A stretch of 38,805 nt of DNA, from the NCBI RefSeq assembly GCF_018704065.1, contig NZ_JAGUQP010000007.1, positions 61,762-100,566 on the forward strand. Direction: 5' to 3'. This document shows, in pieces, positions 1 through 38,805 of the stretch. The DNA is from Desulfovulcanus ferrireducens. Its GTDB lineage: Bacteria > Desulfobacterota > Desulfovibrionia > Desulfovibrionales > Desulfonatronovibrionaceae. The translations under genes and the position numbers were made by a program. The number at the start of each line of letters is the position of its first letter. Within the stretch, counting starts at the first letter, position 1. The notes beneath the pieces were generated by a model, which was not told the DNA's origin, did no database searches, and saw only the letters and a list, made by a program, of their open reading frames with translations.

Positions 1-1432
1 TTTCTTAGGAGCCTTTTCATCAAAAGGTTTTAGCATCCCATCTTCCACTGCTTCTTTAATATATCGTGACACTGCAGCCTTGTTGTGTTCTGGAATGCCA
101 AATCTTTGTCTGAGCGAAGCATTCGTAAGATAATCTCTCATAACATATCTCAGGCATGCATGGAGATAACAAGCTCGTACTCTGTCTTCCCTGCTCATAT
201 CACTAACTGATTTATGTGCGAACAAAACCACTCTAGTAAAATCTCCTGATACTTCAAAAAGAGGTGCTGGCAATTGATATAATTCAATTTCCGCAACCAC
301 CTTATCAATACCACTGCCTCGTTCTTCGCAAATACCAAATCGCCGCATAAGAGAAGCTAATGTTTCATTACGAGATTTAGGAGGAGTATCAATAAAACGA
401 AAAGTATCCACTAATGGTTTACCAGGGTTGGTAATTTCAATACGATTGTCAAAAATTTCAATCATTGGGCCTGTTCCGCTAACAAAAAAATCCTGATGGA
501 TAAGCGCATTAGCTACCAGTTCTCGCACAGCCAATTCAGGAAATCGGTACTGTCTTCCGCAATGCTTGTTCAATAACTTCGTTTTTGGGTAAAAACGCAT
601 TAATATAACTAATAAGACTTTCAAAACTAGAAGCATACCCTTTATTTCCTTGCTGTTCTTTTAAAGCTTTTGTCCGGCCAGTACCACTATAAAGGACGAC
701 GCGCACATCTTTCCGCTGCAGAGAATGAAACTCTTGCAAATGTTTGGCAAATAAAATTGCACCTAAGTTAGTAATATTCCATCCTCCGGCTTCGCATCTG
801 ACAATTAATTGATCATCTGCTAATGCCTTTAGAATGCTATCTCTATTTGTCGGCAAAGGTTGGTACAAAAGGTCAAAGTATGCAGGATAATCAAGTAAAC
901 GTAAAACTTCATCATCAGAAATTCGCTCCATAGCTATACCATATTCAAATGGTGTTTGATCAAATATACGCCACAGATTTCTTTCTTTTTCTGGAAAATC
1001 CTTGAGTTTCTTTTTGTATGAACCAACTCTTATAAACTCCTGACCTTTAAAACGAACTGGGTGCCGTACAGCACGCGCAATCTCTAACAAAACAATATTA
1101 CAACCCTCTACCTCCACCATAAAAAAACGAAAATCGATCTTAGGTTCCAAAAGCCGAAGCAACCAATTTTCCAATTCCTCATTGCCAACTTTTGTTTTGT
1201 AAGGATTAAAAGATGTCCCCTCTATAGCATGATCTTTATCACGTATTCCCCAAATCATGTAAGCAAAAGCTTTGCCAGCCAAAGCAGCGGCATTGGCTAG
1301 GGCTGATATATATTCACCGATTAAATGAGAATCAGACATATTAACCTTAAATTCAACCCACTCGGTCTCTTTTGGAAGTGCACGGAGTTCGTTTACAAGA
1401 CTTACTAAGTATTTTTGATCTTTCTCTCTCAT
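1..1432 (-). pseudogene. AlbA_2/Schlafen-type ATP-binding regulator, frameshifted, runs off the left edge
   Basis: Starting at the ATG at 1432, the protein opens with an AlbA_2 (Schlafen-like, often annotated as divergent AAA-4) domain of about 150 residues, including the stretch TEWVEFK near residue 24. It reads 298 residues to a stop at 536. The next frame, open from about 545 to base 1, continues the family directly: PELAVRELVANALIHQDFF, then EIFDNRIEITNPGKPL (a HATPase_c_4-like segment) and GICEERGSGIDK. A single-base shift near 540-548 therefore splits one gene, or is a sequencing error. The missing C-terminal end should lie just left of the window. Proteins of this type are often called putative transcriptional regulators and occur in mobile and defence regions; the function of this copy is unknown. 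It follows a broken DUF1156 gene on the same strand by 64 bases. Confidence 0.8.
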
Positions 1433-1496
1433 AATAGAGTTTTCTCCTTCATATTCAAAGCCAAAGATGATGATCTATCTTTTTTATTCAAATCAA

Positions 1497-2430
1497 TCAT
1501 GAATTACCCATGAAATCAAGAAGAGAACCCTGTAGTTTCATTTGTTTGCTTTCTGTTTTAAGAGTTGAACGTTCACCAAGTAGCGCATTTATAAGTCTTC
1601 AATCTTCAATATCTCTTGGCAATACTTCAAAAAGCGCCTGGGCAAGCTTCCAGAAACGACTATCTTCAAGTAAATTACGTTTACTTAAGTAAGAGATAAG
1701 CTCCTGCCTCTTTTCGCTTTTCCACAAAAACATGGTACGATGTAGTGCATCAATTAAAGGGCAATCATTATTTTTTCCGAGGTCTTTTTTTATCCTGTCA
1801 GCAAGCAGAGCCAAACGACATTTAGAGCCATTAATTACAAATATTCCATACTTTCTAGCAGTTTCAATAGAGTCTTGAGACTCAGAGCCAATCTGGACGA
1901 TTAAGGTGGAGCGTATTTTGCCAGAAAATGGTTTACAACTTCTGGTCTGCAACGCATGAGTTTCATTTCATAAGCAGTTAAGCCCTGATTGGAAATATGA
2001 CCAGCAGGATGTTCTTTGCCCTCATCAGGCCCAAAAATAATAGTTTCTTTTTTTAATTCTCCCAATTCAATCTTGCGCGAGGCCACACAACGGGCAATTT
2101 CAGCCCGTGCTTTATTTATCATGCTCTCATTATTGGGGTTTTCCCATTTGACCAATTCTTCAATCAGGTTGAAAAGCTCCTTTCGTTTTAAGGCTGCTCG
2201 TTCTTCATCCACAGTGCCATCAGGCCGTCTAAAAGCCGGATCACTGGAAGGGTCTTCTACCAATTGGGCAAAAAGAACTGCCCGACAGGCAGCCAGAGGA
2301 CGCCTCGCCCACCATGAATGCAAAGTAGATGGATGACCATGCCTGATTGATTTTTCCCGACTGGCTTCCTGGTTGATTTTTTTAGAGGCAGAGCAACTTC
2401 TATCAGTTTTTTTCTGCGTGTTTGTGTCAT
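1497..2430 (-). pseudogene. DUF1156 adenine-specific DNA methylase remnant
   Basis: The start is ATG at 2430, preceded by AGGAA. The N-terminus reads [18 protein letters not shown], then needs one extra A in an A7 run (about 2377-2383) to enter [19 protein letters not shown] and [19 protein letters not shown], the DUF1156 hallmark. The frame continues past [19 protein letters not shown] to HFLAKYAPP near 1901. There the DPFAGGG-type SAM-binding motif and the several hundred residues after it are missing. A different frame resumes with the family's C-terminus (FWKLAQALFEVLPRDIED), followed by an in-frame TGA where Trp is expected, then RLINALLGERSTLK to the true end. A frameshift, a large deletion and a nonsense codon together make it dead. 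DUF1156 proteins are known from anti-phage islands with DUF499 and helicase partners; none is seen here. Confidence 0.85.
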
Positions 2431-2451
2431 AAAAATTCCTGTTATGTGTTA

Positions 2452-2583
2452 TTGCGTAAAAAATTTATTAATAACGCTATAAAAACACCTTAAAACTTAT
2501 TGATAATAAAGGCATTAGCGTCATTGTATTGCGTCAAGATTGCGTAATTTCTTTTTTTTCTGACGCAATAGAATTTGCGTCAA
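2452..2583. promoter_or_regulatory. Cluster of TTGCGTCAA-like sites
   Basis: The leader of the DUF1156 remnant carries repeated copies of one word: TTGCGTAA at 2452-2459, TTAGCGTCA at 2515-2523, TTGCGTCAA at 2529-2537, TTGCGTAA at 2540-2547, an inverted TGACGCAA at 2561-2568 and TTGCGTCAA at 2575-2583. Two copies sit 11 bases apart, one helical turn, as expected for a cooperatively bound regulator. I infer an operator array for the defence gene; the cognate regulator is not identified. Confidence 0.5.
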
Positions 2584-2686
2584 CCGGATACCAAAGGGCC
2601 CCTCTGTGTCAGGATAGATGTCGCCTCAAGGGGATAGGGTTTTGAGTCAGGTTTCTTTTTCCTAGCCCCCACAACACTCTGCATAC

Positions 2687-3346
2687 TTAAATCATCCCTT
2701 TTGCCCTCAAAATCCCTTTAATGTCCTGACCGGACAGCCTAAGATATTCCGCCGTAGTCAGCAAGCTGGAATGGCCAAGCAAATCCTGAACGGCTGTCAC
2801 CGGCACACCATTGGCTAGTAGTTCCATTGCTCTTGTATGCCTGAGCGTGTGAGGATGTGGGAATATTTCTTTTTTTCCGTCCTCTCTGTATGTTTCTTTT
2901 AGCACTCCCGCAGCTCTGGCCCTGTCGTAAAATACACGCCTAAAATTACCTTGATCCAGCTTGAAAATTTTGCCCCTCATTGACGGAAATTCCATAAGAT
3001 AGCCAGCAACTTCGGCACAAATACCAGGAGGAACAGGCACAATCCTTTTAGGGGCAGATTTGCGCCTTTTCAAGGTTACGAGTCTAATTTCTGAAGAACG
3101 AATATTAATATCTACCTGGTCATCAACTCGCAAAATTTCTGTCAATCTGGCCCCAGTATAGCGTAACAATAGATAAGTCAGCCAATACCGACCCCTGGCT
3201 TTTCTTCTTCCGTTAGTTTTGGCGTTATCATACCAGGATTGAAAAGTTTCCGTTAATTTGTCCACTTCCACGGTAGACAGATAAGCGATTTTAAGCCCGC
3301 CCTGCCGAAGCAAAGCAGGCGATGAAGTCGCTGCTATTAAGTTCAC
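2687..3346 (-). CDS. Short tyrosine recombinase (catalytic domain only)
   Basis: This 219-residue protein starts at a GTG (3346), with AGGAG ten bases upstream. The catalytic residues of the phage-integrase family are all visible: R67 in TGARLTE, a basic beta-hairpin near K96, H166-x-x-R169 in HTLRH, H192 in GHSSL and the nucleophile Y201 in TAEYLRL. The usual arm-binding and SAM-like core-binding N-terminal domains are almost absent, so it is much shorter than a typical 300-400 residue integrase. It could be a XerC/D-like resolvase of the neighbouring plasmid-like module or a fragment that lost its N-terminus. It reads away from the replication genes, and a 750-base repeat-rich gap separates it from dnaB. 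Confidence 0.85.
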   Translation of the reverse strand: MNLIAATSSPALLRQGGLKIAYLSTVEVDKLTETFQSWYDNAKTNGRRKARGRYWLTYLLLRYTGARLTEILRVDDQVDINIRSSEIRLVTLKRRKSAPKRIVPVPPGICAEVAGYLMEFPSMRGKIFKLDQGNFRRVFYDRARAAGVLKETYREDGKKEIFPHPHTLRHTRAMELLANGVPVTAVQDLLGHSSLLTTAEYLRLSGQDIKGILRAKGMI

Positions 3347-3461
3347 CTTTATCTATCTCCTAGTGACACTATTTCGTTTATGAACTAGTGTATTTTTATC
3401 TAAAAAAACAGGACCAGGCAAGGATTTTAAACCCAAAAATCCTGTCCCCAGCCCTTAATTC

Positions 3462-3848
3462 TACACGAAAATATGTATTTCCGTGTAATCTGTTTACCAG
3501 GCAACAAAACAAAAAGAAAAATATATATTAAGAGCAAAAGGCCCCTAAAAAAACAGGGGCCAAACTAGTATTAAGAGCAACTAGGGTGACGGAGATAATG
3601 ATTTTCGTGTAAGAGTAAGAGTAGATAACTATCCTTTGGGCTGGCTTGCCAGCTAAACTCAGACCAATTTGTTAGAGTTCCTGTTAGGGATGTTATTGAC
3701 TACCCCAATGGAGCCACCTCTGAGCAGCCTAATGAGGCCAGGGATGACCAGCTTAATGGCGCCAGTTTTTTTGACCTTTTTCAAGTTTCAACCCACCTGA
3801 AAAATTGACATTTTAATCCTTGTTCTCGTGTAATAGTAATTATCCTTT
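3462..3848. repeat. Dispersed ATTTYCGTGTAA motifs, one pair inverted
   Basis: An 11-bp inverted repeat, TACACGAAAAT at 3462-3472 and ATTTCCGTGTA at 3477-3487 (10 of 11 match), is followed by direct copies ATTTTCGTGTAA at 3601-3612 and TCTCGTGTAA at 3823-3832. The last two are each followed by AGTAA and then TATCCTTT, so the repeated unit is about 25-35 bases. These may be iterons or operators for a regulator of the dnaB-rep cassette. Confidence 0.5.
3707..3779. repeat. Degenerate 24-base tandem repeat, three units
   Basis: Three consecutive units begin AATGGAGCCA, AATGAGGCCA and AATGGCGCCA at an exact 24-base step. The CAGC(C/T)T tails of the first two units are also shared. The period is a multiple of three, and the stretch is open in one frame (residues NGATSEQP, NEARDDQL, NGASFFDL). 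No start codon or ribosome-binding site supports translation. Confidence 0.45.
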
Positions 3849-4100
3849 AGTTACGCCTGAAAACCAGCCCACACACGAGGCGGTTATTTCATTTTTTTAA
3901 AAAATTTTAAAAAAAATTATAAAAAAGTAAAAAAAATTTTTTATAATAAAATCAAAGTCTTAAAAAGATATAATGCGTAACGCTTTGGTTTTATTAAGAA
4001 AAATTTGGAACAAAGGAAGCGTTTTGAGTTTTCTATTAAAAAAGAAGGAGGTTGAAAAAAAGTTTGGGTGGAAAAAATCGAACAACAGGAGGAATAACCA

Positions 4101-5558
4101 TTGCACCAAGAAATAATCAGCACCAGCAGCACAAAAAAAGGCGCTCCCTCTGCCCAGGGAACGCCTAGAAGACCGGCCTCAAATGCTTGTTCAAGTGTAT
4201 ACTTGTCCAGGGCCAGTAACAAAAAAAATATCCAAAATTTGTTGGAAAATCAAGTTCCGCCTAATTCTGTAGAAGCGGAACGGATTGTCTTATCCGGCAT
4301 TTTGTTAGATCCACAATCTTTGGAAGAGATTCAGGAAATACTATTAACGGATGATTTTTATAGCCCGCAAAATCGGATCATTTATTCCTTCTTATTACAA
4401 ATGCAACAACAGGATATGCCTATTTCTCTGCCGGTGCTATACGATTACCTTGTAGAGAAAAATAAAATAAAACAGGCAGGAGGGGCAGGATATCTGTTCG
4501 ATCTTACCGCACAAGCGACCGGTTCAATGCACGCGGAACAGGCTGCCAGACTTGTTAAAAAGCTGTCAGTACAACGTGCATTAATACATATTTGTTCTAA
4601 ACTTATTTCTAATTTTTACAAAACGGATATAGACCTTGATTATGAATTGGAAAATGCGCAGTCTTGTTTATATCATTTATCAAATTACAACAATAAAAAT
4701 AATAGTCTCTGTCATATTAAAGATGTAGTATTATCTGTTGTGGACAATTTGATTATGAGTAATGAAAATACTCTCGGCATACCATCTGGATTTGTTGATC
4801 TTGATACAATCACAGGTGGATTTAAACCTTCCGACCTAATAATTATTGCTGGCCGCCCAAGCATGGGTAAAACAGCATTTGCCTTGACTTGTATCCTCAA
4901 TATCGCATTACAGAGCATTCCTGTAGCGTTTGCGTCGCTAGAAATGAGCAAGGAGCAGCTTGCAATGCGTGCAATCGCCACAATAGCTCGTGTCGATTTA
5001 TACAAAATGCAGCAAGGTTACTTGAGTCAAGAAGAAAAAGAAAGATGCGCCAAGGCATCTGAAATATTCAATCAGATGCCGATTTGGATAGACGATACGC
5101 CCGCTCAAAGTATTGTTCACCTCAGAAACAAAGTAAGGATTTTGCAAAAGAAGCATGATATTCAAATTGTATTTATCGATTATTTGCAGTTAATACGAGT
5201 AAATCAAAAAATGGAAACAAGAGAAAGAGAAGTATCAGAAATATCTCAACAGCTCAAATCTTTAGCAAAAGAGTTAAATATTCCTGTCGTAGCTCTTGCG
5301 CAGCTGAATCGCGAATTGGAAAAACGGTCAAATAAAAGGCCAATACTATCAGATTTGAGAGAATCAGGCGCTATCGAACAGGACGCTGACCTAATTTTGT
5401 TTCTCTATCGAGATGAAGTGTATCGCAAAGAAACAGAGGACAAGGGAATTGCGGAGGTAATAGTTGGTAAGCACAGAAACGGTAAATTAGGCACCGCCAA
5501 GTTGAAATATTTCGCTGCATATACTGCATTCGCCAACTTGTCCAATATAGAGAAGTAA
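4101..5558 (+). CDS. DnaB-family replicative helicase of plasmid type
   Basis: This 485-residue protein has the N-terminal DnaB domain from about residue 52 (VPPNSVEAERIVLSGILLD). The RecA-like motor follows, with Walker A at 251-258 (GRPSMGKT), SLEMSKEQL near 279, Walker B-like IVFIDYLQLI near 357 and a C-terminal DADLILFLYRDE. It should load as a hexamer and unwind DNA at the adjacent origin. The TTG start is chosen because AGGAGG lies seven bases upstream; the first 45 residues match no DnaB segment I know, and TTG at 4203 is an alternative start. The rep gene follows directly. Chromosomal dnaB genes are not normally paired with a rep gene and iterons, so this is probably an accessory copy. 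Confidence 0.9.
   Translation: MHQEIISTSSTKKGAPSAQGTPRRPASNACSSVYLSRASNKKNIQNLLENQVPPNSVEAERIVLSGILLDPQSLEEIQEILLTDDFYSPQNRIIYSFLLQMQQQDMPISLPVLYDYLVEKNKIKQAGGAGYLFDLTAQATGSMHAEQAARLVKKLSVQRALIHICSKLISNFYKTDIDLDYELENAQSCLYHLSNYNNKNNSLCHIKDVVLSVVDNLIMSNENTLGIPSGFVDLDTITGGFKPSDLIIIAGRPSMGKTAFALTCILNIALQSIPVAFASLEMSKEQLAMRAIATIARVDLYKMQQGYLSQEEKERCAKASEIFNQMPIWIDDTPAQSIVHLRNKVRILQKKHDIQIVFIDYLQLIRVNQKMETREREVSEISQQLKSLAKELNIPVVALAQLNRELEKRSNKRPILSDLRESGAIEQDADLILFLYRDEVYRKETEDKGIAEVIVGKHRNGKLGTAKLKYFAAYTAFANLSNIEK
4133..4165 (-). terminator. Minus-strand intrinsic terminator inside the dnaB 5' end
   Basis: Arms at 4140-4149 (GGCGCTCCCT) and 4156-4165 (AGGGAACGCC) pair over ten positions with one wobble. 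On the minus strand the stem is followed by seven T residues, the classic Rho-independent layout. No minus-strand gene reads into it, which suggests a short antisense RNA starting within the early dnaB coding region. The stem also lies within the atypical N-terminal extension of the DnaB reading frame. Confidence 0.55.
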
Positions 5559-5569
5559 AGGAGATTACA

Positions 5570-6447
5570 ATGAAAGTTTTTAAAAAGTCCCAATTTAAAA
5601 AAAAAGTATTTTGGATTTGGATTTGTTTAATAATACAACAGGTATAGATAGGAATAATAAGGCTAAAAAAGCTGAAAAACAGCAACAAGAGTGGATGCAA
5701 TACCCGACTATTCTAACCCGTATCAATCCATTTCTTATTACAAGTAATCGCATAAAAGAAAAAAAAGATTTTGTAAATGAATTAATATTGGAAAATTCAT
5801 GGGGGCGGATTACAAAAATTGGCCCAGTATTAACACAAAAGGATGAGGATATTCTAATTGCTATTTTATGCTACGCAAAGCAATATAAAGATAAAGATAT
5901 AACAGGGAGTCTGGCGTATATAGGCAACATAATTGATATTGCTAGAGTTTTAACTAAATCAAAAAGGCCGGGTAAAGATACCTATTCAAGTATTCATAAG
6001 TCTCTAATTAAGCTTGCATCAACGGTTATTAATTTAGAAGTCAAATCTAATAATAGATTTAAGTGTATTCTTAGCAATAATATAATATTGCATATCGATT
6101 ATAACGACAAAACAAAAAAAATAAAGATCATTTTTAATCCAAAGTTTTATCGTCTTTACATTAAAAAAGAATACACTCAATTACATATAAAAACACGCCT
6201 CCAATCCTTAAAATCTCCAGTGGAAAAAAAAATTTATCAATTTATCATGTCTCATCGTTCGAAAACCTGGAGGGGTGCACGCGAAAAGCTGGAAAAAGTG
6301 CTAAATTTAAATCCTGATCGTCCAACCAATCAAAGAAGACGCACGATCAGAGAAGCGATTAATGCGCTGATAGCACGCAATTTGTTAAGCCAAAATAGCG
6401 GCCTTCTGTCCGCAGATATAGTGGTTTTAGAAAGGTGCGAGGAGTAG
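5570..6447 (+). CDS. Plasmid replication initiator, apparently needing a -1 shift
   Basis: The long open frame begins without an ATG; its first usable codon is TTG at 5611, with no ribosome-binding site. An ATG at 5570 with a strong AAAGGAG upstream starts a second frame (MKVFKKSQFKKK) that runs into an A9 tract at 5597-5605. A -1 slip there, or one extra A, joins it to the 278-residue body. The body has a Rep-like pattern: INPFLITSNRIK, then GPVLTQKDEDILIAILCYAK, and a basic C-terminal winged-helix-like region with NQRRRTIREAINALI. I call it an iteron-binding initiator from this pattern and from the iterons immediately downstream. The exact Rep family is not certain. Confidence 0.7.
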
Positions 6448-6454
6448 AAAAAGT

Positions 6455-6570
6455 GTGTTTAGAAAGTCGAAAGACCAACTTATTTAAATTATTAACTTTT
6501 TATTACAATTTTCGACTTTCTAAACACATCCATTCGACTATCTAAATATTTTTTTCGACTGTTTAAACAC
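6455..6570. other. Replication origin: iteron array
   Basis: Three direct copies of TTCGACTnnyTAAAyAy start at 6511, 6533 and 6554, spaced 22 and 21 bases, close to two helical turns. An inverted copy lies at 6455-6472 and pairs perfectly over 18 bases with the copy at 6510-6527. Weaker copies occur at 6964 and 7017. Such spacing next to a rep gene is the signature of an iteron-controlled plasmid origin; the inverted copy may serve autoregulation or handcuffing. Confidence 0.75.
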
Positions 6571-6616
6571 GTACACCCCCTCAGAACCCGCATAGTTCAA
6601 GGATTTCCGGGTGCTC

Positions 6617-6657
6617 TAAAGGATTTTAAAGGATATTAAAGATATAAAAAAGGATTT
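6617..6657. repeat. AT-rich 10-mer repeats, probable unwinding element
   Basis: TAAAGGATTT (6617), TAAAGGATAT (6627) and TAAAGATATA (6637) follow at an exact 10-base step. AAAGGATTTT follows at 6649, and a related AAGGATTTC lies at 6599. Short AT-rich direct repeats beside iterons usually form the duplex-unwinding element of an origin. Confidence 0.55.
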
Positions 6658-6690
6658 TGTAAAATAGATAAAGAGATAAGGAGGACAAAA

Positions 6691-6942
6691 ATGAGGATTA
6701 GGCTAAGTTTACCGCCGGAGTTTGACTGGTTGAAGTCTTTATCAGGCCGGGCAAGGACGAGGCTGTTTGTGAGCTTGCTAAAACAAAAAGATCGGCATGA
6801 ACTCCTTACCCTTGCACAGGGGGAGGTGCTTCCCTCTGTCACATCAGGACAGACAATAGAGCAACAAGATGATGAAGAACAGGTGGAGATCGTTGAGATC
6901 GTTACAAAAGTTGATCCGTCTATTTTGTCAAATTTTTGTTAA
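6691..6942 (+). CDS. Small protein downstream of the origin
   Basis: This 83-residue protein starts at ATG 6691, seven bases after AAGGAGG, so translation is credible. The first 45 residues are basic (RIRLSLPPEF, SLSGRARTRLF, LLKQKDRH). The last 30 are strongly acidic, with QQDDEEQVEIVEIV. I do not recognise a family. Its place right after the iterons suggests copy control, partition or mobilization. Confidence 0.6.
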   Translation: MRIRLSLPPEFDWLKSLSGRARTRLFVSLLKQKDRHELLTLAQGEVLPSVTSGQTIEQQDDEEQVEIVEIVTKVDPSILSNFC

Positions 6943-7039
6943 TGTTAAAACGGGCCCAACGAAATCGACTTTTCTTTTCTATTATAATTTAGATCTTTTT
7001 ATTTAATTTGTTGGTGAGTTTTAGAAAGTAGATATCCGC

Positions 7040-7071
7040 CCCCGTCAGAGGACGCTTGTCCTCTCGAGGGG
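7040..7071. repeat. Compound hairpin (possible oriT or recombination site)
   Basis: A perfect 7-bp stem AGAGGAC/GTCCTCT (7047-7053 and 7058-7064, loop GCTT) is capped outside by CCCC/GGGG across a 3-by-3 internal loop. No T-run follows, so it is not a terminator. Similar stems occur at nick and recombination sites, but nothing here proves that role. Confidence 0.45.
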
Positions 7072-7315
7072 CTTGTGATCTTCTGTTCTGTGGAGCAAAC
7101 CACAAGGAGAAAAAGATGGGAAAAAATGATCGATTGACACGTTAATGCGTATGTTCGTTGCGTCTTGATCTGTCTCGTGGCCGTATGATTGTGGACAGGG
7201 ACGCCTTTCGCCTCGATGTTCCGCATTATACCTCGAAAAAAAAACTGACAAAAAAATATTGTCAGACTGACGGCCTTTTTTTTCGCCCCATGTTAAAAAA
7301 AGGCTATGGAAATCG

Positions 7316-7396
7316 TCGGGGTGTAACCCCGACCACCTTATTAGCCCTGCACTCCAAAATCCCCCACAAACGCCCTGGCCGGGGGCTAACCCGGCC
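7316..7396. repeat. Twin REP-like hairpins
   Basis: TCGGGGT-GTA-ACCCCGA at 7316-7332 and GGCCGGG-GGCTAA-CCCGGCC at 7377-7396 are perfect 7-bp stems. Both carry TAA at the loop and both are followed by CCACC. Two related GC-rich hairpins about 60 bases apart in AT-rich DNA resemble REP or transposon-end-like elements. Confidence 0.5.
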
Positions 7397-7416
7397 ACCT
7401 GTTGAATAGGCTTTAG

Positions 7417-7483
7417 GATCGCTTTCCGCTAAACAGCGGACGCTAGGTTATGCTGTAGAAGCGTAACAAACTAGCGTGCGATC
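7417..7483 (+). ncRNA. Predicted three-way-junction structure upstream of the integrase gene
   Basis: The closing stem GATCGC/GCGATC (7417-7422 with 7478-7483) encloses two adjacent hairpins. The first is TCCGCT-AAAC-AGCGGA at 7425-7440. The second is CGCTAG at 7441-7446 with CTAGCG at 7471-7476, extended by GTTATGC/GCGTAAC with one wobble and an AAA bulge. Only 0-2 unpaired bases separate the helices, an unusually tight junction. It lies 53 bases before the integrase ATG. It may be a leader RNA controlling the integrase, or a folded single-strand recombination site. No known RNA family is recognised, and the strand is inferred from the downstream gene. Confidence 0.5.
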
Positions 7484-7536
7484 ACAGCGCATTGACCTTT
7501 TATAACTATAGCCTATAAATATAAGGAGACAGGAAT

Positions 7537-8490
7537 ATGGGCAAAGACAAACTTATAAATGGGATTAACCGATGCCGCTTGAGCGGTTCGTATAAGACTC
7601 AATACAATCATAGACTTGAAGCTCAACGTTTTGTACAACAACTTAGAGAAAATGGATACGGAGTGCAGAAGTGGGAAAACGTAAATAACAAGCACGTTGC
7701 ATCAGTAGTTGATGCATGGCGTGAGAAAGGACTATCGGACAAAACGATAAAAGAGTATCTTGCAGGCGTAAGAGCGGTTGCAAGTGCTTATGGAAATGAC
7801 AAAATTTCTTCTAGCAATGCTGATTTTGGCCTTGAAAGAGGCACTTCAAGCCCGACTAATATTGATAAATCAGCAAATGAGCAGGTATATAGAGAGGTGG
7901 TTGAAAAACTAGCAAATAGTTCGGATATAAATGAACAGAGGTTGTCTGTACAAATAGAATATATGAGAGAATTAGGTTTACGCCATGAAGAGGCAAGGAA
8001 GCTCGATGCGTTACATGCAGAGCGACAATACAGTCCCTCTGGGCAAGAATATATAAAAATAACAGACGGAACAAAAGGTGGTAAAGAACGCTGGGTTCCG
8101 GTCAGCGCAAAGGCAGCTCAGGCCCTGGAGCGTGGAGCTGCTTTGCAAAAGGAATATGGCACAAAAAACCTAATGGATCCGCGCATGAGCGAGAGACAGT
8201 GGGAGCGGTTCGCATATAAAACAGCTCGTTCAGCTGGCATGACAAGAGAAAACGGATGCACATTCCACGGCCTTAGACATTCATTCGCCCAAGAGCTATT
8301 CCGGGCAAAAGCAGGCTTTGATGCGCCTGTAAAATATGGAAGCAAAGAAGAGTTCCAGGCAGCTGCAAGAGCAGCAGCTGGAGACAATTGGAAACAGAAC
8401 TACGAGCGAGCTTGCAGGTCTGTTGAATCAGCCCTAGGGCATGGTCAGAATCGTAGTGACGTGCGCGGAATTTACATTGGTAGGATTTAG
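7537..8490 (+). CDS. Integrase_1-type tyrosine recombinase
   Basis: This 317-residue protein starts at ATG 7537 after TAAGGAG. The N-terminal half resembles the phage-integrase N-terminal DNA-binding domain found with Integrase_1 (LEAQRFVQQLRENGY, TIKEYLAGVRAVASAYG). The catalytic part shows R149 in LGLRHEEARKL, K180/K183 in GTKGGKERWVPVS, H244-x-x-R247 in FHGLRHSF, H302 in LGHGQNR and Y313 in GIYIGRI. An insert of about 40 residues precedes the last motif, as is usual in this family. It probably integrates or resolves the replication module to its left. A terminator closes the gene. Confidence 0.88.
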   Translation: MGKDKLINGINRCRLSGSYKTQYNHRLEAQRFVQQLRENGYGVQKWENVNNKHVASVVDAWREKGLSDKTIKEYLAGVRAVASAYGNDKISSSNADFGLERGTSSPTNIDKSANEQVYREVVEKLANSSDINEQRLSVQIEYMRELGLRHEEARKLDALHAERQYSPSGQEYIKITDGTKGGKERWVPVSAKAAQALERGAALQKEYGTKNLMDPRMSERQWERFAYKTARSAGMTRENGCTFHGLRHSFAQELFRAKAGFDAPVKYGSKEEFQAAARAAAGDNWKQNYERACRSVESALGHGQNRSDVRGIYIGRI

Positions 8491-8519
8491 CCCCGGAGCC
8501 TAGCTTCGGGGCTTTTTTT
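8489..8519 (+). terminator. Terminator after the Integrase_1 gene
   Basis: AGCCCCG (8489-8495) pairs with CGGGGCT (8507-8513), followed by a run of seven T residues. The stem overlaps the integrase stop codon and the 3' end of the minus-strand peptide gene at 8500-8601. Confidence 0.85.
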
Positions 8520-8601
8520 GTTTATAAAGTTTATATATAATACTTGCACCAATAAGTAGTGTCGCAATAGTAAAAATTACACACAATTTAATCGCTAGCA
8601 T
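8500..8601 (-). CDS. Tiny single-span membrane peptide (33 aa)
   Basis: ATG at 8601 lies nine bases after GAGGGG and opens a 33-residue frame. About 22 hydrophobic residues (CVIFTIATLLIGASII) are followed by a positive tail YKLYKQKKPRS. One transmembrane helix with a positively charged end is the shape of small stress peptides, type I toxins and transporter accessory peptides; no family is recognised. Its stop codon lies in the terminator of the convergent integrase gene. It is one of several such genes in this island. Confidence 0.5.
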   Translation of the reverse strand: MLAIKLCVIFTIATLLIGASIIYKLYKQKKPRS

Positions 8602-8718
8602 TGGACTACCCCTCAACTATTTCAAATCTATTTATTAGTTGTTGATTGATTTTTAGAAAAATATCACAATTTTGTGAAATCTTAACTTTTTTCGGACAAA
8701 AAATATAAGACCTCCTAA

Positions 8719-9060
8719 ATTTTTGAGGAAGTTTATCATGTACGTGGCTGGATGAACTATTACGGGATATCGGAGTATTACCGGCCAATCCCGGAGATAG
8801 ATGAATGGCTACGTCGGCGGATAAGGATGTGCTATTGGAAACAATGGCGCTATACCCGTACCAAAGTCCGTAACCTTCTCAAGTTAGGTACACCCAAAAA
8901 ACAGGCTATACATACAGCACTAAGCCGAAAAGGGCGCTGGCATTTAGCCCGGACGCTTGCAGCTCAGAGTGGTATGACCAATAAATGGCTATATGAGCAA
9001 GGATTGATTTCTGTCAAAGAACAATGGGTAAAGATTCACTACCCGGCTACGGCCCGGTGA
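8719..9060 (+). pseudogene. ltrA: Group II intron reverse transcriptase/maturase, C-terminal fragment
   Basis: From VRGWMNYYGISEYYRPIPE the frame runs through WLRRRIRMCYWKQWR, TRTKVRNLLKLGTPKKQAI and HLARTLAAQSGMTNKWL to the stop at 9058-9060. This is the GIIM/maturase thumb and DNA-binding end of the LtrA-type family. The reverse-transcriptase domain is absent; upstream the frame closes at a stop at 8716. An ATG at 8752 could give 102 residues, but this is probably dead coding DNA. Confidence 0.85.
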
Positions 9061-9138
9061 TCTTGATGAACCGCCCTGTGCGGACCCGCACGCAGGGTGG
9101 TGTGGGGGCTGGGGGAGAAAGACCCCCGGCTACCCGAT
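8719..9138 (+). mobile_element. Group II intron remnant 1 (3' end)
   Basis: The C-terminal end of an intron-encoded reverse transcriptase is followed by about 80 bases that match the 3' end of the second copy (17525-18374). A 27-base stretch at 9072-9098 is identical to 18308-18334, and both copies end in CTACCCGAT. The segment holds the domain V/VI hairpins. The 5' part of the intron and most of the enzyme gene are gone, so it cannot splice alone. Confidence 0.8.
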
Positions 9139-9189
9139 TGGATGCTTTTTATTTTACCCTGCTCCATCTTATTAACTCCATTTATCAAA

Positions 9190-10797
9190 TCATGGAAGTT
9201 CTGGCAGGCCAAGTTCTTTGAGAAACTCGTTATGTTTCCGGGTGGCTTCGGATATCTTACCCGCCAGATCAGTGAGTTCTGCATGTACCTGTGTTAGATC
9301 CACAGGCTCCTCTGGTTTAGCAGTGCTGACATAGCGGGAGATGTTGAGGTTGAAATCATTCTCTTCAATCTCTTCCATACTCACTCGGCGGGAGTAACGC
9401 TCCTCTTCCTTGCGGAACTGATAGGTTTCGATGATCTTGTCAATGTGCTCTGGCAACAGCACATTCTGGCGTTTACCCTTTTCAAAGTGCTCGCTGGCGT
9501 TTATGAAAAGCACATCATCATATTTTTTGCATTTCTTCAGCACCAGGATACACACCGGAATACCTGTGGAATAGAAGAGCTTGGGAGGCAGCCCGATCAC
9601 TGTATCGATATTGCCATCCAGCAGCAGTTTCTTGCGGATTTTTGCCTCCTTTCCACCGCGAAACAGCACGCCGTGTGGCAGGATGATGGCCATAGTGCCT
9701 TCCCTGTGTAGAAAGTGAAAGCCGTGAAGCAGAAAGGCAAAGTCGGCGGCGGATTTTGGTGCCAGGCCATAGCCCTTGAATCTGAAATCCTCGGCCAGTT
9801 CCTCGGTAGGCTTCCAGCGGTAACTGAAAGGGGGATTGGCTACCACCGCATCGAATTCGATCTTTTTGGCCGGGTTCTCCTCCCTCAGCAGCGGCCACTC
9901 ATTGAGCAGGGAATCTCCGTGAAAAATCTCGAACTCGGTATCTTTGAGCCCATGGAGCAACATGTTCATCCGCGCCAGGTTATAGGTGGTGATGTTCTTT
10001 TCCTGGCCGTAGAGCTTGCCCACGCCGTGCTTGCCCATACGGCGGCGCACATTGAGTAGCAGCGAACCTGATCCGCAAGCAAAATCCAGCACTCGCTTGA
10101 GCTTGGCCCTCTTGCCGGTGGCTGGCTCCTGGCTATCCAGAGACACGATACCGGAGAGAATGCTGGAAATCTGTTGCGGCGTGTAGAACTCCCCGGCCTT
10201 CTTGCCGCTGCCTGCGGCAAACTGGCCGATTAGATATTCGTATGCATCCCCCAAAAGGTCCCGGTCAGTAGGAAATTCTGCCAGTCCTTCGGCGATCTTC
10301 TGGATGATGGTACAGAGCCGATCATTGCGTTGCTTGTAGTTTTTGCCCAGCTTCTCCGAGTCGAGGTTAATTTCCGAAAATAGCCCCTGAAAGTTGCTGG
10401 AAAAAGATTCGTTTTCGATGAACTTGAAGCCTTTTTGCAGAGTACGCAGCAGTTCCTCGTCCTGAGTGCGCGCCATATCGGCAATGCTACTCCAGAGGTA
10501 CTGGGGTTTGATGACATAATGCACCTTGCGGCGCATCAATTTTTCAAACTCTTCAATGTCGTTCGGATTTTGCTCATACCAGACGGCCAATGGTGAGCGG
10601 CGATCTCCCTTGTCCAGCTTGGGCCAATCAGGGCCTAACTCTTTTTGGGCCGCTTCTTCGTAGTTGTCCGAGAGATAACGCAGAAACAAAAAGGCAAGCA
10701 TGTAATCACGGAAATCGTCCGCGTTCATGGCCCCGCGCAGCTCGTCGGCAATGGCCCAGAGTGTTTTACCTAGTCGCATTTGTTCCTGTTTGGTCAT
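9190..10797 (-). CDS. hsdM: Type I restriction-modification methyltransferase subunit HsdM
   Basis: This 535-residue protein has the HsdM N-terminal helical domain (LWAIADELRGAMNADDFRDY) and the N6-adenine methylase core. Motif I DFACGSGSL lies at 238-246 and the catalytic NPPF at 321-324, with GEFYTPQQI just before motif I, as in all HsdM. It methylates adenine in the target site together with HsdS, which supplies specificity. It is the last gene of the operon. Its ATG overlaps the stop of the nuclease gene (ATGA at 10794-10797), so the two are translationally coupled. Length is normal and all key motifs are intact. A group II intron remnant ends about 50 bases beyond its stop. Confidence 0.95.
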   Translation of the reverse strand: MTKQEQMRLGKTLWAIADELRGAMNADDFRDYMLAFLFLRYLSDNYEEAAQKELGPDWPKLDKGDRRSPLAVWYEQNPNDIEEFEKLMRRKVHYVIKPQYLWSSIADMARTQDEELLRTLQKGFKFIENESFSSNFQGLFSEINLDSEKLGKNYKQRNDRLCTIIQKIAEGLAEFPTDRDLLGDAYEYLIGQFAAGSGKKAGEFYTPQQISSILSGIVSLDSQEPATGKRAKLKRVLDFACGSGSLLLNVRRRMGKHGVGKLYGQEKNITTYNLARMNMLLHGLKDTEFEIFHGDSLLNEWPLLREENPAKKIEFDAVVANPPFSYRWKPTEELAEDFRFKGYGLAPKSAADFAFLLHGFHFLHREGTMAIILPHGVLFRGGKEAKIRKKLLLDGNIDTVIGLPPKLFYSTGIPVCILVLKKCKKYDDVLFINASEHFEKGKRQNVLLPEHIDKIIETYQFRKEEERYSRRVSMEEIEENDFNLNISRYVSTAKPEEPVDLTQVHAELTDLAGKISEATRKHNEFLKELGLPELP

Positions 10798-11900
10798 TCA
10801 GTTCTCTCCCCTTCTTCATACTCAGGGAACAATTCCGGGTTAAAGCGGTAATTGTTCATAAAGTCTCGCAATATTTTACGGAAAATTTCTTTGTTTTCAT
10901 CCAGCATTTCCACAGGTTCAAAAAGAGAATAATTGCCGTGGCTGAGCAGTTGCACATATCGATAATGTATCATTCCATCTTCATCGTCGGGCTCCCGTTT
11001 TATTATGTCTCCGAAATGATTAAAACCATGGAACGTGGCCGTCTTTTCCATGATGCTCCGCAGGATCGTGAAATGGTAGGTGTATAGCTGGCCTGACTCT
11101 GCGGCTTGATTTAGTTCCTTGAGCATGGCTACATGATAGAAGCGGGGCGTATGACCTGTGTCTCGTAACAGAAAGCCATCTGCATCCTTGCTTAAAAAAT
11201 AGCGCTGTGCCCTTTTCATTTCATTGCACAGCACATTGAAAAACAGGCTGTGGTGTGACGATATCACCGTCCTAACACGATCCTGTTGCTTCAACATGTG
11301 GGCCAGATGCGCCGCCACGGCTATGGCGTTATTATCGTCCAGCGACGAAATGGGATCGTCGATATAGATAAATTTCACCCACTCATAGGCTCCCTGGCCG
11401 TCAATGGCAAGTTGGGCAATGGCAAGAAAGAAACACCAGATAAAGATGTTTTCCTCACCACGAGAAATCTTAATCAAAACCGGCTCATCCTCTCCATCCG
11501 CATTTTCGCGCATTTCACGCCAAAATCGGATGGTGCCACCCTCATAGTCGATGTCAAATTCAAAATCCGTATAGCGGTGCAGAAAAGCGCGGATACGACT
11601 CTCCATTTCCAGCTCGGCTAAGCCGTTGAAGAAGCGGGATGCAGTGTTCATTTTCAGCACCCGCTCGCTGTCGTTCTCCAGGTCGTTGTCCCATGTGAAA
11701 AGATCCTCGGTGAAAGCATTGAAGTAGAGGGTGTCGCGCTGGTCACCATGCTTGCCCAGATCCTTAAAGGCCATAGAAAGCCGCGTCTTGCCTGTGCCGT
11801 TGTAAGCAAAGAGCAGAATGACTTTCTTGTTTTGGCTGCGCAGGTGTTGCGCCAGTGCATCAAGATCGGGAAAGGTCTGGATATTATCGCTACGTGGCAT
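10794..11900 (-). CDS. prrC: PrrC/RloC-like anticodon nuclease with ABC-type ATPase domain
   Basis: This 368-residue protein has Walker A at 33-40 (YNGTGKTR), an ABC-like signature ISRGEEN at 145-151, Walker B with D-loop at 176-190 (KFIYIDDPISSLDDN) and an H-switch SSHHSLFF at 214-221. The C-terminal part carries R281-x3-E285 and H321 in LLSHGNYS. The R-x3-E...H triad and its spacing fit the anticodon-nuclease triad of PrrC (R320, E324, H356 in E. coli). PrrC sits in a type I hsd locus, is held inactive by the Hsd complex and cleaves tRNA-Lys when a phage inhibitor disturbs restriction. I do not see the PrrC box thought to recognise tRNA-Lys, so the substrate may differ. It starts three bases after hsdS ends and overlaps hsdM. 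Confidence 0.8.
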   Translation of the reverse strand: MPRSDNIQTFPDLDALAQHLRSQNKKVILLFAYNGTGKTRLSMAFKDLGKHGDQRDTLYFNAFTEDLFTWDNDLENDSERVLKMNTASRFFNGLAELEMESRIRAFLHRYTDFEFDIDYEGGTIRFWREMRENADGEDEPVLIKISRGEENIFIWCFFLAIAQLAIDGQGAYEWVKFIYIDDPISSLDDNNAIAVAAHLAHMLKQQDRVRTVISSHHSLFFNVLCNEMKRAQRYFLSKDADGFLLRDTGHTPRFYHVAMLKELNQAAESGQLYTYHFTILRSIMEKTATFHGFNHFGDIIKREPDDEDGMIHYRYVQLLSHGNYSLFEPVEMLDENKEIFRKILRDFMNNYRFNPELFPEYEEGERTE

Positions 11901-11903
11901 CTC

Positions 11904-13088
11904 TTACGCCATCTCCTGCGGAAATAGCTGCTGCATCAGTCCTTTTTTATGAGCCTTGAGAGCCTCAAGTTTCTGCGATTGAAGCTCGATCAGTTCATCG
12001 ATTGAAGAAAGACATTCAGCGATTTTTTGTTGTTCGGACTCTCTTGGTAAAGCAGTTTTTAGAACATAGACATCATTCCGGTTGAGGCCGGGTACGGTTC
12101 CATTGTCAGAAAGGCTCGGGAGATGTGAATTTTCTAGCAATAGCTTCACGAAAAAGAGCTGACAATTGGGAGATTTCATTTTTACATAAAATGTTGTGTC
12201 TATTGGGTAGCAATCCGATTCAATCCAATTCACTTCACCAACAGAGCCTTTTCTCCCTATGATAATAACGGGTCCAGAAATTAGGGCCTCCTTATGAAAT
12301 CCAACGACCCCATTGGAACCGACCACTGGAATAGAACCATCCAAGCGGGATTCTTCTGGCAAAGAACTGCCATATTCCAAAGTCAATAACTCTCCAAATC
12401 TATATCTTGTCCACGGCCCTGTATCCCGAAATTCGGGAAGGCGCAGGCGAGGGACGGTTTCTCCCTCGGCGGGAAAGAGCTGCTGCATCAGTCCCTTTTT
12501 GTGGGCCTTGAGGGCGTCTAGCTTTTGCGTCTGAAGCTCGATCAGTTCATCAAGAGAAGAAAGGCAGTCGGCGATTTTTTGTTGTTCTTCTAATTTTTTA
12601 GGGGTGGGAATGGTAAACAGTGAAAACTCATTTTTATTGATAATGGGCATGGCATTATTTGCCTGCATTGCTTTAATAGTAGGCGTTGCACGCAACAACG
12701 AATAATAAATAAATTCATTATAAAAATTATTATTTACTATGATGCTGTTTATCTGTTGGTTTGTGATACACGGAACAGCAGTTAAAGCTATCTTTCCAAT
12801 TGAGGCAATACATGTGTACGCAATACTTCCAATTGGAAGAACCTTCATTTTTGCTTGTTTAACAACTGATCTTTCAGATGTTCTTTGGTATTTAACTTCA
12901 TCGTTTATATCAGTAGGTGTTACAAATGCGATATCTCCATTCCACAAACTGTCATCATTTGTCTTGGGGGTTTTCCCCGTGATTATCTTCCCAACCTCCC
13001 CCAACCGTTTCACCTCCCATGGCCCCGCATCCCGGAACTCGGGAAAGCGAAGTTTCGGCACTACGGTCTTTTGCTTCTGCCTGTTCAT
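11904..13088 (-). CDS. hsdS: Type I restriction specificity subunit HsdS
   Basis: The start is ATG at 13088, overlapping the dinD stop in ATGA; the same frame is open upstream but only as a shadow of dinD. The 394-residue protein has two target-recognition domains. Each opens with a LRFPEFRDAGPWE-like segment and ends in a conserved helix (LSSLDELIELQTQKLDALKAH, then LSSIDELIELQSQKLEALKAH). The first domain contains GKTPKTNDDSLW, the second GSIPVVGSNGVVGFH. Each domain reads one half of a bipartite DNA target. The two conserved helices are strongly similar at DNA level (about 11910-12030 and 12458-12590), so domains could be exchanged by recombination. Specificity cannot be read from the sequence. 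Confidence 0.93.
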   Translation of the reverse strand: MNRQKQKTVVPKLRFPEFRDAGPWEVKRLGEVGKIITGKTPKTNDDSLWNGDIAFVTPTDINDEVKYQRTSERSVVKQAKMKVLPIGSIAYTCIASIGKIALTAVPCITNQQINSIIVNNNFYNEFIYYSLLRATPTIKAMQANNAMPIINKNEFSLFTIPTPKKLEEQQKIADCLSSLDELIELQTQKLDALKAHKKGLMQQLFPAEGETVPRLRLPEFRDTGPWTRYRFGELLTLEYGSSLPEESRLDGSIPVVGSNGVVGFHKEALISGPVIIIGRKGSVGEVNWIESDCYPIDTTFYVKMKSPNCQLFFVKLLLENSHLPSLSDNGTVPGLNRNDVYVLKTALPRESEQQKIAECLSSIDELIELQSQKLEALKAHKKGLMQQLFPQEMA

Positions 13089-13927
13089 TTTCCCTCCAGC
13101 CCTTCGGGATTTTTGAGCGCCTTTTTCTGCTCGGTGGTCAGGCGGCGCTGAACCTTTTTCACATCCTCTTCCGGCGGCAGGTTTTCCGGGCGAATACCTC
13201 GATTGAGCAGGGTCCGGCGCACGGCCTGGTTGTTGGTGACATGCTCTTGTGAGATTTCCGGCTCGCTTTGCATATTTTGCTCGCGGGCGTTGTGGATGGT
13301 GATTTCGGTGGCGAAATCCTTGGCCTTGAGGACGATGGTGGGTGCGAAGTCGGCCAGCGGACGGTTGGCGGGCACCTTCCAACGGGCTTTCATTTCCCAC
13401 GTGCTCTTGCCGAACAGGGCCTGATCGCCCTTGCTGCGGATGAGGGCAAAATTCTTGTTGCCGCCAGTCTGCTCGTAGATAATCTTGGAGAGCTCCTTTT
13501 CGGTGTCGGCCAGTTTGCGGCGTGCCGATACCCGTTCGGCTTCCAGCATGCGTTGCTCAATTAGTTCCGCCTTGCGTGTTTGCATGGCGAAGTAGGTCTG
13601 GGCGAAAGCAATAGGGGGCTTGGAAGAATCGCCGTTCTGAGCGATAAGATAGCAGGCGTATCGAGTGAGCATGATATCGGGAATTTTGCGGCGGCTGCCG
13701 GAACCGAGTTCGACCATTTTCCCGACATCGGCAAAATGGTCCTCAATAGCGTGGCCGGACAGTTCGCAGGCAGTCTTGGCCTTGGATATCACATTCAGAA
13801 AGTTATCCCACTTGCTGTAGCCTAGCAGGTGCTGGAGGTCCCGCGCTAGCCAGTATTCTACGCCGTTTTCCGTCTCCTGGGCATGCGCTTCAAAGGTTTC
13901 GGTCATCTGCATGACTTCATTTTGCAT
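13085..13927 (-). CDS. dinD: DinD-family (DNA damage-inducible protein D) protein
   Basis: This 280-residue protein has YWLARDLQHLLGYSKWDNF, a Bro-N-like segment near residues 25-45, then ARYACYLIAQNGD-like text (LTRYACYLIAQNGDSSKP) and IAFAQTYFAMQTRKAELIEQR, all typical of DinD. In E. coli DinD is an SOS-induced protein that antagonises RecA filaments; homologues are found within type I restriction operons. It lies between hsdR (15-base gap) and hsdS (ATGA overlap), so it is probably made with the complex. The ribosome-binding site is GGGAGGAAAACC before ATG. No LexA-type box was evident to me upstream. The molecular role within the operon is unknown. Confidence 0.88.
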   Translation of the reverse strand: MQNEVMQMTETFEAHAQETENGVEYWLARDLQHLLGYSKWDNFLNVISKAKTACELSGHAIEDHFADVGKMVELGSGSRRKIPDIMLTRYACYLIAQNGDSSKPPIAFAQTYFAMQTRKAELIEQRMLEAERVSARRKLADTEKELSKIIYEQTGGNKNFALIRSKGDQALFGKSTWEMKARWKVPANRPLADFAPTIVLKAKDFATEITIHNAREQNMQSEPEISQEHVTNNQAVRRTLLNRGIRPENLPPEEDVKKVQRRLTTEQKKALKNPEGLEGK

Positions 13928-13942
13928 GGTTTTCCTCCCTGG

Positions 13943-16906
13943 TCATTGTTCATAAACCTCTAACCCTGAAATCTCTTTGCCCTGGGCAAGCTTGCGCAAA
14001 AGCGGCGTAAGGTCGTCCATAAGTTCCAGTTCCTTTTTTGCCCGTGCCTTCCAACCCAGGCCCAGGGGAGCGAGCAATTCGGTAAGAGCATCGGCATCAA
14101 AAATCATACGATCCAGAATCCCGTTAACGAAGGATTGAAGGGCATCGGTCGAAAGATTGTGCTTTTGAGCGATATTCTCGAGCTGGCGGGCATGTTTTTC
14201 AGCCTTGAACCGTTCGTAGCCGTCACGGATTTCCTTTTCCGTCAGACCTTCGCCTTCTTTAAGGGTATTCACATATTCGATCAGTTCCTCCCGCTCATCA
14301 AGAAATTTGGCATTACTGGAAAGCAGGCCGATGATCTGCTCGCGGGTCATCTTCTGTCTTTTAGGCTCTTTTTCGCTAAAGCGGGCGATAAGTTTCATGA
14401 TATAGTCGTAGTCAATGAGCGCGGAATCAAACAGCACGAACTCGAAGTCGAGCTGTTGCACCGGATCGTCAGGATCGGTGGTCTTATCCTGCTTCTTTTT
14501 CAACTGCTCGGCCACGTCGAGATAGACACCTCGGAACGCCTGCAGGTTATCTTTGGGCAGCAGTTTTTCTATTTCTTCACGGAGTTGCTCGTCAAGATCA
14601 GTGTACTGGTCGAGCTGGGTTCTAAGGCGCTGCACCTCTTTGAAGTGGTTAATGAAGGCAGTGCGGGCATCATCGCCCCTTAGGTTGGCCACTTCCTCCG
14701 GTCGGCAATCCAGCCCTTGCGACTGCATGAACTCTTTGAGTTGGTCAAACGCTTCCTCAAGCTTTTCCACCACCTTGGGAGCAGGATCCACCAGCCAGAT
14801 CTCCCTGGCGCGCTCGCCTGCCTCACCGGAAAATAAAGTGATGGCCTCATCCACGGCGGCCTTCTGGGCACGGAAGTCGAGAATGTTGCCGTAGGGCTTG
14901 GAATCGTTGAGCACCCGGTTGGTCCGGGAAAAAGCCTGGATCAGTCCGTGGTATTTGAGATTTTTATCTACATAGAGGGTATTGAGATACTGTGAATCAA
15001 AGCCGGTGAGAAGCATATCAACTACAATGGTGAGGTCGATCTTCTTATCGCGCGGTAAATCGCTGTTTAAGTATTTCTGGTCCTTGATGCGCTGCTGCAC
15101 ATCCTGATAGTAAAGGTCGAAACTACCTATATCAAAGTTAGTGCCGTAGCGCTGATTGTAGTCGGCAATAATGGCCTGGAGCGCTTCCTTCTTCCGGTTT
15201 GGTTCTTTCTGGTTATCGGCCTTCTCCTGGGGCAGGTCTTCCTGAAGCTGGGCAATGTCCCTGTTGCCATTGGCTGGTGGCGAGAAGACGCAGGCCACAT
15301 TGAGCGGCCGGAAATTTTCATCATCTGCCATTCTTTGCGCCTGTATTTCCTTAAACAGCCGGTAATACTCGATGGCGTCGTCGATGGATGCGGTGGCCAG
15401 GAGAGCGTTGAATCTACGGTGATTGGTGGCTGCGTCATGTTTTTCCAGTATGGCTTCAACTACCTTTTGCTTGGTCAGGATTTCACCCGGCTTGATGGGA
15501 ACTCCTTCGGGTTTATAATAGTCCACATGGAAGCGCAGCACATTACCGTCGTCAATGGCGTGGGTGATGGTGTAGCCGTGGAGCTGCTTCTCAAAGATGT
15601 CGGCAGTGGTGACCATCCGCGCTTCTTGGCCTTCAATGGTGCGATAGGTAGCGTTTTGCTCGAAGATGGGCGTGCCAGTAAAGCCGAAGAGCTGGGCTTT
15701 GGGGAAAAATTCACGAATGGCCTTGTGGTTCTCGCCGAACTGGGAGCGGTGACATTCGTCGAAGATAAAGACAATGCGTTTATCCCGCAGGGGTTCAAGC
15801 CGTTTGCGGTATTCCTTCTTGTGGTTGCTGTCCAGAGCCAGGCCGAGCTTCTGAATGGTTGTAACGATGACCTTATCGGCGTAGGCGTCGGAGAGCAGGC
15901 GCCGCACAAGGGTTTCGGTGTTGGTGTTCTCTTCCACGCATCCTGGCTGGAAGCGATTGAATTCCTGCCGGGTTTGGCGGTCCAGATCCTTACGATCAAC
16001 AACAAACAGGACCTTTTCAACGTCCGGATTGTCCTTGAGAAGGGTTGATGCCTTGAAGGATGTGAGCGTTTTACCGCTACCGGTGGTATGCCAGATATAG
16101 CCGTTGCCGCGATTTTGATGAATACAATCCACAATGGCCTGGACCGCATAGATTTGATAAGGACGCATCATCATCAGCTTGCGCTCACTCTGAATCAGCA
16201 CCATGTAGCGACTAATCATCTCGGCCAGGGTACACTTGGCAAGAAATGCCTCAGCAAAATCATCAAGGTGAGTAACTTTTTTATTTTTGGGATCCGCGAA
16301 CTGATAAATGGGCAGAAAGCGCTCATCAGAATCGAAGCGGAAATGTTCCTGATTGTTATTGGCAAAGTACCAGGTATTGCTGCGGTTGCTGACTATGAAC
16401 AGTTGCATGAAGCAGAGCAGGCTGTTGGTATAGCCATTACCGGGCGCATGTTTGTATTCGAGGATCTGCTGCATGGCCCGGCGTGGGCTGATTTGCAGGC
16501 TCTTCAGCTCGATCTGTACCAAGGGCAGGCCGTTGACCAGCAGGATCACATCATAGCGGTGAAAACTGCTTTTTGTGTTGATGCGTAGTTGGTTGACCAC
16601 CTCAAAGCTGTTTTTGCACCAGTCCTTGAGGTTGACCAGTTGATAATGCAGCGGAGTGCCGTCTTCGCGCTCGAAAGTATTGCGATGGCGCAGGGTCTCG
16701 GCACAGGTAAAAACATCCGGGCTGATGATACTGTCGAGCAGACGCTCAAACTCGGCATCGGTGAGTCGGACACGGTTGAGCGCCTCGAACTTCTCGCGAA
16801 AATTTTTCTCTAAAGCATCACGGTCACGGATATCATCGCGGTGTATGTATTTAAGTTCTTCAAGCTTTTTGATCAGCCCTTGTTCGATTTCTTGTTCTTT
16901 TATCAT
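13943..16906 (-). CDS. hsdR: Type I restriction endonuclease subunit HsdR
   Basis: This 987-residue protein carries the PD-(D/E)xK nuclease site in the N-terminal domain (D119 in HRYDVILL, E133 and K135 in QIELK). The superfamily 2 translocase follows, with Walker A HTTGSGKT at 273-280, DECH at 383-386, GFTGTP shortly after and a helicase C domain including DMLLTGFDSQYLNTLYVDK. The C-terminal helical HsdR domain is present. It translocates DNA and cleaves unmodified targets when bound to HsdM and HsdS. It is the first gene of the operon and its sequence is complete. The whole operon is richer in GC than flanking genes, pointing to separate acquisition. Confidence 0.95.
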   Translation of the reverse strand: MIKEQEIEQGLIKKLEELKYIHRDDIRDRDALEKNFREKFEALNRVRLTDAEFERLLDSIISPDVFTCAETLRHRNTFEREDGTPLHYQLVNLKDWCKNSFEVVNQLRINTKSSFHRYDVILLVNGLPLVQIELKSLQISPRRAMQQILEYKHAPGNGYTNSLLCFMQLFIVSNRSNTWYFANNNQEHFRFDSDERFLPIYQFADPKNKKVTHLDDFAEAFLAKCTLAEMISRYMVLIQSERKLMMMRPYQIYAVQAIVDCIHQNRGNGYIWHTTGSGKTLTSFKASTLLKDNPDVEKVLFVVDRKDLDRQTRQEFNRFQPGCVEENTNTETLVRRLLSDAYADKVIVTTIQKLGLALDSNHKKEYRKRLEPLRDKRIVFIFDECHRSQFGENHKAIREFFPKAQLFGFTGTPIFEQNATYRTIEGQEARMVTTADIFEKQLHGYTITHAIDDGNVLRFHVDYYKPEGVPIKPGEILTKQKVVEAILEKHDAATNHRRFNALLATASIDDAIEYYRLFKEIQAQRMADDENFRPLNVACVFSPPANGNRDIAQLQEDLPQEKADNQKEPNRKKEALQAIIADYNQRYGTNFDIGSFDLYYQDVQQRIKDQKYLNSDLPRDKKIDLTIVVDMLLTGFDSQYLNTLYVDKNLKYHGLIQAFSRTNRVLNDSKPYGNILDFRAQKAAVDEAITLFSGEAGERAREIWLVDPAPKVVEKLEEAFDQLKEFMQSQGLDCRPEEVANLRGDDARTAFINHFKEVQRLRTQLDQYTDLDEQLREEIEKLLPKDNLQAFRGVYLDVAEQLKKKQDKTTDPDDPVQQLDFEFVLFDSALIDYDYIMKLIARFSEKEPKRQKMTREQIIGLLSSNAKFLDEREELIEYVNTLKEGEGLTEKEIRDGYERFKAEKHARQLENIAQKHNLSTDALQSFVNGILDRMIFDADALTELLAPLGLGWKARAKKELELMDDLTPLLRKLAQGKEISGLEVYEQ

Positions 16907-16956
16907 GTGCGGCTTATCCTAGTATAAATTTATGCATTCAACGAAGAAATCACCGG

Positions 16957-16995
16957 CTGGCAACCCGCCATAGCGTAACGGCGGCAGGTTGCCAG
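16957..16995. repeat. Strong hairpin upstream of hsdR
   Basis: CTGGCAACC (16957-16965) pairs with GGTTGCCAG (16987-16995), and CGCC/GGCG continues inside, with a 3-base bulge and a 10-base loop. No T-run follows on either strand. It lies about 50 bases upstream of hsdR and could act in leader control or be a REP-like element. Confidence 0.5.
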
Positions 16996-17027
16996 TCAGG
17001 TGCACTGATAGGTTGGCCAGTTTGCAT

Positions 17028-17456
17028 CTAAGAATTTATAATATAAGACATTAAGCCAACTACAATCCCGATAAGCAAACCCAGCAATATATATTCCTTT
17101 GTAAAAATGAAAGCAAAAAGGATAAGTAGCACCAGCGCAAATCCGGCAAATAATTTTTGATTTTTTTCTTTTAGCCAAAACGTTTTGGGTTTTGTTTCAT
17201 CAGGTTTACTGCGTCTTAATCCTGGTAAGCTGAAAACCATTAACAAAAAAGCCAACACAACTATAAAGAGGCCAGCATTTCCACTTTTCACTGTGCCAGA
17301 AACGATTGCGGATTTAATATCAACAGAACCTTCAGCCTTGATTCCTGAATTTATCATCCAGATTCCAGTACAGAAGAATGCTAAACCCGCAATCAAGACA
17401 ATTAATCTGAAAATGTGCCCAATTTCCCATTTCTGCTTTTTCTTTTCTATATCCAT
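17028..17456 (-). CDS. Small integral membrane protein of unknown function
   Basis: This 142-residue protein has four predicted membrane spans (LIVLIAGLAFFCTGIWMI, AGLFIVVLAFLLMVFSL, LFAGFALVLLILFAFIF, LLGLLIGIVVGLMSYII). The paired spans are linked by a charged loop (RRSKPDETKPK). ATG 17456 is preceded by no strong ribosome-binding site. I recognise no family. It shares strand and direction with hsdR, 121 bases upstream of it, and is followed by the hairpin at 16957-16995. It could be an operon leader gene or cargo carried with the restriction module. Confidence 0.65.
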   Translation of the reverse strand: MDIEKKKQKWEIGHIFRLIVLIAGLAFFCTGIWMINSGIKAEGSVDIKSAIVSGTVKSGNAGLFIVVLAFLLMVFSLPGLRRSKPDETKPKTFWLKEKNQKLFAGFALVLLILFAFIFTKEYILLGLLIGIVVGLMSYIINS

Positions 17457-17524
17457 ATGTTTCGTATTTGTTGGCCGAACATAGAAGTCTGCGGCGGCGG
17501 TTAGCCGTCCGTAGAACTGATTTT

Positions 17525-18374
17525 GTGTACGCCCGGCATGGGCGTGAGCTTATGGGGTTCAAGTCCCCTGTAAGGGTTCCTATGCTAAAATAATTTAGCC
17601 CAAATTACTAGCCGAAGGCAAGGGGCTTACTGCGAAGTAAGCTCTGAAGGAAGCCGGAGTGCAAAGATGTAGGCCGACGAACAGAAACGTCATATAAGGC
17701 CGAGTCTCCGGGTAAGACAGCACAACATGTCAAAGCCCTGGGAACAGGGGACACGGTAAATGGCGCGGTCGTGCATCGGAAGTTCACGCTCTTATCCGGG
17801 GAGACCTGTTTTCCTTGCGGTAAAATTTTGTTTCCAGTGAAAACACCGGCTGGGGCCACCGGTATAATGTCCCGGCACAGACAATGGAAGCCTCTGCCTT
17901 GTCTGTGAAATACAAAACAAAGATAAGCAGACAGGAGACAAAACTTACAGCGCCATAGGGAGTAATCTGTATGGTGAGAAAATAGGAGCCAGCAGAAGCC
18001 ATAGTAACCAAATGCTAGGAGTAATGTCATGGACATGATGAAGGGCCGAACATCAAGAGAGGCAGAGAAAAAGGTTTCTATGAACACTGAACATACGTTG
18101 AACCCGATAATTCAGCGGGCCATAGCCCAGGTTTGGTACATCCAAAAGACTGGCCATGAGTCGTAAGGGATCATGGGATTTAGCCCACACTCTGGTGGCA
18201 CAAAGCGGCATGACCAATGAATGGCTGCACCAGCAAGGATTGATTTCTGTCAAAGAACAGTGGGTGAAGATTCACTACCCGGCCACGGCCCGGTAATCCT
18301 GATGAAACGCCCTGTGCGGACCCGCACGCAGGGTATTGTGGGGGCTGGGGTAGAAAAACCCTCGACTACCCGAT
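17525..18374 (+). mobile_element. Group II intron 2, internally deleted (about 850 bases)
   Basis: The 5' end GTGTACGCCCGGCATGGGCG resembles the GUGYG start and first helix of bacterial group II introns. It is followed by about 500 bases of structured, GC-rich RNA-like sequence. The 3' end has the domain V/VI hairpins and closes with CTACCCGAT, as in remnant 1. Between them the enzyme gene is cut down to its first 44 and last 43 codons. Both RNA ends survive, so it might still splice if a helper enzyme acts in trans. The insertion falls exactly at the AIPR stop codon: joining the flanks gives TAA again, so that gene is not truncated. Confidence 0.8.
18029..18295 (+). pseudogene. ltrA: Intron-encoded reverse transcriptase with deleted core
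   Basis: ATG 18029 opens MDMMKGRTSREAEKKVSMNT, an intron-enzyme N-terminus, ending at a TAA after KTGHES. Directly downstream, in another frame, SRKGSWDLAHTLVAQSGMTN and LISVKEQWVKIHYPATAR match the C-terminus of remnant 1. The catalytic core of roughly 400 codons has been deleted at the junction near 18157-18162. Confidence 0.85.
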
Positions 18375-20089
18375 TAGGAGTAAATATGCTTCTTTAGTTG
18401 GTCAATATAAGTAGAAGTCTTAAGTTTGTCTCGGTCAACTTCACCAACAGCCTCAATAACATTAGCCGCGTTTTTAAAATAGTTGAGGGTTTTATCTGTT
18501 AATTCTTTGCAAGCATTGATGATAGTTTCACAATATTTTTCTATTTTCTTTTCTTCTGTCAGGCGTGGATTTGACTGTTGAGTAATAATATGCTTAAGGC
18601 ATAGTAGTAAATGCCATTTATATTTTCTATAATTCGTAGGAAGTCGTCCGTTAGCGATAAGTAAATGAATCCTATATAATGCAAGTGATGCAGTATAATA
18701 AGCTATTGGATGATTCTGCTCATCAAATAATTCCTCAGACAGCTCTTGGAACATTTGAGTGGGATATCTAGCTGCTAAATCAGCACGCTCAAAGAACATA
18801 GAAGCTACAGATCTGGCAAGTTCTTTTAAATCGAATATTCTAATTTCTGGGATTCCCAGCCCGACAAATTGCTTAGATCTTCTCTCAAAGTATAATTTTA
18901 TTTCTTCATTTCCTTCTTCTCCCATTGCGTTAAAAAACTGTTCAATTTTTCTTACAATTGGCCTCAAAGATAGAAATTGTACTTCTTCAACTTTTGTCTG
19001 ACTATTTGTAGCTCTGATGACTTCACTTACTAAATCTTGATTCTCTACCTCAATTATTTTTGCAGTTAACATCACGGAGTCATCAACATGATCACGATAT
19101 AAATAGAGAATATAGCTAGTTTGACATCCATTTACTATTTGAAAGTTTTCTATATAAATATTGTCACTTTGCACTTTGACATTTGGAGCAATAATAGTTA
19201 TACCATTATTAAGTACTGCAAATTTATCTCTTTGATTAGGATTTATTATTGTTTCTATAATTTTCTTATTTACCGGATTATCTTCTCCCAAGAACGACCT
19301 TACGTTTTCCTCAAAAATGTACGTTCTAAGTTTACCTTCCTGATCAGACAACACCCGTTCAATCAGATGTTTAGCGGGCACAATGCAAATATAAGATTCT
19401 TCTATTCCTTCAATTTCTGGGAGTGGTAAATAACCTTTGACCTCTAATCTTGCTTCTATATTTGACCAGGTTGCAGTCCAAAGATTAATGAGTTGATCAC
19501 GATCAATGGGGGCTACATTTACATCAGAAAACAATCCTGTTTGCTTTAAAATTTCATTCATATTCTGTAATGAAGCTGCTATTTCTGGCTCCTCCTTATA
19601 AGTTCCTGTCGTAACATAAAAAGCATGACATATTGGTTTTCCACGGGAAACTTTACCAACATTGTCTATAATAAAAGAAAAGACGTTATGAGCTTCTTGT
19701 AATGTAGAATCCATTGGTAAGTTAGGACTTTCCTTAGTAAAATCCAGTACAGCATCCGAAAATTTTACTATACCGTCCCTTTTAAAAGAATCAGTTGTTT
19801 TAGCTTGTATAAAAATAATAGTTACTTCTATTTCACGCTTTGGTCTCTTAAATATCTGTTGGGCTTCATCTTGAGTAGTGACAAGTTCTCCATCTATTAT
19901 AAATGCTATCCCATCAATTCCACATTCAGGATCGCCAGTGGTAAGATGCTCTGGCTTAAATCTTGCTGGATAATACCTTGAAATAATAGAATAGTTTGCA
20001 AACTGCTCAAATTGCTTGCTAACTTCTTTGTCTATAATTGAATATTCTTCAGCAAATTTTTTTAAATGACTTTTAATTATTCTATCCAT
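18374..20089 (-). CDS. AIPR family (abortive infection phage resistance) protein
   Basis: The start ATG 20089 is preferred because GGGGAG lies just before it; ATG 20101 would add four residues. The 571-residue protein has an N-terminal segment with G-I-D59-G and Q95-A-K97 (IIFIQAKTT), a pattern suggesting a restriction-endonuclease-like fold. The AIPR hallmark follows: NVRSFLGEDNPVNKKI and FAVLNNGITIIAPNV near residues 265-305, then IVNGCQTSYILY. AIPR proteins are named for phage abortive infection; the mechanism is poorly defined. An intron copy abuts its stop codon, and a large structured element lies about 30 bases upstream of the start. Its low GC differs from the restriction operon next door. 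Confidence 0.88.
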   Translation of the reverse strand: MDRIIKSHLKKFAEEYSIIDKEVSKQFEQFANYSIISRYYPARFKPEHLTTGDPECGIDGIAFIIDGELVTTQDEAQQIFKRPKREIEVTIIFIQAKTTDSFKRDGIVKFSDAVLDFTKESPNLPMDSTLQEAHNVFSFIIDNVGKVSRGKPICHAFYVTTGTYKEEPEIAASLQNMNEILKQTGLFSDVNVAPIDRDQLINLWTATWSNIEARLEVKGYLPLPEIEGIEESYICIVPAKHLIERVLSDQEGKLRTYIFEENVRSFLGEDNPVNKKIIETIINPNQRDKFAVLNNGITIIAPNVKVQSDNIYIENFQIVNGCQTSYILYLYRDHVDDSVMLTAKIIEVENQDLVSEVIRATNSQTKVEEVQFLSLRPIVRKIEQFFNAMGEEGNEEIKLYFERRSKQFVGLGIPEIRIFDLKELARSVASMFFERADLAARYPTQMFQELSEELFDEQNHPIAYYTASLALYRIHLLIANGRLPTNYRKYKWHLLLCLKHIITQQSNPRLTEEKKIEKYCETIINACKELTDKTLNYFKNAANVIEAVGEVDRDKLKTSTYIDQLKKHIYS

Positions 20090-20119
20090 AGGTCTCCCCA
20101 TGATTCATTTAATACTCCT

Positions 20120-20343
20120 AATGGGGGAGCTAAGCTGCGGCACGAGCCTGCAGGGACTGCGAAGCAGGACATGCAGGTGAAGTGCCGTCTGCTTCAGCGT
20201 TTTGTTGCCGCCGCGCGAATCAGCACGCAAGGCAAGTCCTTTTATCTACACCCATATTTTTCTCGTTTAAAGAACAGCGGCAACAAAACGCTGAAAGCAG
20301 TAGCTTAGCTCCCCCATTGCCGCCGCGTGCAGCGCGGCGGCAA
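20120..20343 (-). ncRNA. Large three-way-junction inverted-repeat element upstream of the AIPR gene
   Basis: A perfect 17-bp outer stem (20120-20136 with 20302-20318) encloses two arms. Arm A is 20137-20188, closed by GCGGCAC/GTGCCGT, with CCTGCA/TGCAGG and CTGC/GCAG inside. Arm B is 20191-20298, with a 21-bp stem (one extra base on the right) and a loop of about 65 bases. A separate perfect 11-bp GC-rich hairpin follows at 20317-20343. The nested pairing is too complete to be chance. It may be a structured RNA in the AIPR leader, an independent RNA, or a palindromic miniature mobile element. The strand is inferred from the AIPR gene. Confidence 0.55.
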
Positions 20344-21311
20344 CTTATTTTATATATTATTATCATTATCCCAAACCATACCAAACAAAACCCCTTTCAA
20401 CCTCCAGTCCCAACCCAAAAATATTTTTCACCATTCCACATACTTCTCATAACTACCCAAAATATCAAGCTATTGTCACGGCTACTCCAACAACTGAAAA
20501 ATAACGGCTCTTCACAAGTCTTTGATCAACCATCAATTTCGCCATATAATTTTCATATTTCAACATTATCCTACCAGCCAGATAAAAATATTAAAATTTA
20601 TACTCAAATTATATCGCTCATGAAATTGTAAAATTTGAAGGATTTTTTCCAAGAAAAACAAACTCTAACCCTACAACCTCATTTTCTCCAATCAAGAGAT
20701 TGGATTTGAGCAGAAAAAATAAGTCAAAATTCAATTATTTTAACAAGTTCAACTACATATGACTTGATTAAAATAGTTCCCAAGCAGTTACCAGAAGTGT
20801 TTGACAATAAAAAAGTTAAAAAATTTTATAGAGTTATCCTATCTTTCAATACTATATTTTAAAAATAATGCAAATTTTTTAACGTAATCAAAATTTACTG
20901 TCAACTTCTTATGTCGCATTGACAAGAATAATAGTCTATAAAAAATCAAAAACAAACACAAAATCCCTGATTAACAATGCTTAAACCTGAATCCATAATT
21001 TTCTTGATAACCAATTGTTTTTATTTTCTAACAGGAGACTGTCTATTTTAGCGAAAGCAACGAGGATTGTTTAAATATAGCAGATTCCCTTATCCTCATA
21101 CTTTTGCTATACACGGACAATCGAGCTGCTGGCATCTGAGGTACCGCTTACTGCAGTTCAGAACTTACCATGGCATTCCAGCCTTTTGACAACAAGTGAA
21201 TTTTTAGGTCCTCTGGTCAGGATATTACGGGGATTTTAAAGGCTAAGGGGATGGTATAACTTGCACATCTGCTAGCAAAGGCTTATATTTATCAAAAAAA
21301 GGAGAGTAATT
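20344..21311. other. AT-rich gap without recognisable genes
   Basis: About 970 bases of very AT-rich sequence separate the structured element from the small acidic protein gene. The open frame at 20182-20631 begins inside the hairpins, lacks a ribosome-binding site and is low-complexity, so I do not call it a gene. I see no transposase, RNA gene or repeat of note here. It may be decayed foreign DNA. Confidence 0.5.
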
Positions 21312-21548
21312 ATGTCGATTTTTGATTTTTTCACCGAGTGGTTTGGTTCAGGTTCATCTGACACTGATTCGGATTCAGATTGTGACATCAATCCGGCAAC
21401 CGGGCTCCCAATGATGGATTCCTGCTTTGATATTGCTGGTAATGTTTTTGGAACCAATTCAGATGACGATATGTTCTTGGCTTCCTCATCCTTCGATGAT
21501 CAGTTTGATTCCCTTAATTCTTACAGTTCTTTTGATGATGATTTCTAA
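21312..21548 (+). CDS. Small acidic Ser/Asp-rich protein with NPATGLPM motif
   Basis: This 78-residue protein starts at ATG 21312 after AAAGGAGAG, a clear ribosome-binding site. The short aromatic N-terminus MSIFDFFTEWF is followed by runs such as SSDTDSDSD, the motif INPATGLPM, a DIAGNVFGTN segment and an acidic tail ending in SSFDDDF. I have seen the NPATGLPM...D-x-x-GNxFGT arrangement in small uncharacterised proteins of Gram-negative bacteria; no function is known to me. It has no membrane span. Its neighbours downstream are tiny membrane peptides. Confidence 0.65.
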   Translation: MSIFDFFTEWFGSGSSDTDSDSDCDINPATGLPMMDSCFDIAGNVFGTNSDDDMFLASSSFDDQFDSLNSYSSFDDDF

Positions 21549-21714
21549 AGATATTTCAATATGAGGAAACATGCACAATCACTGCTCTGCTACAGTCTTT
21601 CTGATAGGGTCAAATTATTCAGAGTACGATATTTCTGTTTCTGGATTTTTAATGTCTGGCTACCTATATTTATCGTGTTTTTAAATGCAGTGGGGAATTA
21701 CACTGAGGTTTTAT

Positions 21715-21807
21715 ATGACAGAGGGAGTGATATTTGTTTTTGCTACTGCCACAATAATTTACTTGTGGTATGAAAGCAAAAAGTCAAAGAATAAAAAAGT
21801 ACACTAA
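21715..21807 (+). CDS. Tiny single-span membrane peptide (30 aa)
   Basis: ATG 21715 follows GAGG by six bases. The 30 residues are a hydrophobic stretch (VIFVFATATIIYLWY) and a lysine-rich end SKKSKNKKVH. It is probably a one-span inner-membrane peptide with its basic end inside the cell. No family is recognised. It lies on the same strand as the acidic protein upstream and the 58-residue peptide downstream. Confidence 0.45.
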   Translation: MTEGVIFVFATATIIYLWYESKKSKNKKVH

Positions 21808-21858
21808 AGATTATTGATTGATGAAAGAAATTCAAAAAAGATAATAGCGAGGGGCACA

Positions 21859-22035
21859 ATGAAAACACTTCTACTCATCTTTACAGCACTTACAATCATA
21901 GGAATTATATCCGTTCTATTTATTGCCAAACGCCAAAAACAAACTGAGCAAAATAAGGTAATTTTTAGAGTGCTTTGTGTTTGCCTTGGAGTTACATGTC
22001 TTGGTTTTGTTGTTTTATTATTTCTTCCGTTTTGA
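21859..22035 (+). CDS. Small two-span membrane protein (58 aa)
   Basis: ATG 21859 is chosen because GAGGGG lies six bases upstream; an earlier TTG at 21814 lacks such a site. Two hydrophobic segments (TLLLIFTALTIIGIISVLFIA, FRVLCVCLGVTCLGFVVLLFL) are joined by a basic, polar loop AKRQKQTEQNK, giving a hairpin in the membrane. No family is recognised. Its 3' end overlaps by 18 bases the 3' end of a convergent peptide gene. Confidence 0.55.
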   Translation: MKTLLLIFTALTIIGIISVLFIAKRQKQTEQNKVIFRVLCVCLGVTCLGFVVLLFLPF

Positions 22036-22116
22036 TTTGTAAAAAATTAAAACACCAGTTTGCACCAATATAAAGAAAATACCGATACACACTGCTTCTA
22101 TCAGACCACTATTCAT
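22018..22116 (-). CDS. Tiny single-span membrane peptide (32 aa)
   Basis: ATG 22116 is preceded by GGGGAG. The peptide has an acidic residue near the start (NSGLIEAVC), a hydrophobic core GIFFILVQTGVLIFY and the basic end KSKRKK. Its start overlaps the stop of the 48-residue peptide gene (ATGAATAG), so the pair forms a coupled two-gene unit. The shape is that of accessory subunits or small toxins; no family is recognised. Confidence 0.5.
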   Translation of the reverse strand: MNSGLIEAVCIGIFFILVQTGVLIFYKSKRKK

Positions 22117-22255
22117 TTCTTTTCTCCCCGTGGGTCGCTGATTGATTTGTTCGTTTTTTTCTTTTCAAAATTATTATGCCATAAATTGTTCCTGTTAAAC
22201 AAACGATAAAAGAAAAAACTGCTAGAATCGTAATACCTATCATAAAATTAGACAT
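22109..22255 (-). CDS. Small single-span membrane protein (48 aa)
   Basis: ATG 22255 follows AGGTG. Residues 4-30 (FMIGITILAVFSFIVCLTGTI and YGIIIL) form one membrane span, followed by a basic and polar tail KRKKRTNQSATHGEKRNE. It is the upstream member of a two-gene minus-strand unit. No family is recognised. A CAGGCG/CGCCTG hairpin at 22285-22301 lies upstream of it. Confidence 0.5.
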   Translation of the reverse strand: MSNFMIGITILAVFSFIVCLTGTIYGIIILKRKKRTNQSATHGEKRNE

Positions 22256-22383
22256 TTTTTAGCACCTGTATAGCGTTTCATCCAGGCGACTGCCGCCTGC
22301 TTTAATGTATTTTCTCCCAAATGTGAATATCTCTCCGTCATAGTCAACCTTCCAAGGAGATTAATCAGATGGTTATCAAGTAA

Positions 22384-22685
22384 ACCCTAGAGCTTAAATT
22401 CTGCAAACAGAATATAACTTCCAAGGCAATGATAATAATTTTTTCTTTACTTTCTGAAATTGAGAGAAACCTTATGTCCGAGAGATCAAAAATGGCTTTG
22501 GCCAGACCAAATGCCTAGGGTAAACGGTTGGGACGCCCACGAGGGAATCTGGGAACTTCTAATCTGGATGGCAAAGAGAATGTTATATAAGGAATTACTT
22601 TCCAAAAAAATCTCTAAATCGTTTATTTGCAAAATATTGGATTGCAGCCGTTATAGCTATTTACCGGTTTATCGGGAAGGGAACA
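22384..22685 (+). pseudogene. Serine recombinase (resolvase/invertase) C-terminal remnant
   Basis: In one frame KAMIIIFSLLSEIERNLMSERSK-type residues read as the E-helix region of resolvases (compare the family pattern AEIERDLISERT). ALARPNA, an in-frame TAG at 22516-22518 and GKRLGRPRGNLG then follow. A frameshift near 22590 leads to KELLSKKISKSFICKIL, the C-terminal helix-turn-helix. The catalytic N-terminal domain with the active serine is missing. Nonsense codon, frameshift and truncation make it a relic. An apparently continuous frame at 22460-22840 is mostly out of register with it. Confidence 0.75.
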
Positions 22686-22805
22686 ATAGGCGAAAGGGTA
22701 TTGGAGATTTTAGATCGAAAAAGCGAAATCGTAAATGGGGCAGTTGGCAATCTTTAGCAGCCCTGCGCTTGATTGCTGGTCTTCATGTTGAGTTTTCCAC
22801 TGTTG

Positions 22806-22829
22806 CCCGTCTTTTGACGGGATTTTTTT
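22806..22829 (+). terminator. Intrinsic terminator
   Basis: CCCGTC and GACGGG form a 6-bp stem with a TTTT loop, followed by A and seven T residues. It lies about 120 bases downstream of the resolvase relic. Confidence 0.8.
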
Positions 22830-22918
22830 ATATTTTATAAAAGAGAACCCACCATTCCAGCCAGCGCCTGTTTCAAATCAAAAAAAGTCCTGATTTCTCC
22901 AATATTTCCTGAAAAATT

Positions 22919-22948
22919 AGCCCTGCTGAAAAAAGTAGGGCTTTTTTT
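22919..22948 (+). terminator. Intrinsic terminator
   Basis: AGCCCT (22919-22924) pairs with AGGGCT (22937-22942) and is followed by seven T residues, isolating the integrase genes from upstream transcription. Confidence 0.7.
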
Positions 22949-23071
22949 ATTTTTTTTTAACTTTTTTCAAATTTAGTTTTCTATTCTAAATATATGTATC
23001 CCAATTTTTATCCTAATTTTGTTTGTTTTATAAAATTATAAAAAACCAAGATAATAAATAAGAGGTTGAAA

Positions 23072-23419
23072 ATGCTGGAAGAATTAGGGAAACCCATGAC
23101 CGTTCAGGACGTGGCGACAGCACTTGGACTTCCAGAAAAATGGGTATATACCCATTGGGCAGATTTAGGCGGGATAAAACTTGGTCGCCATGTTCGGTTC
23201 TTTGAAAAACGAATAGTGGAGGTTATAAATGGCCTACAAAAGAATACGCAAGGGCAAGGTGCAATGGTTGGCCGAGGTAAGGGTAATGGTTCAAGGGCGT
23301 ATGGTAAGGAAAACCAAAATCTGTTCCAGCAAGACCGAGGCTCTGAAATGGGAACTGGAGATCAAAGAGAACCTGCAAAAGCAAAACACCCGGATGACAA
23401 ATTCGGAATTTTCAGTTGA
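23072..23419 (+). CDS. Excisionase-like helix-turn-helix protein
   Basis: ATG 23072 is preceded by AAGAGG. Residues 6-55 form a MerR/HTH_17-like winged helix of the excisionase type (PMTVQDVATALGLPEKWVYT, then KLGRHVRFFEKRIVEVI). This type usually binds att sites or the integrase promoter. The remaining 60 residues are read out of frame with the start of the integrase gene for 191 bases and look like basic low-complexity text. The functional protein may need only the first 60 residues. The long overlap could couple its translation to the integrase. Confidence 0.7.
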   Translation: MLEELGKPMTVQDVATALGLPEKWVYTHWADLGGIKLGRHVRFFEKRIVEVINGLQKNTQGQGAMVGRGKGNGSRAYGKENQNLFQQDRGSEMGTGDQREPAKAKHPDDKFGIFS

Positions 23420-24323
23420 GCAAGAACCGACTTGTGCAAAATGGGCGACTGCATATCTGGAATTCTGCCAGGACAGAGTAACTCCAAGAGTCTGGCAGGA
23501 AAAAAAAGATGCTCTTGAACGTTTTTTCAAGGGAAGCTCTCCAGACATGCTGGTCAAGGAGATAACTTCAGAACTGGCAATGAACAAACTGAAAAAACGG
23601 AGACAGGAGACAACAGGGTATCAGGCAAACAAGGATCTGGTTCACTTAAAGGCTGCCTGGAACTGGGGACAGAAATATTTGTCTGGCTGGCCGCAGGTTC
23701 CAAATCCTTTCAATTTGCCTAAGTTCCCTTATAAAAAATGGACAAAATATGTTCCACCCATAGAAGATGTTGAAAAAGTGCTGGACGTGATGAGGCCCAG
23801 AGATAAAACCATGCTGTTATTCCTTTTGCATACTGGGGCGAGAAAGAATGAGGTGTTTAACCTGAAATGGAAAGATGTTGATTTTGCCAATAATCAGGTA
23901 TGGTTGACAACCAGAAAGAGAAGAGGTGGCATGGAAGAAAGGGATACTGTTCCTCTTACAAGCGAGCTTAGACAGGCCCTGTTGAACTTGAGAGCAGAAA
24001 GCGGTCAGTATGAGCATGTGTTTGTTACCAAAGAGGGTAAGCCATACAAGGATCGTAGTGCATGGCTTCCCAGGGCCTGTAAAAAGGCGGGAGTGAAAAC
24101 TTTCCGTTTTCATGCAATCAGACATCTGACCGCTTCCTGGCTGGATGCCCATAATGTGCCTTTAACCACGATCCAGCGAATTTTAAGACATAGAAATCCA
24201 CATACAACGGCCAGGTATTTGCATGAACTCAGAGGTGTCCAGGTAGATCTGGATGCAATTTTCAGCCGGAAAAAACCGGCAAAGATTCTGGAGTTTAAAA
24301 AAGAAAAAGCCTCTAATGAATAG
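23229..24323 (+). CDS. int: Tyrosine integrase of the tRNA-Arg island
   Basis: This 364-residue protein opens with an arm-binding domain (MAYKRIRKGKVQWLAEV, about residues 1-50). The SAM-like core-binding domain (70-150) and catalytic domain follow. R205 in HTGARKNEV, K230, H295-x-x-R298 in FHAIRHL, H321 in LRHRNP and nucleophile Y330 in ARYLHEL are all present, so it should be active. It ends 83 bases from the 3' end of tRNA-Arg, the classic place for an island integrase, and probably inserted the accessory DNA to its left. TGCCAACCAG repeats just downstream may be its arm sites. The HTH gene ahead of it may be its directionality factor. Confidence 0.92.
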   Translation: MAYKRIRKGKVQWLAEVRVMVQGRMVRKTKICSSKTEALKWELEIKENLQKQNTRMTNSEFSVEQEPTCAKWATAYLEFCQDRVTPRVWQEKKDALERFFKGSSPDMLVKEITSELAMNKLKKRRQETTGYQANKDLVHLKAAWNWGQKYLSGWPQVPNPFNLPKFPYKKWTKYVPPIEDVEKVLDVMRPRDKTMLLFLLHTGARKNEVFNLKWKDVDFANNQVWLTTRKRRGGMEERDTVPLTSELRQALLNLRAESGQYEHVFVTKEGKPYKDRSAWLPRACKKAGVKTFRFHAIRHLTASWLDAHNVPLTTIQRILRHRNPHTTARYLHELRGVQVDLDAIFSRKKPAKILEFKKEKASNE

Positions 24324-24330
24324 AGGCTTT
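24294..24330 (-). terminator. Minus-strand terminator downstream of tRNA-Arg
   Basis: AAAGCCTCT (24306-24314) pairs with AGAGGCTTT (24322-24330) across a 7-base loop. On the minus strand the stem runs into TTTTTCTTTTTT. It would end transcription of the tRNA-Arg unit and overlaps the last codons of the integrase. Confidence 0.75.
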
Positions 24331-24339
24331 AAAAAAAAG

Positions 24340-24372
24340 TGCCAACCAGAACTGCCAACCAGGTCTTTGGCA
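24340..24372. repeat. TGCCAACCAG direct repeat near the attachment site
   Basis: TGCCAACCAG occurs at 24340-24349 and 24353-24362, with an inverted TTGGCA at 24367-24372. Located between the integrase gene and the tRNA 3' end, it is a candidate set of integrase arm or excisionase sites. Confidence 0.4.
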
Positions 24373-24406
24373 ACTGTTCGGCATATTCATAACCTATTGA
24401 AATTAT

Positions 24407-24483
<77 letters not shown>

Positions 24484-24488
24484 AAGTA

Positions 24489-24587
24489 TTAGCCTTCTTC
24501 ACTTTCAGGACCGTGTTCTATATGGAAAATAGTAATTATAATACCTACAACTGCCAGGCCTAAAGCTAAAATAACACCCGAAAACAT
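24489..24587 (-). CDS. Tiny single-span membrane peptide upstream of tRNA-Arg (32 aa)
   Basis: ATG 24587 follows a GGGGGG-type ribosome-binding site. About 22 hydrophobic residues (FSGVILALGLAVVGIIITIF) precede an acidic tail HIEHGPESEEG, opposite in charge to the other tiny peptides of the island. Its stop lies five bases before the tRNA start on the same strand, so both may share a transcript. The shape resembles small accessory subunits of transporters; no family is certain. Confidence 0.5.
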   Translation of the reverse strand: MFSGVILALGLAVVGIIITIFHIEHGPESEEG

Positions 24588-24863
24588 ATTGCCCCCCTTG
24601 GTTTAAATTTTTAACTGCTCAAACCCTGTTCACAAATAACTATAAGCCGATTTTAAACCCAATGCAATAATTTTTCTCTTAGCAGACAGAACCGCAAGAT
24701 TTGAACAAGCCAGGTCGCCAATGCGCTCGTAAATCAACTCCGGTAGCTGAAGTAAGAAAAAATTATAGAGAAATGACGAAACGGAAACTTGAACTATAGC
24801 CAAAACTTTCATACTTTTGAAGAGCCATGAGTTTTCCTGGCCCGGAACCGAAAGGAGTTCTAA

Positions 24864-26177
24864 ATGAAAATTTTCAACAACAAGTTTTTGAAAGCAGTCC
24901 TGATTTTACTTACTTTCCTGGTTTCTAATTTTTTTTATTTCTTTTCTTGTTATTTTTCAGACGCGTGGGCAGGTAAGGTTTTTGATCTGGATGCAGCAAT
25001 CCAGAGGGGACTCGAGTATAATCCAAGCCTTCAGGCCATTAGGGAAACTTTACTTGGAGCTGAGCAAGGTATCAAGTCCGCCAAAGGCGCGTTTGGACCA
25101 AGCTTAAGTGGAAGTTATACTTACACACAATTGGATCATGAACCCAGACAGAACGCGGTATTAAACTTAAATGTTCACCAGCCGCTGTTTACCGGATTTA
25201 ATTTGTTAAGTAACTATGAGAAGTCACTTTTAGCCAGGGACCAGGCCCAATTGAACCTCAAACAGGCAAGGCTGCAGCTCAGCTTTGATATCCGAAACAC
25301 TTTTTTTGACCTGTTAAAGGCCAAAGAAAATGTTAAAAGCGCACATGCCGGTTTAGAGAGGTTGCGAGCTCATCTGAAGGTCAGCCAGGCCTTTTATGAT
25401 GTAGGGCTAAAAACCAAATTGGATGTGCTCCAGGCTCAGGTAGAAGTAGCTGAGGCAGAGCAAAGTTTATTGGCTGCCCAGAATGCTGTTCTTACCCAGA
25501 GGGCAAGACTCAATTCTTTGCTCAATATAAATGTAAACGAAGATGTCCGTTATAGTGGAAATCTTGAGTTTTTGCCCTTTACTCTTACTCTTGAGGAGTG
25601 CTTGGAAAAAGCCAGAAAAAATAGACCTGACTTGAAGCTTGCCGAGAAAAGTATTCTGGTCGCAACCAAAGAGAGTAAGATTGTAGCCAGTGGCTTTTAC
25701 CCTCAGATTGGAGCGGACTTAGATTATTATCGTTATGGGGATGACTTTACGGTTTCTGGCAGTAAATATCAGCGTACAAGCGAATGGAAGGCCGGCGTCA
25801 ACTTACAATGGAAGTTTTTTGAATGGGGGAGAACATATCATGCCTATAAGCAGGCGAAACATACAATTTTCAAACTAGAGGCCGAATCCAGAAATTTACG
25901 AAACCAGGCCTCTTTTGAGGTCAAGGCTGCCTATTTAAAGATAAAAGAGTCTGCCAAAAGGATCATTGTGGCTAGGAAGGGCTTGGAAGAGGCCAGAGAG
26001 AGTTATCGTATGGCCAGGGTCAGGTATGAGGCACAGGTAGGGACAGGTACGGAGGTCCTGGATGCCCAGGCCGACCTGGCTAGGAGCGAGGCAAACCTGA
26101 CCCTGGCCCTTGCCGATTACCTTAAGGCTATAGCCAGTATTTACCTGGCTATGGGAGAAGAAGTTGGTTACAATTAA
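24864..26177 (+). CDS. TolC-family outer membrane efflux protein
   Basis: This 437-residue protein starts at ATG 24864 after AAAGGAG. It has a long signal peptide (LKAVLILLTFLVSNFFYFFS, cleavage probably after AWA), then the two OEP repeats. The first opens FDLDAAIQRGLEYNPSLQAI. Coiled-coil helices rich in Ala/Glu follow (LDVLQAQVEVAEAEQSLLAAQ) and are repeated as VLDAQADLARSEANLTLALA near the end. Trimers form an outer-membrane beta-barrel and periplasmic tunnel for type I secretion or drug efflux. No membrane-fusion or inner-membrane pump gene is adjacent, so the partner is unknown. It ends tail to tail with the Lon-like gene, overlapping by four bases. Confidence 0.93.
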   Translation: MKIFNNKFLKAVLILLTFLVSNFFYFFSCYFSDAWAGKVFDLDAAIQRGLEYNPSLQAIRETLLGAEQGIKSAKGAFGPSLSGSYTYTQLDHEPRQNAVLNLNVHQPLFTGFNLLSNYEKSLLARDQAQLNLKQARLQLSFDIRNTFFDLLKAKENVKSAHAGLERLRAHLKVSQAFYDVGLKTKLDVLQAQVEVAEAEQSLLAAQNAVLTQRARLNSLLNINVNEDVRYSGNLEFLPFTLTLEECLEKARKNRPDLKLAEKSILVATKESKIVASGFYPQIGADLDYYRYGDDFTVSGSKYQRTSEWKAGVNLQWKFFEWGRTYHAYKQAKHTIFKLEAESRNLRNQASFEVKAAYLKIKESAKRIIVARKGLEEARESYRMARVRYEAQVGTGTEVLDAQADLARSEANLTLALADYLKAIASIYLAMGEEVGYN

Positions 26178-28573
26178 CCAGCCCTTCGCCTTACCTTTTT
26201 TTCTGCCAGGTAAGCCAGCTCGCGTAATCTTTTATCTACGGCCCAGTATATGGAGCCTTTGGTAAATCCACCTTTTTTCAAACGCCGGCCAGCCTTGACC
26301 CCGGTCAGAATCTCCATAGCCTGCTCTATATTTTCTACTGCATAAATATGGAATTTCTTTTCCTTTACCGCAAGGATTACTTCCTCTTTGAGCATCAAAT
26401 GAGTAATGTTATCTTTGGGAATGATAACTCCCTGCTCTCCGGTGAGCCCGCGGCGTTTACATACTTCAAAGAACCCTTCCACCTTCCTGGTCACTTCTCC
26501 TACGGCCATGATTGCCCCGGATTGGCTCATAGCCCCGGTAAAGGCCAGAGAAAGGTTGATGGGTATGTCTGCCAGAGCTGATAAGAGAGCTGCCAGTTCA
26601 GCCCCTGAGGCGGAATCGCCATCTATCTGGGCATAGCTTTGTTCGATACACAAACTGCCAGCCAGGACCAGAGGTTTGTCCTGAGCAAACAGGTTTTGCA
26701 AGTAGCTTTTTAAGATCATCATCCCTTTGGTGTGTATGGGACCTCCCAACTCCGCTTCCCGCTCCAAATCTATAATACCTCCATGCCCGACTCCAACTGT
26801 ACAGGAAATCTGGTGAGGCAGGGCAAGGACAAAGTCGCCAATAGAAGTCACAGACAGTCCATTGGCCCGCCCGACAGCAGACCCTTTTGTCTGTACTTTG
26901 ATCAACTCGCGGTCATAATCAGAAAGAAACTCTTCTTCATAAAGATTTAACCTGTGCTCCCTGGCTTTTAAGGCCTTGCGTACCATCTTGGCATTTACCT
27001 TTTTCTTGTTTTTAAGAGCTGCGTAGGCATCTGCTTCAATCATTACCTCCCGCATTTCGGAAAAATGTAGCGACAACCTTTGCTGATCCTGGGCCAGACG
27101 CGAGGAATAATCTACCAAGACAGCAAGCCCATCTCGCGTAAAAGGCTTTAGCTGATTTTCACGGGCCATGCGTGTCAGTATTTGTACATATTTCTGGATA
27201 TTTTCATCATTCCTGACTACATTGTCTTGCAGGTGGGCTTTGATTTTAAATAATTTTCGAAAGCGTTCATCATTTTCTAATAGAAGATCATACAGTTCGT
27301 CCGAGCCAATGATGATCACTTTTACTTTTAAGGGGATAGCCTCCGGTTCGATGGTCTTGGTTCGGATTAGATCGTAGTGTTCAGCCGGTTCATCCACACT
27401 GGACTTTCCTGCCCGTAAACAGCGAAGCAGTCCTTCCCATGTCGATGGATGTGACAGAATATCTTCTGCCCGAACGATTAAATAACCGCCATTGGCCCGG
27501 TGGATACTCCCGGCCTTGAGCAGGGTGAAGTCAGTATAATATGTGCCTAGTTCTGTTTCTCTTTCTATACAACCTAGTAGATTAAAATAAGAGGGGTTGT
27601 CTTCAATAATAATGGGGGCACCTTTCTGACTTGAATTATCTACAAATAAATTGACCTCATAGCGATGAAAAAAATCTTCTCCGCCGCCTAAAATTTCCTG
27701 GGCGTGTTCTTGAGACTGCGTCTTGGGTCGGAACTGGTCCAGATTGTCCAGGATGTCTTTTTTTAGAGAGTCAAAATATTTTTTAAGCCTTGGAATACCA
27801 GCGTATTTTTTTTTGATTTTTTTTAAAACAAGATCAATCTTTTCTCCTGCAATTTCCTGGTCCAGCTTTTTCTCACTTTCGCGCAGGTCCTGTTCTTCTT
27901 TGGTGATCTGCCTAGAGAGCGCAAGGAGTGCCTCCATAATTTTATTACTTTGGGTTTTTAGTTTTTTCTTAACGTCCGGGTCGAGGCGTTCGAATTCATC
28001 TGGGGTTAAAACTTTACCTTCCATAAGCGGATAAAGGGTCAGGGCACCATCTTCCATATTTAAACTGAAGCCACTCAAGTTGGCATGCTCTTCCATGCGG
28101 TCTAGCAAGTTATCCCGGGCGGCATTAAACTCCTTGATCAGGCGATCATGACGCTGTACATAGTTGTCCTGTTCAAAGGCAACTGGTATGGCCTGGCGAA
28201 TTTTTTTGATCGCCTTTGCTAGATCACGTTTGAGTTCCTTGCCCTGGCCGGGCGGAAGACTTATGGCCAGGGGCCTGTCCGGATCATCAAAGTTATACAC
28301 GTAAATCCAGTCAACAGGGGTTTCTCCTTGCAAAGCTCTGGGTTTTAAAAAGCTGGATACAAAGTAAGTCCGCCCCAGTCCTGGTTCACCTGAGAGATAA
28401 ACATTGTAACCTTTTTTTTGAATATATAGTGCAAGCTCTAAGGCTTCCAATGCCCTTTGCTGATAGACAACGCTTGATGCGTAAGATGGTTTTGTGCTCT
28501 CTGCAAAGCTAATTTTCTTAGGGTTTAACTTCACCCGTAAGGATGTGGGCCCTAATGCGTTCTTATTGACCAT
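26174..28573 (-). CDS. Lon-like AAA+ ATPase/serine protease (AAA_32 type)
   Basis: The start ATG 28573 is used because GAGGAG lies four bases ahead; a TTG at 28585 is less likely. The 799-residue protein has an AAA+ core with Walker A-like GEPGLGRTYF near residue 65, interrupted by a long coiled-coil insert (about 140-290: KEEQDLRESEKKLDQEIAGE). The RANGGYLIVRAEDIL region follows, then a Lon-type protease domain with S655 in GDSASGAE and K698 in EVTRKVEG. The 43-residue spacing equals that of the Lon Ser-Lys dyad. Unlike Lon it lacks the LAN domain. It is a stand-alone ATP-dependent protease of the YcbZ-like group; substrates are unknown. Confidence 0.88.
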   Translation of the reverse strand: MVNKNALGPTSLRVKLNPKKISFAESTKPSYASSVVYQQRALEALELALYIQKKGYNVYLSGEPGLGRTYFVSSFLKPRALQGETPVDWIYVYNFDDPDRPLAISLPPGQGKELKRDLAKAIKKIRQAIPVAFEQDNYVQRHDRLIKEFNAARDNLLDRMEEHANLSGFSLNMEDGALTLYPLMEGKVLTPDEFERLDPDVKKKLKTQSNKIMEALLALSRQITKEEQDLRESEKKLDQEIAGEKIDLVLKKIKKKYAGIPRLKKYFDSLKKDILDNLDQFRPKTQSQEHAQEILGGGEDFFHRYEVNLFVDNSSQKGAPIIIEDNPSYFNLLGCIERETELGTYYTDFTLLKAGSIHRANGGYLIVRAEDILSHPSTWEGLLRCLRAGKSSVDEPAEHYDLIRTKTIEPEAIPLKVKVIIIGSDELYDLLLENDERFRKLFKIKAHLQDNVVRNDENIQKYVQILTRMARENQLKPFTRDGLAVLVDYSSRLAQDQQRLSLHFSEMREVMIEADAYAALKNKKKVNAKMVRKALKAREHRLNLYEEEFLSDYDRELIKVQTKGSAVGRANGLSVTSIGDFVLALPHQISCTVGVGHGGIIDLEREAELGGPIHTKGMMILKSYLQNLFAQDKPLVLAGSLCIEQSYAQIDGDSASGAELAALLSALADIPINLSLAFTGAMSQSGAIMAVGEVTRKVEGFFEVCKRRGLTGEQGVIIPKDNITHLMLKEEVILAVKEKKFHIYAVENIEQAMEILTGVKAGRRLKKGGFTKGSIYWAVDKRLRELAYLAEKKVRRRAG

Positions 28574-28854
28574 TTTTCTCCTCAAATTTTAGGAACCTTA
28601 GTTCGTGAGTCCAAGATTTTTTCTCGTAGACTTGGCTCTTGCACTCGAAGACTTAGTTCTTTAAGCATATCTTTTTTTAGACGCAAGTCCGCATTTTTTA
28701 AGCTAATCAATTGATGAAGAGGCCAAGTATAAACTTTAAAAAAATCCGGGAAAACCCAAAACACTCATTGACTTGGATAAAATTTCTGTGTTAAGCGCTG
28801 AAAACATTGTGAATGAATGAACGAACTAACTTTAGCTCGAAGGAGCTTTTCTAA

Positions 28855-29106
28855 ATGTTCTTTAAATTGAAAGACAAGGCCTTGTGGCAGACTTTAAGCA
28901 AGGCAAGTCTGATCGGAATTCACTTGGTAACCTGCACTTTTGTGGGGTTGCTCATAGGTTTCTATCTGGATAAATGGTTGGGCACCAAGCCATGGTTTCT
29001 AATCGCTTTCTTGGTCTTTGGCATAGCTGCTGGATTTAAAAATATGTATCAAGAAGTAAAAAAAATCCAGGATGCGGAGAAGAAAGATGCTCGCCCGGGC
29101 AAATAG
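28855..29106 (+). CDS. atpZ: AtpZ/AtpI-family F0 accessory protein
   Basis: This 83-residue protein starts after GAAGGAG. It has two membrane spans (SLIGIHLVTCTFVGLLIGFYL, PWFLIAFLVFGIAAGF) separated by DKWLGTK, the pattern of the putative F0F1-ATPase subunit family PF09527. The end is charged (EVKKIQDAEKKD). It heads the atp cluster and overlaps the next gene by 20 bases. Family members are thought to help c-ring assembly or magnesium supply. Confidence 0.85.
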   Translation: MFFKLKDKALWQTLSKASLIGIHLVTCTFVGLLIGFYLDKWLGTKPWFLIAFLVFGIAAGFKNMYQEVKKIQDAEKKDARPGK

Positions 29107-29509
29107 AAAAATTGAGGGCTTCTTTTACAAACGAGGGGTGGAAATTCCTGAAATACGTACACTCTTGCGCAATCAAATTTATCTGACATGGACGGGTATT
29201 GTAATTGCCCTTATATTTGGCCTGACCAGCTGGGCTTTTGAGTTTATCGTTGGTGCCCTGCTGGGAGGGCTCAACTTCTACGCCCTGGCAAAGATTATTC
29301 AGCAATTGATCTTTGTTAGGCGTGGGGCCGTTGTCGCTCTGTTGGTCAGTTTTTATTTCCGCCTTTTGTTTACTGGTGTTCTATTGTATGCAGTCATTGT
29401 CTTTTTTAAAGCGAATATTGTAGCCCTGCTTTCTGGGCTAAGTGTAGTAATAGTCAATATTTTAATCTTTGGCGCAACTTTAGTTGGTCAAAAATTTAAG
29501 GAGGCATAA
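29087..29509 (+). CDS. atpI: ATP synthase I (UncI-type) protein
   Basis: ATG 29087 is preferred because GGAGAAG lies just upstream; ATG 29072 would add five residues. The 140-residue protein has four membrane spans, including GIVIALIFGLTSWAFEFIVGALLGGLNFYALA, and matches the ATP-synthase I chain pattern. UncI acts as a chaperone in c-ring assembly and is not part of the final enzyme. It overlaps atpZ by 20 bases, and three bases separate it from atpB, so the genes are translationally linked. Confidence 0.8.
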   Translation: MLARANRKIEGFFYKRGVEIPEIRTLLRNQIYLTWTGIVIALIFGLTSWAFEFIVGALLGGLNFYALAKIIQQLIFVRRGAVVALLVSFYFRLLFTGVLLYAVIVFFKANIVALLSGLSVVIVNILIFGATLVGQKFKEA

Positions 29510-29512
29510 TCA

Positions 29513-30217
29513 ATGGCAGGTGGATTACATCCGGTATTTTTGTTGGAAGAGGCGGTAAAATTCCTGGGGTTGGTCGATGCCCACGGTAATAGTCTTATCC
29601 CGAACAATGTACTTTATTCATGGGCAATAATGGCCGTTCTTATCTTTTTTGGCTGGATGGCAACCAAGAAGATTTCTCTGGTCCCTAAAGGAGTGCAAAA
29701 CTTTTTTGAGTTTCTTATAGGATCGTTAGAAGATTTTGTTGTCACTAACATGGGGGAAGAGGGACGAAAGGTTTTCCCTGTCTTGTGTACACTCTTTATA
29801 TATATCTTTTGCTGTAATGTCGGCGGATTGATTCCTGGTGGTGATGCACCTACAGCCAACATCAATACTAATGCCGCAATGGCTGTGTTTGTCTTCTTGT
29901 ACTATAATTATTGGGGTTTCAAGCTACACGGAATAAAATATATCAAGCACTTTATGGGTCCATACTGGTGGTTGGCCCCAATCATGTTCCCCATTGAAAT
30001 TGTAAGCCATTTAGCCCGTCCACTGTCTCTTACATTGCGGCTTTTTGGAAACATCATGGGTGAAGATATAGTTCTGGCCCTGCTTTTTATCCTGGCTCCA
30101 ATTGTCTCAACCTTGCCAATGTATTTCTTGTTCATGTTAGCTGATTTTATTCAGGCTTTCGTATTCTTCATGCTATCTATGCTCTATCTCAAGGGAGCTT
30201 TTGAAGAAGCACATTAA
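29513..30217 (+). CDS. atpB: ATP synthase F0 subunit a
   Basis: This 234-residue membrane protein contains SLTLRLFGNIMGEDIV near residue 165. The Arg of LRLFGN is the essential residue that faces the c-ring carboxylate. ADFIQAFVFFMLSMLYLKGA is the last helix pair. With the c ring it forms the ion channel that drives rotation. Length is normal. It lies between atpI and atpE, and no F1 or b-subunit genes are nearby. This split F0/F1 layout is known in Desulfovibrio-like bacteria. Confidence 0.95.
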   Translation: MAGGLHPVFLLEEAVKFLGLVDAHGNSLIPNNVLYSWAIMAVLIFFGWMATKKISLVPKGVQNFFEFLIGSLEDFVVTNMGEEGRKVFPVLCTLFIYIFCCNVGGLIPGGDAPTANINTNAAMAVFVFLYYNYWGFKLHGIKYIKHFMGPYWWLAPIMFPIEIVSHLARPLSLTLRLFGNIMGEDIVLALLFILAPIVSTLPMYFLFMLADFIQAFVFFMLSMLYLKGAFEEAH

Positions 30218-30302
30218 TAGTGTGAGTAAATAGTGCTCGGAACAGTGTGAGATCGCAGACACTGTAGACAGATATCCAAAATTGGGGGAAATGGTCTTTT
30301 GA

Positions 30303-30659
<357 letters not shown>

Positions 30660-30674
30660 TCAAGGTAAGTAAAA

Positions 30675-30708
30675 ACGGGGGGAGGCAGGGGTCTCCCCCC
30701 GTTTTTTT
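30675..30708 (+). terminator. Strong terminator after atpE
   Basis: ACGGGGGGAG (30675-30684) pairs perfectly with CTCCCCCCGT (30693-30702) over ten bases and is followed by a T7 run, ending the atp transcript. Confidence 0.93.
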
Positions 30709-30738
30709 CTGTAAAAAAAGGTTTAAATTTCATTCACT

Positions 30739-31392
30739 ATGCAGATAAAAAAAGAAAAAATACCTCGGGCGACCATTACAAGGCTTGCTCTTTATGTCCA
30801 AGAACTTGAAGTGCTGGAGCAGCAGGGTGAAAAGGTCGTCTCATCTGAGAAACTGGCTAGATCATGCGGGGTAAATCCATCACAAATCCGTAAAGATTTG
30901 GCCTATTTTGGAGAATTTGGAGTCCGGGGTGTTGGCTACTATGTTCATGAACTCAAAGAAGCCATCAAACAGAGTTTAGGTCTGGACCGGATTTGGAATG
31001 TAGCCCTGGTAGGGGTAGGAAATCTCGGGAGAGCCCTTTTACGCCATAATGTTTTACGTAAAAGAGGGTTTGTCATTGTTGGAGCCTTTGATTGCGACCC
31101 TTTTAAAATTGGCGAAGAAGTGGCTGGCTTGGAAGTAATCTGTTCCAGCAAACTTCCAGAAAAGGTTAAAGAATTAAATATAGAAATCGGCATCATTACC
31201 ACTCCTCAGGAACGGGCCCAAAGAGCAGCCAATTATCTTATCGAAGCTGGTGTCAAAGGTATAGTAAATTTTGCCCCTGCGAGGATAAGTGCTCCTGAAA
31301 ATGTCGCGGTTGAATATGTAGACTTTATCCACCATCTTTTTTCTGTTGCCTTCCAAATTTCTCTCAATCAAAGCAAGGGAAAACTCAAATAA
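30739..31392 (+). CDS. rex: Redox-sensing transcriptional repressor Rex
   Basis: This 217-residue protein has an N-terminal winged helix (RATITRLALYVQ, SSEKLARSCGVNPSQIRKDLAYFGEFG) and a Rossmann domain with GVGNLGRALL near residue 92, which binds NADH/NAD+. The C-terminal VDFIHHLFSVAFQ helix serves dimer swapping. Rex represses energy-metabolism genes when NADH is low and releases them when it is high. Length is normal. The ATG at 30739 has only a weak ribosome-binding site. Its position after atpE suits a regulator of energy genes; I found no clear Rex site in the upstream gap. Confidence 0.94.
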   Translation: MQIKKEKIPRATITRLALYVQELEVLEQQGEKVVSSEKLARSCGVNPSQIRKDLAYFGEFGVRGVGYYVHELKEAIKQSLGLDRIWNVALVGVGNLGRALLRHNVLRKRGFVIVGAFDCDPFKIGEEVAGLEVICSSKLPEKVKELNIEIGIITTPQERAQRAANYLIEAGVKGIVNFAPARISAPENVAVEYVDFIHHLFSVAFQISLNQSKGKLK

Positions 31393-31521
31393 ATACACTT
31401 TGCCTTCAAAAAGTTTTTTATTTTAGAGAATTATCCCAAATTTTTTTCCTTTTTTTTTCTCTTGTCAAAATTAAGCCTCTGGGCTATAAATGTCGGTCTT
31501 TTGAGATTTAAGGAGGTAAAT

Positions 31522-31746
31522 ATGAAAAAGGATATTCATCCCAAAGTCTATGACACTTTAGTTAAATGCTCTTGCGGTTACCAGTTTGAGTCCAAGTCCA
31601 GTGCCGGTAAAGAAATACATGTTGAAATCTGCTCCAATTGTCATCCGTTTTTTACTGGCCAACAGAGATTTGTAGACTCTGCCGGGCGTATTGATCGCTT
31701 CAAAAAGAAGTACGCAAAATTTGCCCAAGAAAAAGAGTCTGAATAA
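31522..31746 (+). CDS. rpmE: 50S ribosomal protein L31 (zinc-binding type)
   Basis: ATG 31522 follows AAGGAGG, so the start is clear; the longer open frame from 31462 is not used. The 74-residue protein begins [20 protein letters not shown], with the CxC pair. [20 protein letters not shown] carries the CxxC pair, so it is the zinc form. It heads a run of co-directional housekeeping genes: DUF1385, prfA and prmC. Confidence 0.95.
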
Positions 31747-31754
31747 TATTTTTT

Positions 31755-32681
31755 ATGTCCAAATTATCCATAGGCGGGCAGGCAGTCATGGAGGGCGTGA
31801 TGATGCGCTCTCAAGACAGACTGTCTATTGCTGTGCGTGAGCCAAGTGGAAAGATTTGTGTTGAGTGTAGACCGTGGCTTGGTTTCAGTCGTTTTAAATG
31901 GCAAAAAAAACCATTTTTACGTGGATTTTTTGTTCTTTTAGAGACGTTGGTCAATGGAATAAAGGCCTTAAACTTCTCAGCGCAAAAAGCATATGAGGAA
32001 GAAGGCGCAGAGATAAAGCCCTGGGCACTATTTTTGACCGTCTGCTTGTCAGTTGTTCTGGCTCTGGGTATTTTTGTTGTTCTGCCTCACCTGCTCTCCC
32101 TTGGAATGAAGGCCTTGCACTTGGGTGGTGATGTTAATAGCCTCTCTTTTCACCTATGGGATGGTCTTTTTAAATTTGTTCTTTTTTTAGCGTACATCAT
32201 TCTGATATCTTTTTTGCCCGATATTAAACGTGTGTTTCAATATCATGGGGCAGAGCACAAAGTGATTCATGCGTATGAACAGGGAGCAAAATTAATACCT
32301 GCTGAGATAAAACATTTTAGCCGCCTTCACCCTAGATGCGGGACAGCTTTTCTGCTTTTTGTCCTTTCAATAAGCATTATAATCTTTACTTTTATTGTGC
32401 CTTTATTTTTAAATTTTTATACTCCGGACTCCACTGTATTTAAACACATTTTAATTTTGTTTCTAAAATTTCTACTCATGATACCTATTAGCGGTATAGC
32501 CTATGAAATTATCAAAATTGCCGGTAAAAAAAATCATGAGACGTGGTGTAAACTATTTTGTCTGCCCGGGCTATTTTTGCAACTTCTGACAACAAAAGAG
32601 CCTAGCGAGGATCAATTAGAAGTAGCCATAGCGGCTCTTCGTGCTGCTTTAGGTAAGGATGACTTATGCTCGCAAAATTAG
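31755..32681 (+). CDS. DUF1385 family integral membrane protein
   Basis: This 308-residue protein opens with the hallmark [13 protein letters not shown], then [21 protein letters not shown]. It has several membrane spans and the conserved [16 protein letters not shown] followed by HPRCGTAF. These His/Glu/Cys motifs suggest a metal-binding or enzymatic site in the membrane, but the function is unknown. The family is often next to rpmE and prfA, as here. The ATG is eight bases after the rpmE stop and its 3' end overlaps prfA by 16 bases. Confidence 0.92.
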
Positions 32682-33736
32682 AAAGTATCGAACAAAAATT
32701 TATCGAACTGGAGCAACAGCTTAGCTCGCCAGACATTTTTAATGATCATGAAAAGTATAAAAAAATTTCAAAAGCTCATTCTGAGTTGACCGAAATAGTC
32801 ACAACATTTCGTCAATACAAAAAGGTTGTGTCTGAAATAGAGGAGAATAAAGAGCTATTAAAAGATAACGATCCTGAAATCAGAGACCTGGCAGTAGCCG
32901 AGCTCGAAGGTCTTAAAGAAAAGAAGAGAGAGCTGGAAGAACGTTTAAAAATTTTACTTATTCCCAAAGACCCTCTGGATGAAAAAAATATTATATTGGA
33001 AATTAGGGCTGGTACAGGAGGCGAAGAAGCTGCCTTGTTTGTGGCGGACCTTTTCCGCATGTACAGTAGATACGCTGAAACCAAAGGATGGAAAGTAGAA
33101 ATAATGGATGCCAATGAAACCGGGACAGGTGGTTTCAAGGAGATAATCGCTTCCATATCTGGTCAGCAAGTTTATAGCCGCCTGAAATATGAATCTGGCG
33201 TGCATCGGGTGCAGCGTGTTCCGGTTACTGAGTCACAGGGTCGTATTCATACCTCAGCTGTAACCGTGGCAATACTGCCTGAGGCTGAGGAAGTAGATGT
33301 AAAAATTGAACCTTCTGATCTGCGCATAGATGTGTTCAGAGCTTCTGGGCCAGGAGGGCAGAGTGTAAACACAACGGATTCAGCTGTCCGCATTACACAT
33401 ATTCCTACAGGAATTGTAGTCTCATGTCAGGATGAGAAATCCCAGCATAAAAATAAGGCCAAAGCCATGAAGGTCCTCCGCTCTAGACTTTTGAAAATAA
33501 TGGAAGAAGAGCAAAAGAGGGAATTGGATGCCAGTCGCAAGGCTCAGGTAGGGACTGGTGATAGATCAGAAAGGATACGTACTTACAACTTTCCCCAGGG
33601 GAGGGTTACGGATCACCGTATCAACCTGACTCTTTATAACCTTGATGCCATTTTAGAGGGTAAACTGGATGATATTATCGACCCTCTAATTCAACATTTT
33701 CAGGCTGAAGCCATCAAAGAAGGTGTGACCATTTAA
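32666..33736 (+). CDS. prfA: Peptide chain release factor 1
   Basis: This 356-residue protein has the RF1 codon-recognition motif PVT in [17 protein letters not shown] (a P-x-T, reading UAA/UAG; RF2 has SPF). The catalytic GGQ lies at 230-232 in [15 protein letters not shown]. The N-terminal coiled coil and the C-terminal [15 protein letters not shown] are present. Its glutamine is methylated by PrmC, encoded directly downstream with a 3-base gap. The ATG lies within the 3' end of the DUF1385 gene, so translation is coupled. Confidence 0.97.
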
Positions 33737-33739
33737 CCT

Positions 33740-34579
33740 GTGCGTTCCATATCCGAAGTTCTGGCCCAGGCTCAGTCTTACTTAAGTATCAAAGACGTTG
33801 ATTCCCCTAGGCTGTCAGCCCAACTCCTGTTGGCCCATGTTTTAGGGTGCAGTCGCACTGACCTTTATACCCGCCCTGACCGCCTCTTAACTCCAGACGA
33901 GTACAGACTTTTTTTTAAGTTAATAGATCGCCGGGCCCAAGGTGAGCCTGTGGCTTATATCTTGGGTCAAAAAGAATTTTATAGCCTTAATTTCAAAGTA
34001 AATTCCCACGTACTTATCCCAAGACCAGAAACTGAAACTATTATTGACCTGGTCTGCGATTTTTTTCCCAAAGAGAAGAAAATAATTTTTGCAGATTTGG
34101 GCACCGGGAGCGGATGCCTGGCTGTTACCATAGCCTATCTATATCCTTTAAGCTTTGGACTGGCTATTGATATTAGTACTCAGGCATTGAAGATCGCAAT
34201 GTTAAATGCCTCCCAACATAAAGTTCAAAACAGGTTAGCATTTATTTGCGCGGATCTTGGAACTACCCTCAAGCCGTGTTCTCTAGATCTTATTGTCACC
34301 AACCCTCCCTATATTTCTGAACAAGAATTTTCCAATTTAAGTCACGAAGTAGCAAAATTCGAACCGCAACAAGCACTGCTGAGTGGTCCCGCAGGTGTTG
34401 AATTTTATGCAGACATTGAAAGGCAGTCCAGGGAGTGCTTGAAGTCAACGGGTTTTCTTATTGCTGAAATGGGTTATAGACAGAGTAAAGAAGTCCGTAA
34501 GATCTTTTCATCATGGTCAGATGTCCGGATTGTAAAGGACCTGGCTGGGCATGACCGGGTATTGGTAGCCCGGGTTTAA
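33740..34579 (+). CDS. prmC: Release factor glutamine methyltransferase PrmC
   Basis: This 279-residue protein starts at GTG 33740. It has the N-terminal substrate-binding helices (LSAQLLLAHVLGCSRTDLY), the RPETE pre-motif (LIPRPETETI), SAM-binding LGTGSGCLAVTIA and the catalytic NPPY in IVTNPPYISEQEF. It methylates the GGQ glutamine of RF1 and RF2. The gene pair prfA-prmC is widely conserved. Length is normal. Confidence 0.95.
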   Translation: MRSISEVLAQAQSYLSIKDVDSPRLSAQLLLAHVLGCSRTDLYTRPDRLLTPDEYRLFFKLIDRRAQGEPVAYILGQKEFYSLNFKVNSHVLIPRPETETIIDLVCDFFPKEKKIIFADLGTGSGCLAVTIAYLYPLSFGLAIDISTQALKIAMLNASQHKVQNRLAFICADLGTTLKPCSLDLIVTNPPYISEQEFSNLSHEVAKFEPQQALLSGPAGVEFYADIERQSRECLKSTGFLIAEMGYRQSKEVRKIFSSWSDVRIVKDLAGHDRVLVARV

Positions 34580-34642
34580 GTTTTTGCGATAACAACGAAG
34601 GTTAAATGGCAAAGAACTTAAAAGGTCAAAAGGAAAAGAAAC

Positions 34643-34690
34643 CAACATGTTGCTCAATAGAACCAGCAATTGTTGTTTAAAAACAACAAT
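34643..34690. repeat. Palindromes in the prmC-lpxC gap
   Basis: CAACATGTTG at 34643-34652 is a perfect palindrome. ATTGTTGTTT (34669-34678) and AAACAACAAT (34681-34690) form a 10-bp inverted repeat with only two bases between. The stem is AT-rich and lacks a following T-run, so an operator or cruciform is more likely than a terminator. The remaining bases up to 34796 hold TTGACA at 34724-34729, without a good matching -10 box. Confidence 0.45.
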
Positions 34691-34796
34691 AGGTGAAAAA
34701 ACAACAAGATTAACGACCTGTGTTTGACAAAAATTTAAGAAAATCAATAAGTTGCCTCTGGCATTATTGTTGCTATTGAAAAAGCGGAGGCTGATA

Positions 34797-35717
34797 ATGA
34801 GACAAAAGACAATCAAAAGAGATATATCTTGTTCAGGGATTGGGCTGCATAGTGGGAAAAAGGTCACTCTGACTTTGAGACCAGCTCCCGAAGACACAGG
34901 CATTATTTTTGTGCACAAGGGTGAGCAAGGGAAAACGATTATTTCTTTGTCACCGGACAAAGTTATTTCAACTGGCCTGGCCACGACCATAGGGCATAAT
35001 GGTGCGCCTATCGCCACGGTGGAACATCTTTTAGGGGCCGTATATGGGCTTGGCCTGGATAATTTATATGTTGAGGTTAGCGGAGAAGAGTTGCCTATCA
35101 TGGATGGGAGCGCGACAACTTTTGTCTTCTTGCTCCGCTCAGCCGGAATTAGAAAGCAGGGTAAGCCCAAAAAAGTTCTTGCTTTTACTCGGCCGGTCAA
35201 CTTTAAAGATGGCGATAAGTGGATCAAAGTCCAGCCATACCAAGGTTTTAAAGTCAAATACACCATAGATTTTGATCACCCCATGATTGGGCGACAGGTG
35301 TTCGAGTTTAAACACAGCCCTGAGAATTTTATAAGAGTGCTAGCCAAAGCCAGGACCTTTGGCTTTCTTAAAGATGTTGAGAAATTACAGCAGTTGGGGT
35401 TGGCCCTAGGTGGTTCTCTGGACAATGCAGTGGTCCTGGACGACTATGGCGTTATCAACCCTGAGGGTTTACGGTTTGAGGATGAGCTGGTTCGCCACAA
35501 GGTACTCGATTTCATTGGTGACATGGCTGTTATGGGGCTGCCTTTATGGGGAGATTTTGAAGTGCATTGTTCGGGACATGCTTTCAACAATGCTTTTCTT
35601 CGTTTTGTGCACAAACACCAGGATGACTTTCTCAAGTTGATCGAGCTTGAAACGCAAGAACAGTCCAAACAGTCCGAGCAAATTCTTATACCTCAGCCTG
35701 AACCAGCCCTTGCTTAG
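34797..35717 (+). CDS. lpxC: UDP-3-O-acyl-N-acetylglucosamine deacetylase LpxC
   Basis: ATG 34797 is preceded by CGGAGG and begins MRQKTIKRDISCSGIGLHSG, the LpxC start. An upstream TTG frame is not used. The 306-residue protein has ATVEHLLGA (zinc His, near 77) and LVRHKVLDFIGDM near 234 (zinc His and Asp), with GHAFNNAF near 260. It catalyses the committed step of lipid A synthesis in the cytoplasm, confirming a Gram-negative host. A perfect terminator follows. Confidence 0.96.
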   Translation: MRQKTIKRDISCSGIGLHSGKKVTLTLRPAPEDTGIIFVHKGEQGKTIISLSPDKVISTGLATTIGHNGAPIATVEHLLGAVYGLGLDNLYVEVSGEELPIMDGSATTFVFLLRSAGIRKQGKPKKVLAFTRPVNFKDGDKWIKVQPYQGFKVKYTIDFDHPMIGRQVFEFKHSPENFIRVLAKARTFGFLKDVEKLQQLGLALGGSLDNAVVLDDYGVINPEGLRFEDELVRHKVLDFIGDMAVMGLPLWGDFEVHCSGHAFNNAFLRFVHKHQDDFLKLIELETQEQSKQSEQILIPQPEPALA

Positions 35718-35781
35718 TTGGAAGATAAAAGATTAAAGACAATCTGAGATTTGAAATTAAAAATTTTGAGAGCTCACAGTT

Positions 35782-35806
35782 GGCACCTTCGGGTGCCTTT
35801 TTTTTT
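35782..35806 (+). terminator. Terminator after lpxC
   Basis: GGCACC and GGTGCC form a perfect 6-bp stem with the stable tetraloop TTCG, followed by nine T residues. Confidence 0.92.
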
Positions 35807-35947
35807 GCCAGTTAAAAATTTGTCTTCAAAAGAAAAAAAGTATATTTTTGTTTGAGATAATGATTTAAGGCTCAATTGGCTTTATATCATAGAGTGCACT
35901 CCGTTCTCGAACTGTAAATTTCAAACTTTTATTGTTGAGAGGTAATT

Positions 35948-37615
35948 ATGCGAAGTCATAAAATGACCAAAGGATTGGAAAAGGCCCCGCATCGGAGCTT
36001 ACTTCATGCCCTGGGCTTGACCAGAGAGGAAATGAATCGCCCCCTGATCGGTATTGTTAATTCAGCAAACGAGATCGTCCCCGGTCATTTACATTTGGAC
36101 CAGATAGCCAGGGCGGTTAAGGCTGGAGTCCGTATGGCCGGTGGTACACCCATTGAATTTCCAACCATTGGTGTTTGTGACGGCCTGGCCATGAACCATG
36201 AAGGCATGCGTTTTAGTTTGCCCAGCCGGGAACTAATTGCTGATTCCATAGAGATTATGGCTACTGCCCATCCATTTGATGCCTTAGTCCTGATCCCCAA
36301 TTGTGACAAGGTGGTGCCGGGAATGCTTATGGCCATGCTGAGGCTGGACATCCCCGCTGTTCTCATCAGTGGAGGGCCTATGCTTGCGGGAGAATTTCAA
36401 GGTCAACCAGTCGACCTGATTTCTGTTTTTGAAGGCGTGGGTAAGGTCAAGAGTGGCCAAATGGACGAAGATACCCTGGCAGAATTGGAATTAAAGGCAT
36501 GTCCAGGCTGTGGTTCCTGTTCTGGGATGTTTACGGCCAACTCTATGAACTGTCTTGCTGAGGCCATTGGCTTGGCTTTGCCAGGAAATGGAACCATTCC
36601 GGCAGTTTCTAGTAACCGTATTCACCTGGCCAAGCAGGCAGGCATGCAGATTATAAAACTTTTGGACAAAAATATTACCCCCCGCAAGATTGTAACTAAA
36701 GAAAGCATAGCCAATGCTGTTAGGGTGGACATGGCCCTGGGCTGTTCAACCAATACAGTCCTTCATTTGCCAGCCATATTTGCCGAAGCAGGTTTGAATG
36801 TGGACCTCGATATCTTCGATAGGTTGAGTAAGACAACACCAAATTTGTGCCGTTTATCACCTGCTGGGCAGGATCACCTGGAAGACCTTAACCGGGCTGG
36901 AGGAATTTTAGCGGTCATTTCAGAACTCTCCAAAAAGGATTTAGTGAACCTGGATGTATTAACCGTGACTGGTCAGACGTTAGGCGAAAATCTTAACCGG
37001 CTGAAACCAAAAGTACTTGACTATAGTGTCATCCGCCCGATTGATGAGCCCTACAGCGCGGAAGGGGGCATTGCCATTTTAAAGGGCAGTCTGGCTCCCC
37101 AGGGTGCAGTGGTCAAACAATCAGCAGTGGCCACTGAAATGATGGAGCGTACAGGCTCAGCCAGGGTTTTTGAGGCTGAAGAAGAGGCCGTGGCTGCTAT
37201 CCTGGACGGTAAGATTAGCAAAGGGGATATTGTGATCATTCGCAATGAAGGCCCAAAAGGCGGGCCGGGAATGAGGGAAATGCTTACCCCTACCTCGGCT
37301 ATTGCCGGCATGGGGTTGGATAAAGATGTAGCTTTGATCACCGATGGTCGTTTTAGCGGCGGAACAAGGGGGGCTGCCATAGGCCATGTCTCGCCGGAAG
37401 CTGCTGAAGGTGGTCCTATTGCCGTGGTTGAAGACGGGGACAAAATTCGCATTGATATCCCTAATAGAATTCTGGATATTCTGATCAGTGAGGATGAACT
37501 GGAGTCCAGGTTGAAAAAAATAACAAAAAAAGAAAAGCCAATCCGTTCACGCTTTTTGCGTCGTTATAGTAAGCTGGCCAGTTCAGCCTCTTCAGGCGCA
37601 ATGTTCAAGGACTAA
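35948..37615 (+). CDS. ilvD: Dihydroxy-acid dehydratase IlvD
   Basis: This 555-residue protein starts at ATG 35948 after TGAGAGG. Iron-sulfur cysteines are visible: C119 in [10 protein letters not shown] and C185/C188/C191 in [37 protein letters not shown] and the C-terminal [13 protein letters not shown] are typical of the family. It dehydrates dihydroxy-isovalerate and dihydroxy-methylvalerate in valine and isoleucine synthesis. Length is normal. It leads a two-gene unit with the methyltransferase one base downstream. The 230-base leader contains GAGTGCACTC at 35892-35901. Confidence 0.97.
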
Positions 37616-37616
37616 C

Positions 37617-38354
37617 ATGCCTTGGTCAGATGAGATTGCCGAAAAATATGATTCCTGGGCCGAGACTAGATCAGGCCAGTTTGCCCTGGAGCAAGAAAAG
37701 AGGCTTATTCAACGACTGGTTTCTACCTGGCCCAGACGGAGACAAAAGTTATTGGAGCTTGGCTGCGGAACGGGTATTTTTTTGGAATTTTTCTGGGAAG
37801 CTGGTTTTGATGTCTCCGGAATTGACAGTTCCAGGGGAATGCTGGCCAGGGCAAGAAAAAGACTGGGGCACAGGGTAGAATTACATCTGGGGCGGGCGGA
37901 AGACCTCCCTTTTGAAGACAATGAATTTGACTTTGTGGCCATCATCACTGTCCTGGAGTTTTGTGAGCACCCTGAAACAGTGATTAAAGAAGCAGCCAGG
38001 GTAGCCCGCAAAGGAATGGTCATTGGCTTTTTAAATAAGCACTCCCTCTATTATTTGACTCATGGTTTAAACTATCCTGGAGCGCGGAAAAGCTTACTCA
38101 GACAGGCCCGCTGGTATTCTTGGCTGGAGATGCGTAAAATTATTTATAAAACCCTGGGCCCCCAGAAAACTTGTTCACGTTCGGTTTTGCCCGGCTCTCC
38201 CTTGTTTTGGCGTGACTGCGCCGGACTTAAATATTTACATAAAATCTTATGGCCACCTTTTGTCGGTTCATTTATTGGTATGCGTATAGACCTGATTAAA
38301 ACGGCCACCATTCAGACCCCGCTGATGATTTTCGGATCCGAACCTGCTAATTAA
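37617..38354 (+). CDS. Class I SAM-dependent methyltransferase
   Basis: This 245-residue protein has motif I LLELGCGTGIFLEFF near residue 43, acidic IDSSRGMLARARKRL, GRAEDLPFEDNEFDFVAII and the post-motif VLEFCEHPETVIKEAARV. This is the Methyltransf_11 fold. The C-terminal half (SWLEMRKIIYKTLGP) resembles no specific enzyme I can name. It begins one base after the ilvD stop, so the two are co-translated, yet a role in branched-chain synthesis is not implied. Confidence 0.88.
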   Translation: MPWSDEIAEKYDSWAETRSGQFALEQEKRLIQRLVSTWPRRRQKLLELGCGTGIFLEFFWEAGFDVSGIDSSRGMLARARKRLGHRVELHLGRAEDLPFEDNEFDFVAIITVLEFCEHPETVIKEAARVARKGMVIGFLNKHSLYYLTHGLNYPGARKSLLRQARWYSWLEMRKIIYKTLGPQKTCSRSVLPGSPLFWRDCAGLKYLHKILWPPFVGSFIGMRIDLIKTATIQTPLMIFGSEPAN

Positions 38355-38356
38355 AT

Positions 38357-38395
38357 AAGGCTGGCTAATTTTTCTTTTGACCTTTTAGCCTTTTT
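38357..38395 (+). terminator. Probable terminator after the methyltransferase gene
   Basis: AAGGCT (38357-38362) can pair with AGCCTT (38387-38392), or GGCTAA with TTAGCC, across a long loop, followed by T5. The stem is weaker than the other terminators here. Confidence 0.45.
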
Positions 38396-38805
38396 ACCTC
38401 TTATAAGTCTGTGACCAAACCTTTCTCAGAGGATAAATTTTTATAACTCAACTTTCTGACATGATTAACATCCTCAAATTACTACACAATTGAAGAGTGC
38501 ACTTTTTGAAATGCATTACAAACGGGTTGGGTAACACATATTGGCGAAGATTGCGGAAGTGCTGTGCATAGGGAGGTTGTTCCATCGAACTTTCGAAACC
38601 CATCAAAATAATAGAAAAGGCATTAAATAATATTCTATTGACTAACCCCATTATGCACAGCCCGCAAGCAAGCCTTAGATGTGTCCAAGTCTTTGTTAGC
38701 ATTGAAGAAAATGCGCTCGCAAATTAACTCAGCAACTGTGTTTTTTGTCAATAGTTAATGGTTAAAATTTATTGGTTAGTTTATTTTGTTTTCAAGAACA
38801 ATTTT
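38396..38805. other. Right-end gap without recognised gene
   Basis: No supported gene. CTGTGCATA and TATGCACAG form a 9-bp inverted repeat about 80 bases apart (near 38561 and 38652). A short minus-strand frame reading TVAELICERIFFNANKDLD to GVSQ ends at about 38630 without a credible start. The word AATGCGCTCG-AAAT-AACTC near 38709 is shared with the gap near 24719. Confidence 0.5.

Follow-up and report, generated by a model that had tools for sequence, protein, structure and literature searches.

A PrrC-type anticodon nuclease predicted in a type I restriction operon of Desulfovulcanus ferrireducens

The gene located between hsdS and hsdM in a type I restriction–modification (R-M) operon of Desulfovulcanus ferrireducens encodes a PrrC-type enzyme, an assignment strongly supported by sequence comparison. 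It is very probably a guard of its own R-M enzyme, predicted to be latent, released by phage and directed most likely against tRNA-Lys. By analogy with PrrC of Escherichia coli (EcoPrrC) and PrrC170 of Klebsiella quasipneumoniae, the protein would be kept latent on the complex of HsdR, HsdM and HsdS. As in characterised relatives, a phage protein that inhibits the R-M enzyme would trigger NTP-dependent movement of the ATPase domain and free the C-terminal nuclease, which would cut tRNA-Lys(UUU) 5' of the wobble base, stopping translation so that the phage cycle would not be completed. Restriction-linked tRNA nucleases are numerous, and this protein is one more representative of a group that is widespread and already described.

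Operon structure and family membership

Coordinates are positions in the window, the whole 38,805-nt stretch analysed (contig NZ_JAGUQP010000007.1). Five genes form an operon on the minus strand, in the order hsdR (13943..16906), a dinD-like gene (13085..13927), hsdS (11904..13088), the prrC-type gene (10794..11900) and hsdM (9190..10797). HsdR (987 aa) scores above the cut-off of TIGR00348 and carries an EcoR124_C domain (PF12008, E 1e-69), hence the restriction enzyme is described here as type IC-like; with HsdM and HsdS adjoining prrC, the linkage is that of a type IC-like hsd locus. The dinD-like product, a Bro-N protein, matches NF008573 (DinD) at E 1e-112 and occupies an accessory slot between hsdR and hsdS. 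HsdS has two Methylase_S stretches and comprises 394 aa when read from the ATG at 13088, in place of the longer version with a GTG start in the list of open reading frames. The modification subunit HsdM (535 aa) scores above the cut-off of TIGR00497. The prrC-type gene has an ATG start and an intact frame of 368 codons for amino acids.

The genes are tightly packed. The start of hsdS overlaps the stop of the upstream dinD-like gene as ATGA in the sequence; the TAA of hsdS (11906-11904) is separated from the ATG of prrC at 11900 by a three-base gap, GAG; and the TGA of prrC (10796-10794) overlaps the hsdM ATG at 10797, again as ATGA. Counts of consensus promoters and terminators for the operon were near chance.

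A preliminary description of this DNA had proposed a PrrC-type anticodon nuclease in a type I R-M operon, placed between hsdS and hsdM by a three-base gap and an ATGA overlap, and possessing an ABC-type ATPase core and a triad, R281-x3-E285...H321, that fits PrrC. The two junctions flanking prrC are read directly in the sequence as above, and the remaining elements are borne out by a profile match, an end-to-end alignment, an invariant triad and a conserved operon order. The PADLOC PrrC profile PDLC02360 matched residues 8–356 with 460 bits (E 1.4e-138), and the next-best PADLOC family reached 62 bits. The protein aligns end to end with EcoPrrC at 34.8% identity. The EcoPrrC reference (L092, 396 aa) is encoded on a P1-like E. 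coli plasmid (CP057875) and was located through such plasmids; a nucleotide search of E. coli had given partial AAA ATPase matches, and the match opened from it (L088) was a copy with the gene order of the window. The reference operon, hsdM-hsdS-prrC-hsdR, has the published EcoprrI order, and its protein has D222, D287, R320, E324 and H356 exactly at the numbers given in the literature (PMC3014915, PMC2610378). A sequence search of PDB chains with the window protein gave no match at a meaningful level, and tblastn against a phage collection found no relative.

The protein divides into an N-terminal ABC-ATPase domain (residues ~1–240) and a helical C-terminal nuclease domain (~250–355). Alignment with EcoPrrC located the ATPase motifs, namely Walker A AYNGTGKT, a signature-like ISRGEE, Walker B/D-loop IYIDDPISSLDD and an H-motif SSHH. 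Furthermore, an AlphaFold2 model (mean pLDDT 84.6) matched Rad50/SMC heads over residues 8–258, with Z up to 12.8 and an rmsd of 3.2 over 201 residues.

In the C-terminal domain, R281, E285 and H321 align with EcoPrrC R320, E324 and H356, and the triad is kept in all 108 aligned PrrC proteins, which argues against a chance resemblance. R281 and E285 (11046..11060, minus strand) lie one turn apart on the same predicted helix of the model (residues 275–290), and His321 (10938..10940, minus strand) directly follows a second predicted helix (310–320). A Foldseek search with this domain in isolation returned nothing below E 0.5. HEPN structures recurred among its structural matches at Z 5 to 6.2, which is weak, as values under 8 are indecisive for helical domains; the best of them, 8xeh, had Z 6.2 and an rmsd of 3.8 over 95 residues, and an ESCRT domain scored higher at 6.8. 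PrrC and RloC have been assigned to HEPN (PMC3710099), and the modelled domain is compatible with this fold, though the match itself supports it weakly.

Relatives and two PrrC clades

A single scan of species genomes detected 285 relatives, 80 of which were fetched for analysis of their loci. They are spread over Pseudomonadota, Bacteroidota, Bacillota, Chloroflexota, Cyanobacteriota, Acidobacteriota, Spirochaetota and other phyla, and include two archaeal records (L008, L029). The order hsdS-prrC-hsdM was found in 78 of the 80, and hsdR is located upstream in every locus whose contig extends far enough, at times with extra genes between. As the arrangement hsdR-(x)-hsdS-prrC-hsdM recurs across many phyla and in archaea, the window gene can be regarded as an ordinary member of its family. 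In one exception (L048) the contig stops after prrC. The other, from a mussel gill symbiont (L037), has hsdR and hsdS upstream of prrC, but the 5.9 kb that follow prrC revealed no hsdM; this is possibly a PrrC without a modification subunit, or a rearranged locus.

Close coupling to hsdM is also common. An ATGA closes prrC in 62 of the 80 relatives. The hsdM start could be placed in 73 loci, and in 63 of these it is no more than 10 bases from the end of prrC. Tight coupling had been suggested earlier to control the stoichiometry of toxin and silencer; the coupling is real and widespread, however, it does not directly address their ratio. The usual coupling is broken in six loci (L032, L036, L041, L044, L059 and L087), where an additional ~1 kb separates prrC from hsdM; in L044 this sequence includes a dinD-like gene. 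The slot between hsdR and hsdS, filled by the dinD-like gene at 13085-13927 in the window, is likewise occupied in a number of relatives. It holds dinD in seven of them, a TrlF-type ATPase and an AlbA-type gene in K. quasipneumoniae plasmids, and two unnamed or differently named genes in an E. coli IncC plasmid.

The sampled PrrCs fall cleanly into two clades that match gene order and have different R-M partners. In a tree of 108 proteins, 89 from hsdR-hsdS-prrC-hsdM loci (R-S-C-M) and 19 from hsdM-hsdS-prrC-hsdR loci (M-S-C-R) were split by one branch with an SH-aLRT of 100, the latter sample being small and mostly from Enterobacteriaceae. The window protein belongs to the R-S-C-M clade by both tree position and gene order. 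Members of this clade have a median identity of 35.2% to EcoPrrC. Within the clade, PrrC distances track those of HsdM (r 0.82) and HsdR (0.76) and not HsdS (0.34), and HsdM and HsdR distances correlate with r 0.86. As the genes travel together, the correlation reflects co-inheritance with the M and R subunits and not contact.

EcoPrrC, from the type IC system EcoprrI, thus resembles the window protein in its ABC-ATPase, its C-terminal triad domain, a conserved N-domain block, the position of its gene beside hsdS within a type I operon and alignment along the whole length. They differ in gene order (M-S-C-R against R-S-C-M), in length (396 against 368 aa, at 35% identity) and at the EcoPrrC residue D287, which is H250 in the window; identity between the window subunits and those encoded on the EcoPrrC plasmid is also low, at only 36% for HsdM and 33% for HsdR.

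The sole experimentally tested system of R-S-C-M order found in this analysis is PrrC170, encoded in K. quasipneumoniae by a set of four genes for HsdR, HsdS, PrrC and HsdM (PMC11555353). PrrC170 is 35% identical to EcoPrrC, and its expression arrests growth; tRNA sequencing identified tRNA-Lys as targeted and depleted, and the system blocks phages T1 and T7, with rescue by a phage tRNA-Lys (PMC11555353). It shares its gene order with the window operon, and its identity to EcoPrrC is typical of the window clade, to which it was assigned solely on these two reported features; the window operon differs in its additional dinD between hsdR and hsdS. A plasmid-borne K. quasipneumoniae PrrC (L096) is ~61% identical to the window protein.

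tRNA recognition and alternative readings

The published PrrC box, 15 residues long, belongs to the N-terminal ATPase domain, and the tRNA-recognition segment of EcoPrrC, residues 284–294, is separate from it (PMC3014915). A conserved N-domain block, YFNAFTEDLFTWDNDL (residues 59–74; 11679..11726, minus strand), is present in EcoPrrC and the aligned relatives, is nearly letter-identical to the EcoPrrC sequence YYNAFTEDLFYWDNDL and has a box-like size; it is probably the PrrC box. The preliminary description had taken the box for the segment recognising tRNA-Lys, which is wrong as the box sits in the N-domain (PMC3014915), and had reported it as not evident; it is probably present as the block shared by both proteins.

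The counterpart of the recognition segment is formed by residues 249–256, GHTPRFYH (11133..11156, minus strand), which align without gaps with NDSPFSYH of M-S-C-R relatives (e.g. L104, L095). Here His250 takes the place of EcoPrrC Asp287, a residue thought to touch the modified wobble base (PMC3014915). The EcoPrrC substitutions D287H, D287Q and D287N lowered cleavage of normal tRNA-Lys and reversed the unfavourable effect of hypomodification at the wobble base (PMC3014915), and an altered dependence on modification of the wobble base is plausible for the window protein.

The two clades differ in their wobble-reading residue, which does not vary across the M-S-C-R sample. Asp fills the column in each of these 19 proteins, whereas the 89 R-S-C-M proteins show Asp (n = 51), Glu (n = 10), Lys (n = 7), Ala (n = 5), Gln, Asn and Ser (n = 4 each), His (n = 3) and Val (n = 1), and the tree implies 24 or more changes. 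Asp287 is therefore a mark of the M-S-C-R subclade as sampled and not a defining trait of the PrrC family. Variants in this column provide a natural set for testing how PrrC reads tRNA modification.

This variation bears on the most serious alternative, in which the window protein is a PrrC with a diverged recognition segment whose main target is a tRNA other than tRNA-Lys, or a differently modified tRNA-Lys. The contrast between the invariant Asp of the M-S-C-R clade and the repeated changes in its sister favours it, as do the effects of the EcoPrrC substitutions on modification dependence. Nor is the idea of varying substrates new, since the recognition sequence was reported to vary among PrrCs and their substrates were proposed to vary too (PMC3014915). 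Against it, PrrC170, with the same gene order, depletes tRNA-Lys, the host tRNA-Lys has the loop CUUUUAA, and the segment is otherwise conserved (T-P-x-F-x-H). Furthermore, the D287 column belongs to a variable turn and is less variable than 95 of the 368 columns, hence His250 may reflect a lost wobble-base contact instead of selection for new targets. Overall, we consider this alternative unlikely. The same low likelihood attaches to a clade-wide form of it, in which R-S-C-M proteins would have abandoned wobble reading by Asp287, varying the residue (His, Asn, Gln, Lys, Glu, Ala), and would act on tRNA-Lys whose modification is reduced or different, or on other tRNAs. If true, loss of Asp287 might suit the modification state of the host or catch phage tRNAs that evade cleavage.

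Our best guess, by analogy, is that tRNA-Lys is the likeliest target of the window PrrC, because PrrC170 depletes it and because the host encodes a tRNA-Lys(UUU) with the anticodon loop CUUUUAA, as in E. coli tRNA-Lys, as well as MnmE. An earlier suggestion of a new tRNA specificity does not stand as it was argued, given the probable box, the gap-free alignment of the recognition region with several M-S-C-R PrrCs and the tRNA-Lys depletion by PrrC170; it retains a narrower basis in the replacement of the wobble-contacting D287 by His250.

The protein could also be a decayed PrrC kept by linkage only, or a structural R-M subunit without nuclease activity. The activity of the window copy is a prediction from sequence, which leaves some room for such a reading; however, the frame, triad and ATPase motifs are all intact, and conservation of the triad in 108 proteins from many phyla makes it very improbable.

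Least credible of all is an RloC-like or PtuA-like ABC-ATPase effector in place of PrrC: although the ATPase core is common to these proteins (Pfam AAA_13) and Foldseek lists PtuA and Rad50 heads, both identities were rejected on length, the missing zinc hook, profile scores (460 bits for PrrC against 62) and neighbouring genes, as the 368-aa sequence contains no CXXC zinc hook and is half the length of RloC (658-897 aa; PMC2610378), and no PtuB-like gene was seen beside it. RloC shares the ABC-ATPase and an R-x3-E...H triad in its C-terminal part, however, it is twice the size, has a zinc-hook coiled coil, mostly occurs without linkage to R-M operons and excises the wobble nucleotide.

Genomic setting of the operon

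The PrrC operon appears to be carried on a genomic island of ~25.4 kb, a reading based on an integrase gene beside a tRNA gene and a repeat of the tRNA 3' end. The integrase gene adjoins tRNA-Arg(UCG) (24407-24483, minus strand; the pair spans window positions 23229-24483), and the last 22 bases of this tRNA recur with one mismatch on the same strand at G000:C7:60786-60807, ~1 kb to the left of the window. Remnants of a group II intron lie in direct orientation on both sides of the R-M operon. The left remnant (8738-9139) is a 3' fragment with the maturase end and domains V-VI, and the right one (~17605-18375) looks like an internally deleted copy; a fuller copy is present at G000:C8:83605-85535. 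An abortive infection gene of the AIPR/AbiU family (18374-20101; PADLOC AbiU, 385 bits) adjoins the operon, hence the island holds at least two predicted defence systems.
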